From assembly GCF_021462505.1 (NCBI RefSeq), contig NZ_JAKEDV010000001.1:124439-188438 (forward strand): DNA of 64,000 nucleotides, given 5' to 3'. The notes beneath the pieces were generated by a model, which ran no database searches, was not told the DNA's origin, and saw only the letters and a program-made list of their open reading frames with translations. This document shows positions 1-64,000 of this stretch, piece after piece. Position numbers and translations under genes: made by a program. Positions within the stretch are counted from its first letter, which is position 1. Every line of letters starts with the position of its first letter. Source of the DNA: Thermus brockianus (GTDB lineage: Bacteria; Deinococcota; Deinococci; Deinococcales; Thermaceae).

Positions 1-131
1 GCCTCAAGTTCTGGCTGAGGCCCCTGCGCCTCTGGGACGGGCCCAAGGCGGAGCCCGAGGCCCTTCGCGTCATGGAGCCCTGGCGGATCCTGGAGGCCTG
101 GCTGGAGGGGGAGGATGGGGGAGCGGTCTAA
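1..131 (+). CDS. C-terminal end of an unidentified prophage protein (partial)
   Basis: The reading frame enters from the left edge (first full codon at 3) and stops with TAA at 129-131. The visible 42 residues are rich in Trp, Leu and Glu (KFWLRPLRLW, then WRILEAWLEG). They match nothing I recognise. The stop overlaps the candidate start of the next gene at 115, as in a tightly packed phage operon. The product could be any early Mu-type protein; no function is assigned. Confidence 0.5.
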   Translation, partial: LKFWLRPLRLWDGPKAEPEALRVMEPWRILEAWLEGEDGGAV

Positions 132-348
132 GGGACCGGTGCTCGTGCCCTGCCCGGTGGAAAGGTGCGAGAGGGCCCTCACTGTTCCAGCCCTGGCTCC
201 TGACGGAGCGGTGGGGCTTTGCGTCTGCCTGGCCGTGCGGCTCCGGCTCACGTGGATCTACGGGGGGCCGCCCGAGTACGGGCGCACGCCGCACTTGACC
301 GTCGTGGGGCCTGCAAGGGGGAGGACGTATGATCCGGGAGCGGCTTAG
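115..348 (+). CDS. small hypothetical prophage protein with Cys pairs
   Basis: A 77-residue frame with typical phage codon use overlaps its neighbours on both sides (start inside the previous stop, TAG inside the start of the HTH gene at 329). It contains CPVERC near residue 13 and a CVC, so metal binding is possible but not shown. It resembles no family I know. The frame could be spurious, since both ends overlap other genes. Confidence 0.4.
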   Translation: MGERSKGPVLVPCPVERCERALTVPALAPDGAVGLCVCLAVRLRLTWIYGGPPEYGRTPHLTVVGPARGRTYDPGAA

Positions 349-709
349 GGAGATGGGCCTGGACCGCCCCCTCCTCACCCCCGCCCCCGCGGCGGCGGTG
401 CTGGAAGTGGGGCGGCCCGCCGTGGAGCGCCTCATTAGGGAGGGGCGGGTCCGCACCGTGCGCGTGGGGCGCAAAGTCTACATCACCGCCGCCAGCCTGG
501 AGCGCCTGGTGGAGGGGGGTGTGCCCGCGGCCCAGGCCGCCTGGCTCGCCCTCCGCCTCATGGAGCGGGCGGGCCTGCGGGTGGAGCTTTTCACGGACCC
601 AAAGGGTGGCTTCCGCGCTTCGGCCGGGGGGAAGGAGGCCCTTGGGGTCTCCCCCGAGGAGGCCCTCCTCGCCCTGGCCGAGGCCTTGGCGAAGGAGGAG
701 GAGGCATGA
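329..709 (+). CDS. excisionase/MerR-like helix-turn-helix protein
   Basis: The 126-residue protein has an N-terminal DNA-binding module at about residues 15-62, with the pattern of excisionase-type winged HTH domains: LLTPAPAAAVLEVGRP, then VERLIREGRVRTVRVGRKVYI. In that family the domain reads a DNA site and is followed by a beta wing; here RVGRKVYIT is the wing-like part. The C-terminal half is Ala/Glu-rich and helical. A GGGGGAGG Shine-Dalgarno precedes ATG 329, and the gene overlaps the next one (706) by 4 nt. It is likely a regulator of phage early or middle genes; the target is unknown. Confidence 0.6.
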   Translation: MIRERLREMGLDRPLLTPAPAAAVLEVGRPAVERLIREGRVRTVRVGRKVYITAASLERLVEGGVPAAQAAWLALRLMERAGLRVELFTDPKGGFRASAGGKEALGVSPEEALLALAEALAKEEEA

Positions 710-1089
710 AGGTCCCCAAGATCACGGACGGGGAGCTTAGGGCCGCGGTGGACCTCCTGCTCATGCGGGGGGCGTGGGGGGTGCCGCGGGAGGAGTTTGG
801 GCGCCACTTCGGCGGGGATCGCCGGGGCCGGGCCATCATCGCCGAGCTCCGCAAGCGCGGGGTGCTCCCCGTGGTGGTGGCCGAGTCCCCCGCCGGGGAC
901 GAGGTCTACAAGGTGGCGGACTCGGAGGAGGAGCTTCGCGCTTACCGCCAGAGCCTCCTCTCCCGCATAGAGGAGCTGCACGCGGCGGTGCGGGGTCTGG
1001 ACCTGGCCTGGCGGCACTGGAAGGCCCACCGCTCCCCCCGCTGGGCCCAGCCCGGCCTGTTTGAGGTGGCCGATGGAGGAGGGCGATGA
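706..1089 (+). CDS. hypothetical prophage protein
   Basis: This is a 127-residue protein of unknown function, translationally coupled to the HTH gene (ATGA-type overlap at 706, GGAGGAGG upstream). Residues 1-60 look like a compact helical domain (ELRAAVDLLLMRGAWGVPRE, then RGRAIIAELRKRGVLP). That pattern would suit a winged-helix fold, but no diagnostic motif is present. Residues 70-110 form a long charged helix. Position suggests an early or middle phage function. Confidence 0.6.
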   Translation: MKVPKITDGELRAAVDLLLMRGAWGVPREEFGRHFGGDRRGRAIIAELRKRGVLPVVVAESPAGDEVYKVADSEEELRAYRQSLLSRIEELHAAVRGLDLAWRHWKAHRSPRWAQPGLFEVADGGGR

Positions 1090-1288
1090 GGTCCTGGCCG
1101 TCCTGGAGGGGCTGGTGGCGCGCTACCCGCGCGAGCGCGGGGGGCTTCTGGTGTGGGCCTTCCTGGACGAGGAGGGGCGCTGGACGCTGGCCCTCTTCCG
1201 GGGGGAGGACCTTTTGGAGCTGGACTGGGGCTACGACCTCGAGGCGGTAGAGGAGGCCCTGTGGCGGCGCTACTCAAGCTCACGCTGA
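1073..1288 (+). CDS. small acidic hypothetical prophage protein
   Basis: The frame could begin upstream at a TTG (1061), but ATG 1073 is preferred because GAGGTG lies 5 nt before it. The 71-residue protein is acidic and aromatic-rich (LLVWAFLDEEGRWTLALF), giving an alternating beta-strand pattern. It overlaps the previous gene by 17 nt and the next one by 28 nt. No family is recognised. Confidence 0.5.
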   Translation: MEEGDEVLAVLEGLVARYPRERGGLLVWAFLDEEGRWTLALFRGEDLLELDWGYDLEAVEEALWRRYSSSR

Positions 1289-1452
1289 TCTACGTGGCGG
1301 CGGCCCGGGTGGGGCTTCTCCTCCTCCTCGCCTACCTGGCCCTTTCCCGGCGGGGCCCCCTCCCCGAGGGGGCCTCCGTGGGCCTCCTGCTCCTGGCCTC
1401 CCTCTTCGGTCTTCTGGGGGTCGTTCTGGCCCTGGTCTGGAGGTGGGTATGA
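1261..1452 (+). CDS. small two-helix membrane protein (holin candidate)
   Basis: From GTG 1261 the 63-residue product contains two hydrophobic segments, at about residues 7-25 (IYVAAARVGLLLLLAYLAL) and 38-60 (GLLLLASLFGLLGVVLAL). Charged residues follow the first, so a hairpin in the membrane is likely. Size and topology fit a class II holin, but other small phage membrane proteins look the same and the M23 lysin lies far away at 13318. The stop overlaps the ATG of the next gene (ATGA at 1449). Confidence 0.5.
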   Translation: MAALLKLTLIYVAAARVGLLLLLAYLALSRRGPLPEGASVGLLLLASLFGLLGVVLALVWRWV

Positions 1453-1688
1453 GGCGCGAAGACCATTTCCGCCCCTTTTCCTCGTGGCTTTCGGACCTAG
1501 AGCGCGAGGTGGCCCGCCGCACCCAGGCGGTGCCCCTCTTCTCCGGCATCACCGCCCAGGGGTGGCCCTACTGCCCCGGGGTGGGGCGGCTTTCCGCCTC
1601 CTTCCGGGTGCCCGGGGGGCTGGTGTGGTGGGGAGAGCAGAGGGGGCGGGCCTACTGGATGTGGCAGCCCTTGAAGCCGGAGGGGTGA
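1449..1688 (+). CDS. hypothetical prophage protein
   Basis: This is a 79-residue product rich in Trp and Gly in its second half (GGLVWWGEQRGRAYWMW), with a charged helical start. ATG 1449 is chosen over an in-frame GTG six bases earlier because it forms the usual ATGA overlap with the previous stop. No known family is recognised. The spacing of the whole run (overlaps of 1-30 nt) says it is cotranscribed with its neighbours. Confidence 0.5.
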   Translation: MRREDHFRPFSSWLSDLEREVARRTQAVPLFSGITAQGWPYCPGVGRLSASFRVPGGLVWWGEQRGRAYWMWQPLKPEG

Positions 1689-1948
1689 TGGAGCCCAAGG
1701 ATGCCCTGACCATCCTCACACAAGCCGCCCTCGAGGGGGCGGCGGGCGGGGAGATCCTGCGGGTCTACCAGGCCCAGGAGACCCTGGCCGAGGCCCTCAG
1801 GCTTCTGGAGGAGCGCAGCCGGGCCCTGGAGGCCCTGGAAGCCCGCCACCGGGCGCTGGAGGCCCGCTTCCGCCAGCTGGACGAGGCCCGGGGCCGGGCC
1901 CTCCTCCTGGTCCTGGAGGCCCACAGCCTGCTCAGGAGGCAAGCATGA
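1688..1948 (+). CDS. small coiled-coil prophage protein
   Basis: The 86-residue product is almost entirely helical. Heptad-like repeats of LEERSRALEALEARHRALEA over residues 35-65 indicate a coiled coil. It begins at the end of the previous gene (TGATG-type junction) and ends four bases into the membrane regulator gene at 1945. Small coiled-coil proteins of this kind serve various assembly or regulatory roles in phages; none can be chosen from sequence alone. Confidence 0.5.
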   Translation: MEPKDALTILTQAALEGAAGGEILRVYQAQETLAEALRLLEERSRALEALEARHRALEARFRQLDEARGRALLLVLEAHSLLRRQA

Positions 1949-2745
1949 GGAACCTTTTGCTTTTCCTGCTGATCCTGGCCTATCTCAGCACCCTTTCCAT
2001 GAGCACCGGACATTTGGCCCAGTGGTACGCCCTTTCCCTGGGGGGGCTCCCCCCCTGGCTCGCCTGGGGCCTGGCGGCGAGCCTGGAGTTCACCGCCTTC
2101 CTCCTCTCCCTCCTCTCCAACTCCCTCCTTCGGGGCTCGGCCTGGGCGGGGGGTGGGGCGGTAGCCGCCCTGGCCCTGGTGTGGCTCGGCAACGCCCTCT
2201 CCATGCACCGGGCCGCCCCCGGGGTGGCCCTCTGGGAGACCCTGGCCATGAGCCTCTTCGTCCCCGTGGGGACCTACGTGGTGGGGAAGGTGGTGGGGGA
2301 GATGGTGGCCGTTCAGCCCGGGGGAAGGGGTGTTCAGGGAGCGGCCGAACAGTCCCGGATGACCCCCCTCGCTGTTCGGCCCAAGCCTGAACATGGCCCC
2401 CCCCTTGTTCAGCCTTCCGTTCAGGAACTTAGAGCGGTCGTTCAGGGGGGAGTCCCGGAAGCCGAACAAGGGGAGGGAGCTCGTCCGGTCCCTTCCGGCG
2501 TCCGGTACCGGGAGCGTCAGGTGGAAAGGGAGCGCACCCTGGAGGTGGACCTGGACGAACGGGGCCTGGCCGTCCTGAACGCCCTGCGTTCGGCGGAAGG
2601 GGCCCTCTCCCTTTCCGAACTCTCCCGGCGAACGGGCATTCCCAAGTCCACCCTGGCCGGGAAGCTGAACGGCCTGGCGGAGGCCGGGCTGGTCGTTCGT
2701 ACGGAACAGGGGTGGACCCTGAAGGAGGAGGGCCGCTATGCATGA
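1945..2745 (+). CDS. four-helix membrane protein with C-terminal winged HTH
   Basis: The 266-residue protein has an unusual layout. Four hydrophobic helices (about residues 3-25, 37-60, 67-86 and 95-118) are followed by a long polar linker (119-195) and a winged-helix domain (about 203-262). The last contains LSLSELSRRTGIPKSTLAGK, a MarR/IclR-type recognition helix region. This suggests a membrane-tethered DNA-binding protein. The linker and HTH coding DNA is packed with GTTCRG hexamers (separate entry), so the protein may bind its own gene. It lies in the early operon and overlaps its neighbours. Function is unknown; a sensor-like regulator is an inference from architecture. Confidence 0.6.
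   Translation: MRNLLLFLLILAYLSTLSMSTGHLAQWYALSLGGLPPWLAWGLAASLEFTAFLLSLLSNSLLRGSAWAGGGAVAALALVWLGNALSMHRAAPGVALWETLAMSLFVPVGTYVVGKVVGEMVAVQPGGRGVQGAAEQSRMTPLAVRPKPEHGPPLVQPSVQELRAVVQGGVPEAEQGEGARPVPSGVRYRERQVERERTLEVDLDERGLAVLNALRSAEGALSLSELSRRTGIPKSTLAGKLNGLAEAGLVVRTEQGWTLKEEGRYA
2311..2670. repeat. cluster of 13 GTTCRG motifs in both orientations
   Basis: GTTCAG or GTTCGG, or their complements, occur at 2311, 2332, 2345, 2374, 2387, 2407, 2419, 2440, 2462, 2575, 2588, 2615 and 2665. The flanks suggest YGTTCRGS. The motifs fall in different reading frames of the host gene and force codons rare here (GTT for Val, GAA for Glu). That argues for a DNA-level role rather than protein constraint. 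Candidate roles are operator array, partition-like site or transposition enhancer. Two more copies lie at 3506-3521, one overlaps the -35 of the phage rnpB promoter, and one is in the right end. Confidence 0.5.
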
Positions 2746-3184
2746 ACCCCTGGACCTCTGGCGGGCGGCCTGGGTGGCCCTGGCCCTCTGGCGGGTGGAA
2801 CACGGGGAGGCCCGCTGGGTCCCGGTCCACCCCCAGGACCCCAGGCCCGGGACGTTCGGGGGCCGCGCGGACCTCCACGCCCGCCCCCCCGAGGCCCCGG
2901 CCTTCTTGCCCATTTACGTCCCCCCGGTCCCGCCCCTCGGCATAGAGGGGCACAACCTGCGCCTGTGGCGGCACGACGCCCGGGCCTTCGTCCGGGGGCT
3001 GGGATACGGGGAACGGCAGCTCATGGAAGCCTACCTGGGCAAGGGGAAGCCCCAGACCCTGGTGAGCTTCAACCCCTCGGCGGGGCGGCTCCAGACCCAC
3101 GCCCCCCTGGACCTCTTGGACCTCTTCGTGCGCCTCGCCCGCCGGGCCGAGGTAGACACCCCCCCACCCCCCGGGGTAGAATAG
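2738..3184 (+). CDS. hypothetical prophage protein
   Basis: A 148-residue protein starts 8 nt inside the end of the membrane regulator. It has a Trp/Ala-rich helical start, a Pro-rich middle (residues 35-70) and a helical C-terminal half with GYGERQLMEAYLGKGKPQTL. No family is recognised. It is the last gene before a strong internal promoter whose -35 and -10 lie in its final codons, so it probably ends the early operon. Confidence 0.55.
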   Translation: MHEPLDLWRAAWVALALWRVEHGEARWVPVHPQDPRPGTFGGRADLHARPPEAPAFLPIYVPPVPPLGIEGHNLRLWRHDARAFVRGLGYGERQLMEAYLGKGKPQTLVSFNPSAGRLQTHAPLDLLDLFVRLARRAEVDTPPPPGVE

Positions 3185-3226
3185 GCCTAAGGTGGGAAAC
3201 CTGCCCCCCGGAAGGCTCCGGGGGGC
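3153..3226 (+). promoter_or_regulatory. phage promoter and leader hairpin before the packaging operon
   Basis: TAGACA (3153-3158), 18 nt, TAGAAT (3177-3182) is a near-consensus sigma-70 promoter in the end of the preceding gene. The predicted transcript starts near 3189 with CTAAGGTG. It then forms a 9-bp hairpin, GCCCCCCGG (3203-3211) with CCGGGGGGC (3218-3226), 19 nt before the next start codon. The same CTAAGGTG plus identical 9-bp stem follows the promoter at 13240, so this is a shared phage leader element. Confidence 0.65.
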
Positions 3227-3244
3227 CAAGCTTTTGGGGGTGCC

Positions 3245-3493
3245 GTGGATGAGCGCGATCTGGAGCTGGAGCTCTGGGCGGGGGCCCTGGACCTCCTCGC
3301 CCGCATGGGGGCTCCGGAGGAGGAGCTCCGCCCCTTGCGTGAGCGCCTCTGGGCCCTGCGCCTTTTCCGCATGATGCCCAAGCCCCAGCCCCCCTCCCTC
3401 TGGAGCCGCCCCCTCTTCTGGACGGTTCTGGCCCTCCTCCTCGGCATCGTGGCCAGCCTCCTGGGCCTTCCCGTCCACAAGCTCTTCCCGTGA
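3245..3493 (+). CDS. small single-pass membrane protein of the packaging operon
   Basis: This is the first gene after the 3153 promoter. Starting at GTG 3245 (GGGGGT upstream), the 82-residue product has a charged helical N-terminal half and one membrane helix near the C-terminus (FWTVLALLLGIVASLLGLPV). Its place just before the gp26/gp27-like genes matches the small membrane proteins found near lysis genes in Mu-type phages. A lysis-accessory role is possible but unproven. Confidence 0.55.
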   Translation: MDERDLELELWAGALDLLARMGAPEEELRPLRERLWALRLFRMMPKPQPPSLWSRPLFWTVLALLLGIVASLLGLPVHKLFP

Positions 3494-3503
3494 AAGGAGC
3501 GCC

Positions 3504-3833
3504 ATGTTCAGGGATCCGAACCGCCAGCGCTTGATCCGAGGCACGATCCTCCAGGCCCTGTACCTGAACGCCTTCGGGGTGGACGCCCCCGTCAACATCC
3601 AAGACCCCTACGCCATGCCGAGAGGGGTCCTGGCCCGGGTCCTGGAGCTCTCTCACGTCCTCCCCGCCCGCTCCGAGATGAACGCCGCCGTGCGCTACCT
3701 GCAGCAGAAGGGCTACGTGGAGGCGGTTTGGGACGAGGACGGGGAGTTCACCCTGGTCCGCCTCACCACCCAGGGCATGGACCTGGTGGAGGGGAACCTG
3801 AAGGACCCCGGGGTCCTCCTGCCCAGGAGGTAG
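3504..3833 (+). CDS. gp26-position winged-helix protein
   Basis: The 109-residue protein begins after AAAGGAG. It has a predicted winged-helix layout: helices at 10-22 and 40-52, a recognition-type helix MNAAVRYLQQKGYVEAV near 65-80, then strands (FTLVRLTTQGMDLV). Mu-type phages keep a small protein of this size (gp26-like) immediately before gp27 and the large terminase, and this gene holds that position. The exact role (packaging accessory or regulator) is unknown. Confidence 0.55.
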   Translation: MFRDPNRQRLIRGTILQALYLNAFGVDAPVNIQDPYAMPRGVLARVLELSHVLPARSEMNAAVRYLQQKGYVEAVWDEDGEFTLVRLTTQGMDLVEGNLKDPGVLLPRR

Positions 3834-3835
3834 CC

Positions 3836-4018
3836 GTGGAGCTCAGGGAGGAGATCCACGCCCTCGCCGTGGCCTTCCGCCGCCACCACGAGGAGATCCT
3901 CGCCGAGCTCCGCCTCCTCCGGGAGGAGTTGGAGAGGGAGCGCCGGGCCCGGTTCTGGGAGCGGGGACTCCTGGCCCTGGCCCTGGTGGCGGCCCTGGTG
4001 GGCTGGGTGCGGCCGTGA
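3836..4018 (+). CDS. small membrane-anchored coiled-coil protein
   Basis: GTG 3836 follows AGGAGG by 6 nt and gives 60 residues: a charged coiled-coil stretch (LAELRLLREELERERRARFW) and a C-terminal membrane helix (GLLALALVAALVGWV). It overlaps the next gene by 4 nt. No family is recognised; one-helix proteins with cytoplasmic coils occur among phage spanin-like and holin-accessory proteins, but this is only a guess from shape. Confidence 0.5.
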   Translation: MELREEIHALAVAFRRHHEEILAELRLLREELERERRARFWERGLLALALVAALVGWVRP

Positions 4019-4548
4019 AGGGCTACAAGCGCCACCGCCTCTGCAAGGTCTGCACCCTCCCGGAGGACCTTCGCGACCGGGTGGACGCCATGCTCCTGGG
4101 GGAGGAGACGGAGGAGGACGGCAGGCCCTACAGCATGGAGGGGATCGCCCTCTGGCTCAGGGCCCAGGGGCACGAGGTGAGTCCCTCCAGCGTCCGCCGC
4201 CACGCCCGCCACCTGGCCCCTGCCTTGGATCAGGTCCTGCAGATGGAGCGCCTGGTGGAGGCGGTGGAGGAGGCCACGGGCAAGCGCCTCTCCTACGCCG
4301 CCGCCTTGGCCAACATCGTGGTGCACAAAGCTCTCCGCTACCTCCAGGACCTGGAGCTCGGGGAGGAGGTGGATCCGGAGAAGGTGGTGCGGCTCGGCCT
4401 CGAGGCCGCCCGGGTGGCCCTGAGCCTGGAGAGGCTGGACCGCTCCCTGCGGGAGGAGGCGGCCCAGAAGGTGGAGGAGAGCCTCCGGGCCCGGCAGATT
4501 GAGCCCGAGGTCATAGAGGCCATCAAGCGGGACATCTATGGACTCTGA
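4015..4548 (+). CDS. small terminase-like protein (gp27/DUF3486 position)
   Basis: The 177-residue protein starts at GTG 4015. Its N-terminal region has a CKVC pair (RLCKVCTLPEDLRDRVDAML) and an HTH-like segment (YSMEGIALWLRAQGHEVSPS, then VRRHAR), the pattern of DUF3486 small terminases that recognise phage DNA ends. Long helices follow (residues 75-175), suited to oligomerisation. It lies directly before the large terminase and overlaps it by 11 nt. Assignment rests on this pattern plus conserved gene order. Confidence 0.75.
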   Translation: MKGYKRHRLCKVCTLPEDLRDRVDAMLLGEETEEDGRPYSMEGIALWLRAQGHEVSPSSVRRHARHLAPALDQVLQMERLVEAVEEATGKRLSYAAALANIVVHKALRYLQDLELGEEVDPEKVVRLGLEAARVALSLERLDRSLREEAAQKVEESLRARQIEPEVIEAIKRDIYGL

Positions 4549-5821
4549 GCGCCTCCTCCTCCCGTACCAGCGGCGCTGGGTGTGGGACCAATCCCGCTTC
4601 AAGATCGGCCTCTGGGCGAGGCAGACGGGGAAGAGCTTCGCCGGGACGCTGGAGGTGGTCCTGGACGCGGTGGAGCGCCCCGGCACCCTCTGGGTCCTCC
4701 TCTCCGCCGGCGAGCGGCAGAGCCGGGAGCTCGCGGAGAAGGCCAAGCGCCACCTCGCGGCCCTGAAGCAGGCGGCGGAGACCCTGGAGAGCCGCTTCTT
4801 TGAGGCGGGGGAGGAGGTGACCCAGCTGGAGATCCGCTTGCCCAACACGTCCAGGCTCGTCTTCCTCCCCGCCAACCCCCGCACCGCCCGCGGCTACACC
4901 GGGAACGTCTTCCTGGACGAGTTCGCCTTCCACCAGGACTCCGAGGCCATCTGGGCCGCCATGTTCCCCATCATCACGCGGAGGCCCGATCTCAAGATCA
5001 GGATCATGAGCACCCCCAACGGCCCCCGGGGCAAGTTCTACGAGCTCTGGGAGAAGGGGGGAGAGGTCTGGAGCCGGCACCGGGTCACCCTCCTGGACGC
5101 GGTGGCCGAGGGCCTGCCCATAGACCCGGAGGAGCTCCGGGCGGGCCTCGCCGACGACTTCATCTGGCAGCAGGAATACCTCTGCGAGTTCGTCTCCGAG
5201 GAGGAGGCGTTCCTCCCCTGGAGCCTCATCCTCGCCGCCGAGGCCAGGGAGGACCCCCGGGGGGAGTGGGACCCCGAGCGGGCCTACCTGGGGATGGACG
5301 TGGGCCGCCACCGGGACCTCACCGTCTTCGTGGTCCTGGAGCGGGTGGGGGACGTGTACTGGGCGCGCCTCGTGGAGGCCCTCCACCGGGCCCCCTTCGC
5401 CGAGCAGGAGGCCCGCCTCCACGCCCTCCTCCCCCGGGTGCGCCGGGCCTGCCTGGACGCCACGGGCCTCGGGGAGATGCTGGCCGAGAACGCCCGCCGG
5501 GCCTTCGGCTACAAGGTGGAGCCGGTGAAGTTCACCCTCGAGGTGAAGGCCGACCTGGCGCAGCGCCTCCGGCTCTTCTTTGAGGACCGCCGGGTGCGCA
5601 TCCCGAGCGACCGCGCCCTGCGGGAGGACCTCCACAGCGTGCGGCGGATCGTGACCCCGAGCGGGAACGTCCGCTACGACGCCGAGCGCTCCGAACGGGG
5701 GCACGCCGACCGCTTCTGGGCCCTGGCCCTCGCCCTCCACGCCGCCGAGACCCGTAGGGGCCCCGTGGAGTACCGGAGCGTGGCCCGGCGGCTCTTCGCC
5801 GGCTGGAAAGGAGCCTTCTGA
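4538..5821 (+). CDS. phage terminase large subunit (Mu gp28-like)
   Basis: This is the packaging motor, which pumps and cuts phage DNA into the prohead. The 427-residue protein has a Walker A-type loop ARQTGKS at residues 27-33 and a Walker B LVFLP...VFLDEF with the DE pair at 127-128. A C-terminal RNase H-like nuclease domain begins at YLGMDVGRHRDLT (about residue 248), whose first Asp is catalytic in the family. Length is normal for Terminase_6-type proteins. It is translationally coupled to the genes on both sides (ATGATG-type overlap at 5821). Confidence 0.92.
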   Translation: MDSERLLLPYQRRWVWDQSRFKIGLWARQTGKSFAGTLEVVLDAVERPGTLWVLLSAGERQSRELAEKAKRHLAALKQAAETLESRFFEAGEEVTQLEIRLPNTSRLVFLPANPRTARGYTGNVFLDEFAFHQDSEAIWAAMFPIITRRPDLKIRIMSTPNGPRGKFYELWEKGGEVWSRHRVTLLDAVAEGLPIDPEELRAGLADDFIWQQEYLCEFVSEEEAFLPWSLILAAEAREDPRGEWDPERAYLGMDVGRHRDLTVFVVLERVGDVYWARLVEALHRAPFAEQEARLHALLPRVRRACLDATGLGEMLAENARRAFGYKVEPVKFTLEVKADLAQRLRLFFEDRRVRIPSDRALREDLHSVRRIVTPSGNVRYDAERSERGHADRFWALALALHAAETRRGPVEYRSVARRLFAGWKGAF

Positions 5822-7320
5822 TGCCCATCCTGGACCCTTACGGGAACCCCATCCCCAAGGAGCCCCCGCCCGCCGCCCGCGGCGCTCTGGCCCTGGAGGC
5901 CCCCTTCCGGGTGTACCCCGCCCGGGGCCTCACCCCCGAGCGCCTGGCCCGCATCCTGCGGGAGGCGGACGCGGGCGACCTCAGCGCGCAGGCCGAGCTC
6001 TTTGAGGAGATGGAGGAGCGGGACGCCCTCCTCTTCTCCCTCCTGCAGACGCGCAAGCTGGCGGTGGTGGGCCTGGACTGGCGCCTGGAGCCCGCCGAGG
6101 AGGGCCGGGACGCCCGGCGCATCCTGCGGGCGGTGGAGGAGGTCTGGTGGGGCCTGCCCCTGGAGGACCTGATGACCGACCTCCTCTCCGCCATCCCCCA
6201 GGGGGTGAGCGTGGTGGCGGTGGCCTGGGAGTGGGACGGCCTCCTGTGGCGCCCCAAGGCCTTCCGCTGGGTCCATCCCGGCCTCCTGGCCTACCGCGAG
6301 CCCGAAGACCGCTTCTACCTGGTGTTGGGCCCCGGCCGGGAGGAGGCCTTCCCCTACGGCGGGGCCATAGAGCACCGCTACCGGGCCCGTTCGGGGTTGC
6401 CCACGCGGGCCGGGCTCATGCGGAGCCTGGCCTGGCTCTATCTCTTCAAGCACTTCGCCCTCAAGGACTGGGTGGTCTTCGCCGAGGTGTACGGGCAGCC
6501 CTACCGCATCGGCAAGTACGACCCCGCCGCCGGGGAGGAGGAGCGCCGCCGTCTGGAGGAGGCGGTGAGGAGCCTGGGGGCGGACGCCGCCGGGGTCATC
6601 TCCAAGGACACCGAGATAGAGATCGTGGAGGCCGCCAAGGGCCAGGGCCCCGACGTTTACGAGCGCCTCATCCGCCTGGCCAATCGGGAGATGACCCAGG
6701 CGGTCCTGGGCCAGACCCTCACCTCCTCGGAGGGGGAAGGGGGGAGCTACGCCCTGGCCAAGGTCCACGAGCGGGTTCGTATCGATCTCCTCAAGGCAGA
6801 CGCCCGGGCCCTGGCCCGGACCCTGCGGGAGGGCCTCCTGAAGCCCTTCGTGGCCTTCAACTTCGGCCCCGAGTACCTGGACCTGGCCCCCCACGTGGTC
6901 CCCGAGGTGGAGGAGGAGAAGGACCTCGAGGCCCGGGCCCGCGTCCTCCAGACCCTCCTGCAGATGGGGCTTTCCATCCCGGAGGCATGGCTCAGGGAAG
7001 AGTTCGGCGTCCCCGCCCCCGAGCCGCAGGCCCCGGTTCTGGCCCCCCAGGAGAGGAAGCGAAGGGGGCTGGTGGCCGGCCAGGCCTTCGTGGACGCCCT
7101 GGGGGACCGCCTCCTGCGGGAGGCGCCCATGCCTGGCCTCCCGCAGCTCCTGAAGGCGATTGAGGAGGCGGCGGACTACGAGGACCTCCGCCGCCGCCTC
7201 CTCGCCCTCTTCCCCAACATCCCCTTCGCCGAACTGGCGGAGCTCTTGGACGCCGCCCTGACCCTCGCCGAGCTGGCGGGCCGCCTCGCCCAGCGCCAAG
7301 ACAGTGGCCTGGACGGTTGA
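5821..7320 (+). CDS. DUF935 portal protein (Mu gp29-like)
   Basis: A 499-residue protein with the DUF935 portal pattern: an N-terminal arm (ARGLTPERLARILREADAGD), a core with FSLLQTRKLAVVGLDWRLEP, and later the conserved ANREMTQAVLGQTLTSSEGE (about residues 282-301) followed by HERVRIDLLKAD. The portal forms the ring through which DNA enters the head. Position between large terminase and MuF is exactly that of Mu-type phages. The stop lies 17 nt inside the MuF gene, indicating coupled translation. Confidence 0.93.
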   Translation: MPILDPYGNPIPKEPPPAARGALALEAPFRVYPARGLTPERLARILREADAGDLSAQAELFEEMEERDALLFSLLQTRKLAVVGLDWRLEPAEEGRDARRILRAVEEVWWGLPLEDLMTDLLSAIPQGVSVVAVAWEWDGLLWRPKAFRWVHPGLLAYREPEDRFYLVLGPGREEAFPYGGAIEHRYRARSGLPTRAGLMRSLAWLYLFKHFALKDWVVFAEVYGQPYRIGKYDPAAGEEERRRLEEAVRSLGADAAGVISKDTEIEIVEAAKGQGPDVYERLIRLANREMTQAVLGQTLTSSEGEGGSYALAKVHERVRIDLLKADARALARTLREGLLKPFVAFNFGPEYLDLAPHVVPEVEEEKDLEARARVLQTLLQMGLSIPEAWLREEFGVPAPEPQAPVLAPQERKRRGLVAGQAFVDALGDRLLREAPMPGLPQLLKAIEEAADYEDLRRRLLALFPNIPFAELAELLDAALTLAELAGRLAQRQDSGLDG

Positions 7321-8491
7321 GCCCAACCCCCTGAACCCGGACGAGGCCATCGCCTGGTTCCGGCGCCGCCTCTCCCTGCCGGACCCCGCCTTTCGGGCCC
7401 TGCGGGAGGAGGCCCGGAGGCGGGCCTTCTGGGTGGCGGGCCTCGCCGCCTTGGACATGGTGCAGGAGGCGAAGGACGCCCTGGAGGAGGCCCTGGCCAA
7501 GGGCCTGCCCTTTGAGGACTTCCGCCAGCGCCTCTCCGAGCGGGTGAGGGGCGCCTGGGGGGAGGGAACCCGGCACCGCCTGGACACCGTCTTCCGCACC
7601 AACCTGCAGCTCGCCTATGGGGCGGGGCGGCACCGGCAAGCGGAGGAGACCAAGGCCCTCAGGCCCTACTGGGGCCTCTCCGTGGTCCTGGACGGGCGGA
7701 CCTCCGGCGTCTGCCGCCCCCTGGCGGGGGTGGTCCTGCCCGCCGACCACCCCTTCTGGCGCAACCATATCCCGCCCCTCCACCACAACTGCCGCACCGC
7801 CCTGGTGACCTACACCCGCGAGGAGGGGGAACGCCGGGCCTGGAAGGAGGCGCCGGAGCACGAGCCCCAGGCGGGCTTCGGCCGGCCCCCGGGCCAGGAG
7901 GAGTGGAGCCCGGACCCTAGGGACTACGACCCCGCCCTGTGGCGGGCCTACGTGACCGCCTTGCCCCAGGCGCATCCTGAGGCGCTGGCCCGCTTGCGGG
8001 CCATAGCCGAGGGGCAGGCGGAGCCCGAGCCCCGCGACTGGCTTTGGGCGGCCGGGGCAATGGGCCGGGCTCCCTTCAACCGCTGGACCCGGAAGGTGCC
8101 CGAAGAGGAACGGGAACGCTTGGGTATCACTTGGGGGAGCTCCTTGGAGGTCCACAGGCTCAAGCGGATTGCCGACGGGCAACTGGCTGGAGACGCCACC
8201 GCCGAGGACTACGAGCGGATCTGCCAGCACGCTCCTCTTTCCCCCGAAGCGGCGCTCATGGCCTACCGGCGGGCCCCAGGGCCCGTTTTGGCGGCGCTCC
8301 TCCCTGTGGAGTGGGCCGTGCCCGAGCCCCTGCGCGGCCCCACGCTCAGCGGGTATTGGTTCGTGGTATACTCGTTTTGGAGCGGAACTTTGGTCACGGG
8401 ATACGCCGAGGAAGACCTCTCCAAGCTGGACATACCCTGGAACGAGGTGAAATGGCTCAGGAAACCCGCTTGGTTGAATTTACCCCCTTAG
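7304..8491 (+). CDS. MuF head morphogenesis protein with extra C-terminal domain
   Basis: The 395-residue protein carries the MuF domain at about residues 80-185: RHRLDTVFRTNLQLAYGAGR, DGRTSGVCRPL and PPLHHNCRTALV. It is a minor head protein injected with DNA in some phages. Residues 240-395 are an extension beyond the MuF core, ending in a strand-rich segment (SGYWFVVYSFWSGTLVTGY). Base composition drops in AT-poor bias toward the end (from about 8330), unlike the first part. Polymorphic toxins of temperate phages use this layout: a MuF domain, then a nuclease-type C-terminus, with an immunity gene behind. The small gene at 8452 overlaps the end, so a toxin reading is plausible, not proven. 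Confidence 0.85.
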   Translation: MAWTVEPNPLNPDEAIAWFRRRLSLPDPAFRALREEARRRAFWVAGLAALDMVQEAKDALEEALAKGLPFEDFRQRLSERVRGAWGEGTRHRLDTVFRTNLQLAYGAGRHRQAEETKALRPYWGLSVVLDGRTSGVCRPLAGVVLPADHPFWRNHIPPLHHNCRTALVTYTREEGERRAWKEAPEHEPQAGFGRPPGQEEWSPDPRDYDPALWRAYVTALPQAHPEALARLRAIAEGQAEPEPRDWLWAAGAMGRAPFNRWTRKVPEEERERLGITWGSSLEVHRLKRIADGQLAGDATAEDYERICQHAPLSPEAALMAYRRAPGPVLAALLPVEWAVPEPLRGPTLSGYWFVVYSFWSGTLVTGYAEEDLSKLDIPWNEVKWLRKPAWLNLPP

Positions 8492-8742
8492 AGCTGGCCT
8501 CCTGGTCGTGGTCGGAGCTCAAGGATTTTCTGGGCAATCCCGAGGACTACAACCCCGATGAGGTCCTGGCCCTCATAGAGGAGTTCCCCTGCCTGAAGCG
8601 CTACCTGAGGCGGGCTTATCAGGATGACCCTGAGCCCGCCCTAGCCTTGGCGCGGGAAATCCTGGCCGAGCGGGAGCGCCTCTCGGCTCATGGCATCCGC
8701 GTGCCCGAGACCCTGGAGGCCCTGCTGAGTCTTACGGGCTAG
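8452..8742 (+). CDS. small acidic protein, possible immunity partner of the MuF C-terminus
   Basis: The 96-residue acidic, helical protein starts at ATG 8452 with GAGGTGA 2-3 nt upstream, 40 nt inside the MuF frame, so it is translationally coupled to it. It contains WSWSELKDFLGNPEDY and a C-terminal helix bundle. I know no Mu morphogenesis gene of this kind at this position. Size, acidity, coupling and the same lower-GC composition as the MuF tail fit an immunity protein for a MuF-linked toxin. It could instead be an unrelated head accessory protein. Confidence 0.55.
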   Translation: MAQETRLVEFTPLELASWSWSELKDFLGNPEDYNPDEVLALIEEFPCLKRYLRRAYQDDPEPALALAREILAERERLSAHGIRVPETLEALLSLTG

Positions 8743-8930
8743 GGATGGCGTCCCCGGAAGGGGTCTCTGAGCCCCTGTAACCCCCCTAGAAGGCTTTGGC
8801 GGGGGGTGCCACGGATTTCCCCTTTGCGCCTCGGACCCCCCGCCTTATCGGCCGTTTTAGGGCCCGTTTTGGGGTGCGTTCGCAGGTGCTTGGGCTTTGG
8901 GGATGGGGAAAATGGCCCATTTTTGTCCCT
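8743..8930 (+). other. intergenic segment with two hairpins after the head operon
   Basis: No gene is convincing here. Two GC hairpins follow the stop codon: TCCCC/GGGG near 8751-8762, and CCCCCC with GGGGGG around AGAAGGCT (8778-8807). The second resembles a degenerate copy of the phage leader hairpin at 3203-3226, which has the same GAAGGCT loop. They may end transcription of the packaging operon, though no clean T-run follows. The rest becomes T-rich towards the rnpB promoter. Confidence 0.4.
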
Positions 8931-8934
8931 GAAC

Positions 8935-8963
8935 TTGACCGAAACGCTCAATGCTTTCACAAT
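8935..8963 (+). promoter_or_regulatory. promoter of the prophage-borne rnpB
   Basis: TTGACC (8935-8940), exactly 17 nt, CACAAT (8958-8963), then 7 nt to the mature RNA start at 8971. The truncated host rnpB has the same 17 + 7 geometry with unrelated sequence (TTCACC, TAAACT). A CTGAAC motif (8929-8934) abuts the -35 and is of the GTTCRG type clustered in the prophage regulator gene, so phage control is possible. Confidence 0.75.
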
Positions 8964-8970
8964 AGGAAGT

Positions 8971-9346
8971 GCCCCGGGTCAGGGGTGCGGTCGCGCTCAA
9001 GGGTCCGAACCCCCTTGGGTGAGGAAAGTCCGGGCACCATAGGGCAGGGTGCCAGCTAACGGCTGGGCGGGGTAACCCGACGGAAAGTGCCACAGAGAAG
9101 AGACCGCCAGCGGCCGGGCCCAAGGCCCGGTGCGGGCAAGGGTGAAACGGTGGGGTAAGAGCCCACCGCCTGGCCTGGTAACAGGCTGGGGCACGGCAAA
9201 CCCCACCCGGTGCAAGGCCCAGTAGAGGGGAAGGGCTTGCCCGGCCCGCCAGAACCCCTGGGATGGGCCGCTTGAGGCCGGTGGCGACACCGGTCCCAGA
9301 GAGATGACCGCAGAAACAGAACCCGGCTTACGCCCTGTCCCGGGGC
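8971..9346 (+). ncRNA. rnpB: complete RNase P RNA (bacterial type A) carried by the prophage
   Basis: This is the ribozyme that matures tRNA 5' ends, and it is essential in bacteria. The 376-nt gene has all landmarks: closing helix P1 from GCCCCGGG (8971-8978) and CCCGGGGC (9339-9346), GAGGAAAGTCCGGGC (9021-9035), the GGTAACAGGCTGGGGCACGG region (9177-9196), GCAAGGCCCAGTAGAGGGG and the conserved ACAGAACCCGGCTTA (9316-9330). P1 extends to 13 of 14 possible pairs. It is uninterrupted and has its own promoter, while the host copy at 22279-22514 is cut. The first 236 nt differ from the host copy at only four positions (RNA nt 9, 10, 34, 37). A protein gene starts 15 nt downstream. Confidence 0.95.
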
Positions 9347-9361
9347 TTATAAAGCGCTGCT

Positions 9362-10264
9362 ATGACCGAGCGGGTCTTGATGGTTGTTAAAACCTACCCT
9401 AGCCCGAGCCGGAAGTACGGTGAGATCACTTGTACGGCAGGAATAAGGCTCAGGGATGGACAGTGGGTGCGTATTTATCCCTACCCTTTCCGTTTGTTAG
9501 AGGGAGACTATAGGTTCCAAAAGTATGACATCTTAGAGATGCCTTTAGAGCGGGCTCAAAACGACCCCCGCCCTGAAAGCTTCCGACTGGTGGACCATCG
9601 GAGCATTCGGAAAGTAGATCACATCGGCACGGATGAGGGGACTTGGCACAGAAGAATGGAGTTTATCCGCCCCACCCTATTTCCCAGCTTGGCGGCTTTT
9701 GAAGAACAAATGATCCGTAGGGAAAGAAAGCCGATCCAGGAACAAAGCCTCTTCGCGGGGGAACAAAGGGAGGTAGTTTGGCGACGGGTTTGGGGGCGTA
9801 CGATCGGGGTTGTAGCGGCTGTGCCGGGTAGTGCCGAGCTGGTAGCTCAGTACCGAGGGGAAGATTGGAGCGAAAAGGAGAAGGCAAAGTTGGCTGTGCC
9901 TCAGATACTCGCCGAGGGGCTTTTTGAAGATATAGAGCCGGCTTTTTCTTTGCCTAAAACACCACTGCGCTTTTGCCCTTACCAGTTTCGCCTTTCCTTT
10001 CTGGACGCCACCGGGAAAAGGTATGAGAAGGTGGTTTTGGACTGGGAGATCTACCGGCTTTACTTCAAAGAGGAGCAACGCCTTGGTAGCAGGGAAAGGG
10101 CGGTCAATAGCGTGCGCCAAAAGGTTGAGCGGGAAATCTTCTCCTTAGAAAGGGAACCTTACCTTGTGGTAGGGAGTATCCACTACCGATATGCTCGCCC
10201 AACCCTCTACGCGGTGATTGGGTTCATCTGGCCGAAGAAGCAAGCTTGTACGCCTCTTTTCTGA
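9362..10264 (+). CDS. conserved hypothetical protein, possible defence-linked cargo
   Basis: The 300-residue protein begins RVLMVVKTYPSPSRKYGE and continues with RLRDGQWVRIYPYPFR. From memory this is the signature of an uncharacterised family often found beside DUF488 genes in variable and defence-rich regions; a DUF488 gene indeed faces it here. Codon use is much less GC-biased than in the phage structural genes, a sign of separate transfer. No Shine-Dalgarno is visible, but TATAAA (9348-9353) lies 8 nt before ATG, so the mRNA may be leaderless or the gene may ride on the rnpB transcript. The last 41 nt overlap the convergent DUF488 gene. Biochemical role unknown. Confidence 0.7.
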   Translation: MTERVLMVVKTYPSPSRKYGEITCTAGIRLRDGQWVRIYPYPFRLLEGDYRFQKYDILEMPLERAQNDPRPESFRLVDHRSIRKVDHIGTDEGTWHRRMEFIRPTLFPSLAAFEEQMIRRERKPIQEQSLFAGEQREVVWRRVWGRTIGVVAAVPGSAELVAQYRGEDWSEKEKAKLAVPQILAEGLFEDIEPAFSLPKTPLRFCPYQFRLSFLDATGKRYEKVVLDWEIYRLYFKEEQRLGSRERAVNSVRQKVEREIFSLEREPYLVVGSIHYRYARPTLYAVIGFIWPKKQACTPLF

Positions 10265-10694
10265 GGTCTAGGGCCTCCTGAACCCAACCAGTGGCTAGCA
10301 ATGCTTCGGCAATAATGGACCGATGGCAAGTCGCTGGGTCTGCTTCAAAGCACAAGAGCGCGGTTGGGTATTCGCACGCGAGCATCCCCAACTCCTCCAG
10401 CACACCGGGGCGCTGTTGGAGTAACTGGAGGTAATTCTGACGATAAGTGGGCCAGTCTCCCGTCCTCTTGAGATAGTCCCTTAGAGGTTTCGGAGCACCG
10501 AGCTCGCGGATATGGCGGTAGTAGATGCCGGCGTCTTCAAGGGCGGCTCTCAAGCTGACTTTGGAAAAACCGGGTTTTCGGCTCAAAGGGAGTTCCCGCA
10601 CATCGGCTACGACAACGATCCCCTTCCCGCGAAGAAAGCTGATAAACTCCGGAAGTTTCAGGCCCTCGTAGCCGATGGTATAAACAACCCTCAT
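10224..10694 (-). CDS. DUF488 family protein
   Basis: The 156-residue protein shows the DUF488 hallmarks: N-terminal YTIGYEGLKLPEFISFL, the VVADVRELPLSRKPGFSK segment, HIRELGAPKPLRDY, and the C-terminal CFEADPATCHRSIIAEAL with conserved Cys and CHR. The family has a Rossmann-like fold, is widespread in mobile and defence contexts, and has no settled activity. It is transcribed against the gene at 9362 with a 41-nt tail overlap, so the two could form an antisense-coupled pair. Composition is lower in GC than the phage core. This is accessory cargo rather than a phage morphogenesis gene. Confidence 0.85.
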   Translation of the reverse strand: MRVVYTIGYEGLKLPEFISFLRGKGIVVVADVRELPLSRKPGFSKVSLRAALEDAGIYYRHIRELGAPKPLRDYLKRTGDWPTYRQNYLQLLQQRPGVLEELGMLACEYPTALLCFEADPATCHRSIIAEALLATGWVQEALDLRKEAYKLASSAR

Positions 10695-10784
10695 TGTGGG
10701 GAAATCCTACTCCTCCAATACGGAGGTTGGCAAGCCCTTGACGCCTGATGGTTCAGTTCTTGCCGATACCATTTGAGCACTTTC

Positions 10785-10812
10785 TTGTGGGGTCGGTCTT
10801 TTTCGCTATAAT
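10785..10812 (+). promoter_or_regulatory. candidate promoter with perfect TATAAT
   Basis: TATAAT at 10807-10812 is the only perfect -10 hexamer noticed in the prophage. A weak -35 (TTGTGG, 10785-10790) stands 16 nt upstream in T-rich DNA. It points rightward at a tiny hydrophobic frame (10811/10829-10888), and a palindromic hairpin follows at 10921-10940. A GTTCAG motif lies upstream at 10751. Confidence 0.5.
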
Positions 10813-10888
10813 GACCGTTCCCGAGAAGATGGCCAGTTTCCTAAGCGGGTTGTTGGGTTGGCTTGGGGGCTTTCTGAGCCGGAAGTAG
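10811..10888 (+). CDS. tiny amphipathic peptide frame (possible small toxin)
   Basis: A 25-codon frame from ATG 10811, or a 19-codon frame from ATG 10829, encodes MASFLSGLLGWLGGFLSRK. It is a short, amphipathic, helix-prone peptide with a basic end, the kind of product made by type I toxin genes and some phage lysis peptides. ATG 10829 fits better because the predicted start of transcription is near 10819. It lies alone between two leftward genes, with a near-consensus -10 and a downstream hairpin. There is no homology support, so this is tentative. Confidence 0.3.
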   Translation: MTVPEKMASFLSGLLGWLGGFLSRK

Positions 10889-10920
10889 GCGCATAGCGCT
10901 TCTCCTCGTTGAAAGGAGCT

Positions 10921-10950
10921 CCCCGGCCATATGACCGGGGGTTCGCTTTA
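10921..10950 (+). terminator. palindromic hairpin, probable terminator
   Basis: CCCCGG (10921-10926), loop CCATATGA, CCGGGG (10935-10940), followed by GTTCGCTTTA. The stem is strong but the T-run is weak on the plus strand. It could end the short transcript from 10819, or on the other strand lie at the end of the leftward gene at 10962. Confidence 0.45.
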
Positions 10951-10961
10951 CTGGCGAAAAC

Positions 10962-11537
10962 TCAGGGTATGCACCACTTGGGCCAGGTTTTGCCTGGCGT
11001 GCCGTGTCGGGTGAAGGCGAGAAGCATACTTCCAAACCCCGTGATGTCTTTATAGCCCGCGAGATCTACGGTCACAGGGCCAAAGTTCCGGTTGAACTGA
11101 CCGGTGCCTTCGCTCCTGATCCGCTCAGTCCTGTCGGCCAGCCAGTACATGATGTTGTCACTGGTCTGCTTGGCCAGCCCCAAACACAATACCTCAACGA
11201 TCCCGGAGAGGTAGGCGACGCCATAAAGCGCCTCGTCAAAGTTAGGTGCTTCTTCAAAGCGGATGCTCAGGAGGTTGAAGTAGCGCCCGCCCTTCGGGGC
11301 TCCAAAAAAGACTATGTACTCCGTAACGCGGTCTGTTTCGGGGTTTCTCACCCAGACGCGGTATTTCCGTTCGGCGGAACGTTCAGGCGGAGGCGGAGGG
11401 AGTTTTTCCTCCACCACCTGGACTATGTGGTCCACCTTCTTAAGTTTGGCCATCGCGTCGCTTATCTTCGTGGCCTGAGCCTGTACCGTGCCGATAAGCG
11501 TACCCGCCAAGACCAGGATCCAGGGTGCCTTTTGCAT
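10962..11537 (-). CDS. secreted hypothetical protein
   Basis: A 191-residue protein has a clear signal peptide: MQKAPWILVLAGTLIGTVQA, with an AQA cleavage site near residue 22. The mature part starts with a charged helix, a Pro run (EKLPPPPPERS) and a beta-rich region (KYRVWVRNPETDRVTEYIVF). No lipobox and no known domain are visible. Secreted prophage proteins of this kind sometimes alter the lysogen surface or block superinfection, but nothing here proves that. Codon use is less GC-biased than the tail genes. It ends an apparent leftward operon with the HTH genes at 11548 and 11883. Confidence 0.6.
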   Translation of the reverse strand: MQKAPWILVLAGTLIGTVQAQATKISDAMAKLKKVDHIVQVVEEKLPPPPPERSAERKYRVWVRNPETDRVTEYIVFFGAPKGGRYFNLLSIRFEEAPNFDEALYGVAYLSGIVEVLCLGLAKQTSDNIMYWLADRTERIRSEGTGQFNRNFGPVTVDLAGYKDITGFGSMLLAFTRHGTPGKTWPKWCIP

Positions 11538-11547
11538 GACTTTGAGT

Positions 11548-11772
11548 TTACTCCCGAATCACCTCAATCAACTCATCCAGCTCCACCCGGCGCCCGAGGA
11601 GGACCTCGAGGGCGCCGTGGATCTTGGCCAGGGTTTCTAGGGTGGGCTGATGGCGTCCTTCCGCTGCGTTGTACACGGTGTTCGTCAATAGGCCACTAGT
11701 CCGCGCGATGCGGTATAGGGTGATGCCATTGGCGTCTGCGAGCTCTTTGATGCGGACCCGGTACCTAATCAT
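11548..11772 (-). CDS. XRE-type (Cro/CI-like) regulator
   Basis: The 74-residue protein carries an HTH of the XRE type: IKELADANGITLYRIARTSG, then LTNTVYNAAEGRHQPTLETLAKI, ending with a short helix (ELDELIEVIRE). A longer in-frame start exists. ATG at 11772 is preferred because TATATG lies 8 nt upstream, typical of leaderless Thermus genes, and because XRE domains begin just before this point. Likely a lysogeny regulator or the control gene of the secreted protein behind it. Confidence 0.75.
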   Translation of the reverse strand: MIRYRVRIKELADANGITLYRIARTSGLLTNTVYNAAEGRHQPTLETLAKIHGALEVLLGRRVELDELIEVIRE

Positions 11773-11882
11773 GCGTGAAGCATATACCAATTCATCTGAC
11801 CATCTGAAAAGACAAAGGTCTTGACCTCCTATAGACAAAGCCCAAGAAGGTTGGCCCCAACACGCATCCCTGGCAAGGAGGC

Positions 11883-12116
11883 TTATTCTTCCTCGTATTC
11901 CAAAAGGTCACAGACGTCATAGGGTTTTCCCGTGAGCTTGCGTAGCCCCCAGATGACCCAGGCGAGGGCCTCGAGGTCGGGGCGTGCCGGGGCACTTCGT
12001 ACCCACCGGTATACCGTGGCCCGGCTAATCCGGTCGCCAAGAAGCCTCTCCAGGCGGTAGGCGCTCAACCCCTCCTGTTCAAGGACCTCCTTCAGTTTGA
12101 AGCGCACCCGTGGCAT
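11883..12116 (-). CDS. small HTH repressor at the divergent switch
   Basis: The 77-residue XRE/CI-like protein has FKLKEVLEQEGLSAYRLERL followed by ISRATVYRWVRS, a typical recognition helix, and a helical dimerisation tail (LEALAWVIWGLRKLTG). It is transcribed leftward from a compact divergent region (12117-12256). TATATA at 17 nt from TTGCGA, and TACTAT just before ATG, are candidate -10 boxes. Small size and placement opposite the antirepressor operon make it the best candidate for the prophage repressor. Confidence 0.75.
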   Translation of the reverse strand: MPRVRFKLKEVLEQEGLSAYRLERLLGDRISRATVYRWVRSAPARPDLEALAWVIWGLRKLTGKPYDVCDLLEYEEE

Positions 12117-12214
12117 GCCTCAATAGTAGCAGATATATAGCCCTATTGACTGATAGTCGCAACTATGCTACCCTAAGGGCACCTAGGGGCCCCCCTACCA
12201 AGCAAGCCCCTAGG
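12117..12214. promoter_or_regulatory. divergent phage promoters and operators
   Basis: Rightward: TTGACT (12146-12151), 17 nt, TACCCT (12169-12174). Leftward: TATATA and TACTAT boxes for the repressor at 12116. ATAGTMGC is repeated at 12123 and 12152 and forms the inverted pair ATAGT-CGCA-ACTAT (12153-12166) inside the rightward spacer, which fits repressor operators. The rightward leader contains an 8-bp hairpin, CCTAGGGG (12182-12189) with CCCCTAGG (12207-12214). This is the logic of a lysis/lysogeny switch. Confidence 0.6.
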
Positions 12215-12219
12215 GCACC

Positions 12220-12252
12220 GGAGGTACTGGAGGTAGTGGAGGTAGTGGAGGT
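12220..12252 (+). repeat. four tandem Shine-Dalgarno repeats (9-bp unit)
   Basis: GGAGGT occurs at 12220, 12229, 12238 and 12247 in units of GGAGGTAST, exactly 9 bp apart. Only the last stands at normal distance (4 nt) from ATG 12257. The array could hold ribosomes in standby, or could vary in copy number by slippage and so tune expression of the switch operon. Confidence 0.6.
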
Positions 12253-12256
12253 GCTT

Positions 12257-12517
12257 ATGCATCGTACCACAAGTTTCGCGGCGATAATAGCGGCCTTTAG
12301 GACCACCCCCGGGTTGACCCTTTCTCCGGGTCAGGGGATTTTGTTCAACCGGCTGGCCCCATATCTGGAGGCCATCTGGGACGCGGCCCGTCAGGATGAC
12401 TGGCCCGCTTTTGTTGAGGCGGTGCGGGAGGTGTACCTCGCCGGCCTGCTGGACGGCCCCCTGCCCCTCTCCGTGCTCCTAGCAAGCGCTCTGGAGGAGG
12501 ACGATGACGACGCCTGA
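12257..12517 (+). CDS. small prophage protein, first gene of the antirepressor operon
   Basis: The 86-residue product is helical with an acidic tail (SALEEDDDDA). The upstream in-frame extension is rejected because it runs through the tandem SD array and the promoter region, and because the last GGAGGT sits 4 nt before ATG 12257. It overlaps the antirepressor by 14 nt. Unknown function; by position it could be a Cro-like or Ner-like factor, but no HTH motif is evident. Confidence 0.55.
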   Translation: MHRTTSFAAIIAAFRTTPGLTLSPGQGILFNRLAPYLEAIWDAARQDDWPAFVEAVREVYLAGLLDGPLPLSVLLASALEEDDDDA

Positions 12518-13265
12518 GGCCAAAATCATCCGGATGCGGGACCTCGAGGCCCCCGCCGGCACCCACCTGCCCGTGGCCTGGCTGGACGTGGGGGGGCGGA
12601 CGGAGGTGGCGGTGCCCCTGGCGCGGTTGGCGGAGGCGGTTGGCTACGATCTGGGGCCTTTGAGGGGCATTGTCAAGCGGGATCCCGTTCTCGCTTCCTA
12701 CCAGAGTATCGTAACGATCCTCCGGGACGGAGTGCCCCACAAAACGGCCTTCCTCCAACGCCCGGGCGTCCTTGGGGTCTTGGTCAAACTCTCCGCCTCC
12801 CGCATCCAGGATCCCGCCAAGCGGCAGAGGGTGATCGCCTTCCAGCGCTGGGCCTTTGAGACCCTGGACAGGCTCCTCTTTGAAGGGGCGGCCCCAGCCC
12901 CCGCCCAGCCGCCTCTTTTCCCAGTGGGGCAGGGCAGGGGAGACCGGGCTCTGGCCGTGCGCATGCTCACCGGTGAGGTGCGCGCTCCAGACGGCTCCTT
13001 GCTCTCGTACGGGGCCATTGAGCGGGCCACCGGGGTACCCAAGACCACGCTGGGCCGCTGGGCTCGCCGCCTAGGGGTCTTCCACCTGCGCAAGAGCCCC
13101 TACCCGACGAAGCGGGCCAAGAAGAAGCCTTTGAGGGCACAGGAGAAGGCGCCCGAGAAGGAGCGGGCCTCGGAAACCGACCTGGCCCGGCTCCTCATGG
13201 AACAGGCTAGGCTCCTGGGGGAGATCGCCCGCCGGCTACTGGACAAGCCCCAAGCTCTGGCGTAA
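12504..13265 (+). CDS. P22-type phage antirepressor
   Basis: The 253-residue protein has an N-terminal antirepressor (P22_AR_N/BRO-N type) domain: VPLARLAEAVGYDLGPLRGI near residues 37-56, a paired-strand region, then KLSASRIQDPAKRQRVIAFQ and RWAFETLDRLL. A second module (about 160-195) looks like a HTH (LSYGAIERATGVPKTTLGRW), and the tail is basic then helical. Such proteins bind and inactivate the phage repressor or its targets. It lies downstream of the divergent switch and just before the tail promoter, whose -35 is in its last codons. Confidence 0.8.
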   Translation: MTTPEAKIIRMRDLEAPAGTHLPVAWLDVGGRTEVAVPLARLAEAVGYDLGPLRGIVKRDPVLASYQSIVTILRDGVPHKTAFLQRPGVLGVLVKLSASRIQDPAKRQRVIAFQRWAFETLDRLLFEGAAPAPAQPPLFPVGQGRGDRALAVRMLTGEVRAPDGSLLSYGAIERATGVPKTTLGRWARRLGVFHLRKSPYPTKRAKKKPLRAQEKAPEKERASETDLARLLMEQARLLGEIARRLLDKPQALA

Positions 13266-13309
13266 ACTTGGGCTAAGGTGCCAAACTGCCCCCCGGGCAA
13301 CCGGGGGGC
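13240..13309 (+). promoter_or_regulatory. tail-operon promoter with shared leader hairpin
   Basis: TGGACA (13240-13245), 17 nt, TAAACT (13263-13268). The transcript begins near CTAAGGTG (13273-13280) and folds into GCCCCCCGG (13288-13296)/CCGGGGGGC (13301-13309), the same 9-bp stem as at 3203-3226, ending 8 nt before ATG 13318. No other Shine-Dalgarno is visible, so the hairpin may control translation or protect the mRNA 5' end. Confidence 0.7.
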
Positions 13310-13317
13310 AAACCCTT

Positions 13318-13944
13318 ATGCGCCTCATCTGGCCCTTTCCCGAACCCGACAAAGTGCGTGTGGACGCGGGTTTCCTGGACCCCGCCTACCCCACCTGGCG
13401 CCGGAACGCGGGGCTTCCCCCCGCCGAGCACCCCGGGGCCGATCTAAACCTGAAGGGCACCTCGGGGGACGGGGACTTGGGCTACCCGGTGGTGGCCATC
13501 GCCGAGGGGGTGGTTCGGCACGCCAGGCCCCACCGGGTCTGGGGGAACATCGTGCTCTTGGAGCACGACCTGCCGGGCCTGGGGCGCTTTTACACGCAGT
13601 ACGCCCACCTTCTCTTCATGACCGTCCGCGAGGGGGACTGGGTCATGGCGGGCGAGCCTGTGGGGAGCGTGGGCAAGGGCGATCCCGCCCGCCCCTTCCT
13701 GGCCCACCTGCACGTGGAGGTGCGCCGGTCCCCCATCCCCCCCGACGCCTGGCCGGGCATGGACCGGGGCTACATCCAGGCCCACTACCTTGACCCGGTA
13801 GCCTTCATCAAGGAGAACTACGCCCCCGCGCGGCGCTACTACCGGGTGGGCGTCCTCTTCAACCCCACCCGGCAGGAGCTCGGCCCGGTGGTGCTGAACC
13901 TGGAGCGCCCTGACCTGGCGCAAATCGCCGTGAGGAAGCTGTGA
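13318..13944 (+). CDS. M23 family metallopeptidase (phage lysin)
   Basis: The 208-residue protein is a LytM-type zinc endopeptidase that cuts peptidoglycan cross-links. Zinc and catalytic residues are visible: HPGAD (H38, D42), H97 in YAHLL and HLHVEV (H130, H132). There is no signal peptide, so it either leaves the cell with a holin or acts as part of the tail. It is first in the tail operon and overlaps the tape measure start by 4 nt. Virion-associated lysis and release lysis are both possible. Confidence 0.85.
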   Translation: MRLIWPFPEPDKVRVDAGFLDPAYPTWRRNAGLPPAEHPGADLNLKGTSGDGDLGYPVVAIAEGVVRHARPHRVWGNIVLLEHDLPGLGRFYTQYAHLLFMTVREGDWVMAGEPVGSVGKGDPARPFLAHLHVEVRRSPIPPDAWPGMDRGYIQAHYLDPVAFIKENYAPARRYYRVGVLFNPTRQELGPVVLNLERPDLAQIAVRKL

Positions 13945-16763
13945 ACGCCTTCTTCCGCCTCCAAGTCCTCATGGAGCTCGTGGACCGCATGACGGGGCCC
14001 CTGGGCCGGGTAGGGGAGAGCCTGCGCCGGGTGGAGGAGCTCACCCACCGGGCGGACCTCGCCCTCCAGCGCATGGGGGCGGGGCTCAGCGTGGCGGGAG
14101 CCGGGGCCGCCCTGGCCACCCCCCTCGTCCTCGCCACCCGGGCGGCGATGGATTTTGAGGACGCCTTCGCCGACGTGCGCAAGGTGGTGGACGCCCCGGC
14201 CCCGGCCCTGGCGGCCCTGCAACGGGAGCTCCTCGGCCTGACCCGGGTCATCCCCATGACCGCTCGCGAGCTCACGGAGATCGCCGCCGCCGCCGGGCAG
14301 GCGGGCATCCCCATCGCCGAGCTCACCCGCTTCACCCAGGACGCCGCCCGGGTGGGGGTCGCCTTCGGCATTTCCGCGGGCGCCGCGGGGGACGCCCTGG
14401 CCAAGCTCCGGAACATCTTGGGGGTCTCCCAAGAGGGCGTCATGCGGGTGGCCGACGCCATCAATACCCTGTCCAACAACCTGGCGGCCACCGCCCCCGA
14501 GATCCTGGAGGTGGTCCGCCGCGTGGGGAGCACGGGGAAGCTCATCGGCCTCACAGGCCAGCAGGTGGCGGCCTTCTCCGCCAGCCTCCTGGCCCTGGGC
14601 ACTGCCCCCGAGGTGGCGGCCACGGGGCTCAACGCCCTCTTCCAGCGCCTGGCCACGGCCCCGGCCCAGCCCAAGGCCTTCCAAGAGGCCTTGGCCCGGC
14701 TCGGGCTTTCCGCCACTGCGCTACAAGCCGCCCTCAAGCGGGACGCCACCGGGGCCATCCTGGACTTCTTGGGCCGGCTCAGGGCGGTCCCTGACCAGCT
14801 CGCCGTCCTCTCGGACCTCTTCGGCATGGAGTACGCGGACGATATCGCCAAGTTGGTGGGCTCCCTGGACGTCCTCCGGCGGGCCTTCGGCTTGGTGGCG
14901 AGCCCGGCGGGCTACGCCGGTAGCGTCATGGCCGAGTTCCAAAACCGCTCCGCCACCCTGCGCAACCAGCTCATCCTCCTCAGGAACGCCCTGGAGCGCA
15001 TCTGGATCACCCTGGGGAACGCCCTCATCCCCGTGGTGAAGCCCGTGGTGGAGCGCCTCGCCGCCCTCGCCAACCGGGCGGCGGACCTCTTGGACCGCTT
15101 CCCCGCCCTACGGGTGGCGGTGGTGGCCGTGGGCGCTGGGTTGGGCGGGCTCCTGGTCGTGGGCGGGCTTTTGGTGGCGGGCCTCGGGGCCTTGGGCTTC
15201 GCCCTGGCCAACGCCCGGATGGGCCTCTTGGCCCTCCAAGGAGCCCTCGTGGGCGCCAGCCGCCAAGCCCGCCTCTTCGGCCTGGGGCTGGCCCTGTTGC
15301 GGGCCCAGGTGGCGGGGATGGGTGGGCCTTTGGCCGCCGCCCGGGCCGGGCTCCTGGCTTTGGAGCGGGGGGCCATCGCCGCCGGGCGGGGGGTACTCCT
15401 CCTGGGGAGGGCCATCCTCCTGAACCCCATCGGCCTGATGGCCACCCTGCTGGCGGGTCTGGCCTGGGCCTTCTGGCGGGCCTGGCAGGCCAGCGCCCAG
15501 TTCCGGGAGGGCGTCATGGGCACTCTGGGCGTCATCCGTGGCGCCTTCGCTCCCGTGGTGGCGGAGCTTCGGGGCGTGGGCGCCGCCTTGGCCGAGGCGT
15601 TCCGCCCGGTGGCGGGCGCGGTGCGGGCCTCCTTGGCGGCTATCCCGCAGGCCCTAGACCGGGTCCTCTACCACGTGGCCTTCGGGTTGGGCTTCATGGT
15701 AGGCCTCGTGGAGCTCCTGGCCCGCCGCCTCGCCCCCATCCTCGGGGAGGGGCTGGCCGGGGCCGTGCGGGTGGTGCGGGGAGCGGTGGACGTTCTGGTG
15801 GGCCTCTTCACCCTGGACCTGGACCGGGCCCGCCTGGGGGCTCTCCGGGTGTGGGAGGGCATCCGGGCTGTGCTGTCGGTGCCCATCCGGGTGGCGGGGG
15901 TGGTGGTGGACCTGGCTATCGCCGCCCTAGAGCGCCTGTGGGACGTGGCCAGCCGGCGCTTCCCCGCCCTGGCAGCTTTGGGCGAAGCGGTGGGGAGGGC
16001 CTGGCAGGGGCTCGTGGGCCTGGCCCAAGCCGTCTTTGGCTCCTTGCGGGCGGTGGTGGCCTCTGTCGTTCAGGCCATTTCCGCCCTCCTCCGAGGCGAC
16101 CTTTCCCAGGCCCTGGGGTGGGCACGCGAGGCGTGGGGTTCCCTGGTTTCCCTCCTTTCCGCGCCCCTGCGGCTGGCGGGGGTGGTGTGGGAGGCGGTGC
16201 GGGGCTCCCTTTCCCAGGCCCTGGGATGGGTGCGTTCCCTCGCCGCTCCCTTCGCTGAGGCGGGCCGGGCCATCGTGCAAGGGCTCGCCGAGGGGATCCG
16301 GAGCTTGGCGCTGGCCCCGGTGAACGCCGTGAAGGGGATCGGCCAGAGCGCCCTCGCCACCCTCAAGCGCCTTCTGGGCATCCGCTCGCCCTCTCGGGTT
16401 TTCGCCCAGTTGGGGGCCATGACCGCCCTGGGGATGGCGGTGGGTCTGCAGGGCATGGCCCCCGCGGTGCATCGGGCGGCCCAGTCCCTGATTTCCCTGC
16501 CCCAGGTGGAGGTGCCCGCTCCTCGCCTGCCCGAACTCCCCGCCTTGCGCCTGGGCCTCGAGGGCGCCCCCGCCCTCCAGCCCCCCACCCTTGCGGCTTC
16601 CCCCGCCCAGGCCCCTGGGGCCTCCGCCCCGGCGTCCCCCCGGGAAGGGAGGGTGGTCCAGGTGGTGCGCATTGAGCGCATTGAGCTCCCCTCGGTCCAG
16701 GATCCCGAGGGGTTCCTGGAGGCGCTCAAGCGCCTCATGCTCCCCTACCTGGAGGAGGCCTGA
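13941..16763 (+). CDS. phage tail tape measure protein
   Basis: The 940-residue protein has the conserved tape-measure core in its first 350 residues, including AMDFEDAFADVRKVVD, MTARELTEIAAAAGQAGI and the GLTGQQVAAFSASLLALGTA region. Hydrophobic helices follow at about 395-430 and 490-510, with long helical repeats and a C-terminal LLGIRSPSRVFAQLGAMTA block typical of the family. It sets tail length and forms part of the DNA channel. Length predicts a moderate-length tail. The gene is coupled to both neighbours. The sheath and tube genes normally found just upstream are absent. Confidence 0.92.
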   Translation: MNAFFRLQVLMELVDRMTGPLGRVGESLRRVEELTHRADLALQRMGAGLSVAGAGAALATPLVLATRAAMDFEDAFADVRKVVDAPAPALAALQRELLGLTRVIPMTARELTEIAAAAGQAGIPIAELTRFTQDAARVGVAFGISAGAAGDALAKLRNILGVSQEGVMRVADAINTLSNNLAATAPEILEVVRRVGSTGKLIGLTGQQVAAFSASLLALGTAPEVAATGLNALFQRLATAPAQPKAFQEALARLGLSATALQAALKRDATGAILDFLGRLRAVPDQLAVLSDLFGMEYADDIAKLVGSLDVLRRAFGLVASPAGYAGSVMAEFQNRSATLRNQLILLRNALERIWITLGNALIPVVKPVVERLAALANRAADLLDRFPALRVAVVAVGAGLGGLLVVGGLLVAGLGALGFALANARMGLLALQGALVGASRQARLFGLGLALLRAQVAGMGGPLAAARAGLLALERGAIAAGRGVLLLGRAILLNPIGLMATLLAGLAWAFWRAWQASAQFREGVMGTLGVIRGAFAPVVAELRGVGAALAEAFRPVAGAVRASLAAIPQALDRVLYHVAFGLGFMVGLVELLARRLAPILGEGLAGAVRVVRGAVDVLVGLFTLDLDRARLGALRVWEGIRAVLSVPIRVAGVVVDLAIAALERLWDVASRRFPALAALGEAVGRAWQGLVGLAQAVFGSLRAVVASVVQAISALLRGDLSQALGWAREAWGSLVSLLSAPLRLAGVVWEAVRGSLSQALGWVRSLAAPFAEAGRAIVQGLAEGIRSLALAPVNAVKGIGQSALATLKRLLGIRSPSRVFAQLGAMTALGMAVGLQGMAPAVHRAAQSLISLPQVEVPAPRLPELPALRLGLEGAPALQPPTLAASPAQAPGASAPASPREGRVVQVVRIERIELPSVQDPEGFLEALKRLMLPYLEEA

Positions 16764-17347
16764 TGCCCTACTTGCGCTTCGCCACCGGCGACCGCCTGCG
16801 TCTGGACGGGGAGGAGATGCCCGGGATCGTGGTTTCGGTGGAGGTGGAAGGGGAGAACGCCGTGGAGAGCCTGCCCCGGGAGGGGAAAGCGGCGGACATC
16901 CACGTGCTCAGGGGCTACCGCGACCACCGGGTGCGCATTCTCCTCCGCCTCGTGGGGGGCGACCCTCTGGCGGAGGTAAAGCGGCTTCAGGCCAAGTTCG
17001 CCAAGAGCAAGACCGAGCCCCTGCGGGTGGTCCACCCCCACCTGGCGGCCCGGGGGATAGAGAAGGCCCTGTTCGCCCGGCTCACCACCCGGGAGGAGGG
17101 CGGGGAGGACGGCCTCTACGCCGTGCTGGAGCTCACCCAGACGGAGCCCCGGGAGGCCCTCAAGGAGGGAAACGCCCGGGAAGAAGCCGCCCTCCAGGCG
17201 GCCGTGCAAAGGGGGCCCGTGGCCGGCCCTCCCAAGGGGAGCGCCCAGGCGCAGCGCAACCCCCCCACGCCCCCCAAGCCGCCCGCGTTCGTCCAGGGCT
17301 TCGTGGACGGGCGCCAGTCCGCCCTGGCCCTCGGAGGAGGCCGGTAA
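16763..17347 (+). CDS. tail/baseplate protein between tape measure and hub
   Basis: The 194-residue protein has a beta-rich first half (DRLRLDGEEMPGIVVSVEVE, then HVLRGYRDHRVRILLRLVGG) and a Pro-rich C-terminus. Position fits the Mu N/gp53-like slot that links tape measure and hub, although it is shorter than Mu N and has no LysM motif I can point to. It overlaps its neighbours by one base at each end (TGATG-type junctions). Product assigned by context only. Confidence 0.6.
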   Translation: MPYLRFATGDRLRLDGEEMPGIVVSVEVEGENAVESLPREGKAADIHVLRGYRDHRVRILLRLVGGDPLAEVKRLQAKFAKSKTEPLRVVHPHLAARGIEKALFARLTTREEGGEDGLYAVLELTQTEPREALKEGNAREEAALQAAVQRGPVAGPPKGSAQAQRNPPTPPKPPAFVQGFVDGRQSALALGGGR

Positions 17348-18015
17348 TGGTTCACCTGCCCCAGCCCAAGACCCCCTACGGGGTCCCCTCCCGGGTGGAG
17401 CTGTGGGAAGGCCTCTTCGTCCCCTGGCGCACCTGCCTCCTGGAGGGGGTGGAGGCCCCCGTGGGCGGCGAGGTTTCCGTGGAGCTGGAGGGTCTCCTCT
17501 TCCTGGGGGTGGCGACCGCCTCCCCAAGCCCCCTGGAACGGGTCTGCTGGGGGCTTCCCGCCTGGCGAAAGGAGGTGGGGCCGATGGGCTTCCAGGACGT
17601 GGACGCCGCCACCCTCCTCCGCTGGATCGCCGGCCAGGTGGGGGCAAAGATCCAGGTGGACCTGCAGGCCCCCCAGCGCCGGCACTACGCCCTGCCCCGC
17701 CTCCCCGCCTACCAGGCGGTGGAGCGGATCCTATCCCCCTGGGGCGCCGGGGCGGTGGCCCACGAGCTGGATGGGGGCGTGCTCTACGTGGGGCCCGCCT
17801 CCCGGAGCCCCCACTACGGCGTGCTGCACGTCTTGCGGGAGCAGGAGGTGGCGGTGGCGCGGGACCTGGGCGGGCGGACCTACCTCAAGATCGCCCCCCT
17901 CCCTCGCCTCCGCCTCCTCCACCGGGTGCGCTGGCCCGAGGGGGAGGGGAGGGTGGTGGAGCACCGCCTGGTCCTCGCCCCAAAGGGTTCGTACCACGAG
18001 GTGTACCTGGTATGA
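17347..18015 (+). CDS. baseplate hub-like protein (gp44/gpD position)
   Basis: The 222-residue protein begins ELWEGLFVPWRTCLLEG and has a beta-rich body ending LAPKGSYHEVYLV. The central segment (VDAATLLRWIAGQVGAKIQV, then YQAVERILSPWGAGAV) matches the LysM-like/hub insert seen in gpD/XkdQ-type late-control proteins. It is shorter than gpD itself. Placement directly before the spike gene supports a hub role. Start ATG 17347 overlaps the previous stop. Confidence 0.6.
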   Translation: MVHLPQPKTPYGVPSRVELWEGLFVPWRTCLLEGVEAPVGGEVSVELEGLLFLGVATASPSPLERVCWGLPAWRKEVGPMGFQDVDAATLLRWIAGQVGAKIQVDLQAPQRRHYALPRLPAYQAVERILSPWGAGAVAHELDGGVLYVGPASRSPHYGVLHVLREQEVAVARDLGGRTYLKIAPLPRLRLLHRVRWPEGEGRVVEHRLVLAPKGSYHEVYLV

Positions 18016-18659
18016 GGAGCGAAACCCTCAAGCACGCCCTGCGCCGCATCGTGGAGAGCCTGTGGCCGGAGCTCGCCCACCGCACCCACCTGCCCCACAA
18101 GGCCAGGGTTCTGCGGGTGCGCTCCGAGGCGGGGGTGGCCGGGCCCCCGGGGAGCGTGCGCTACAGCGTGGACCTGGAGCCCCTCACCCCCGACGGCCGG
18201 CCCGATCCCAGGCGCCCCGTCCTGCGGGACGTCCCCCTGGACGTGCCGTGGGCCGGCCCCGGGCGGGGGGTCTTCGCCCTGCCCGCCGTGGGGAGCGTGG
18301 TGCGGGTGGCCTACTACGACGGGGACCCCGCCTATCCCTATGTGGACGGGATCCTCCCCGAAGGCCAGGCGGTCCCCCAGGTGGAGGAGGGGGAGTACCT
18401 CCTGCAGAAGGACCCCGACACCTGGGTGAGGCTGAAGGCGGACGGGGGGGTGGAGGCCCAGGCGGCCCCCGGGGTGGTGTTGCGCCTGAAGCCGGACGGC
18501 ACGGCGGAGCTCCGGGGCACGGCGGTGGTGCGCGTGGACGCCCCCCGGGTGGAGCTGGCGGGGGGAGGCCCCGCCGTGGCCCGGGTGGGGGACCCCGTGC
18601 AGGTGGGGGCCTCCATCGGGGTCATCGTCGGGGGCTCGGGCAAGGTGTTCTCGGGGTGA
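18012..18659 (+). CDS. baseplate spike assembly protein (gpV/gp45-like)
   Basis: The 215-residue protein has a helical start (LKHALRRIVESLWPELAHRT), an OB-fold-like middle (VFALPAVGSVVRVAYYDGDP, residues 88-120) and a C-terminal beta-helix stretch of short strands (GTAELRGTAVVRVDAPRVEL), ending in Gly-rich turns. This is the structure of the trimeric membrane-puncturing spike. It forms an ATGA overlap with the hub gene and precedes the gp46-like gene by 3 nt, the standard order in contractile tails. Confidence 0.8.
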   Translation: MRSETLKHALRRIVESLWPELAHRTHLPHKARVLRVRSEAGVAGPPGSVRYSVDLEPLTPDGRPDPRRPVLRDVPLDVPWAGPGRGVFALPAVGSVVRVAYYDGDPAYPYVDGILPEGQAVPQVEEGEYLLQKDPDTWVRLKADGGVEAQAAPGVVLRLKPDGTAELRGTAVVRVDAPRVELAGGGPAVARVGDPVQVGASIGVIVGGSGKVFSG

Positions 18660-18662
18660 GGG

Positions 18663-19013
18663 ATGTACCGGGATTGGCTTTGGGAGGATGGCGACTTCCG
18701 TTTTTCGCCCCGGGGCGATGCGGTCCTGGTGGAGGGGCTCGCGGTGGTGCGGCAGGACCTCTTGGCCCGCCTCGTCTCTCCCCGGGGAAGCCACTGGGCC
18801 TTCCCCGCGGAGGGGAGCGACCTGCTGGACTTCGTGCAGGCCGCCGCGGACGAGCTCACCCGCGTGGAAGCCCAGCAGGAGGCGGAGCGAACCTGCCTGG
18901 AGGACGCCCGGGTGCGGGAGGCGGCCTCGGAGTGGCAGGGGGACCGCCTGCGCCTCGTCCTCACCCTGGAGGAGGGGACGCTCGTGCTCCTGCCTGAGCT
19001 AAGGAGGGCCTGA
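18663..19013 (+). CDS. baseplate wedge protein (gp46/gpW-like)
   Basis: A 116-residue protein of the gp25-like wedge class: FRFSPRGDAVLVEGLAVVRQ followed by DLLARLVSPRGSHWAFPAEG, where family members keep an L...G.....P..G pattern. The C-terminal strand pair (DRLRLVLTLEEGTLVLL) is also typical. It sits between spike and gp47-like genes, as in Mu, and shares a TGATG junction with the next gene. Confidence 0.75.
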   Translation: MYRDWLWEDGDFRFSPRGDAVLVEGLAVVRQDLLARLVSPRGSHWAFPAEGSDLLDFVQAAADELTRVEAQQEAERTCLEDARVREAASEWQGDRLRLVLTLEEGTLVLLPELRRA

Positions 19014-20053
19014 TGCCGGATATCCCAGTCCCTACCCTGGAGGAGGTCACGGAGGAGCTCCTCGGCTATCTGCCGAGCAATTTCCCCGTTCGCAACCCGG
19101 ACGCGTTTAGCGCCTTCGGCACCTACCTGCGCCTGGCCGCCCAGGTGGGCCTGGACGTGCGGGCCACCCTCCGGGCCCTCCTGCCCCAGCTCTTCGTCAC
19201 CACGGCCACGGGGGAGTGGCTGGACGAGCACGCCCGAGGGCTCGGCCTGGCGCGCAAGGTTGTCCGGCCCGCCCGCCTGCGGGCGCGGGTGGAGGCGAGC
19301 GGCGCGGGCACCTTCCCCCCCGGGGCCCTGGTGGGCCTAGACGACCTGCGGTACCGGGTGGAGGGCCCCTTCGCCCCCGGGGCGGAGGTGGTCCTCACCT
19401 CCGAGGGGGTGGGGGCCCGTTACAACCTTCCCGAGGGGACCCGCCTGTACCCCGTGACCGTGGTCCCTGGGGTAGAGCACCTCCAGGTCCTCGCCGTGGA
19501 GGAGCCGGGGCTGGACCGGGAGACGGACGAGGAGCTGCGGGCCCGGTGCCTCCTCTCTTGGCCCGCCCTGGGCCTGGGGAGCACGTACCACGCCTACATG
19601 AGCTGGGCCCTCGAGGACCCCGAGGTGCGCAAGGTGGTCGTCCTGGATGACCACCCCCGGGGCCAGGGGACCGTGGACGTGGTCATCGCCCCGGCCCAGG
19701 GCCTGCCCTCGGCGGAGCTCATCGCCCGGGTGCAGGCCGTGGTGGACGCCCGACGTCCCCTCACGGTGAACGCCCTGGTGCGGGGGCCGAGGGCAAGGAC
19801 CTTGGACCTGGCCCTCCGCCTCTACCTGGAGCCCGGGGCCCCGGCCCCCGAGGTGTGGGCGGGGCGGGCGTCCGCCTTCCTCCACAGCCTGGGCATTGGC
19901 GAGGCGTTTTGGCCCTCGAGGCTCATGGACACCCTGCACGGCTACGGGGGCCTGAGGGCGGTGGAGCTCCTCTCGCCCGCTGGGAGCGTCTCCGTGGCCC
20001 AGGACGAGCTCATCGTCCCCGGGTCCGTGGCCGTGGAGGCGGTGAATGCTTAA
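19013..20053 (+). CDS. baseplate J-like protein (gp47)
   Basis: The 346-residue protein shows the baseplate-J pattern: N-terminal NPDAFSAFGTYLRLAAQVGL, TTATGEWLDEHARGLGLARK near residues 60-80, FPPGALVGLDDLRYRV, and the LDRETDEELRARCLLSWPAL segment. The YHAYMSWALEDPEVRKVVVL region also fits. It forms the wedge of a contractile-tail baseplate. Its presence with spike and wedge proteins implies a contractile tail, although no sheath or tube gene is seen in the window. Confidence 0.9.
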   Translation: MPDIPVPTLEEVTEELLGYLPSNFPVRNPDAFSAFGTYLRLAAQVGLDVRATLRALLPQLFVTTATGEWLDEHARGLGLARKVVRPARLRARVEASGAGTFPPGALVGLDDLRYRVEGPFAPGAEVVLTSEGVGARYNLPEGTRLYPVTVVPGVEHLQVLAVEEPGLDRETDEELRARCLLSWPALGLGSTYHAYMSWALEDPEVRKVVVLDDHPRGQGTVDVVIAPAQGLPSAELIARVQAVVDARRPLTVNALVRGPRARTLDLALRLYLEPGAPAPEVWAGRASAFLHSLGIGEAFWPSRLMDTLHGYGGLRAVELLSPAGSVSVAQDELIVPGSVAVEAVNA

Positions 20054-20696
20054 AGAAGCCGCCTACCGCCACCTCCTCTCCCTCCTCCCTCCCGGGCGCT
20101 ACCCCCGGGAGGGAGGGGCGGCGGATGGGATGGTCCGAATGTTGGGGGGGGTGGAGGGGCGGCTTCTGGAGGAGCTTTTCGCCCTCCTGCGGGAGGCCTT
20201 CCCCCACCAAGCCTCAGAGGAGGCCTTGGCAGAACATGCCAAGGCCCGGCTGATCCCTACGTTGGCTGGTGAACAGCCAGAGGCGTTCCGGGCGCGAGTA
20301 GTTCACGCCCGTACATTCTGGCTCCTCGCGGGTACCCTCTCGGGAGTCCAGCAAGGCCTCCTGGTTGCCGGCTACCGTGCGCACGTGCGGGAGCACTACC
20401 TGGACGACCCTACCCTATGGGCGGAGTTCAGCGTGTGGCTCTGGCCGGAGGTAACCGCCTACATCTCGGACTGGTGGGACGACGGGGCGGGGTCATGGGA
20501 CGATGGGACGCCTTGGGACTATACGCTCGGAGCCACCGAGCTTAGGCGTATCCCGAACCTCATCAGGGAGCTTAAGCCGGCCCATGCCAAGCTTTGCGGC
20601 CTGTACTACACGCCCTCACCCTACGATGCCTGGGATGACGGGGCCGCCTGGGACGATGGCGGAGTGTGGAGTCCAGATGCCATTCAAATCCTTTAA
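20046..20696 (+). CDS. gp48/gpI-position tail protein
   Basis: The 216-residue protein starts 8 nt inside gp47. The first third (YRHLLSLLPPGRYPREGGAA) matches the class of gp48/DUF2313 baseplate periphery proteins; the last third has repeated WDDG units (SWDDGTPWDY, AWDDGAAWDDGGVW) known from fibre-attachment proteins. From about 20215 codon use becomes clearly less GC-biased, so the C-terminal fibre-facing half appears to be exchanged together with the fibre genes. Likely baseplate-to-fibre adaptor. Confidence 0.7.
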   Translation: MLKEAAYRHLLSLLPPGRYPREGGAADGMVRMLGGVEGRLLEELFALLREAFPHQASEEALAEHAKARLIPTLAGEQPEAFRARVVHARTFWLLAGTLSGVQQGLLVAGYRAHVREHYLDDPTLWAEFSVWLWPEVTAYISDWWDDGAGSWDDGTPWDYTLGATELRRIPNLIRELKPAHAKLCGLYYTPSPYDAWDDGAAWDDGGVWSPDAIQIL

Positions 20697-20707
20697 GGAG
20701 GTAGACC

Positions 20708-21610
20708 ATGCCTAAGAACCTGACACCGCAGAACCGGTGGGAAGACGAGTTTCAGGTACCCCTCCCTGGCGAACCGCGCAACATCGGGCCGTTAGAGACC
20801 TTGTTCCAACGCCTGCTCAACCGGACCGAGCGCCTGAAGAACCGCATCGCGGATATCCTGGGGGTGGCGTGGGACGCCACCCCACCGGACACCCTCGCCG
20901 GGGTCCACAACCGCGTGGCGCGGCTAGAGAACCCCTCCTCCCTCCCCGCCCTCACCCCGGTCGTGGGCGGGCTAGTGGTCGCTCTGGGGACGAGCGGCCT
21001 GGGGAGGGTCAGCCTGGGGACTCATGTCCCGGTGTCCGTTGACGGCGAGGTGGGCTTCAACGGGGTGGATTGGAATACCCTAGGCACCCACGGGGTTTAC
21101 CGGGTGACGGATGCGGGCACGGGCGGTGCGAACCCACCCCCCGCGGCGTACCGGCATGGGGTACTCATCGTCGCCAGAGGGGGCCAGGACGCAGTAGCGC
21201 AGATATACGTACCCCACGATAGCGGGATTGACCCCTTTATCTACGTGCGACAGCGGTGGGTATGGGGTGGGTGGTGGTCTGGTTGGGTGCGGCTGGGCGT
21301 CCAGTACGGCCAAAACACGAACGGGCGCTTTGCGCGTTTCGGGGACGGGACGCAGGTTGCGTGGTTCTCCGTGGATGACGCCGACGGGGGTATATACACA
21401 TGGGTATTCCCGGCGGCCTTCTCCGCGGCACCAACCATACTCGCGACGGCCAGCGTGATTGGTGGGAACGAAAACTGGTCGGGCAAGATGCTCCTGGCGA
21501 CCAGCAACACAACCTCCGCCTCCATATACCCTTACAACAACACGAATACCGCCGCTCTGTTCACGGGCGCCATCCGGTATCACCTCATGGCCATCGGGAG
21601 GTGGCTCTGA
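20708..21610 (+). CDS. tail fibre protein (receptor-binding)
   Basis: The 300-residue protein begins with a baseplate-binding region that includes a helical stretch (LFQRLLNRTERLKNRIADIL). A knob-like domain (GVYRVTDAGTGGANPPPAAY, about residues 135-154) is followed by WVWGGWWSGWVRL. The C-terminus has the common fibre ending: DGTQVAWFSV, FPAAFSAAPTILATASV and a final AIGRWL. GGAGG precedes ATG 20708. Codon use is far from the host optimum, as often in host-range genes. It should determine adsorption. Confidence 0.85.
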   Translation: MPKNLTPQNRWEDEFQVPLPGEPRNIGPLETLFQRLLNRTERLKNRIADILGVAWDATPPDTLAGVHNRVARLENPSSLPALTPVVGGLVVALGTSGLGRVSLGTHVPVSVDGEVGFNGVDWNTLGTHGVYRVTDAGTGGANPPPAAYRHGVLIVARGGQDAVAQIYVPHDSGIDPFIYVRQRWVWGGWWSGWVRLGVQYGQNTNGRFARFGDGTQVAWFSVDDADGGIYTWVFPAAFSAAPTILATASVIGGNENWSGKMLLATSNTTSASIYPYNNTNTAALFTGAIRYHLMAIGRWL

Positions 21611-21906
21611 TGATCCACGTAGTGTACATACCCCAGGTCGCTTTGCCTGGGCACACGTTGACGTACTCGTGGGCAGCACGGGTCCTGACTGCCCGCTTGC
21701 AACGCGGTGAGGAGGTTTTGGAAGAGGTTTACGACCTAAGTGGGCTGAGTCCCGGGGATACGGTGATCGGGGTAGAGCCAGAGGTGATGTCCTTTTCTCC
21801 GCTCATCTCCGTGTGGGTAGACGACGATCATACACTGCACGTGCGCTTGCTGCGCTGGTACGAGGGCCCAGAACCCGACGTACTAGAGGAGGTCCTAGAT
21901 GGCTAG
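21610..21906 (+). CDS. small protein of the fibre module
   Basis: The 98-residue protein is beta-rich (LTYSWAARVLTARLQRGEEV, LISVWVDDDHTLHVRLLRWY). It begins at the end of the fibre gene (TGATG) and overlaps the next gene by 8 nt. I do not recognise a family. Position suggests a fibre-associated or chaperone role. An in-frame upstream extension through the fibre gene is a shadow frame and is rejected. Confidence 0.6.
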   Translation: MIHVVYIPQVALPGHTLTYSWAARVLTARLQRGEEVLEEVYDLSGLSPGDTVIGVEPEVMSFSPLISVWVDDDHTLHVRLLRWYEGPEPDVLEEVLDG

Positions 21907-22156
21907 GCTTAGGGTTCGTACACTGGCTGACCGCCTACACGAGGCATGGGCGGCCTTTCGAGCAGAACGTGACCGGAGGTTGGCAGCAAGCGACTGGGTG
22001 GTGGCTAGGGCCTACGAACGCGGTGAGCCCGTGCCGCCGGAATGGGCGGCCTACCGCCAGGCCCTCCGGGACCTGCCGGGCCAACTCACGGACGAGCAGG
22101 TGTTAGCTGGAGAGATACCCTGGCCTCAGTTGCCAACTAACGAACAATCCAGTTAG
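21899..22156 (+). CDS. probable tail fibre assembly chaperone
   Basis: The 85-residue helical protein has PPEWAAYRQALRDLPGQL, the W..YRQALRDLP motif typical of phage tail fibre assembly proteins and tail chaperones. It is the last gene before the prophage right end, the place where Mu-type phages keep fibre chaperones. It overlaps the previous gene by 8 nt, and its stop lies 122 bp before the terminus. Confidence 0.7.
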   Translation: MARLRVRTLADRLHEAWAAFRAERDRRLAASDWVVARAYERGEPVPPEWAAYRQALRDLPGQLTDEQVLAGEIPWPQLPTNEQSS

Positions 22157-22278
22157 CCCATAGGGACTCATATAAAGTGTGCATAAAGACTCACATTACT
22201 GCCTCGGAACTTGACTGAACTCAGTCAAACTATCTAAAAACGTGATCAAAAATTGTCCTCTGAATGCGACGCATGACA
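22157..22278 (+). other. prophage right end (attR side)
   Basis: This is a 122-bp AT-rich segment with no gene. GACTCA occurs at 22165 and 22188 and GACTGA at 22213, about 23-25 bp apart, as expected for transposase-binding repeats. A perfect 8-bp inverted repeat, TTGACTGA-AC-TCAGTCAA, spans 22211-22228. The terminal bases are GACGCATGACA, so the element ends in CA (TG when read inward), as in Mu. Host rnpB sequence starts at 22279. Confidence 0.7.
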
Positions 22279-22514
22279 GTGGGGTTTGCCGTGCCCCAGC
22301 CTGTTACCAGGCCAGGCGGTGGGCTCTTACCCCACCGTTTCACCCTTGCCCGCACCGGGCCTTGGGCCCGGCCGCTGGCGGTCTCTTCTCTGTGGCACTT
22401 TCCGTCGGGTTACCCCGCCCAGCCGTTAGCTGGCACCCTGCCCTATGGTGCCCGGACTTTCCTCACCCAAGGGGGTTTGGCCCCTTGAGCGCGACCGCAC
22501 CCCTATCCCGGGGC
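22279..22514 (-). pseudogene. rnpB: host RNase P RNA gene, truncated by the prophage
   Basis: Read on the minus strand from 22514, the first 236 nt match the prophage rnpB at 232 positions (differences at RNA nt 9, 10, 34 and 37). The match stops abruptly after GGCAAACCCCAC, where prophage DNA begins. The lost part includes the 3' strands of P1, P2 and P4 and the CCA-binding region, so the fragment cannot be catalytic. The promoter is intact. The remaining 3' part should lie beyond the left end of the prophage. By position (22522-22550 promoter, chromosomal genes beyond) this is the original host gene. Confidence 0.95.
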
Positions 22515-22521
22515 ATCCTTT

Positions 22522-22550
22522 AGTTTAGCGGTTCTTTCTGGTAAGGTGAA
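22522..22550 (-). promoter_or_regulatory. promoter of the host rnpB fragment
   Basis: On the minus strand: TTCACC (22550-22545), 17 nt, TAAACT (22527-22522), then 7 nt to the RNA start at 22514. Nothing is damaged, so a truncated RNA that runs into the prophage right end, antisense to its tail-fibre genes, is expected. Confidence 0.75.
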
Positions 22551-22553
22551 GGG

Positions 22554-22733
22554 GTGGGCCTGCGTCTGCCCTGGTATGTGCCCTTCCTGCTCCTCTTCCT
22601 GAGCTTGGTGGGCCTTGGGGTTTTGGCCACCCTATGGTTTTTGGGCGTGCTTTTCCTGCTTGGGGGCGCCGCCTACTTGGCCCTTAAGCGGCTATCGGGT
22701 CCCCGCTGGCGCCGCTTGCCCCCGCCCCGCTAG
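22554..22733 (+). CDS. small two-helix membrane protein
   Basis: The frame runs from GTG 22554 to TAG 22733 (59 residues). Hydrophobic helices cover about residues 7-28 (WYVPFLLLFLSLVGLGVL) and 28-44 (FLGVLFLLGGAAYLAL), with a basic, Pro-rich tail (LSGPRWRRLPPPR). TAAGGT lies 6 nt before GTG, so the mRNA is probably leaderless, from a promoter overlapping that of rnpB on the other strand. Function unknown. Confidence 0.6.
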   Translation: MGLRLPWYVPFLLLFLSLVGLGVLATLWFLGVLFLLGGAAYLALKRLSGPRWRRLPPPR

Positions 22734-22736
22734 GCC

Positions 22737-22765
22737 TTGCCTTAAGGGCTTATGGGCCCTAAACT
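22737..22765 (+). promoter_or_regulatory. rpmE promoter and leader hairpin region
   Basis: TTGCCT (22737-22742), 17 nt, TAAACT (22760-22765). The short leader then contains GCACGG (22780-22785)/CCGTGC (22792-22797), a 6-bp hairpin 14 nt before the GTG start, which could be a site for feedback by the ribosomal protein. GGAGG precedes the start. Confidence 0.7.
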
Positions 22766-22811
22766 AGGAAGCGGTTTTCGCACGGCCAAGACCGTGCGGG
22801 AGGAGGCGAGC

Positions 22812-23027
22812 GTGAAAGAGGGCATTCATCCCAAGCTGGTTCCTGCCCGCATCATCTGCGGGTGCGGCAACGTGATCCATACCTACTCCACCAAACCCGA
22901 GATCCACGTGGAAGTGTGCAGCAAGTGCCACCCCTTCTACACGGGCCAGCAGAGGTTCGTGGACACCGAGGGGCGGGTGGAGCGCTTCCAGCGCCGCTTC
23001 GGCGACTCCTACCGCAAGGGGCGCTAG
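22812..23027 (+). CDS. rpmE: 50S ribosomal protein L31
   Basis: The 71-residue protein is nearly the Thermus L31 sequence: [20 protein letters not shown], then [20 protein letters not shown]. Zinc-type Cys residues are present (CGC and CSKC). Starting at GTG 22812 (GGAGGCGAGC upstream) gives the usual length; the longer frame from 22752 would add an unsupported leader. It binds at the central protuberance of the large ribosomal subunit. A rho-independent terminator follows. Confidence 0.96.
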
Positions 23028-23042
23028 CGGTAAAGGGCCGGG

Positions 23043-23070
23043 CCGGGGGCTTCGGCCCCCGGTTCTTTTT
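23043..23070 (+). terminator. rho-independent terminator after rpmE
   Basis: CCGGGGGC, loop TTCG, GCCCCCGG, then TTCTTTTT. A UUCG-type tetraloop with a long T-run is a strong terminator between rpmE and tdk. Confidence 0.85.
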
Positions 23071-23092
23071 AAAATGCCCCCTGGAGGAAAGG

Positions 23093-23671
23093 ATGCCCCC
23101 CGTACTGCACCGTCAAGGGTGGATTGAGGTCATCGCCGGGCCCATGTTCTCCGGAAAGAGCGAGGAGCTCATCCGTAGGGTGCGGCGGGCCCTTATCGCC
23201 AGGCAGAGGGTTTTGGTCTTTAAGCCGAGGCTGGACGACCGCTACCACGCAAGCCACGTGGTGAGCCACGACGGGGAAAGGGTGGAAGCCATCCCCGTGG
23301 AGCGTGCGGCGGAGATGGAGGCCCACCTTGCCCCCTTGCCCCAGGTGGTGGCGGTGGACGAGGTGCAGTTCCTGGACCGGGGCTTCCTGGACCTGGCGGA
23401 GCGGCTGGCCCAGGCGGGGGTGAGGGTCATCGCCGCCGGGTTAGACCTGGACTTCCGAGGAGAGCCTTTTGGCATCATGCCCGAGCTGCTCGCCCGGGCG
23501 GAGTTCGTGGAGAAGCTCACCGCCATCTGCCCCCGTTGCGGGGCCCCTGCTACCCGGACCCAGCGCCTGGTGGACGGGAGGCCCGCCCGTTACAGCGACC
23601 CCGTGATCCTGGTGGGGGCCAAGGAGCACTACGAACCCCGGTGCCGGGCCTGCCACGAGGTGGCTTACTGA
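23093..23671 (+). CDS. tdk: thymidine kinase
   Basis: The 192-residue type II thymidine kinase phosphorylates thymidine to dTMP. Motifs: P-loop [14 protein letters not shown] (residues 16-29), the catalytic/Walker B region AVDEVQFLD, the [12 protein letters not shown] lasso region, and zinc Cys pairs CPRCG and CRAC. GGAGGAAAGG precedes ATG 23093; upstream in-frame codons run through the terminator and are rejected. The stop overlaps the end of the convergent hsp20 gene by 7 nt. Confidence 0.95.
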
Positions 23672-24072
23672 GCTAAGGGTAAGGGCGTTCCCTTCTTTTT
23701 CCTAAAGCGCACCTCCAATACCCCCTGGCGGAGGCTGGCCTGGGCGGTGCCCTCCTCAATGGGGCCGGGGAGGTCCAGGGTGCGGCGGAAGGTGCCCATG
23801 GGCCTTTCCTCCAGCAAGTAGGTTCCGGGAAGGGGGTGGCGCACCCCAGCCAGGGTGATGCGGCTTCCCTCTTCCAAAAGCTCCAGGTCCTCGGGGCGCA
23901 CCCCGGGGAGGTCCACCAGGAGGACGTAGTGGTCCTCGTCCTCCAGGAGGTCCACCCGGGGGGTCCAGGCGGCGGGCTCCTCGCCGGTGAGCTGGTAGGC
24001 CAGCTCGGCGATGCGCTCTTGCAGCTCCTTTAGCTTGCGCAGGGTTTCCAGGCGGTCCAGGCGCTCCAGCAT
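23665..24072 (-). CDS. small heat shock protein (Hsp20/alpha-crystallin family)
   Basis: The 135-residue protein has an N-terminal helix, then the alpha-crystallin domain from about residue 38: [32 protein letters not shown], and the closing [10 protein letters not shown] (the family GXLXVXXPK-like motif). Holds unfolding proteins. ATG 24072 has TATGCT 6 nt upstream, so it is probably leaderless. Its promoter region (24073-24090) is shared with the divergent miaA gene. Confidence 0.88.
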
Positions 24073-24090
24073 GCCCTTAGCATAAGGGAT

Positions 24091-24999
24091 GTGGAAGCGG
24101 TGCCGGTGCTGGCGGGTCCCACGGGAAGCGGCAAGACCCTCCTCGCCTTGCGCCTGGGGGAGGAGGTGCCCCTCGAGGTCATCTCCGCCGACGCCACCAT
24201 GGTCTACCGGGGCCTGGACATCGGGACGGATAAGCCAAGCCCAGAGGAGCGGCAAAGGGTGCCCCACCACCTGGTGGACGTGCTCGAGCCCTCCGAGGCC
24301 ATGAGCGTGGCCCGTTTCGTGGAGATGGCGGAGGCGGCCATTGGGGACGTGCTCGCCCGGGGCCGCCTGCCCCTGGTGGTGGGGGGAACGGGCTACTACA
24401 TCCGGGCCCTTTCCGAGGGGCTTCACGACCTGCCGCCGCCGGAGCCTGCGGTCCAGGCTGCCCTTTGGCAAGAGCTAGAGGAGCGGGGGCTTGCCCCCTT
24501 GTGGGCGGAACTTTTTCAGGCAAGCCCCCGGGATGCGGCCCGGGTAGGGCAAAACCCCAGGCGGCTCGTGCGGGCCCTGGAGGTCCTGCGCCGCACCGGA
24601 AAGCCGCCTGCCTGCTTTCCCAAACGCCCCCCGCGCTTTCGCTACAAGAAGCTCGTGCTCTGGCCGGAGCGGGCCTGGCTTTGGCCGAAGCTAGAGGAGA
24701 GGGCCCGCTCCCAGTTTGCCCGCGGGCTCGTGGAGGAGGTCCGAAACCTCCTCGCCCGCTATCCCGAGATCCCCACCGCCCTTCAGGCCATCGGCTACAA
24801 GGAGGTGGTGGGTTACCTGAAGGGGCAGTATTCCTTGGAGGAGGCCCTTTTGCGGGACATCCAAGCGGTGAGGGCCTACGCCAAACGGCAGTACACCTGG
24901 TTCCGCCACGAGCCGGGGGACGTCACCTACCTGCCCCGTGGGGGGGAGGCGGCCTACACGGGCTTTCGCGACTGGCTTGGCCTTCACTTCGGGCTATAG
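24091..24999 (+). CDS. miaA: tRNA dimethylallyltransferase
   Basis: The 302-residue enzyme prenylates A37 of tRNAs that read U-starting codons. P-loop [10 protein letters not shown] is at residues 7-16, [17 protein letters not shown] follows as the substrate loop, and [10 protein letters not shown] and LQAIGYKE are family signatures. Starts at GTG 24091 with a TAGCAT box just upstream (leaderless). Length is typical. Followed by the amidase gene at 25007. Confidence 0.95.
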
Positions 25000-25006
25000 T
25001 GGGAGC

Positions 25007-26422
25007 ATGTTGGCCTATGAGATCCGCGCCCGGGTGGCCCGGGGGGAGCTTACCCCAAAGGAGGTGGTCCAGGCGTACTGGGAACGGGTCCAACGGCTTG
25101 ACCCAAAGCTCGGCGCCTTCCTCACCCTCAACGAGGCCATTGGGGAGGAAGCAGAGCGCCTAGACCCACGCCTTCCCCTGGCCGGGGTGGTGGTGGCGGT
25201 GAAGGACAACATCGTCACCCGAGGCCTGCGCACCACGGCGGGGAGCCGGCTTTTGGAAAACTTCGTTCCTCCTTACGAGGCCACGGCGGTGGCCCGGCTG
25301 AAGGCGCTTGGGGCCTTGGTCCTGGGCAAGACCAACCTGGACGAGTTCGGGATGGGCTCCTCCACGGAGCACTCCGCCTTCTTCCCCACCAAGAACCCCT
25401 TTGACCCGGGCCGGGTGCCGGGAGGGTCCAGCGGGGGAAGCGCCTCCGCGGTGGCGGCGGACCTGGCTCCCGTGGCCCTGGGCTCGGACACGGGGGGTAG
25501 CGTGCGCCAGCCTGCGGCCTTTTGCGGCGTCTACGGCCTGAAGCCCACCTACGGCCGGGTGAGCCGGTATGGCCTGATCGCCTACGCCTCGAGCCTGGAC
25601 GGGATTGGCCCCATGGCCCGCTCCGTGCGGGACCTGGCCCTCCTCATGGACGCCATGGCGGGCCCAGACCCCTTGGACGCCACGAGCCTGGACCTTCCTC
25701 CCCGTTTCCAAGAGGCCCTGGGGGAGCCCTTGCTCCCTTTGCGCCTCGGGGTGGTGCGGGAGGGGCTAGGGGGCAACAGCCCGGGGGTGGAGCGGGCGCT
25801 GGCGGAGGCCTTAGAGGTGTTCCGGGGCCTGGGGTTTCGCATCCAAGAGGTTTCCTGGCCCTCCTTGCCCTTGGCCCTCAACGCCTATTACATCCTGGCC
25901 CCGGCGGAGGCCAGCTCCAACCTGGCCCGCTACGACGGGACCCTCTACGGCTACCGGGCGGAAGGGGAGGAGCTTTGGCCCGTGGTGGAGGCCACGCGGG
26001 CCCGGTTTGGCCTCGAGGTCAAGCGCCGCATCCTGGTGGGCACCTTCGTCCTCACGAGCGGCTACTACGAGGCCTACTACGGCCGGGCCCAGGCTTTCCG
26101 GAGGAGGCTTAAGGCGGAGGCCAGGGCCCTTTTCCAGGAGGTGGACCTCCTCCTCCTCCCCACCACCCCCCACCCTGCCTTCCCCCTCGGGGGGCGGCAG
26201 GACCCCCTCGCCATGTACCGGGAGGACCTCTACACCGTGGGGGCGAGCCTTTCGGGGCTACCCGCCCTCTCCTTCCCCGCCGGGTTTGAGGGGAACCTTC
26301 CCGTGGGGCTCCAGCTCCTCGCCCCTTGGGGCCAGGACGAGGGCCTCTTGCGGGTGGCCTTGGCCTTTGAAGAGGCCACGGACCGCGCTTTCCTGAAGAC
26401 GCCTTTGGGAGAGGCCCTGTAG
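25007..26422 (+). CDS. gatA: amidase-signature protein, probable GatA
   Basis: The 471-residue protein has the Ser-cisSer-Lys triad motifs: VVAVKDNI (Lys), [13 protein letters not shown] and [20 protein letters not shown]. It is most like the A subunit of the tRNA amidotransferase, which converts Glu-tRNA(Gln) or Asp-tRNA(Asn) to the amide form. In Thermus the latter use is physiological. ATG 25007 is chosen since the longer frame overlaps miaA. gatB and gatC are not nearby, so a general amidase cannot be fully excluded. Confidence 0.85.
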
Positions 26423-26423
26423 C

Positions 26424-27170
26424 ATGCAGGACCCCTTCCTGCGCTACCGCCTGGCCACCCGCCTGGCCCGCGCCCTCAGGGAAGCGGGCCGGCCTTTACC
26501 CCTCCCTGCCTTGGGCGAGACCCTGGGCCTCCGGGGCCCGGTGGAGGGGGTGGTGCGGCCCCTCTTGGACGGGCGCTTCGTATTGGAGGAGGAGGTGGGG
26601 CTATGGGAGTGGCGCTATCCCTTTCCCCCCAAGGGGGAGGCGGTGGTGGTCCTGGACCTGGAAACCACGGGCCTGGCCCCCGGCTTGAACGAGATCATTG
26701 AGGTGGCCCTGGTGCGCCTGGAGGGGGAAAGGCGCATCCCCTTCCAAAGCCTGGTCCGGCCTGAGCGCCCGCCGAGCCCCTTCATTGAGCGCCTCACGGG
26801 CATCCGGGCGGAGATGCTGGAGGAGGCTCCTCCTTTGGAGGCGGTTTTGGAGGGGGTGTATCCCCTCCTTTCCGGGGCCACCTTGGTCATCCAAAACGCC
26901 GCCTTTGACCTCTCCTTCCTGCGCCCGGCCCTGGAGGGGATGGGCTACCGGTTGGAAGGCCCCGTGGTGGACTCCGTGCGCTTGGCGAGGCGCGCCTTCA
27001 AGGGGCTAAAGCGCTACGGCCTGGACGCCCTTTCCGAGGTGCTGGAGCTCCCCAAAAGGGAGGTGCACCGGGCCCTTGGCGATGTGGAGCGGACCCTTGC
27101 CGTGGTCTACGAGGTGTATTATATGCTCACTTCAGGGAGCCCCCGTCCCCTCGAGGACCTTGGGAGGTGA
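26424..27170 (+). CDS. DnaQ-type 3'-5' exonuclease
   Basis: The 248-residue DEDDh exonuclease has VVLDLETTGL (Exo I, about residues 75-84), IQNAAFDLSFL (Exo II, about 156) and HRALGDVERT (Exo III, about 212). The first 65 residues form a winged-helix-like extension (LPALGETLGLRGPVEGVVRP) not found in plain epsilon subunits, so it may be a proofreading subunit variant or a separate repair exonuclease. Starts 2 nt after gatA, in the same operon. Confidence 0.88.
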   Translation: MQDPFLRYRLATRLARALREAGRPLPLPALGETLGLRGPVEGVVRPLLDGRFVLEEEVGLWEWRYPFPPKGEAVVVLDLETTGLAPGLNEIIEVALVRLEGERRIPFQSLVRPERPPSPFIERLTGIRAEMLEEAPPLEAVLEGVYPLLSGATLVIQNAAFDLSFLRPALEGMGYRLEGPVVDSVRLARRAFKGLKRYGLDALSEVLELPKREVHRALGDVERTLAVVYEVYYMLTSGSPRPLEDLGR

Positions 27171-27171
27171 T

Positions 27172-28224
27172 ATGACCGCGCGCTATGTCCTCACCAGTGC
27201 GTGTATTCAAACGGGAACGATGGCCCTCACCGTCTCCTTGCGCCAGAGGCTATTGGGCAAGGAGCGGGTCCGCTTCGTGGACGAGGATGGCGAGGTGTAC
27301 GAGGCGGAGGTGGACTGGAAGGCGGGGGTGGTCCGGGGGCTCGGCCCGTATTACGCCAAAAGGCGTTTGGCGGTGAACGAGGCCATTCTCCTCCACTTCC
27401 GGGGCGAGGAGGTGGCGCTTCAGGCGGCCCCCAGGGGGCAGGTGCGGCCCCCCGAGCCCCGCTCCGAGCGAAGGGAAGAGAAGGAGGAGGGCAAGGAAAA
27501 GCGCCGGGTCCGGGTGACCCCTTACCCCAAGGAGGTCCTCTTCCCCCACGAGCCCCAGGTCCTGGAGCCGCCGGGGGTCACGGAGGACCTGAGGCGGCTT
27601 GGCTTCGTCCTGGAGGGGGGGCTTCCCTGGGTCTACAAGGCCCCCTTGGGAAGGCGGCAGGTGGTCTTGGCCCTCCTGCGCTTGGGGGAAGGGGAGCCGG
27701 CCCTATTAAAGCCTTACCGCCGGGAGGGGAGTTACCCCGCCTACCTCGCCCCCGAGTCCCACAAGGACGAGGTGCCTGAGGGCTTCGGCCACGTTTCCCC
27801 CGAGGCCATCGGCCGCTTGGTCCGCCTGAAGGCCCGCTTCCCCGTTTCCGCCTTGGACCTGGAGGACCTCCTGCGCCAGGGCCGGGTGGACCTGGAGGCG
27901 GTGGAGGCCCTGGAGGACCGCCTCGTGGCGGAGCTCGCCGAAAGGGGGGCCTTTGCCGCCTTGCTCCTCCTCCTGGCCAAGAGGCCTTTGGGGCAGGTCT
28001 TCTTGCTTTCGGACCTCGAGGCCGAGGCCCTGGAGGAGGGCCTCATCCCCGAGGTGGTGCGCAAGGGGGTGGAGCTTTTGGCAAGCCCGCCCTTCCTCGT
28101 CCTAAAGAGGCTTTCCCCGGGGGAGTTCCTCTTAAGGCAGGAGGTGGAAGAGGCCCTAAGCGACCTCCAGGCCTTTGCCGAGGGGCTTAAGGCCAGGCTT
28201 AGCCGCGTCCGTGAGGGCGCTTGA
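27172..28224 (+). CDS. conserved hypothetical protein
   Basis: A 350-residue protein follows dnaQ by 1 nt (GGAGGTGAT before ATG). The N-terminal 90 residues form a beta-rich domain (VRFVDEDGEVYEAEVDWKAG); a charged linker at about 100-120 (RREEKEEGKEKRRV) leads to a helical C-terminal half. I recall similar proteins only in Thermus relatives. Operon context suggests a DNA-related role, but nothing proves it. The last 26 nt overlap the convergent csaB gene. Confidence 0.7.
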   Translation: MTARYVLTSACIQTGTMALTVSLRQRLLGKERVRFVDEDGEVYEAEVDWKAGVVRGLGPYYAKRRLAVNEAILLHFRGEEVALQAAPRGQVRPPEPRSERREEKEEGKEKRRVRVTPYPKEVLFPHEPQVLEPPGVTEDLRRLGFVLEGGLPWVYKAPLGRRQVVLALLRLGEGEPALLKPYRREGSYPAYLAPESHKDEVPEGFGHVSPEAIGRLVRLKARFPVSALDLEDLLRQGRVDLEAVEALEDRLVAELAERGAFAALLLLLAKRPLGQVFLLSDLEAEALEEGLIPEVVRKGVELLASPPFLVLKRLSPGEFLLRQEVEEALSDLQAFAEGLKARLSRVREGA

Positions 28225-29175
28225 CCCGGGTGGTTTCCCCGAGGGCCAGGTCAAAGCTCTGCCGCGCCCGCTCCTTGAGGGCCGCCACCTTTTCCCAGTC
28301 GGGGCTACGGCCGTAAAGGGCCGCCTTGGATAGGGTGGTGGGGTCCCCGGGGAGGTCTTGGTAGTAGGCCCCCGTTTCCTTGGCGAAGGCGGCCACCTTG
28401 GGGTCGTAGGCCACCCCGGCGAAGGGGGTTCCCGCCGCCGCCGCCAGGATGAGGCCGTGGAGGCGCATGGAAATCACGTACCCCGCCTGGGCCGTTAGGT
28501 AGAGGAGGCGGCGGGGGTCCGAGGTCTTTTCAATCCGGTGGAGATAAAAGACGTTCGCCACCTCGTCGTCGTAACCGGGCTGGAGGAGGAGGACGATCAC
28601 CTGCTTCCCCTCGTGCACCAGGTTGTTGGCGGTGATGTAGAGGTTCTTCAGGGCCTCCGGGTCCACCCCGGCCCGGGGGATGACCAGGACCAGGTCCTCC
28701 TCCCGCTTCACCGGGGGAGGGGTGAGGAGGAGGGCAGGGTCGGCGCCCAAGAGGGGGTCTAGGCCCAGTTCCCTGGCGTAGGCGTAGGAGTCCTGGTCCC
28801 GGACGATGAGGGGTACCCCCTTGAGGGCCCGGCGCACCTGGGCCTCGCCCCAGGGGGAGAGAGGGCCCAGGGACTGGTTGAAGACCACCACCTTCTTGCG
28901 GAAGAACCGGGCCAGGCGCAAGACGGAGAGGTAGTAGAGGAGGCTTAGGGAGCTCGTGGCGTCCTGCAAAAGCCCCCCGCCTCCCAAAAGCCAGAGGTCC
29001 GCCCGGAGGAGGGCCAAGGGGTTCAAGCGGTGGTAGGCGCGGATGCCGTGTTCCTCCCGGGTGCGCTTGGGGTCTCCGGAGAGGGCCGCCACCTGGTGCC
29101 CCCGGGCCTTGAGCTCCCGGGCGATGGCCTCGAGGATGGCCTCGTCCCCCGTGTTCCTAAAGCCGTAGTACCCCG

Positions 29176-29191
<16 letters not shown>
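28199..29191 (-). CDS. csaB: polysaccharide pyruvyl transferase CsaB
   Basis: The 330-residue enzyme adds pyruvyl groups to secondary cell wall polymer, creating the ligand for SLH domains of S-layer proteins; Thermus needs this for its envelope. Motifs: GYYGFRNTGDEAILEAI near the N-terminus, LLGGGGLLQDATS, and VISMRLHGLILAAAAGTPF near residue 245. It is third in the operon udk-DUF5693-csaB, overlapping the previous gene by 16 nt. Confidence 0.9.
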
Positions 29192-32692
<3,501 letters not shown>

Positions 32693-32777
32693 CCTAACCT
32701 CCTTGGCCCCGCGCTTTGAGCCCTTTGGCCCATCGGGGGTTCGCCGCCATTTTAGCAGGCCTTTCACAGGGGCGCGG

Positions 32778-32783
32778 TATAAA
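32778..32783 (+). promoter_or_regulatory. mscL -10 box
   Basis: TATAAA lies 38 nt before the mscL ATG in the gap between divergent genes; no convincing -35 is seen. GGAGGTG serves translation. Confidence 0.45.
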
Positions 32784-32821
32784 GACCTCGTGGCTTCCGC
32801 CACAAGGTTTGGGAGGTGGGT

Positions 32822-33193
32822 ATGCTTCAAGGGTTTAAGAACTTCCTCATGCGGGGCAACGTGGTGGATTTGGCGGTGGCGGTCGTCATCGGCGGCGCCT
32901 TCGGCCAGGTGGTGAACTCCTTAGTGGCGGACGTCCTCACCCCCTTGATCGGGGCTATAGGGGGTGCGCCGGACTTCTCCGCCCTCAAGCTTGGGCCCAT
33001 CGCCCTCGGCAAGTTCATCAACGCCCTGGTGAACTTCGTGGTGGTGGCGGCGGCCATCTACTTCCTGGTGGTGGTGCCCATGCAGGAGGCGCAAAAGCGC
33101 CTGAAGAAGGAGGAGGCGGCGGCCCCGCCCGAGCCCCCCGAGGAGGTCAGGCTTCTTCGGGAGATTTTGGAGGAGTTGCGGAAGAAGGCCTAA
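32822..33193 (+). CDS. mscL: large-conductance mechanosensitive channel
   Basis: The 123-residue protein opens on membrane stretch during hypo-osmotic shock. N-terminal FKNFLMRGNVVDLAVAVVIG (TM1 with the gate), then LTPLIGAIGG, TM2 FVVVAAAIYFLVVVPMQ and a C-terminal helix bundle. ATG 32822 has GGAGGTGGGT upstream. The last 47 nt overlap the convergent gene at 33147. Confidence 0.95.
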   Translation: MLQGFKNFLMRGNVVDLAVAVVIGGAFGQVVNSLVADVLTPLIGAIGGAPDFSALKLGPIALGKFINALVNFVVVAAAIYFLVVVPMQEAQKRLKKEEAAAPPEPPEEVRLLREILEELRKKA

Positions 33194-34022
33194 GCCGGTT
33201 CCAGAAGAAAAGGGCCAGGTACCCAAGGCCCAGTTCCGGCCTTGGGTTAAGGCTTACGGAAAGGGCGAAGGCGTGGAAGAGAAGGCTTTCCAGGGCGTGG
33301 CGGGGGCTTCTTCGCAAGAGGTCCTTGAGGGCGGGGCCCTGCCGGAAGGCCACCAGGGCGAGGTAGGGAAGGTAGGGCCAGGGCCCCGTGGGGAAGCCCA
33401 GGGCGGAAAGCCCCAAGGAGGCGAAGGCCATGGCCCTTAAAGGGGGTAAGGGGTCGGGCCTGAGGGAGCGGAGCTCTTGCCAAAGGAGGCCCTCCTCCCC
33501 AGGCCAAGGAGCCCGAAGGAGGAGGAGGCGCTTTCCCTCGTGCCCTCCCAGGTAGACCCCGGGGTCGGGGGCCACGCCCAGGGGGAGGAGGTGGGCGGGG
33601 TTTTCCTGGAGGGCCTGGTGGAGGAGGGGGTCTAGGGGGACGCCGTCCACTAGGAACCAGGTGTGGGGCCTTCCCGAGAGGAGGAAGCCCAAGGCCCTTT
33701 CCACCCTGTGCCCCCGGTGGGCCAAAATCCCCGGCCAAGCCTCCGGGGGCTCGCGGAGGAGGGCCTTGCGCCACGGGGGGCTTTCCCGCACGGGATACGT
33801 CTTCAGGCGGAACCTTAGCTCCAGGGCCTCCCCCTCCCTCAGGGCAAAGCGGGCCCAGAGGGTTCCCCGGGCCTCGTAGGCCTCGAGGGGCTTCTGCGAG
33901 AGGAAAAGGCCCTCCACCTCCTGCCCGGGAAGGCTTTGGGGGAGGGGCAGGAGATAGGTGTCCGGGGCGGGGGCGAGGAAGCGGAGGGCAAAGGCCACGG
34001 GACTACGATACACTTTTCCCAT
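33147..34022 (-). CDS. hypothetical protein with C-terminal hydrophobic helices
   Basis: The 291-residue protein has a beta-rich first half (GTLWARFALREGEALELRFR) and hydrophobic helices after residue 195 (MAFASLGLSALGFPTGPWPY, then YLALFFW). No family recognised. Its ATG shares the palindrome CCATGG with the start codon of the divergent gene at 34021; AAGGAG stands 8 nt upstream. Overlaps the end of mscL. Confidence 0.6.
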   Translation of the reverse strand: MGKVYRSPVAFALRFLAPAPDTYLLPLPQSLPGQEVEGLFLSQKPLEAYEARGTLWARFALREGEALELRFRLKTYPVRESPPWRKALLREPPEAWPGILAHRGHRVERALGFLLSGRPHTWFLVDGVPLDPLLHQALQENPAHLLPLGVAPDPGVYLGGHEGKRLLLLRAPWPGEEGLLWQELRSLRPDPLPPLRAMAFASLGLSALGFPTGPWPYLPYLALVAFRQGPALKDLLRRSPRHALESLLFHAFALSVSLNPRPELGLGYLALFFWNRLRPSSATPPKSPEEA

Positions 34023-35079
34023 GGAGTGGCTCCTTACCCCAGGTCCTGTGCGGCTTCACCCCAAGGCCCTGGAGGCCCTGGCCCAGCCCCAGCTCCACCA
34101 CCGCACCGAGCCCGCCCGCGCCCTCTTTTTGGAGGCCCGTTCCCTCCTCAAAAAGGCCTTCGGCACGGAAGGGGAGGTCCTCATCCTTACGGGCAGCGGC
34201 ACCCTGGCCATGGAGGCCCTGGTACAGAACCTCTTTGCCCCCGGGGAGAGGGTCCTGGTCCCCGTCTACGGCAAGTTTTCCGAGCGCTTTTACGAGATCG
34301 CCCTGGCGGCGGGCCTAGAGGCGGAGCGCCTGGACTTCCCCTATGGCCGGGTCCCTCGCCCCGAGGACGTGGCCAGGAAGGGGTTTCAAGGGCTTCTCCT
34401 CGTGCACTCCGAGACCTCCACGGGGGCTTTGGTGGACCTCCCCGCCCTGGCCCGGGCCTTCAAGGAGGCGAACCCCGAGGGCCTGGTGGGGGTGGACATG
34501 GTGACGAGCCTCCTCGTGCGGGAGGTGGCCTTGGAGGCTTACGGGGTGGACGCCGCCCTCTCGGGAAGCCAAAAGGGCCTCATGTGCCCTCCGGGCCTTG
34601 GCTTCGTGGCCCTTTCCCCGAGGGCCCTGGAGCGCCTGAGGCCCCGGGGCTATTACCTGGACCTCGCCCGGGAGCTCAAGGCCCAGCGGGAAGGGGAGAG
34701 CGCCTGGACCCCCGCCATCAACCTGGTGGGGGCGGTTAGGGCGGTGCTGGAGGCGGTCTTGCCGGACCTGGAGGCGCACCTGGCCCTCAAGGCCTGGCAG
34801 AACGCCCTCCTTTACCAGGTGGGGGAGGCGCTTGGGCTAAGGCCCGTGCCCGAGGTGCGAAGCCCCGCCGTGGCCGCCTTTTACCTGCCCGAGGGGGTGC
34901 CCTACCGGGCGGTCAAGGAGGCCTTTGCCCGGCGGAAAGCGGTCATCGCCGGCGGGCAGGGGCCCTTAAAGGGCAAGATCTTCCGCCTCTCCCTCATGGG
35001 GGCTTACGACCGGTACGAGGCCTTGGGGGTGGCGGCCCTCTTCAGGGAAGCCTTTGCCGATATTCTTCCACCTTCTTGA
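34021..35079 (+). CDS. class V aminotransferase (serine/alanine-glyoxylate type)
   Basis: The 352-residue PLP enzyme begins LLTPGPVRLHPKALEAL, as in serine-glyoxylate/alanine-glyoxylate aminotransferases. LTGSGTLAMEALVQNLF binds PLP phosphate, HSETSTGALVDL and GVDMVTSL include the PLP-contacting Asp, and SGSQKGLMCPPGLGFV holds the Schiff-base Lys (about residue 186). TACACT 6 nt before ATG indicates a leaderless mRNA. Substrate uncertain; soluble hydrogenase-type annotation in older databases refers to the same family. Confidence 0.88.
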   Translation: MEWLLTPGPVRLHPKALEALAQPQLHHRTEPARALFLEARSLLKKAFGTEGEVLILTGSGTLAMEALVQNLFAPGERVLVPVYGKFSERFYEIALAAGLEAERLDFPYGRVPRPEDVARKGFQGLLLVHSETSTGALVDLPALARAFKEANPEGLVGVDMVTSLLVREVALEAYGVDAALSGSQKGLMCPPGLGFVALSPRALERLRPRGYYLDLARELKAQREGESAWTPAINLVGAVRAVLEAVLPDLEAHLALKAWQNALLYQVGEALGLRPVPEVRSPAVAAFYLPEGVPYRAVKEAFARRKAVIAGGQGPLKGKIFRLSLMGAYDRYEALGVAALFREAFADILPPS

Positions 35080-35632
35080 GCATCTCCTCCCGGGTGTAGA
35101 CCGCCCGGGCCCCCCCGATGAGCTTGGGCCGGGTCTTGGCAGCGAGGAGTACCGCCTCCCCCAGCTTGCGCACGGAAAGGCGCACGGGCACGGCCACGGG
35201 CCTTAGGTGCATGCCGATGAGGACCCCGCCGATGTCCATCCCCCCGTGGGCTTGGGCCTTTAGGCTTTCCACCACCACGGGCTCCCGGAAGCGGAGGAAG
35301 GCCGCCGTGGCCAAGGCCCCCCCGGCCTTGGGGTGGGGGAAGACCGTGACCTCCTCTAGGCCATAGGCTAGGGCCGCCTCCCTTTCCACCACCAGGGCGC
35401 GGTTCAGGTGCTCGCACCCCTGCACGGCCACGTGGATGCCCCGCTCCAAGAGGGGCGGCAGAAGCCCTTCCAGGATGGCCTCGGCGGCCTCGAGGCTCGG
35501 CCTCGTGCCCACCCTTTCCCCCAGGACCTCGCTCGTAGACCCCCCGAGGACGAAGAGGCTTCCCCTGGGCATAGGGAAGAGCTCCAAGAACTCCCGGATG
35601 GCCGCCTCCGCCTGCCGCTTTAGGCCCTCCAT
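35042..35632 (-). CDS. DUF436 (YwlG-type) protein
   Basis: The 196-residue protein matches the DUF436 pattern: SLFVLGGSTSEVLGERVGT, VQGCEHLNRALVVER and HPKAGGALATAAF, with AHGGMDIGGVLIGMHL. The family is conserved in Firmicutes and Thermus, with an uncertain (transferase-like) role. The end overlaps the convergent aminotransferase by 38 nt. It is the last gene after ubiA-panD in opposite order, 14 nt from the ubiA stop. Confidence 0.85.
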   Translation of the reverse strand: MEGLKRQAEAAIREFLELFPMPRGSLFVLGGSTSEVLGERVGTRPSLEAAEAILEGLLPPLLERGIHVAVQGCEHLNRALVVEREAALAYGLEEVTVFPHPKAGGALATAAFLRFREPVVVESLKAQAHGGMDIGGVLIGMHLRPVAVPVRLSVRKLGEAVLLAAKTRPKLIGGARAVYTREEMLKKVEEYRQRLP

Positions 35633-35646
35633 GCCCCAAGCCTACC

Positions 35647-36495
35647 CTAGCGGAGGAGGTCCAGGAGGATGAAGAGGAACATTCCCAGGCTCACCCCCAC
35701 GTTGGCCTGGAAGAAGGCCACCTCCACCTTGGAGAGGTCCTCGGGGGATACCAGGCGGTGCTCCCAAAGGAGAAGCCCCCCCACCAGGAAAAGCCCTAGG
35801 TAAAAGGCCCACCCCGCCCCGTAGCTCAGCCCGGCCATCAGGAAGGCGAGCCAGGCGAGGAGGTGGGTGGCCCGGGCCACACTGAGGGCCTTGGGGATGC
35901 CGAAGCGGGCCGGGATGCTTTTTACCCCGTAGGCCCGGTCAAAGGCGTAGTCCTGGGTGGCGTAGAGGATGTCAAAGCCGGCGATCCAAAGCCCCACCCC
36001 CGCCCAGAGCCAGTAGGCGGTGGGGGCGAAGCTCCCCGTGACGGCGATCCACCCCCCAGGGGCGGCGGCCCCGATGGTGAGCCCGAGCACGTAGTGGCAA
36101 AGCCAGGTGAAGCGCTTGGTGTAGCTATAGGCGGTGAGGAAGAAGACGGCCACCGGGAGGAGCCTGGCCGTGAGGGGGTTTAGGGCGAGGCCCGCGTAGA
36201 CCAAGAGGCCAAGGCCGAGGAGGGCGAGGAGAAGGGTCTCCCAGGGCTTCACCAAGCCCTTGGGCAGGTGGCGGTTTTGCGTGCGGGGGTTTAGGGCGTC
36301 AATCCGCCAGTCTATGAGGCGGTTTAGGGCCATGGCCATGGTCCTCGCCCCCACCATGGCCAGGGTGACGAGGAGGAAGGTGCGCCCACCCGGCCAACCC
36401 CCCGCCGCCAGGAGCATCCCGGCGTAGGCGAAGGGGAGGGCGAAAAGGGTGTGCTCAAAGCGCACGAGCTCCAGGTAGAGCTTGAGGCGGCTCAC
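35647..36495 (-). CDS. UbiA-family prenyltransferase (menaquinone pathway candidate)
   Basis: The 282-residue membrane enzyme has the first Asp-rich motif in [18 protein letters not shown] (about residues 58-75) and the second in [19 protein letters not shown] (about 174-192), with seven to nine hydrophobic helices. Attaches a polyprenyl chain to an aromatic acid. Thermus makes menaquinone through futalosine, so a MqnP role is likelier than ubiquinone synthesis. Overlaps panD by 4 nt. Confidence 0.87.
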
Positions 36496-36854
36496 CCCTT
36501 CCTGACCTCCAGGATGCGGTTTTGCCCGTCCACCAGGACCACCGTGGGCTTGAGGGCCCGGGCCTCCTCCTCGTCAAAGATCCCGTAGGCCACAAGGATC
36601 ACCAGGTCGCCGGGCTTCACCAGGTGGGCGGCGGCCCCGTTGATCTGGACCACCCCCGAGCCCCTGGGGCCTGGCAGGGCGTAGGTGGTGAGGCGGGCCC
36701 CGTTGGTGATGTCGTAGATGTCCACCTGCTCGTAGGGCAGGATGCCGGCGGCGTCCAGGAGGTCTTGGTCCACGGTCACCGAGCCCACGTAGTGGAGGTC
36801 GGCCTGGGTCACGGTGGCCCGGTGGATTTTGGCGTGGAACATCACCCTCTTCAC
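36492..36854 (-). CDS. panD: aspartate 1-decarboxylase proenzyme
   Basis: Makes beta-alanine for pantothenate. The 120-residue precursor cleaves itself at Gly24-Ser25 ([10 protein letters not shown]), creating the pyruvoyl cofactor. KIHRATVT and [17 protein letters not shown] are family motifs. TTGCA-type promoter not evident; AGTTTATCCC-like spacing precedes the start. Coupled to the prenyltransferase downstream. Confidence 0.96.
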
Positions 36855-36865
36855 GGGGTCTAAGT

Positions 36866-38416
36866 TTATCCCGCCTCGAGGCCCTCGGGAAGCGCCCCTT
36901 CCACGAAAAGGGTCTTGGCCTGGGTGTAGAGGACCTGGCCGGGTGGGGCTTTGCGGGGCCGCCAGACGTGCTTCTTGCGGGTGTAGTCCACGGGCACCTG
37001 CCGCTCTCCCCGGGCCTTGGAGTGGTAGGCGGCGAGCCTGGCGGCGAAGAGGAGGTCCTCCAGGGGGGGGTTCTTGCCCTCCGCCTTTAGGATCACGTGG
37101 CTCCCCGGCACCCCTTGGGCGTGGAACCAGAGGTCCTCGGAGTGGGCCATGCGGGTGAGGAGGTCGTTCTCCTTGGCGTTCCGCCCCACCAGGACGGGAA
37201 AGCCTGAAGGGGAGGTGTAGCGGAGGCCAAGCCTCGGGCCCTTTTCCCCCTTGGGCCTTTGGGTGAGGGCGAGGAGTTCCTGTAGGTCTGCGCTGGCGAT
37301 GCGGGCCATCTCCCCTTCCAGTTCCGCGATGCGGGCTTCCGTCTTGGGGATGAGGTCCAAGGCCCTTTCCGCAAGCTCCTCCAGGCGCCGGGCCCTTTCG
37401 TAGAGCTTCTTGGCGTTTTCCTGGGGGGAGAGGGCGGGGTCCAGGGGGATTTCCACGGGGTGGCCGTCAAACCCCTCCAGGACCACCTTTGCCTCCCCCT
37501 TGGGCACCTCCTTGAGCCGGGCGAGGAGGAGGTCGGCCTTGCGCCTGTGGGTCTCCGCCTCCTCCAGGCGGGCGAGGGCCTGGTGGTAGTCGGCAAGCCG
37601 GGCCCTAAGGGTGCGCACCTCCCGGGCCAGGGCCTCGAGGAGGGGCTTCCTCAGGGCCTCCTTCTCCTCCTCCTGCCACTTCGCCCTGAGCTCCTCGGAA
37701 AGCGCCGTGCGCAGGGTGGGGTCCTCCACCAGGCCCTTGAGGGCCCGGTGGAGGCGGGCAAGCTCCCCTTCCCCCAGGACGCTTTCCGGGGTGAGCCCGG
37801 TCCGGCGGGCGAGTTCCCGCATGAGCTCAAGCCCCACCCCGTCCACGTGGCGCACCACCTCCTTGAGGGGCTTCCCCAGGAGGACCCTAAGGTCTTCCTC
37901 CTTGAGGGTTCTCGGGTCCAGCTTGGCGTAGGGGGGGGGTGGGGTGTAGGGGAGGCCGGGCTTGAGCTCCCGGTAGCGGTTCACCTCCCGGGTGATGACC
38001 CGGTCCACCCCCAGGATGGTGCCCTTCTCGTCCAGAAGGAGGAGGTTGGCGTTCCGCCCCGTGGCCTCAAAGACCAGGACGGAGGGCGGGGTGTCCACGA
38101 AGCCCTTCTCCCCAGCGAAGCGGAAGAAGACCACCCGGTCCAGCTTCCACTGCTCCGCCGCCACCAAGGGCCCCTTGACCCGGGCGGCGAGCTGCCGCTG
38201 GAAGGGGGTCTTGGGCTCCCCCAGGAGGCTCCCCTCCTCCAGGACCAGGCTGGGGTTTGGGGGGCGGTAGTGGAGGACCAGGTTGAAGATCCGCCCCGTC
38301 TTCCCCTTGAGGAGCACGGCCAGGGTGCCCTCGTCGGGGAAGGCGAGGCCCAGGTTCAGGGCGGGAAGCTCCGGGAAAAGCCCCCGCAAAAGGGCGTGGA
38401 TCAGGAGGCCTTCCAT
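36866..38416 (-). CDS. rqcH: NFACT/RqcH-type ribosome quality control protein
   Basis: The 516-residue protein (old name fibronectin-binding-like) has an NFACT-N domain (residues 1-175, with [19 protein letters not shown]), an HhH part (about 185-235), a long coiled coil (about 255-385) and an NFACT-R domain ([32 protein letters not shown]). Recruits Ala-tRNA to stalled large subunits in rescue. ATG 38416 lies inside the end of trmI (16-nt overlap), so the two are cotranscribed. smpB at 59578 gives a parallel rescue route. Confidence 0.88.
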
Positions 38417-39165
38417 CTGCGAAACGCCAGCAAAAAGGCGGTGTGCCCCACCTGCTGGAAGCGGGGATGGGCCACGGGAAGCCTCACCTCCCACTCCCGC
38501 CAGCCCACCTCCAAGACCCTCTCCAAGCGCAAGGGAAGCCCCTCTGCCGCCCGCACGGTTTCCAGGACCTGGGTGATGTTGGGGAGGTAGGCCACCAAAA
38601 ACCGGTCCGGCATCAGGGCCTCCGCTGCCTTGGGGAGGACCTTCCAGGGCTCCATGAGGTCCAGGGCCACCCCGTGGAAGCTTTCCGGTTTTAGCTCCGC
38701 CTCCTCCAGGCCCTGGGCGTGGAAGCGCACGTTTTCCACCTGCCAGAAGGCCTTGACGTTTTCCTCCGCCTGCCTTAGGTGGTGGGGGCGCTTCTCGTAG
38801 CTTTCCACCAGGCCCTCTTTCCCCACCGCCCGGGCCAGGAAGAGGGTGAGGCCCCCCGAGCCCGTGCCCGCCTCGAGGACCCGCATCCCCGGGGCCAGGT
38901 CCAGGAGGGTCACCATGGCGCTGGCGTCCTTGGGGTAGGTGGGGGTGGCGCTCCGCCGCATGTGGAGGACGTACTCCTCCAGGGTGGGCCTGTGGACGGA
39001 AAGGGGTTCGCCCAGGTGGGTCGCCACCACCCCCCCGGGCCCTGCCTGCAGGATGGCCTCGTGGGGGACGCTCCCCTTATGGTGATGGAAAACCCCCCCG
39101 GGCCGCAGGCGCACCAGGAAGGCGCGGCCCTTGGTGTCTTTGAGGAGGAAAAGCTCGCCTTCCAC
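38401..39165 (-). CDS. trmI: tRNA (adenine-58-N1) methyltransferase
   Basis: Closely matches the characterised Thermus TrmI: HHHKGSVPHEAIL, RRSATPTYPKDASAMVTLLD, SAM site VLEAGTGSGGLTLFLARAVG, and DLMEPWKVLPKA with YLPNITQVLE. Methylates A58 for tRNA heat stability. GTG 39165 is chosen because TAAAGT stands 7 nt upstream; GTG 39174 is the alternative. About 254 residues, a normal length. Confidence 0.95.
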   Translation of the reverse strand: MEGELFLLKDTKGRAFLVRLRPGGVFHHHKGSVPHEAILQAGPGGVVATHLGEPLSVHRPTLEEYVLHMRRSATPTYPKDASAMVTLLDLAPGMRVLEAGTGSGGLTLFLARAVGKEGLVESYEKRPHHLRQAEENVKAFWQVENVRFHAQGLEEAELKPESFHGVALDLMEPWKVLPKAAEALMPDRFLVAYLPNITQVLETVRAAEGLPLRLERVLEVGWREWEVRLPVAHPRFQQVGHTAFLLAFRRWKAS

Positions 39166-39175
39166 CCCGCCCACT

Positions 39176-40039
39176 TTAGCGGGCGAGTTCCAGGTAGTCC
39201 AGTACCTGGGTGAGGCTAAAGGGGTTGGGCACCAGGTAGGGTCCGGCCAGGACCGTGGGGGTGCCACGGAAGCCAAGCCGGAGCGCCAAGGCCCGGTCCT
39301 CCTCCACGAGGGCCTTGGTCTTTGGGTCTTCCAAGCACCGGCGAAAGGCCTCCAGGTCCAAGCCCAGTTCCCGGGCCAGGGCCAGGTAGTTCCCAAGCCG
39401 CCCCGCCATGAGGCGGTCATGGTAGGGCCAAAAGGCCTTTTGCGAGGCAGCGCACTCGCTGGCTAGAGCGGCGGGGAGGGCCTCGGGGTGGATTTCCGTG
39501 AGGGGAAAGTGGCGGTAGCTTATCCGAAGCTCCCCCTGCGCCGCCCGGGCCTTGAGGGAGGGTAGCACCTCCCGGGCCAGGCGCTGGCAGTAGGGGCACT
39601 GGAAGTCGGAGAAGATCCGCAACATGGGCCCCTTTTCCCCCAGGACGAGGCGGTCTTGGTCCAAGGCGGTGGCCTCCACCCTCCTGGGGGCGAGCCGGGC
39701 GCGGAAGGGCTCGGAAAAGGCGAGTTCTAAGAGGAAGGCTCCTTCCAGGTTCAGGGTAAGGGCGCGCCCCTTAAGGCCGGGGGCGTTTTCCTTGTACCAG
39801 GTGAGGAAGGCTTCCGAGAAGGGGAGGCCTGTGGCCCGGTCCAGAAGCCGCCCCAGGAAGGCGGCGTTTTCGGGACCTTGGTAGCGCACGGCGAGGAGGC
39901 GGTTGTTTCGGGTTTCCACCTCTACCTGGGCGCCCGGGGGAAGGGGGCCCAGGGCTTTTTGAAAACCTTCCGGCGGCTTGGCGATCTGGGCTAGGGCCAG
40001 GCCCCCAAGAAGGCCAAGGAGGGCCCCTAGCCTCCTCAT
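39176..40039 (-). CDS. secreted DsbA-like thiol oxidoreductase
   Basis: A signal peptide (RRLGALLGLLGGLALAQ) precedes a 110-residue N-terminal region of unknown role, then a DsbA-type thioredoxin domain with active site FSDFQCPYCQRLAREVLPSL (about residue 150) and cis-Pro loop FRGTPTVLAGPYLV. Probably forms or shuffles disulfides in the envelope. ATG 40039 overlaps the c-di-AMP receptor gene by 4 nt. Confidence 0.9.
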   Translation of the reverse strand: MRRLGALLGLLGGLALAQIAKPPEGFQKALGPLPPGAQVEVETRNNRLLAVRYQGPENAAFLGRLLDRATGLPFSEAFLTWYKENAPGLKGRALTLNLEGAFLLELAFSEPFRARLAPRRVEATALDQDRLVLGEKGPMLRIFSDFQCPYCQRLAREVLPSLKARAAQGELRISYRHFPLTEIHPEALPAALASECAASQKAFWPYHDRLMAGRLGNYLALARELGLDLEAFRRCLEDPKTKALVEEDRALALRLGFRGTPTVLAGPYLVPNPFSLTQVLDYLELAR

Positions 40040-40365
40040 ACCTTGAAGAAGCCTTCCACCGGCAGAACGAAGACCACCGCCCCTCCCACCTGTACCTCCA
40101 CGGGCTGGGCCAGGAAGGGGTCGGGAGCCTCGGAAAGGGGAAGGCCCCGGGTCACCAGCCGGGTGCGGGTGCGGCACTTCTCCCGGATGAGCTCCAGGAC
40201 CTCCTCCACCCGCCCGTCCTCCACCCCGATGAGCAGGGTGGTGTTTCCTTCCCTTAGGAAGCCTCCCGTGGAGGCCAGCTTGGTGGACTGGAGGCCCCGC
40301 TCCAAAAGGGCCTTGGTGAGGCCGGGGGCGTCCGTGTCCTGCACGATGGCGATGATGAGCTTCAT
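40036..40365 (-). CDS. darA: cyclic-di-AMP receptor (DarA/PstA type)
   Basis: The 109-residue PII-like protein begins KLIIAIVQDTDAPGLTKALL and has KLASTGGFLREGNTTLLIGV, the nucleotide-binding loop of c-di-AMP receptors, and ends with the GGAVVFVLPVEGFFKV strand. Senses c-di-AMP; partners unknown. Lies 6 nt after carB and overlaps the dsbA-like gene, so all share one transcript. Confidence 0.9.
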   Translation of the reverse strand: MKLIIAIVQDTDAPGLTKALLERGLQSTKLASTGGFLREGNTTLLIGVEDGRVEEVLELIREKCRTRTRLVTRGLPLSEAPDPFLAQPVEVQVGGAVVFVLPVEGFFKV

Positions 40366-40371
40366 TGCCGC

Positions 40372-43300
40372 CTATTGTACACCCGCCTTTAGGCGGGCGT
40401 GCCACTCCTGGAGGCTCTTCGCCTCTTGGGCCCTCTCCCGGGCCTTGAGAATGGCCTTGAGGCTCCACCAGGCCCCCTCCAGGGTGGTGATGAAGGGGAG
40501 CCCTTTCTCCACCGCGCGCCGGAGCTCGGGGTGGGGAACGGGGCTAATGAGGAGGTCGTACTCCCCTTCGCTCAGGCTAAACCCCGCCTCCTCATAGGCC
40601 TTTTTGAGCGCCTCCAGGTGTTCTAGCGCCTCCTTGCGGAGCCCATCGCCGATGAAGCGCACCCTGCCCTCCAGGGGAAGCCGCTGCCCGGCGCCCAGTT
40701 CCGCCTTGTAGTAGGCCAGGTAGGGGTCCTCGTCTATCCCCATGCTCTCCCCCGTGGAGCGCATCTCCGGCCCCAGGACGGGGATGACCCCGGGGAACTT
40801 GAGCCAGGGGATCACCACCTCCTTCACAGCGTAGTAGGGGGGCACGGGCTCCAGGTCCTTGACCCCAAGCTCCTTCAGGGTCTTCCCCACGGCGATGAGG
40901 GCGGCAAGCTTGGCCAGGGGCACGCCGATGGCTTTGGACACGAAGGGCACGGTGCGGCTCGCCCGGGGGTTGGCCTCGAGGACGTACACCTCCTCCCCCA
41001 AGACGGCGTACTGGACGTTCAAAAGCCCCTTCACCCCCAAGGCCAGGGCCAGGCGGCGGGTGTAGTCCTTCACCTTGGCCAAGGCCTCGGGGGAGAGGTG
41101 CACGGGGGGGAGGACCGTGGCCGAGTCCCCCGAGTGGACCCCGGCCCGCTCCACGTGTTCCATCACCCCGGCGATCATCACCGTCTCCCCGTCGGAAAGG
41201 GCGTCCACGTCCAGCTCCAAGGCCCCTTCCAGGTAGCGGTCCAGGAGGATGGAGGGCTTTTCCTCTAGAGGCGCATAGACCTCCTCCAGGTAGCGCGCGA
41301 GTTCCCCCTCGTCCCACAGGACCCGCATGGCCCGCCCTCCCAGGACGTAGCTGGGCCGGGCGAGGAGGGGGAAGCCGAGCTCCTTGGCCAGCCTCAAGGC
41401 CTCCTCCGGGGTGGCCGCCACCCTTCCCTCGGGCTGGGGGATGCCCAAGGCCTGGCAGAGCTCGTGGAACGCCTCCCGGTCCTCCGCCTTGTGGATGGCG
41501 GCGTAGGGGGTGCCGAGGAGCTTGACCCCGTGGGCCTCGAGGCCCTGGGCGAGCTTTAGGGGCGTCTGCCCTCCCAAGGTGGCGATGACCCCCAGGGGCT
41601 TCTCGTGCTCCACCAGGTTGAGGATGTCCTCGAGGGTCAGGGGCTCAAAGTAGAGGCGGTCGGCGGTGTCGTAGTCCGTGGAGACCGTCTCCGGGTTGGA
41701 GTTCACCATGATGGTCTCGTACCCCGCCTCCCTTAAGGCCCAGACGGCGTGCACCGTGGCGTAGTCAAACTCCACCCCTTGCCCGATGCGGATGGGCCCC
41801 GAGCCCAGGATCACCACCTTGGGCTTTTCCGAGGGCCAGACCTCGTCCTCCTCCTCGTAGGTGGAGTAGTGGTAGGGGGTGTAGGCCTCAAACTCGGCGG
41901 CGCAGGTGTCCACGGTCTTGTAGACAGGCACCACCCCGAGGGCCTTGCGCGCGGCGCGCACCTCCGCTTCCCCCTTTCCGAGGAGCTCCCCTATGCGCCG
42001 GTCGGGGAGGCCTAGGGCCTTGTAGAACCGCCAGTCCTCCCGGTCCTTGGGGGGGTGCTCCTTTAGCCAGGCCTCCGCCTCGGCGATCTCCTTCATCTGG
42101 TGGAGGAACCAGGGGTCTATGCGGGTGGCCTCGTGGAGTTCCTCCACGGGCATGCCCCGCCTCAGGAGCTCCAGCACGGCGTAGATGCGGTCCGGGTTGG
42201 GGTAGAGCTTCTTCTCCAGGTCCTCCGTGCGCACCCCCGCCAAGGCCCGCACGTCCCGCTCTAGCCCCCGGAGGGCCTTAAGGAGCGCCTCCTTGAAGGT
42301 GCGGCCTATGGCCATCACCTCGCCCACGGACTTCATCTGGGTGCCGAGCTCGTCCTTAAAGCCTCCTAGGGTGTTGGGGAGGTCTTGGAACTTCTCAAAG
42401 GCGAAGCGGGGGATCTTCACCACCACGTAGTCAATGGTGGGCTCAAAGGAGGCGGGGGTTTTGCGGGTGATGTCGTTGGGAAGCTCGTCCAGGCGGTAGC
42501 CCACCGCCAGGAGGGCGGCGATCTTGGCGATGGGGAAGCCCGTGGCCTTGGAGGCGAGGGCCGAGGAGCGGGAAACCCGGGGGTTCATCTCAATGACCAC
42601 CTGGCGGCCCGTCTTGGGGTCCACGGCGAACTGGATGTTGGACCCGCCCGTGTCCACCCCGATCTCCCGGATCACCGCCTTGGCGGCGTCCCGCATCCTC
42701 TGGTACTCGGCGTCGGAGAGGGTCTGGGCCGGGGCCACGGTGATGGAGTCCCCCGTGTGGACCCCCATGGGGTCCAGGTTCTCAATGCTGGTGATGATGA
42801 CCACGGTGTCGGCGTGGTCCCGCATCACCTCCAGCTCAAACTCCTTCCACCCCAAGACCGATTCCTCCACCAAGGCGGTGTGCACGGGGGAGAGGGCGAG
42901 GCCTCGCCCCAGGACCTCCCTAAGCTCCCCTTCGTTCCGGGCGATGCCGCCCCCCGTGCCCCCCAGGGTGAAGGAAGGGCGCACCACCACGGGGTAGCCC
43001 ACCTCCCGGGCGAAGTGGAGCCCCTCCTCCACGCTCCCCACCATGAGGCCCCGGGGCACCTCGAGGCCGATCTTCCGCATGGCCTTCTGGAACTCCTCCC
43101 GATCCTCCCCTTTTTTGATGGCCTCCGCCTTGGCCCCGATGAGCTCCACCCCGTAGCGCTCCAGGACGCCCTCCTCGTGGAGGGCCATGGAAAGGTTGAG
43201 GGCGGTCTGGCCCCCCAGGGTGGGGAGGAGGGCGTCGGGGCGCTCCTTGGCGATGACCTTTTCCAGGTACTCCAGGGTCAAAGGCTCCACGTAGGTGCGC

Positions 43301-43485
43301 TCGGCGAGCTCGGGGTCGGTCATGATGGTGGCGGGGTTGGAGTTCACCAGGATGGCCTCGTAGCCCGCCCCCCTTAGGGCCTTCACCGCCTGGGTGCCGG
43401 AATAGTCAAACTCGGCGGCCTGGCCGATGGTGATGGGTCCAGAACCGATGATGAGGATCTTCTTGAGGTCTCTTCTCGGCGGCAT
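40372..43485 (-). CDS. carB: carbamoyl phosphate synthase large subunit
   Basis: The 1037-residue enzyme makes carbamoyl phosphate for arginine and pyrimidines. Two homologous halves each carry an ATP-grasp: [18 protein letters not shown] and later [30 protein letters not shown] and [20 protein letters not shown]. The C-terminal allosteric domain (from about 910) is present. ATG 43485 gives the family length; the longer frame includes the regulatory inverted repeat and is rejected. carA is not adjacent. Confidence 0.97.
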
Positions 43486-43543
43486 CGCGTACCCGGTGGA
43501 AGAGCTTACCACAGGCTTGGGTTTCGGCCAAGGGTTGGTGCGA

Positions 43544-43580
43544 AGTCTATGCACAAGGGGCGGGTCTAAATGCATAGACT
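43544..43580 (-). promoter_or_regulatory. 10-bp inverted repeat upstream of carB
   Basis: AGTCTATGCA (43544-43553), 17 nt, TGCATAGACT (43571-43580), a perfect inverted repeat with dimer-site spacing, between carB and the divergent rhodanese gene. It could be an operator for an arginine or pyrimidine repressor. The identity of the regulator is unknown. Confidence 0.5.
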
Positions 43581-43622
43581 TGCGGCCAAGCCCCCGGCGC
43601 CCCCGCCCGCTATACTCAAGCC

Positions 43623-43907
43623 ATGCGCAAGGTGCGCCCCGAGGAGCTTCCGGCCCTTCTGGCCCAGGGGGTCAAGGTGGTGGACGTGCGCCCCGCCGAC
43701 CGGAGGACCACCCCCTTGCCCTTTCCCGCCGAGTGGGTACCTCTAGAAAAAATCCAAAAAGGAGAGCACGGCCTCCCCAAAGTCCCCCTCCTTTTGGTGT
43801 GCGAGAAGGGGCTTTTGAGCCAGGTGGCGGCCCTCTACCTGGAGGCGGAAGGGTACGAGGCCATGAGCCTGGAGGGCGGGCTTCAGGCCTTGACGGAGGG
43901 CAAGTAG
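43623..43907 (+). CDS. rhodanese-like domain protein
   Basis: The 94-residue single-domain sulfurtransferase has [20 protein letters not shown] and the active-site loop [16 protein letters not shown] with the catalytic Cys, then [15 protein letters not shown] is 6 nt before ATG 43623, a leaderless arrangement. Role in sulfur relay unknown. Confidence 0.88.
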
Positions 43908-43934
43908 CTCCTTAGAATGGCGGATGCTGAGCGT

Positions 43935-44012
43935 GGTGAGCGTAGCTCAGCTGGTTAGAGCACCGGACTGTGGATCCGGGGGTCGTGGGTTCAAGTCCCA
44001 TCGCTCACCCCA
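43935..44012 (+). tRNA. tRNA-His (GTG)
   Basis: Acceptor GTGAGCG/CGCTCAC with the extra G-1 (43935) opposite C73, D-arm GCTCAGCTGGTTAGAGC, anticodon loop CTGTGGA (anticodon GTG), T-arm GTGGGTTCAAGTCCCAT, and encoded CCA. Confidence 0.97.
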
Positions 44013-44017
44013 AAACC

Positions 44018-44042
44018 ACCACCCCGCAAGGGGTGGTATTTT
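44018..44042 (+). terminator. terminator between tRNA genes
   Basis: ACCACCCC, loop GCAA, GGGGTGGT, then ATTTT. It follows tRNA-His by 5 nt. Confidence 0.8.
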
Positions 44043-44063
44043 GAAGGGGGGCCTCGCCCCCAT

Positions 44064-44148
44064 GCGAGGATGGCGGAACCGGTAGACGCGCCGGACTTAG
44101 GATCCGGTGGGGCAACCCGTGCGGGTTCAAGTCCCGCTCCTCGCACCA
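44064..44148 (+). tRNA. tRNA-Leu (TAG)
   Basis: Class II tRNA with long variable arm. Acceptor GCGAGGA/TCCTCGC, anticodon loop CTTAGGA (anticodon TAG), variable arm TGGGGCAACCCGT, T-arm GCGGGTTCAAGTCCCGC, A73 and encoded CCA. Confidence 0.96.
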
Positions 44149-44188
44149 ACCGGGCGGGGCCCCTCCCTAGATGCGTGCGAGGTGTGGC

Positions 44189-45403
44189 GTGGCGGAGATC
44201 CTGGAGCGTTCCGGCTATCGGGTAAGGGTTCGGGTGGAGGTCCCGGCGGAGAAGGTGGAGGAGAGCTACCAGGCCCTCCTCAAGGACCTGGCCAAGCGGG
44301 TGAGGATCCCGGGTTTCCGCCCGGGAAAGGCCCCTTTGAAGGTGGTGGAGGCCCGTCTGGGCCGCGAGGAGCTCCTCGCCGACCTTAAGGAGCGCCTGGT
44401 GGAGGAAACCTACCCCGAGGCGGTGCGGGAGCTGGGCCTGACCCCCGTGGCCGCCCGGGTGGTGGAGGAGGAGCTTAAGGAGGGGGAAGGCTTCCGTTAC
44501 GTGGCGGAGGTGGAGAACTACCCCGAGGTGAAGCTCCCCGACTGGCGCTCCTTTACCCTCGAGGTGCCCTCGCCTGAGGTCACGGAGGAGATGGTGGAAA
44601 AGGCCCTGGAGGAGCTTCGCCACCGCTATGCCGAGCTCGTGCCCGTGGACCGGGAGGCCCAGGAGGGGGACCACGTCTTCGTGCGCACGGAGGAGGGGGC
44701 GGAGTTCCCCATTGACCTTTCCAAGGCCCTGCCCCACGTGAAGGAGGCCCTTTTGGGCAAGCGGGCGGGGGATGTGGTCATGGTCCCCGTCCTGAACGAG
44801 CAGGGGGAGAAGGTGCGGGAGGTGAGGACCGAGGTCCTGGAGGTGAAGACCCTGGAGCTCCCCGAGCTGGACGAGGAGTTCGCCAAGACCCTGGAGGCGG
44901 AGAGCCTGGAGGACCTCAAGGCCAAGGTGCGGGAAAGCCTAAAGCGCCAGGCGGAGGCGGCCTACCAGGAGGCCCGGGAGCGGGCCTTTTTGGAGAAGCT
45001 CGCCGAGGGGCTAGAGGCGGATATCCCGCCTTCCATGTTGGAGGCGGAGGAGCGCCACCTCCTAGAGCACCTGGCGGAGGACCTTTACCGGCAGGGGATT
45101 GGCCTCGAGGCCTACCTCAAGGCCTTGGAGGAGCGGGGCGAGCTTGCGAAGTTCCAGGAGGACCTGCGGCAGGAGGCCCTCAAGCGGGTGCGCCGTTCCT
45201 TGGCCAAGGAGCGGCTTGCCGAGGAGCTCAAGCCCGAGCTCACGGAGGAGGAGTGGCAGGCTTACCTGCAGGCGGTGGCCCGCTCCTACGGCCTTTCTGT
45301 CCAAGAACTCAAGCGGCAGTTTGGCGAGCGGGGCCTGGCCCGGCTTAGGGCCGCTTACCTCCAGGACAAGGCGGTGCGCCAGGCCCTGGCGGCCCTGGCC
45401 TAA
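44189..45403 (+). CDS. tig: trigger factor
   Basis: The 404-residue ribosome-bound chaperone and peptidyl-prolyl isomerase has the ribosome-docking signature IPGFRPGKAP (about residue 40), the FKBP-type middle domain (EGDHVFVRTEEGAEFP) and a long helical C-terminal cradle. Start GTG 44189 (AEILERSGY) matches Thermus trigger factors and has GAGGTG upstream; ATG 44171 would add six residues. The tig-clpP-clpX order is conserved in bacteria. Confidence 0.95.
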   Translation: MAEILERSGYRVRVRVEVPAEKVEESYQALLKDLAKRVRIPGFRPGKAPLKVVEARLGREELLADLKERLVEETYPEAVRELGLTPVAARVVEEELKEGEGFRYVAEVENYPEVKLPDWRSFTLEVPSPEVTEEMVEKALEELRHRYAELVPVDREAQEGDHVFVRTEEGAEFPIDLSKALPHVKEALLGKRAGDVVMVPVLNEQGEKVREVRTEVLEVKTLELPELDEEFAKTLEAESLEDLKAKVRESLKRQAEAAYQEARERAFLEKLAEGLEADIPPSMLEAEERHLLEHLAEDLYRQGIGLEAYLKALEERGELAKFQEDLRQEALKRVRRSLAKERLAEELKPELTEEEWQAYLQAVARSYGLSVQELKRQFGERGLARLRAAYLQDKAVRQALAALA

Positions 45404-45415
45404 CGGGGCATGGTG

Positions 45416-45448
45416 GCCCAGGGGGGATTTCCCCCTGGGCTTCCCCTT
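45416..45448 (+). terminator. hairpin after tig
   Basis: GCCCAGGGGG, loop GATTT, CCCCCTGGGC, then TTCCCCTT. A perfect 10-bp stem between tig and clpP with a weak T-run; may give partial termination. Confidence 0.6.
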
Positions 45449-45463
45449 AGAATGGGAAACGGT

Positions 45464-46048
45464 ATGGTCATACCCTACGTCATAGAGCAGACCGCCCGCG
45501 GCGAGCGGGTCTACGACATCTATTCCCGCCTCCTCAAGGACCGGATCATCTTCCTGGGCACCCCCATAGATGCCCAGGTGGCCAACACCGTGGTGGCCCA
45601 GCTTCTCTTCCTGGATGCGCAAAACCCCAACCAGGAGATCAAGCTCTACATCAACTCCCCTGGGGGGGAGGTGGACGCCGGGCTCGCCATCTACGACACC
45701 ATGCAGTTCGTCCGGGCCCCGGTTTCCACCATCGTCATCGGGCTTGCGGCCAGCATGGCGGCGGTGATCCTGGCCGCCGGGGAGAAGGGCCGGCGCTACG
45801 CCTTGCCCCACTCCAAGGTGATGATCCACCAACCTTGGGGCGGGGTCCGGGGCACGGCCAGCGACATCGCCATCCAGGCCCAGGAAATCCTCAAGGCCAA
45901 GAAGCTTCTCAACGAGATCCTGGCCAAGCATACGGGCCAGCCCTTGGAAAAGGTGGAGAAGGACACGGACCGGGACTACTACCTCTCGGCGCAGGAAGCC
46001 TTGGCGTACGGCCTCATTGACCAGGTGGTGACCCGTGAGGAAGCCTAG
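45464..46048 (+). CDS. clpP: ATP-dependent Clp protease proteolytic subunit
   Basis: The 194-residue serine protease has [26 protein letters not shown] (oxyanion region), [19 protein letters not shown] with the catalytic Ser and [10 protein letters not shown] with the catalytic His, and Asp near residue 170. ATG 45464 is preferred since the longer frame runs through the terminator. TAGAAT (45448-45453) is a candidate -10. Overlaps clpX by 14 nt. Confidence 0.96.
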
Positions 46049-47231
46049 GCCCCACTGCAGCTTCTGCGGCCTGCGCCCGCCCGACACGGGAAGGCTTCTG
46101 GAAAGCCCTATAGAGGACGTCTTCATCTGCGAGGACTGCGTGGCGCGGGCCCAAGAGGTCCTCCGCGGGGAAAGCCATCGGCCCAAGGGGCCAAGCCGCC
46201 TGCCCAAACCCCAGGAGATCAAGGCCCACCTGGACCAGTACGTGGTGGGCCAGGAGGCGGCGAAAAGGGCCCTAAGCGTGGCGGTTTACAACCACTACAA
46301 GCGCCTCCTCCACCCCGAGGCGGAGATCGGCAAGGCCAACATCCTCCTCATCGGCCCCACGGGCACGGGGAAAACCCTCCTGGCGGAAACCCTCGCCCGC
46401 TTCCTGGAGGTGCCCTTCGCCATCGCCGACGCCACCACCTTGACCGAGGCGGGGTACGTGGGGGAGGACGTGGAGAACGTCATCCTCCGCCTCCTCCAGA
46501 ACGCCGACTTTGACGTGGAGCGGGCGGAGATGGGCATCGTCTACATAGACGAGATTGACAAGATCGCCCGCAAGTCGGAAAACCCCTCCCTCACCCGGGA
46601 CGTCTCCGGGGAAGGGGTGCAGCAGGCCCTCTTGAAGATCATTGAGGGCACCATCGCCAACGTGCCCCCGCAAGGGGGCAGGAAGCACCCCCACCAGGAG
46701 TTCATCCCGGTCAACACCAAGAACATCCTCTTCATTCTGGGCGGGGCCTTTGAGGGCCTGGAAAACATCGTCAAGGCCCGGGTGGGCCGCACCGCCATCG
46801 GCTTCACGGGGGACAGGGAGAAGCGGGAAGAGCCCCTGGAGGTCATCCCCGAGGACCTGGTGAAGTTTGGCATGATCCCCGAGTTCGTGGGCCGGGCCCC
46901 CCTCATCGTCCAGCTCCACCCCCTCACGGAGGAGGACCTGGTGCGCATCCTCACCGAGCCCAAGAACGCCCTGGTACGGCAGTACCAGGAGCTTTTCCGC
47001 ATGGAAGGGATTGAGCTCCGCTTCACCCCTGCCGCCCTCAAGGAGGTGGCCCGCAGGGCCCTCAAGCGGGGCACGGGGGCCCGGGGCTTACGGGCCATCC
47101 TGGAGAAGACCATGGTGGACCTGATGTTTGAGGCCCCGGGGAGCGGGGTGAAGGAGCTCGTCATAGACCTCCCCCACCTGGACAACCCCCTAAAGGCCCT
47201 GGAGGAGGCCCGGCTAAAGCAGGCCTCCTAG
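46035..47231 (+). CDS. clpX: Clp protease ATP-binding subunit ClpX
   Basis: The 398-residue unfoldase has a zinc domain ([12 protein letters not shown]), Walker [19 protein letters not shown], Walker [14 protein letters not shown], sensor-type arginine region and the IGF-type loop [10 protein letters not shown]. Feeds substrates to ClpP. GTG 46035 lies inside clpP. Ends 2 nt from the convergent pncB. Confidence 0.96.
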
Positions 47232-47233
47232 GC

Positions 47234-48757
47234 CTATCCGGCGAGCCGGGCCACCAGGGCTTCTTTTAGGGCGAAGAGGCGCTCGGTGAGGGAAACGTGG
47301 TAGACGTGGGGGTTCACCAGGCGGCGCACCCCGGGGTCTAGCCGGGACACGTCCTTGTGGCGCCTTTCCCGCAGGACCTCGAGGGGTAGGGGCGGGAAGA
47401 GGCGCTTGCCCCGGAAGGCTTCTTCCAGGAGGGGCTCGAGGGTGAACTCCCCGGGCCTTAAGGTGCGGCGCTTGGTGGGGTCGGTGGGGTGGCGGAGGTG
47501 GAGGGGGGTGTCCGCCCGCACCTCCTCGTCAAAGGTGGCGAGGAGGTCCGCCGTGGCCAGGCCCCGGTGATCGTAAACCCGGTAGACCTTCTTGTGCCCG
47601 GGGTTGAGCACCTTTTCCAAGGAGTCCGAGATCTTGATGGCCGGGGCCCAGGTGCCGTTTTCCCGGATGGCCACCAGCTTGTACACCCCCCCTAGGGCCG
47701 GGTACCCCCAGGAGACCACCATCCGCGTCCCCACCCCGTAGACCAGGCGTTTGAGGAGCCTTTCCGGCTCCACCCCGTAGCGGGGGGCCTCCTCCAGGAT
47801 CTGGCTTTTGATCTGCCAAATCACGAGCTCGTCCAGGTCCCCGGAGAGCACGATGAGGGTGTCGGCAAAGCCCGCCTTGTCCAGCTCCTTGGCCACCTGG
47901 ATGGCCAAGTAGGCCAGGTCCCCGGAATCAATCCGCACCCCCACGGGCCGGTGCCCCTTGCGCCTTAGCCTTTCAAAGACCTTGAGGGCGTGGGGTAGGC
48001 CGGAGTGGAGGGTGTCCACGGTGTCCAGGAGGAGGATGGTGTCGTCGGGGAAGACCTCGGCGAAGGCTTGGAAGGCGTCCTCCTCGGAGTAGCCCAGGGC
48101 CAAAAAGGCCTGCACCAGGCTGTGGGCGTGGGTGCCGGAGGAGGGGAGGCCCAGGAGGTGGGAGAGGCTTACGGCGCTGGAGCGGTTGGCGCCGCCGATG
48201 AGGCTTGCCCGGGTGGCGCTTTCCCCTCCCTTGCCCGGGGCCCGGCGCAGGCCGAACTCCAGGACGATGGCCTCCTCCCCCGCCGCCTCCCGCACCCGGC
48301 TCGCCTTGGTGGCGATGAGGGTCTCGTAGTTGATGCGGTTCAGGAGGGCGGTTTCCAGGAGCTGCGCCTGGAGGAGGGGGCCTTCCACGCTGAGGAGGGG
48401 CACCTGGGGGTGGGCCACCCGGCCCTCGGGGAGGGCCCTCACCGTCAGGCCGGAAAAGCCGCCCATCTCCTTTAGGTAGCGGAGGTAGTCCTCCGCGAAG
48501 AGGGGCTTGCCCGAGCGGCCCTTGAGGGCCCTGAGGGCCTCCAGCTCCTCGTTCCCGAAGCGGGCGCTTTCCATCCAGGAAAGCAGGGGGTCCAGGCCGG
48601 CGAAAACGGTATAGCCCGCCTGGTGGGCCCCGTAGTCCGGGTTTTTGCGATAGAAGGCCTCAAAGAGGGCCTCCTTTTCGTGAAGCCCTAGGCGGAAGTA
48701 GACCTGGCCCATGGTGAGCTGGTAGAGGTCAGTGTAGAGGATGCCGAAGGGGTCCAT
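47234..48757 (-). CDS. pncB: nicotinate phosphoribosyltransferase
   Basis: The 507-residue NAD-salvage enzyme begins [20 protein letters not shown] and has [34 protein letters not shown] and [12 protein letters not shown], all nicotinate phosphoribosyltransferase signatures. Starts 42 bp from the divergent metH, sharing a short promoter region. Confidence 0.94.
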
Positions 48758-48799
48758 GGGCCTAGCATAGCCCTCCGCTTTTGGCTACACTAGCGGGAT

Positions 48800-51700
48800 A
48801 TGGTGGAGGTCCACACCTGCAGTCCCGGTTGCCGCCACCACCTGGGGGGGGCGGGGTGGGGGGATGCCCCTTTGGTGCGCCTGGGCTACAACAAGGAGGC
48901 CCGGGCCAAGAAGTTCCCCTACCTAAAGGCCCTTCTGGAGCGCCCCCTGGTCTTTGACGGGGCCATGGGCACCGAGCTGCAAAAGAGGGACCTCACCCCC
49001 GAGGACTACGGGGGGGAGGCGTACTTCGGCTGCCCCGAGGTGCTCAACCGCACCCGGCCCGAGGTGGTGCAGGAGGTCCACCGGTCCTACCTCGAGGCCG
49101 GGGCCGAGGTGATTGAAACCAACACCTTTGGGGCCTTGCGGCACGTGCTGGCGGAGTACGGGCTCGGGGAGGAGGCGGAGGCCCTCGCCTACCTTGGGGC
49201 CAAGCTGGCCAGGGAGGTGGCGGAGCCCTACGGGGCCTTCGTGGCGGGGGCCCTGGGCCCAGGGACCAAGCTCATCTCCTTGGGCCAGATCTCCTGGGAC
49301 GAGCTCTTCGCCGCCTACAAGGAGGCGGTGCGGGGGCTACTCCGGGGCGGGGTAGACCTCATCCTTTTGGAAACCGCCCAGGACATCCTCCAGGTGCGCT
49401 GCGCCGTCCTGGCGGCGCGGGAGGCCATGGCCGAGGTAAAGCGGGAGGTGCCCCTGCAGGTCCAGGTGACCTTTGAGGCCACGGGCACCCTCCTGGTGGG
49501 CACGGACGAGCAGGCGGCCTTGGCCGCTTTGGAGAGCCTGCCCGTGGACGTGGTGGGCATGAACTGCGCCACGGGCCCCGACCTCATGGACAGCAAGGTG
49601 CGCTACTTCGCCCAGAACAGCACCCGCTTCGTGGCCTGCCTGCCCAACGCCGGCCTGCCGCGGAACGAAGGGGGGAAGGTGGTCTACGACCTCACCCCCG
49701 AGGAGCTCGCCCGGTGGCACCGCAAGTTCGTCCTGGAGTACGGGGTGAACGCCGTGGGGGGGTGTTGCGGCACGGGGCCCGAGCACATCCGCAAGGTGGC
49801 GGAGGCGGTCCAGGGGGTTCCCGTCAGGGAGAGGCCCAAGGCCTTCCCGCCCCAGGTGGCCTCCCTCTACCAGGCGGTGCCCCTCCGGCAGGAGACGAGC
49901 CTTTTCCTGGTGGGGGAGCGCTTGAACGCCACGGGGAGCAAGCGCTTCCGGGAGATGCTTTTCGCCAAGGACCTCGAGGGCATCCTGGCCCTGGCCCGGG
50001 AGCAGGTGGCGGAGGGGGCCCACGCCCTGGACCTCTCCGTGGCCTGGACGGGGCGGGACGAGCTTGCCGACCTCAACTGGCTTCTCCCAGGCCTCGCCAC
50101 CGCCGTCACCGTGCCTATTATGGTGGACTCCACCTCCCCCGAGGCCATGGAGCTCGCCCTCAAGTACCTGCCGGGCCGGGTCCTCCTGAACTCCGCCAAC
50201 CTGGAGGACGGCCTGGAGCGGTTTGACCGGGTGGCCTCCTTGGCCAAGGCCCACGGGGCGGCCCTGGTGGTCCTGGCCATTGACGAGAAGGGCATGGCCA
50301 AGACCCGGGAGGAGAAGGTCCGGGTGGCCTTGCGCATGTACGAGCGGCTCACGGAGCACCACGGCTTCCGCCCGGAGGACCTCCTCTTTGACCTCCTCAC
50401 CTTCCCCATCACCCAAGGGGACGAGGAGAGCCGCCCCCTGGCCAAGGAGACCCTTTTGGCCATGGAGGAGCTAAGGGAGCGGCTTCCCGGGGTGGGGTTC
50501 ATCCTGGGGGTTTCCAACGTGTCCTTCGGCCTAAAGCCCAGGGCCAGGCGGGTCCTCAACTCCGTCTTCCTGGACGAGGCCAGGAAGCGGGGCCTCACCG
50601 CCGCCATCGTGGATGCGGGGAAGATCCTCCCCATCGCCCAGATCCCCGAGGAGGCCTACGCCTTGGCCCTGGACCTCATCCACGACCGAAGGAGGGAAGG
50701 GTACGACCCCCTCATGGCCTTCATGGCCTACTTTGAGGCCCACCAGGAGGACTTGGCCCAAAAGGAGGACCTTTTCCAGGCCCTGCCCCTCTTGGAAAGG
50801 CTCAAGCGGCGGGTGGTGGAGGGGAGGAAGGTGGGCCTCGAGGCCGACTTGGACGAGGCCCTAAGGCAAGGGCATAAGCCCTTGGACCTCATCAACGGCC
50901 CCCTCCTTGCGGGCATGAAGGAGGTGGGGGAGCTCTTTGGGGCGGGAAGGATGCAGCTTCCCTTCGTCCTCCAGGCCGCCGAGGTGATGAAAAGGGCCGT
51001 GGCCCACCTGGAGCCCCACATGGAAAAGCGGGGTGCGGGCAAGGGCCGGATGGTCCTGGCCACGGTGAAGGGGGACGTGCACGATATCGGCAAGAACCTG
51101 GTGGACATCATCCTCACCAACAACGGCTACCAGGTGGTGAACCTGGGCATCAAGGTGCCCATTGAGGAGATCCTAAGGGCGGTGGAGGAGCACAAGCCCC
51201 ACGCCGTGGGCATGTCGGGCCTCTTGGTGAAGAGCACCCAGGTGATGAAGGAAAACCTGGAGTACATGCGGGATAGGGGGTATACCCTCCCCGTCATCCT
51301 GGGCGGGGCGGCCCTTACCCGGAGCTTCGTGGAGGAGGAGCTTCGGGCCATCTACCCCAACGTCTACTACGCGGAGGATGCCTTTGAGGGCCTGAAGCTC
51401 ATGGAGGAGCTCACGGGCCACGCTCCTCCCGAGCTCACCCGGAAGGCTCCGGCCCGCCCCAAGCGGGAGGCGCCCAAAGTGGAGGCCCGCCCCAAGCCCG
51501 TGGGCGAGCCCCCCGCCATCCCCCGCCCCCCCTTCTTCGGGGTGCGGGTGGAGGAGAACCTGGACCTGGCCACCATCGCCCACTACGTGAACAAGCTCGC
51601 CCTTTACCGGGGGCAGTGGGGGTATAGCCGAAAGGGCATGAGCCGGGAGGAGTGGCGGGCCTTGGTGGAGCGGGAGGCGGAGCCCGTGTTCCGCCGCCTC

Positions 51701-52354
51701 CTCAAGGAGGCGCGGGAGGAAGGGTGGCTTCGGCCCAGGGTGCTCTATGGCTTCTTCCCCGTGGCCCGGGAGGGGGAGGAGCTTTGGGTCTATTCCCCGG
51801 AAACGGGGGAGGTTTTGGAGCGCTTCCGCTTTCCCCGGCAACGGGGCGGGGGCCTGAGCCTCGTGGACTACTTCCGCCCCCGCTACGCCCCGCCCCTAGG
51901 AGACGAGGAGGCGTGGCTTCCCGCCTTCAGCGAAGGGGCCCGGGATGTGCTTGGGGTGCAGCTCGTCACCATGGGGGAGGAGCCTGGCAAGAAGGCGCGG
52001 GCCCTCTTTGAAGGGGGGGCGTACCAGGACTACCTCTTCGTCCACGGCTTCGCCGTGGAGATGACGGAGGCCTTGGCGGAGTACTGGCACAAGCGCATGC
52101 GGCAGATGTGGGGCATCGCCGGCCAGGACGCCACGGAGATCCAGAAGCTCTTCCAGCAGGGCTACCAGGGGGCCCGCTACTCCTTCGGCTACCCCGCCTG
52201 TCCCGACCTCTCGGACCAGGCCAAGCTGGACCGGCTTATGGGCTTTGCCCGCATCGGCGTGCGGCTCACGGAAAACTTCCAACTGGATCCCGAGCACGCC
52301 ACCAGCGCCCTGGTGGTCCACCACCCCGAGGCCCGCTATTTCAGCGTGGACTGA
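48800..52354 (+). CDS. metH: cobalamin-dependent methionine synthase
   Basis: The 1184-residue enzyme carries all four modules: homocysteine-binding (FDGAMGTELQKRDL, GGCCGTGPEHIR zinc site at about 317), pterin-binding (VGERLNATGSKRFRE), B12 cap and Rossmann domain with DVHDIGKNLVDIILTNNGY (about 757), and a C-terminal activation domain. The N-terminus has an extra Cys/His-rich 40 residues (HTCSPGCRHHLG). TACACT lies 8 nt before ATG 48800. No B12 riboswitch fits in the 42-bp gap. Confidence 0.96.
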   Translation: MVEVHTCSPGCRHHLGGAGWGDAPLVRLGYNKEARAKKFPYLKALLERPLVFDGAMGTELQKRDLTPEDYGGEAYFGCPEVLNRTRPEVVQEVHRSYLEAGAEVIETNTFGALRHVLAEYGLGEEAEALAYLGAKLAREVAEPYGAFVAGALGPGTKLISLGQISWDELFAAYKEAVRGLLRGGVDLILLETAQDILQVRCAVLAAREAMAEVKREVPLQVQVTFEATGTLLVGTDEQAALAALESLPVDVVGMNCATGPDLMDSKVRYFAQNSTRFVACLPNAGLPRNEGGKVVYDLTPEELARWHRKFVLEYGVNAVGGCCGTGPEHIRKVAEAVQGVPVRERPKAFPPQVASLYQAVPLRQETSLFLVGERLNATGSKRFREMLFAKDLEGILALAREQVAEGAHALDLSVAWTGRDELADLNWLLPGLATAVTVPIMVDSTSPEAMELALKYLPGRVLLNSANLEDGLERFDRVASLAKAHGAALVVLAIDEKGMAKTREEKVRVALRMYERLTEHHGFRPEDLLFDLLTFPITQGDEESRPLAKETLLAMEELRERLPGVGFILGVSNVSFGLKPRARRVLNSVFLDEARKRGLTAAIVDAGKILPIAQIPEEAYALALDLIHDRRREGYDPLMAFMAYFEAHQEDLAQKEDLFQALPLLERLKRRVVEGRKVGLEADLDEALRQGHKPLDLINGPLLAGMKEVGELFGAGRMQLPFVLQAAEVMKRAVAHLEPHMEKRGAGKGRMVLATVKGDVHDIGKNLVDIILTNNGYQVVNLGIKVPIEEILRAVEEHKPHAVGMSGLLVKSTQVMKENLEYMRDRGYTLPVILGGAALTRSFVEEELRAIYPNVYYAEDAFEGLKLMEELTGHAPPELTRKAPARPKREAPKVEARPKPVGEPPAIPRPPFFGVRVEENLDLATIAHYVNKLALYRGQWGYSRKGMSREEWRALVEREAEPVFRRLLKEAREEGWLRPRVLYGFFPVAREGEELWVYSPETGEVLERFRFPRQRGGGLSLVDYFRPRYAPPLGDEEAWLPAFSEGARDVLGVQLVTMGEEPGKKARALFEGGAYQDYLFVHGFAVEMTEALAEYWHKRMRQMWGIAGQDATEIQKLFQQGYQGARYSFGYPACPDLSDQAKLDRLMGFARIGVRLTENFQLDPEHATSALVVHHPEARYFSVD

Positions 52355-52356
52355 AA

Positions 52357-52380
52357 AGGCCCCGGGATGCCCCGGGGCCT
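52357..52380. terminator. bidirectional terminator after metH
   Basis: AGGCCCCGGG, loop ATGC, CCCGGGGCCT, between convergent metH and the sulfurtransferase gene. AAAA lies on one side, giving a T-run for the leftward transcript. Confidence 0.7.
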
Positions 52381-52384
52381 CCCC

Positions 52385-53242
52385 TTACTCCTCCCCTTTG
52401 GCGATGGGTACCCCCACCAGGTTGCCCCACTCCGTCCAGGAGCCGTCGTAGTTCTTCACGTGGGGGTAGCCCAGGAGGTACTTGAGGACAAACCAAGAGT
52501 GGCTGGAGCGCTCGGCGATGCGGCAGTAGACCACCACGTCCTTGTCCTTGGTGATGCCCAAGGGCTCGTAGAGGGCCTTTAGCTCCTCAGCGCTTTTGAA
52601 GGTCCCGTCGGGGTTCACCGCCTTGGCCCAGGGGATGTTCTTGGCCCCGGGGATGTGCCCGGCGCGCAGGGCCCCTTCCTGCGGGTAGTTGGGCATGTGG
52701 GTGAGCTCGCCCCGGTACTCCTCGGGGCTCCGCACGTCCACCAAGGCCCCCTTCCCCTCCTTGACCTTGAGGATGTGCTCCAAGACGTCGTCCCGGTAGG
52801 CGCGGATGGACTCGTCCCGGTAGGGGACCTCGTAGCGGCCCGGGGGGTAGCTCGGGACCTCGGTGGTGAGGGGCCGGCCCTCTTCTACCCACTTCTGCCG
52901 TCCCCCATTCATGAGGCGCACGTCCTTGTGCCCGTTGTACTTGAAGAACCAGAAGGCGTAGGCGGCCCACCAGTTGTTCTTGTCGCCGTAGAGGACCACG
53001 GTGGTGTCGTTGGAGATGCCGAGCCTTTCCATGAGCTGGGCAAACCCTTCCTCGCTGATGAAGTCCCGCACCACCGGGTCCCAGAAGTCCCTCTGCCAGT
53101 CAATCTTCTGGGCCCCTGGGATGTGGCCCGTCTCGTAGAGGAGGATGTCCTCGTCCACCTCGAGGATCCGTACCCCAGGGTCCTCCAAGTGCTCCTGCAC
53201 CCATTGGGTGCTGACCAGAACCTCCGGATGCGCGTATCCCAT
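52385..53242 (-). CDS. thiosulfate sulfurtransferase (two-domain rhodanese)
   Basis: The 285-residue protein has two rhodanese domains. The active Cys is in [20 protein letters not shown] (about residue 236), a CRxxERSSH loop of thiosulfate-type enzymes. [20 protein letters not shown] precedes it. ATG 53242 has GGAGGTGCCT upstream, so the longer frame is rejected. Transfers sulfane sulfur, possibly for detoxification or tRNA thiolation. Confidence 0.9.
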
Positions 53243-53316
53243 AGGCACCTCCCGCTCCCAATATACCCTTGAGTGTCTGAATGCAAAGAACAGGGGACAC
53301 AATTCCCATAACCTCC

Positions 53317-53345
53317 TTGTTCCCCAGGGCGGGGTCTGGTATAAA
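53317..53345 (+). promoter_or_regulatory. promoter of the riboswitch-controlled gene
   Basis: TTGTTC (53317-53322), 17 nt, TATAAA (53340-53345), leading into the riboswitch at about 53352. Confidence 0.75.
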
Positions 53346-53351
53346 GGTACC

Positions 53352-53470
53352 TGCGGGGAGTAGCCGCCCCCATTCGGGGGCCAGCCGGTCGTCAGTACGG
53401 GAGGTTTCCCCGGTCGGCTGGGGCGCTTTAGGCGCATGGCGAGACCACCTAAAAGGTGGCCTCGGTTTTT
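53352..53470 (+). promoter_or_regulatory. yybP-ykoY (manganese) riboswitch with terminator
   Basis: The leader has both conserved loops of the manganese-sensing class: GGGGAGTAGC (53355-53364) and GGTCGTCAGTACGG (53387-53400), then GGCGAGACC near the 3' end (53438-53446). A terminator follows directly, sharing the last aptamer bases: CGAGACCACCT, AAA, AGGTGGCCTCG, GTTTTT (to 53470). Binding of Mn2+ would be expected to prevent the terminator and switch on the zinc-metalloprotease gene at 53496. Confidence 0.85.
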
Positions 53471-53495
53471 GCTACGTCCCGCAAGGAGGTGAAGC

Positions 53496-54176
53496 ATGGA
53501 CTTACTGGCGATCGCGCTCATGGCCGTGGTTTTCGTGGCTAGCCTGGCCATTCAAGGGGGTCTGCAGGCCACCTTCGCCCGCTTCAGCCGGGTGGCCAAC
53601 GCCCGGGGGCTCACCGGGGCCCAGGTGGCCCGGGCCATCCTGGACGCACACGGGCTCACCCACGTGCGGGTGGAACCGGTGCCCGGGGCCTTGACGGACC
53701 ACTATGACCCGCACGCCAAGGCGGTGCGGCTATCCGAGCCCAACTACGCTTCGCCAAGCCTCGCCGCTTTGGCGGTGGCGGCCCACGAGGTGGGGCATGC
53801 GGTGCAGGACGCCCAGGGCTACGCTTGGCTCAGGGTGCGGGCAAGCCTTTGGCCCGCGGCGAGCCTCGGGAGCAACCTGGGGCCCATCCTGGTGGTGCTC
53901 GGGCTCATGGTGGGGGCCTTGGGCTTGGCGAAGCTCGGGCTTTACCTCTACCTGGCGGTGGCCTTCTTCCAGCTCATCACCCTGCCCGTGGAGTTTGACG
54001 CCTCCCGGAGGGCCCTGGACTTCCTGAAGCGCATGGGCTTCCTGGACGCCCGGGAGATGGGCCCGGCGCGGCAGGTGCTCACCTGGGCGGCCCTGACCTA
54101 CGTGGCGGCCCTGGCCAGCTCCCTGGCCACCATCCTCTACTACGCCAGCCTCCTCATGGGGCGGAGGGAGGAGTAG
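53496..54176 (+). CDS. YugP-type membrane zinc metalloprotease
   Basis: The 226-residue protein has an N-terminal helix ([18 protein letters not shown]), the metalloprotease site [14 protein letters not shown] (HExxH, about residue 94), and three membrane helices, with EFDAS as the likely third ligand region. Controlled by the manganese-type riboswitch upstream; GGAGG precedes ATG 53496. Substrate unknown. A neighbouring zinc-finger gene starts 1 nt after the stop. Confidence 0.85.
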
Positions 54177-54425
54177 ATGCCCCTTCTCCTCTGCCCCCAG
54201 TGCGGCGTGGGCATGAAGGAGGTGGAGCGCCGGGGGGTGCTCATAGACGTCTGCCCCCAGTGCGGGGGGGTGTGGTTGGACCGGGGGGAGCTGGAAAAGC
54301 TCCTCGCCGAGGCCCGGGCGGTGGAGAGGGCCTACGAGGAGGAGCGGGAGGCCTACTACCGCAAGGAGGGCAAACCCTACAAGAAAAAGAAAGGCTTCTT
54401 GGAATTCTTTGACCTTTTTGACTGA
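54177..54425 (+). CDS. small TFIIB-type zinc ribbon protein
   Basis: The 82-residue protein has CPQCG (residues 6-10) and CPQCGGVWLDRGEL (26-39), the zf-TFIIB pattern, then a charged helix and a KKKKG tail. Often paired with metalloproteases or heat-shock genes; role unknown. Cotranscribed with the YugP-type gene. Confidence 0.85.
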   Translation: MPLLLCPQCGVGMKEVERRGVLIDVCPQCGGVWLDRGELEKLLAEARAVERAYEEEREAYYRKEGKPYKKKKGFLEFFDLFD

Positions 54426-54431
54426 GGGAAC

Positions 54432-54463
54432 ACCCCCTGGGTCCTTACCCCAGGGGGTTTCCC
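54432..54463 (+). terminator. terminator after the zinc-ribbon gene
   Basis: ACCCCCTGGG, short loop, CCCAGGGGGT, then TTCCCTTA; placed between convergent operons. Confidence 0.75.
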
Positions 54464-54580
54464 TTAGTCCGCCCGCTTCAGGCGCAGGTACCAGCGGCGG
54501 TATTCGGCGTACGCGTCCTTCCTAGCCTCATCGGCGTTGAGTTCGTCCCAGGTGGCGGGGGGCTTGACGTAATTGTGCAA
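54464..54580 (-). CDS. short ORF at the end of the smc operon
   Basis: A 38-codon frame from TTG 54580 encodes HNYVKPPATWDELNADEARK followed by an aromatic, basic helix (YAEYRRWYLRLKRAD). It lies 10 nt after the mazG stop and ends at the terminator. It has coding-like composition but a weak start, so it could be a remnant of a longer gene. Confidence 0.35.
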   Translation of the reverse strand: MHNYVKPPATWDELNADEARKDAYAEYRRWYLRLKRAD

Positions 54581-54590
54581 GCAACTCTCG

Positions 54591-54917
54591 TTAGCGATTA
54601 TCCCCAGACCCCGAAAGCTTCCCACGCGCCTTGCGGGAGCGGAGCTTCTCCAGGTTGGCCTGGGCCACCGCCTCGAGGCGCACCTCCAGGTCCGTGGCCA
54701 CCTGGGCCACGTACCAGAGTACGTCCCCAAGCTCCTGCAAGAGGGCTTCCCGGATCTCGGGGGTAAGCCTGCCCCCGTGGTCGCGGAGGACCTTCTTCAC
54801 CTTGTTGGCCAGTTCCCCCGCCTCCCCCGCCAGGCCCAGGGTGGGGTAGAGGAGGCGGTAGGCCTCGGGGTAGAGGGCGGTCTTCTTGGCCTCTTCCTGG
54901 TACGCGTCAAAGGTCAT
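54591..54917 (-). CDS. MazG-like nucleotide pyrophosphohydrolase
   Basis: The 108-residue protein has the MazG helix motif GLAGEAGELANKVKKVLRDH and LQELGDVLWYVAQVATDL, with the Glu/Asp metal ligands. Hydrolyses (d)NTPs or modified nucleotides to monophosphates. ATG 54917 overlaps the smc stop by 11 nt. Confidence 0.88.
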   Translation of the reverse strand: MTFDAYQEEAKKTALYPEAYRLLYPTLGLAGEAGELANKVKKVLRDHGGRLTPEIREALLQELGDVLWYVAQVATDLEVRLEAVAQANLEKLRSRKARGKLSGSGDNR

Positions 54918-57900
54918 GGGCCACCTCCTTGCGGATGGCGTACACCCGGCTCACGCCCCTGTCCGAGGTGACGCCGTAGAGGGCGTGGCAGGCTTCCATG
55001 GTGCGCTTTTGGTGGGTGACGAGGATGAACTGGCGCCCCGAGGCCAAAAACCGGGCGAAGCGGAGGAGGTTGGCCTCGTCCAGGGCGGCGTCCACCTCGT
55101 CCAACACCGCCAGGGGAAGCCCCCCTTGGAGCTCCCCCAGGGCGAAGAGGAAGGCCAAGGCGCCGAGGGTTTTCTCCCCCAGGGAAAGGAGGCGGAGGTC
55201 CTGGGTGCGCTTGCCCTGGGGCACCAGGAGGAGCTTTAGCCCCCGGCCCTCCCGCCTCACCTCCGCCTGGGCCCCCAGGAGGGCCAGGGCCTGGGTGCGG
55301 AAAGCCTCCTGGAAGCGGAGGAAGCTTTCCTTGAGGCGCTCGGCGTAGGCCCTTTCCACGGCTTGGGTTTCCGCCTCCAGGCGCAAAAGGGCTTCCTTGG
55401 CCTCCGCCACCTCCCGCTCCCGCAGGGCGAGTTCCTCCAGGAGGGGCGCTAGCTCCCTTTCGGCCAGGGCGTTCACGGGGCCCAGGCTTTCCCGCTCCTT
55501 GAGGACCTGGGCTAGACGGGCTTGGAGCGCTCTTGGGGAGCCCGGTATCCTCTCCGCCTCGGGTAGGGGGGCGAGTTCCCGGGATAGCTCCTCCAAGGTG
55601 GCTTCCCGCCTTGCCAGGAGGAGGCGGAGGCTTTCCCGTTCGGCCAGGAGGGTGTTGGCCTGGGTGAGGGTGCGGGCCTCCTGCTCCTGCAGGGCTTGGC
55701 GCTCCTGCCGGAGCTTGGATAGCTGGGCTTCCAGGACCTTGGCCTCCTCCAGGAGGGGAAGGGTGGCCTCGAGGCGCTCCTTGAGCTCGGCGAGGCGTTC
55801 CCTTACCCGGGCCGCTTCCTCCGCTGCTTTCTGCCAGGCGGCGTGGGCCTCGGCCAGGAGGCGCCAGCGGGCGTGGGCCTCCGCCTGGGCCAAGAGCCCC
55901 TCCAGGGCCTGCCGCTCCTCCGCCAAGGCCTTGAGCTTCCCCTCGTCCCAGGCGGCCTCGGGCGGGGTGGGGGGCTTGGGGGCTGGGGGAAGGGGGGCCT
56001 TGAGCCTGGCCTGGAGGGCCGCCACCTTGGCCTTGGCCTCGGCGAAGGCCTGGGCGGGGGGGAGGGGCTTAAGGGCCTCCTCTAGGGCGTGGATGCGTTC
56101 CCGAAGCCGGGTTTCCTCCTCGGCCAGGTCCTCGAGGCGGCGGCGCAGGAGGAGGGTTTCCCCGCCCCCCTTGACCCGCCCCCCGGTGAGGGCCCCGAGG
56201 CGCTCCAGCACCTCGCCTTCCCGGGTCACGAGCCGCTCCCGGCCCCCGGCGCGGCGGTAGGCCAGGGCGGCCTCCAGGTCGGCGAAGACCAGGGTATCCC
56301 CCAAAAGGGCGAGGAGGATGGCCTCGGCGGGAAGCCCGGGGGCGCGCAAGGAGGCCAGGCGGTAGGCGGGGCCGAGGAGCCCGGGGGCGGGCTTGGGGTT
56401 GGGGGCGGGGGGTGGGTGGAGGAGGGTGAGGGGCAGGAAGGTGGCCCGCCCCCCTTCCCGCTTGAGGAGGGCGATGGCCGCCTTGGCCGCCTCCTCGTCC
56501 TGGGCCAGGACCCACTGGAGCCTGGGGCCTAGGGCCACCTCCAGGGCCACTTCCAGCCCGGGCTCGGGCCGCACCAGGTCCGCCACCACCCCCAGGATCC
56601 CCCTTAGCCCCCGCACCCGCTTGGGGCCCTCGTGCAGGTCCATCCCCGCCTCCAGAAGGCGGCTTAGGCGTTCCCGCTCCCGGGAAGCGGCCTTGAGCTG
56701 GGCCTTGGCCTCTTCTAGCTGGGCTTCCAGGGACTTCCTTTTTTCCCAAGCTTCCTCAAGCCTGGCCAGGGCCGCTTCCTTTTCGGCAAGCTCCGCCTGG
56801 AGGCGCTCCCGTTCCGCCAGGGCTTCTTGGTACTGGCGTAGGCGCTCCTCGTGGCGGGCGGCTTCGGCCTCGTAGCGGCGCCAAGCTTCCTCCAGGCGGC
56901 GCCTTTCCGCAAGGAGCTTGGCCTCCTCCGCCTTCAGCCGGGCGAGGCGGGCCCGGACCTCCTTCGCCTCCACCGGCGGGGCGGGGATGGGGGGTCCAGG
57001 GTCCTCCGGGGGCGGCCGGTCCAGGGCCTTGAGGACCCGGGAAAGCTCCCGCTCTTCCGCCTGAAGCCCCTCCCGTTCCTTGAGGAGGAGGCGCACCTCC
57101 TCTAGCCGGCGCCGCAGGGTTTCCTCCTCGGCGCGGAGGGCTTCTTGGCGCTCCTTGAGGGCCCGTTGCGCCTCCTTGAGGAGGGCTTCCTCCTTTGCCA
57201 GGTCCTCGAGGCGGGCCCGGGCCTTGGCCATCTCCGCCTCCGCCTCCTCCATGCGGGCCAGGAGGAGGCTTCGCCGAAGCCTCAGCGCCTCCAGGTCCAA
57301 GGCCCGGGCCCGGGCCGCCCTTTCCGCTTCCCCTTGGAGCCGGCTGGCCTCCGCCTTTAGGCGCCCCAAGGCCTCCTCCCGCTCTTTTAGAAGGGCAGAG
57401 GCCTCCTTAAGCCGCTCCTCCGCCATCTTGGCCGCCTCCGCCACGGGCCTGAGCCCGGCGGCCTCCTCCAGGTGGGCGAGGAGCACCTCCTCGGGGGCTT
57501 CCAGCAGGGCCCCGATCTCCCCTTGGCCCACGATGGCGTACCCCCCCCGGCCCAGGCCGGTGCCCGCCAGGGCGAGGGCCAAGGCCTTGGCGCTGGCCGG
57601 GCGGCCGTTCACCTTGAGGAAGGTGCGCTCCCCCTCAAGCCGCCTTTCCACCACCAGGCGCTCCTTCCCCCGGGAAAGCTCCAGCCGTACCTCGGCGTAG
57701 CCCAAGGGCGGGCGGCCCTCCGCCCCGTGGAAGAGGAAGGCGGCGAGCTCCTGGCCTCTTAGCTCGTGGGCCCGGGCCCCGGTGACGAAGCGCAAGGCCT
57801 CCACCAGGTTGCTCTTGCCCGAGCCGTTCGGGCCGATGATCCCCGTGACGGGGTCGGGGAAGTCCAGGGTGGTGCGCTCGGCGAAGGACTTAAACCCTTG

Positions 57901-57936
57901 AAGCGTCAAGCGGTCAATGCGCCAGGCTTCGCTCAT
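54907..57936 (-). CDS. smc: chromosome segregation SMC ATPase
   Basis: The 1009-residue protein has Walker A IIGPNGSGKSNLVEALRFVT (about residue 33), coiled coils, a hinge at about 435-560, return coil, signature LSLGEKTLGALAFLFALGEL and Walker B LAVLDEVDAALDEANL. Shorter than most bacterial SMCs but normal for Thermus. Central gene of the operon running from bioY to mazG; starts 4 nt inside the GerMN gene. Confidence 0.96.
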   Translation of the reverse strand: MSEAWRIDRLTLQGFKSFAERTTLDFPDPVTGIIGPNGSGKSNLVEALRFVTGARAHELRGQELAAFLFHGAEGRPPLGYAEVRLELSRGKERLVVERRLEGERTFLKVNGRPASAKALALALAGTGLGRGGYAIVGQGEIGALLEAPEEVLLAHLEEAAGLRPVAEAAKMAEERLKEASALLKEREEALGRLKAEASRLQGEAERAARARALDLEALRLRRSLLLARMEEAEAEMAKARARLEDLAKEEALLKEAQRALKERQEALRAEEETLRRRLEEVRLLLKEREGLQAEERELSRVLKALDRPPPEDPGPPIPAPPVEAKEVRARLARLKAEEAKLLAERRRLEEAWRRYEAEAARHEERLRQYQEALAERERLQAELAEKEAALARLEEAWEKRKSLEAQLEEAKAQLKAASRERERLSRLLEAGMDLHEGPKRVRGLRGILGVVADLVRPEPGLEVALEVALGPRLQWVLAQDEEAAKAAIALLKREGGRATFLPLTLLHPPPAPNPKPAPGLLGPAYRLASLRAPGLPAEAILLALLGDTLVFADLEAALAYRRAGGRERLVTREGEVLERLGALTGGRVKGGGETLLLRRRLEDLAEEETRLRERIHALEEALKPLPPAQAFAEAKAKVAALQARLKAPLPPAPKPPTPPEAAWDEGKLKALAEERQALEGLLAQAEAHARWRLLAEAHAAWQKAAEEAARVRERLAELKERLEATLPLLEEAKVLEAQLSKLRQERQALQEQEARTLTQANTLLAERESLRLLLARREATLEELSRELAPLPEAERIPGSPRALQARLAQVLKERESLGPVNALAERELAPLLEELALREREVAEAKEALLRLEAETQAVERAYAERLKESFLRFQEAFRTQALALLGAQAEVRREGRGLKLLLVPQGKRTQDLRLLSLGEKTLGALAFLFALGELQGGLPLAVLDEVDAALDEANLLRFARFLASGRQFILVTHQKRTMEACHALYGVTSDRGVSRVYAIRKEVAHDL

Positions 57937-58436
57937 GGCAGGCGGATGGGTTTTTGCAGGTCCAGGTGGGCCAGGCCGGGGGTGGGCTTCCCCTCCACCA
58001 GAAAGCGCACCTCCTCCGCCTCGGGAAAGGTGGCGAGGAGGGTGTAGGCCAGGCTATAGAGCCGGAAGGCCTCCCCGGTGGCGTCCAGCCCTTGGGCGAA
58101 GTTGGCGGGCAGGTCCACCACCAACGTTTTGCCCGTGCGGAAGAGGGCCCTGGGCCTGGGGGACTGGGTGGCCTCGGCCCAGGCGGCGAGGGCCCGGCCC
58201 TCGGGGCTTTCCCCGGGGGCGAGGGTGAGGGTTTCCGTTTCCTTCAGGAAGCCCCGGGGTGGGTCGGGGCGGTGGAGGACCAGGACGAGGGCGTTCGCCT
58301 TGGCCTCGCCTTCCGAGGGCAGGGGCAAGGCCCCCGTGGCCTCTTTCCCGGCGCTTTTCCAGTAGACGAAGGCCCCCAGGGCGAAGATGAGGAGGCCGAG
58401 CACGTTCCAAAAGGTAAATAACCCGCGCACGCTCAT
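57933..58436 (-). CDS. GerMN-domain membrane-anchored protein
   Basis: The 167-residue protein has one N-terminal helix (FTFWNVLGLLIFALGAFVYW) and a GerMN-type domain (about 45-165: ATFPEAEEVRFLVEGKPTPG, then DLQKPIRL). Always near cell wall amidases in this group; probably a wall-associated accessory factor. Overlaps amidase and smc by 4 nt. Confidence 0.75.
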   Translation of the reverse strand: MSVRGLFTFWNVLGLLIFALGAFVYWKSAGKEATGALPLPSEGEAKANALVLVLHRPDPPRGFLKETETLTLAPGESPEGRALAAWAEATQSPRPRALFRTGKTLVVDLPANFAQGLDATGEAFRLYSLAYTLLATFPEAEEVRFLVEGKPTPGLAHLDLQKPIRLP

Positions 58437-59581
58437 TCCTCCAGGTAGGCTTGGATGCCCCGGGCGATGGCCTCGGCCAGGGCCTCCCGGTCTTGCGGGT
58501 TTTTGAGGCGCTCTACGCCGACTTCCAAGAGGACCGCCGCCCCCGGCAGGTCCGTGAGGGCATAGGGCCCCTCCGCCCGCGCCAGGACCAGGCCCAAGGT
58601 GGAAAAGGACCGTTCCAGGGCGGCGGCAAGACGCCTGGGATCCCCGGCGTAGGTTTTGAGGAGGGCCCGCTCCTCGGCGGGGGCGGTGGCGAGGAGGCTT
58701 TCGGCGTTTTGGGCCAGGGCTAGGGAGCGCTCCTTGGGCAGGTAGAGGTTGAGGGCGCTTCCCCGGATGGCGTGCAGGGATAAGAAGACCGCTGCCCCTT
58801 GCGCCTGGGCCATGCGGGCCTCGAGGGGCAGGCTTTGGTCCCGGGTCCGGGTGAGGCGGCTTCCCGGGAGGCGGGCCGCCACCCGGCGGGCCAGGTCCAG
58901 GGTGAGGTCCTTTTCCGGGAGCCCCCCGAGGTCTACCCCCCGGTCCTCGCCCCCGTGCCCGGGGTCCAGGAGGACCAGGGGCTTGGCCCTGGGCAAGGGC
59001 CCCCACTCCAGGGCCACCTGGCCTCCCCCCGGGTAGTAGAGGCGGTCGGGGGGAGCGCTAAGGGGCAGGAAGAGCCCTAAGGGTTCCTGCCTTAGCCCCG
59101 CTCCCTCCCCCTTGGCGAGGAGGAAGAGGACCCCGCCCTCCTGGAGGCGGGCGTTCACCTCTCGGGAAAAGCGGAAGACCATGCGGCCATGGCCCTGGTC
59201 CACGCCCTGGAGCTCCGCCCAAGGCAGGTCCAGGAGAATGCCCTCCTGGGCCCGGTAGGTGAGGCCGAGGGCCTCGGCCAGGGGGCGGAGGGGCACGTAG
59301 ACCTCGCCCCCCCGCCGCCAGGCGGCCAGGCGGGAGACGGCCTGGGCCTCCTGGTCCAGGATGGGGAAGACCTTCTGCCGGCTCCCTAGGCCCAGGGCCA
59401 GGCGGCCTTCCCCCTGCCAAAGGGCAAGCCCCAGGCCCTGGGCCACCAGGCGGGCGGGCCCGTAGGCCACCCCCCGCCCCCCAGGGTAGAGGGCCTCCCC
59501 CGTGAGGCCGCCCACCCTTAGGGGCTTGGGGGCCTGGGCGAAGGCCAAGGCGGCGAAGAGGACCAGGGCCCAAAGCCTCAT
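58433..59581 (-). CDS. N-acetylmuramoyl-L-alanine amidase
   Basis: The 382-residue exported enzyme has a signal peptide (RLWALVLFAALAFAQ), a copper amine oxidase-N-like repeat region (VYVPLRPLAEALGLTYRAQE) and a C-terminal Amidase_3 domain: VLLDPGHGGEDRG (about 205), ESLL, AVFLSLHA. Cleaves peptide stems from glycan strands during division. Overlaps smpB by 4 nt. Confidence 0.93.
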   Translation of the reverse strand: MRLWALVLFAALAFAQAPKPLRVGGLTGEALYPGGRGVAYGPARLVAQGLGLALWQGEGRLALGLGSRQKVFPILDQEAQAVSRLAAWRRGGEVYVPLRPLAEALGLTYRAQEGILLDLPWAELQGVDQGHGRMVFRFSREVNARLQEGGVLFLLAKGEGAGLRQEPLGLFLPLSAPPDRLYYPGGGQVALEWGPLPRAKPLVLLDPGHGGEDRGVDLGGLPEKDLTLDLARRVAARLPGSRLTRTRDQSLPLEARMAQAQGAAVFLSLHAIRGSALNLYLPKERSLALAQNAESLLATAPAEERALLKTYAGDPRRLAAALERSFSTLGLVLARAEGPYALTDLPGAAVLLEVGVERLKNPQDREALAEAIARGIQAYLEE

Positions 59582-60003
59582 AGCTCCTCCAGGGCGCGGC
59601 GCACCGCCTTCTTCTTATCGTCTTCCTTCTTCTGGTAGGCCTTCTTGCCCCGGGCGAGGCCCAGGAGGACCTTGGCGTAGCCCCGCTCGTTGAAGTAGAT
59701 CTTGAGGGGGACCAGGGTGAGCCCCTTCTGCTCCACCTTGCCCCGCAGGCGGTTGAGCTCGTGGCGGTGGAGGAGGAGCTTGCGCTTGCGGCGGGGGTCC
59801 ACGTTGGTGTAGGAGCCCTTTTCGTACGGGGCTATGTAGAGATTTTCCAAATAAAGCTCCCCATCCTCAAACTTGGCGAAGCTCCCGGTGAAGTCCACCT
59901 TCCCCGCCCTCAGGGACTTCACCTCCGTCCCCTTGAGGACCAGGCCCGCCTCGTAGGTCTCCAGGATCTCGTAGTCGTGCCGCGCCCGGCGGTTCTCCAG
60001 CAC
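59578..60003 (-). CDS. smpB: SsrA-binding protein SmpB
   Basis: The 141-residue protein binds tmRNA for ribosome rescue: RRARHDYEILETYEAGLVLK, GTEVKSLRAGKVDF, LENLYIAPYEKGSY and the basic KKAYQKKEDDKKKAVRR tail. GTG 60003 has TAAGAT 7 nt upstream, a leaderless start. The bases before it read ATAGCCCCT where related genomes, as I remember, carry ATG, which supports GTG as the true start. Confidence 0.95.
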   Translation of the reverse strand: MLENRRARHDYEILETYEAGLVLKGTEVKSLRAGKVDFTGSFAKFEDGELYLENLYIAPYEKGSYTNVDPRRKRKLLLHRHELNRLRGKVEQKGLTLVPLKIYFNERGYAKVLLGLARGKKAYQKKEDDKKKAVRRALEEL

Positions 60004-60013
60004 AGGGGCTATC

Positions 60014-60721
60014 TTACCAGAGGCGGTAGGCCCCTTCCCGGCGGTGCTTCAGGAGGGGATACCGGGCCCGGTAGGCCTCGAGGAACCCCCAGTCCGGCTC
60101 GGCAAGGAGAAGGCCCTCTTCCTCCCTCCGCCCGAGGACCCGGCCGTCGGGGCCCACGAAGAGGCTTGGGCTTCCCGTGTCCGCCCGGCTCGCCAGGAGG
60201 AGGTAGGCCTGGTTCTCCGCCGCCCGGGCCCGGGCCAGGACCTCCATGAGCTCGGCGTAGGCCCCGGGCCAGGCAGCCCCCACCAGAAAGCCCTGGGCGC
60301 CCTCGAGGGCGTAGGCCCGGAAGAGCTCGGGGAAGTCCAGGTCGTAGCAGAGGGCGAGGCCGAAGGTGCGGCCCCCGTGGACGAGGGGTACGGGACCCTC
60401 CCCTGGGCGGAGCCCCATGTCCCCCTCTTCCTCCTCCGTCAGGTAGAGGTGGACCTTGGCGTAGGCGGGGCCGTGGGGAAAGACCTGGAGGCGGTTTTCC
60501 CCTTCCAGGAGGAGGCCCGCCGCCACCTTTAGGCCCTCTTCCCCCGCCAGCTCCTCCAGGGCCTGGGGCAGGTCCGGCGCTTCCCGCTTGCCCAGGAGGA
60601 GCTCGGGAAGGAGCAAAAGCCCCGCCCCCTCGGCCCGCGCCTCTTGGGCCAGGGGGCGGAGGGCCCTAAGGAGCGCTTTCGGGCTATCCCGCCTGGCGAG
60701 GTGGGCCAGGGCGAGGCGCAT
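60014..60721 (-). CDS. nitrilase-family carbon-nitrogen hydrolase
   Basis: The 235-residue protein has the Glu-Lys-Cys triad: LLLLPELLL, YAKVHLYL and LALCYDLDFPELFR (Cys about 124). Hydrolyses an amide or nitrile of unknown identity; members like this include omega-amidase and metabolite-repair enzymes. ATG directly follows the bioY stop (TAGATG). Confidence 0.88.
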   Translation of the reverse strand: MRLALAHLARRDSPKALLRALRPLAQEARAEGAGLLLLPELLLGKREAPDLPQALEELAGEEGLKVAAGLLLEGENRLQVFPHGPAYAKVHLYLTEEEEGDMGLRPGEGPVPLVHGGRTFGLALCYDLDFPELFRAYALEGAQGFLVGAAWPGAYAELMEVLARARAAENQAYLLLASRADTGSPSLFVGPDGRVLGRREEEGLLLAEPDWGFLEAYRARYPLLKHRREGAYRLW

Positions 60722-61327
60722 CTACCGCCGGCCCAGGAAGCGCCAGGCCGTGGGCAGAAGGAGGGCGGCGAGCACCGCCTTCACCAGGTCGCCGGGGATG
60801 AAGGGGAAAAGCCCCATGGCCAAGAGCCCCCCTATCCCCGTGAACTTGCCCACCCCCATGAGCCAGGCCCCAAGCCAGGGGAGGCCCACCAGGTAGAGGA
60901 GGGCGTTGCCGGCGAGCATGGCGAGAAGGGTGCCGAGGAAAGTGCGGTCCAGGCCGAACCGCTCCACCAAGAGCCCCGCGAGCCCCGCCGCCAGGGGGAA
61001 GGCGAGGAGGAACCCCCCCGTGGGCCCGAGGATTTTGGCCACCCCGCCCGTGCCCCCGGCGAAGACGGGAAGCCCCATGGCCCCCTCCAGGAGGTAGGCC
61101 AGGAGGGCTAGGAAACCGAGCCGGCTCCCCAGGGCCGCCCCCACCAGGAGGAGGCCCAGGGTCTGGAGGGTGATGGGCACCGGGGTGAAGGGGAGGGGGA
61201 TGGCCACCTGGGCGGTGAGGGCCACGAAGAGGCTTCCCGCCAGGACCAGGCTTAGGTCGCGGGCCAAGGTGCGCTTGGGCCAAAGGGTCTTGGCCAAGGG
61301 GGTGTAACTCAGGGCTTCCGTCTTCAT
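60722..61327 (-). CDS. bioY: biotin transporter substrate-binding subunit BioY
   Basis: The 201-residue membrane protein has IPLPFTPVPITLQTLGLLLV, the LGPTGGFLLAFP segment, and FIPGDLVKAVLAALL near the C-terminus, all BioY hallmarks. Captures biotin for an ECF importer or works alone. ATG 61327 follows a promoter with a BirA-type operator. First gene of the operon. Confidence 0.95.
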   Translation of the reverse strand: MKTEALSYTPLAKTLWPKRTLARDLSLVLAGSLFVALTAQVAIPLPFTPVPITLQTLGLLLVGAALGSRLGFLALLAYLLEGAMGLPVFAGGTGGVAKILGPTGGFLLAFPLAAGLAGLLVERFGLDRTFLGTLLAMLAGNALLYLVGLPWLGAWLMGVGKFTGIGGLLAMGLFPFIPGDLVKAVLAALLLPTAWRFLGRR

Positions 61328-61331
61328 AGTC

Positions 61332-61367
61332 GTCAACCAAGTTATTGCTTGGCGGTTTACATGTCAA
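61332..61367 (-). promoter_or_regulatory. bioY promoter with BirA-type operator
   Basis: Minus strand: TTGACA (61367-61362), 17 nt, TAACTT (61344-61339). Overlapping it is TGTAAACC (61361-61354), 15 nt, GGTTGAC (61338-61332), the BirA operator pattern (TTGTAAACC, 14-16 nt, GGTTTACAA) with one half degenerate. Biotin-loaded BirA would shut the promoter. Confidence 0.8.
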
Positions 61368-61408
61368 GGCCTTAAAGGTGTGGGCCGGGAGGCTTAAGGA
61401 TCTAGGGG

Positions 61409-61414
61409 TATACT
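61409..61414 (+). promoter_or_regulatory. -10 box upstream of gap
   Basis: TATACT lies 86 nt before the gap start; no good -35 is present. AGGAGGTGAA precedes the ATG. Confidence 0.5.
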
Positions 61415-61497
61415 GGAGCCGTGCCTTCTTCCCCTTGGCCTCCCATGCCTTTCGCGGTGGGGCGGTGAGGGTGGAAGGGTTTCCATATAGGAGGTGA

Positions 61498-62496
<999 letters not shown>

Positions 62497-63666
62497 ATGC
62501 GCACCCTGCGCCAGTTGGACCCCAAGGGGAAGCGGGTCTTGGTGCGGGTGGACTACAACGTCCCCATCCAAAACGGGGTGGTCCAGGACGAAACCCGCAT
62601 CCAAGAGAGCCTCCCCACCCTGCGCCACCTCCTGGAAGGGGGGGCCTCTTTGGTCCTCCTCTCCCACCTGGGCCGGCCCAAGGGGCCCGACCCCAAGTAC
62701 TCCCTCGCCCCCGTGGCCGAGGCCTTGGCCCGCCACCTCCCGGGGGTCCGCTTCGTGCCCCACAGCCCGGGCTCGGAGGAGGCCTACCAGGCGGTGCGGG
62801 CCTTGGGGGCAGGGGAGGTGGCGCTTTTGGAAAACGTCCGCTTTGAGCCGGGGGAGGAGAAGAATGACCCCGAGCTCGCCGCCCGCTACGCCCGGCTTGG
62901 CGACGCCTTCGTCCTGGACGCCTTCGGGAGCGCCCACCGGGCCCACGCCAGCGTGGTGGGGGTGGCGCGGCTTCTCCCCGCCTACGCCGGCTTCCTCATG
63001 GAGAAGGAGGTGCGGGCCCTCTCCCGCCTCCTCCACGAGCCCGAGCGGCCCTACGCCGTGGTCCTGGGCGGGGCCAAGGTTTCCGACAAGATCGGGGTCA
63101 TTGAGAGCCTTCTGCCCCGCATTGACCGGCTTCTCATCGGCGGTGCCATGGCCTTCACCTTCCTCAAGGCCTTGGGGGGTGAGGTGGGGAAGAGCCTGGT
63201 GGAGGAGGACCGCCTGGACCTGGCCCGCGACCTCCTCAAGCGGGCGGAGGGCCTGGGCGTCCGGGTTTACCTTCCCCAGGACGTGGTGGCGGCCACGGAG
63301 ATCGCCACGGGGGTGGAAACCCGGGTCTTTCCGGCGGACGCCATCCCCGTGCCCTACATGGGCTTGGACATCGGCCCCAAGACCCAGGAGGCCTTCGCCG
63401 AGGCCCTCAAGGGGGCCAAGACAGTGTTCTGGAATGGGCCCATGGGGGTCTTTGAGGTGCCCCCCTTTGACCAGGGGACCTTGGGCGTGGGCCGGGCCGT
63501 GGCCGCCCTCGAGGGCGCCTTCACCGTGGTGGGCGGGGGCGACTCCGTGGCGGCGGTGAACCGCCTGGGCCTGAAAGAGCGCTTTAGCCACGTTTCCACC
63601 GGGGGCGGGGCCAGCCTGGAGTTCTTGGAAAAGGGCACGCTCCCCGGGATTGAGGTCCTGGAGTAG
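62497..63666 (+). CDS. pgk: phosphoglycerate kinase
   Basis: The 389-residue enzyme has [59 protein letters not shown], nucleotide-site [18 protein letters not shown] and [15 protein letters not shown]. Joined to gap without a gap in sequence. Confidence 0.98.
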
Positions 63667-63678
63667 GCCCCCTTCCTT

Positions 63679-63710
63679 CCCGCCCCCCTCGAGGGGGGCG
63701 GGGTTTTCGT
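63679..63710 (+). terminator. terminator between pgk and tpiA
   Basis: CCCGCCCCCCTC then GAGGGGGGCGGG, a perfect 12-bp palindrome, followed by GTTTTCG. Some read-through into tpiA is likely. Confidence 0.8.
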
Positions 63711-63722
63711 TATGATGGCCCC

Positions 63723-64000
63723 ATGCGCCGGGTACTGGTGGCGGGCAACTGGAAGATGCATAAAGTCCCTTCGGAAGCCCGGGTTTGGTTCGCCGAGCTC
63801 AAAAGGCTCCTTCCCCCCTTGCAATCGGAGGTGGCCCTCCTTCCCGCCTACCCCATGCTCCCCGCCGCCAAGGAGGTTTTCTCGGGGAGCCAGGTGGCCT
63901 ACGGGGCCCAGGACGTCTCCGCCCACCGGGAAGGGGCCTACACGGGGGAGGTTTCGGCCCGGATGCTCGCCGACCTCGGGTGCCGCTACGCCATCGTGGG
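63723..64000 (+). CDS. tpiA: triosephosphate isomerase (partial, cut by window end)
   Basis: Only the first 92 residues are visible: [20 protein letters not shown], then [16 protein letters not shown] and [20 protein letters not shown] (conserved TIM motif before the catalytic region), [18 protein letters not shown] lies 6 nt before ATG (leaderless). The rest lies beyond 64000. Confidence 0.97.

Follow-up and report, generated by a model that had tools for sequence, protein, structure and literature searches.

The leader of the yugP operon of Thermus brockianus, found within a 64,000-nucleotide stretch of genomic DNA (the window), is, judging by its sequence, very probably a member of the yybP-ykoY (Mn2+) riboswitch class. 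The class is a known one; what is unusual is the target, an operon encoding a putative membrane metallopeptidase and a zinc-ribbon protein, and the expression platform is a variant. For this leader we infer Mn2+ binding, a response to Mn2+, and the direction of control, and control of the Mn2+-ON type appears likely. The explanation that we favor for the data as a whole, with somewhat less assurance, is a transcriptional Mn2+-ON riboswitch that controls the yugP-zinc-ribbon operon. A sequence-only reading of this DNA had described both conserved loops and an overlapping terminator ahead of yugP and the zinc-ribbon gene; our analysis confirmed this observation, with L1, L3, and L1′ occurring in that order.

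The operon lies on the forward strand and is laid out as an extended -10 promoter, the aptamer, a terminator, a GCUAC element, a Shine-Dalgarno sequence, yugP, and the zinc-ribbon gene. The promoter was read from the sequence (53317..53345) and consists of a -35 box TTGTTC (53317-53322), a 17-nt spacer, and an extended -10 element TGgTATAAA (TGGTATAAA; 53337-53345). Its TATAAA and TTG were kept in nearly all Thermus loci in an alignment of the upstream regions, and the RNA is predicted to start near 53353, at the first aptamer base or close by. A simple promoter scan omitted this promoter because of the A at position 6 of the -10 element. The sequence-only reading, whose start at 53317 coincides with the -35 box, included neither the P1* helix nor the weak P1.1 nor the terC riboswitch described below. 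The aptamer (53353..53446) was delimited by an RF00080 match, a shuffle control, and genus-wide conservation. It opens with the 5′ strand of L1, which forms part of the metal core (GGGGAGTAGC, as RNA GGGGAGUAGC; 53355..53364), followed by the conserved P2 hairpin GCCCCC-AUUC-GGGGGC (53366..53381). The P3 helix (CCAGCCGG paired with CGGCUGG; 53381..53421) encloses an inner hairpin and the L3 loop CGUCA (CGTCA in DNA; 53390..53394). A small conserved hairpin, GGCGC-UUUA-GGCGC (53422..53435), and the conserved L1′ strand GGCGAGACC (53438..53446), which is common to the aptamer and the terminator, complete the element. By homology, the adenosine of L3 would be the Mn2+ binder, corresponding to A41 in Lactococcus lactis and A48 in Xanthomonas oryzae, for which this role has been described (PMC6754395). 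The Shine-Dalgarno sequence AAGGAGG (53483..53489) directly follows the 3′ end of P1*.

In a permissive search, RF00080 was by far the top Rfam match at the aptamer, with 25.1 bits (E 3.4e-5) against a curated gathering score of 45 bits, and at the gathering score no riboswitch was found anywhere in the window. Low scores are general in this clade: not one of 111 Deinococcota genomes reaches the RF00080 cut-off, although several of them, Meiothermus among others, carry the element before terC. A gapped three-part pattern of L1, L3, and L1′ matched the window once and matched none of 100 dinucleotide shuffles, so that the assignment to the yybP-ykoY class made in the sequence-only reading was borne out by the top Rfam match and the three-part motif alike. 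In an alignment of 24 diverse Deinococcota aptamers that includes terC-type members, GGGAGTAGC of L1, CGTCA of L3, and AGA of L1′ were invariant; L1′ aligned with the terC-type members, and P2, P3, and the small hairpin were recovered in a consensus fold of 24 sequences. The leader resembles the RF00080 members upstream of yybP in L. lactis and X. oryzae in L1 (GGGAGUAGC), L3 (CGUCA), L1′ (GNNAGACC), and the junction hairpins, and also in having a terminator that captures L1′ and the 3′ strand of P1.1. It differs from them in its weak P1.1, the extra helix P1*, and a protease operon as the target. Mn2+ was assigned as the ligand by sequence homology, which leaves room for a leader that senses something else; this is very improbable, as no change is seen in the metal core or in its Mn-selective adenosine, and the same core stands before terC in the same genomes.

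Members of the yybP-ykoY class usually regulate genes for export or detoxification, terC being the classic target. Of 27 Thermus genomes, 26 contained yugP, the sole exception being a 65% complete assembly. The sequence-only reading had proposed looking for the same gene pair with its riboswitch in other Thermus, and the outcome was positive: L1, L3, and L1′ were intact at 24 of the 26 yugP loci, and in the same 24 the zinc-ribbon gene directly followed. The core pattern occurred exactly twice per genome in 24 of the 27 genomes and once in the other three, and a reversed control pattern gave no match across the Thermus genomes. In the genomes examined, the two cores sit at yugP and terC, the second copy preceding one terC gene. 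That one genome has the same core at this classic target speaks most strongly for counting the yugP copy as a genuine member of the class. Rfam missed the terC copy (L114) even at an E value of 10, and the three-part pattern found it. The number of terC genes per Thermus genome ranges from one to three and is mostly three, and one of them is kept under the riboswitch. In the genome studied here, this second Mn2+ riboswitch lies before a terC gene on the minus strand (G000:C2:69982-70061). We also considered a shift of the riboswitch from terC to yugP after loss of terC, and rejected it since terC is retained with its riboswitch in Thermus genomes.

The intrinsic terminator (CGAGACCACCUAAAAGGUGGCCUCG-GUUUUU; 53440..53470) was identified by folding and covariation. 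Its hairpin (53440-53464), followed by a T-run, had a predicted energy of -14.9 kcal/mol (z -2.7) and has GAGACC in common with L1′, and so the overlap claimed in the sequence-only reading holds. The 5′ arm, CGAGACCACC, contains L1′ together with the would-be P1.1 strand; the aptamer and the terminator are therefore mutually exclusive. The stem covaries: it reads ACCACC/GGUGG in Thermus and ACCGCA/UGCGG in L098, the corresponding locus of a sister genus. In L. lactis (PMC11087558) and X. oryzae (PMC6754395), Mn2+ stabilizes P1.1 and blocks the overlapping terminator. In the Thermus yugP leaders, P1.1 reached only -0.8 to -2.7 kcal/mol and in most of them consisted of just GG/CC plus mismatches, compared with -4.4 to -6.6 kcal/mol in the terC copies and a complete GCGG/CCGC in L098. 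The terC-linked riboswitch of Thermus and Meiothermus is like the yugP leader in its metal core and its GACCACC/GGUGGUC-type terminator but differs from it in having a strong P1.1 (GGUUGG/CCACC), no GCUAC element, and no P1*.

The weak P1.1, together with U-tracts that are degenerate in several Thermus species, would fit a leader that is a drifting copy and a poor Mn2+ switch, in which the main effect of P1* would be on the stability or translation of the mRNA. Two species in which L3 was lost but L1 and GCTAC were retained point the same way. We consider this reading rather improbable, given that the other 24 Thermus loci show almost no variation in L1, L3, and L1′, which is unexpected under drift. 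The two yugP leaders that lost the CGUCA loop, the only ones in Thermus, are L020 (genome G025) and L026 (genome G018), and in both genomes the zinc-ribbon gene was absent genome-wide. This joint loss of L3 and the zinc ribbon gave a Fisher p of 0.003, uncorrected for relatedness, and the two loci fall on different branches of the YugP tree, so that two independent Thermus lineages are represented. We read the co-loss in two lineages as pointing to a connection between Mn2+ control and the zinc ribbon.

The long helix P1* is new here and differs from the studied expression platforms. Its 3′ arm, GCUACGUCCCGC (53471..53482), pairs with GCGGGGAGUAGC at 53353-53364: a GCUACnnCCC(GC) element just 5′ of the ribosome site is complementary to (GC)GGGGAGUAGC, that is, to the L1 strand. 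RNAalifold predicted P1* unprompted in the consensus fold of 24 sequences, and it was present in the minimum-energy fold of the window leader (fold z -3.1); pairing energies ranged from -15 to -29 kcal/mol. Pairing was stronger between arms taken from the same species than between permuted arms (p about 0.002, 5000 permutations, relatedness uncorrected). P1* was seen again in L098, where it has a one-base bulge, and is confined to Thermus and this one sister genus; it was absent from the terC copies, where the best pairing was much weaker. Because the 3′ arm lies beyond the terminator, P1* would be active only in read-through RNA. In a simulation at 65 °C, which is crude and in which species differ, the openness of the ribosome site was 0.56 with P1* available versus 0.30 with L1 and L1′ held unpaired. 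We rejected a role of P1* in masking the ribosome site, as the simulation on average gave the opposite direction. The higher openness with P1* leads us to suggest that the helix keeps the read-through mRNA translatable; that it locks this RNA in a translatable fold is a possibility, and a somewhat unlikely one.

PF04298 proteases occur widely, and, to our knowledge, hardly any function has been assigned to them. The yugP gene (53496..54176) encodes a protein of 226 amino acids with the motif HEVGH at residues 97-101 and a PF04298 match (E 7.3e-82) covering residues 6-219, its full length. Directly after the yugP stop codon begins the gene for the zinc-ribbon protein (54177..54425; 82 amino acids, CPQC...CPQC), which matched PF13453 (Zn_ribbon_TFIIB, E 1.3e-20); the two Pfam matches corroborate the gene identities given earlier from sequence. 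HExGH was invariant in 15 diverse homologues. By family and motif, YugP is a putative membrane metallopeptidase with predicted proteolytic activity, and it is like Zn_peptidase_2 (PF04298) proteins in its full-length Pfam match, its HEVGH motif, and its long membrane-type helices. The predicted structure was confident (pLDDT 92.6) and placed HEVGH in a helix that precedes the final three long helices. NCBIfam had no match for either protein, no solved relative of YugP was found by sequence, and Foldseek with the YugP model returned nothing at an E value below 0.9. A second structure aligner gave middling matches only, among them IrrE, ArdC, and ZMPSTE24. Some Thermus genomes have a second, distant YugP-like protein (L028-L031), about 40% identical along part of the chain; upstream of L028, the one such locus checked, no riboswitch core was seen. 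In Bacillus subtilis, YugP is known from spore membranes, and its deletion together with htrC causes a small delay in germination (PMC13393411). Among open-access papers, we found none linking YugP with the yybP-ykoY riboswitch.

Among 60 further Deinococcota YugP loci surveyed, the riboswitch preceded yugP in three genomes: G071, of a sister genus of the Thermaceae (L098, also with the zinc ribbon), G100, and G109. The riboswitch was lacking from most YugP genes, both in other phyla and across most Deinococcota; in a GTDB-wide genome sample, the link was seen at 0 of 78 YugP loci outside Thermus. Unlike Thermus, most genomes examined have PF04298 genes without this element. The adjoining zinc ribbon was found, among the loci compared, only in Thermus and the genus g5. 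On a tree of 86 YugP sequences, the riboswitch link required five changes, consistent with three gains in Deinococcota and two losses, the tree being a quick one on which gains and losses are hard to separate. In G100 and G109, the aptamer is separated from yugP by about 100-200 bases. At both loci (L107 and L089), this interval contains a possible reading frame, about 40 codons long, whose Shine-Dalgarno sequence adjoins the aptamer, and the two possible peptides do not resemble each other. In Meiothermus, the riboswitch also precedes terC. Elements like the Mn2+ riboswitch stand before genes of the CaCA type (sodium/calcium-antiporter-like) twice in the genome G097 (L049, L052).

Under the mechanism that we favor, at low Mn2+, GAGACCACC would pair with GGUGGCCUC and transcription would stop at the U-tract. 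At high Mn2+, the L1 strands would dock with L3 around the ion, holding L1′ in the aptamer and delaying the terminator, and yugP and the zinc ribbon would be made jointly with terC, which has its own riboswitch copy at another site in the genome. After the polymerase has moved on, GCUACnnCCCGC downstream would pair with the 5′ end to form P1*, which may fix the decision, cover the 5′ end, and leave the ribosome site open. Most likely, Mn2+ excess would turn on yugP and terC together. The suggestion in the sequence-only reading that the protease acts in metal homeostasis gained strength from the terC copy in the same genomes and from the recurrence in other Deinococcota.

TerC proteins act at the Sec translocon and copurify with HtpX and FtsH, and FtsH is essential in the absence of TerC (PMC10550928). 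YugP may be a metallopeptidase for membrane quality control when Mn2+ is in excess, possibly working next to TerC at the Sec translocon; we put forward this role in membrane or translocon quality control tentatively, at less than even confidence. Distinctly doubtful, as the more elaborate proposal, is a two-layer Mn2+ riboswitch in Thermus and its sister genus, in which the aptamer would set termination and P1* would then capture L1 irreversibly and open the ribosome site, driving a Mn2+-responsive membrane protease and a zinc-ribbon partner that work with TerC.

Mn2+-induced YugP could instead remove a Mn2+-permeable transporter such as MgtE, much as YqgP and FtsH of B. subtilis cleave MgtE under high Mn2+ and protect the cells (PMC7231995). 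MgtE is present in the Thermus genome studied here, and a Nramp importer was not detected with the models used. The two systems would have in common the idea of Mn2+-responsive membrane proteolysis (PMC7231995), but YqgP is a rhomboid serine protease in a system with metal sensing at the protein level and no riboswitch. YugP is no rhomboid, and no physical or gene-order link ties it to MgtE, which makes this reading unlikely. Alternatively, YugP or the zinc ribbon might need Mn2+ or be protected by it, the operon being on when the metal is available. HExxH enzymes can use Mn2+, and the fold of YugP resembles IrrE/PprI and Mn-bound ArdC at Z scores of 5.6 and 6.4, below the level of kinship. 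With the class usually found at export and detoxification genes, and terC under common control here, we regard a Mn2+ requirement as quite unlikely.

Control by a Mn2+ riboswitch, apparently gained repeatedly and common with terC, makes Mn2+ excess a concrete condition under which to seek the role and substrates of PF04298 proteases. It also suggests membrane proteolysis as part of Mn2+ homeostasis beyond YqgP-FtsH of B. subtilis, and offers a Mn2+ riboswitch with an expression platform unlike those studied.

Elsewhere in the window, 237 bases on the minus strand (22279-22515) match the 5′ portion of the RNase P RNA gene (near 8970-9206) at 98% identity and represent a truncated second copy.
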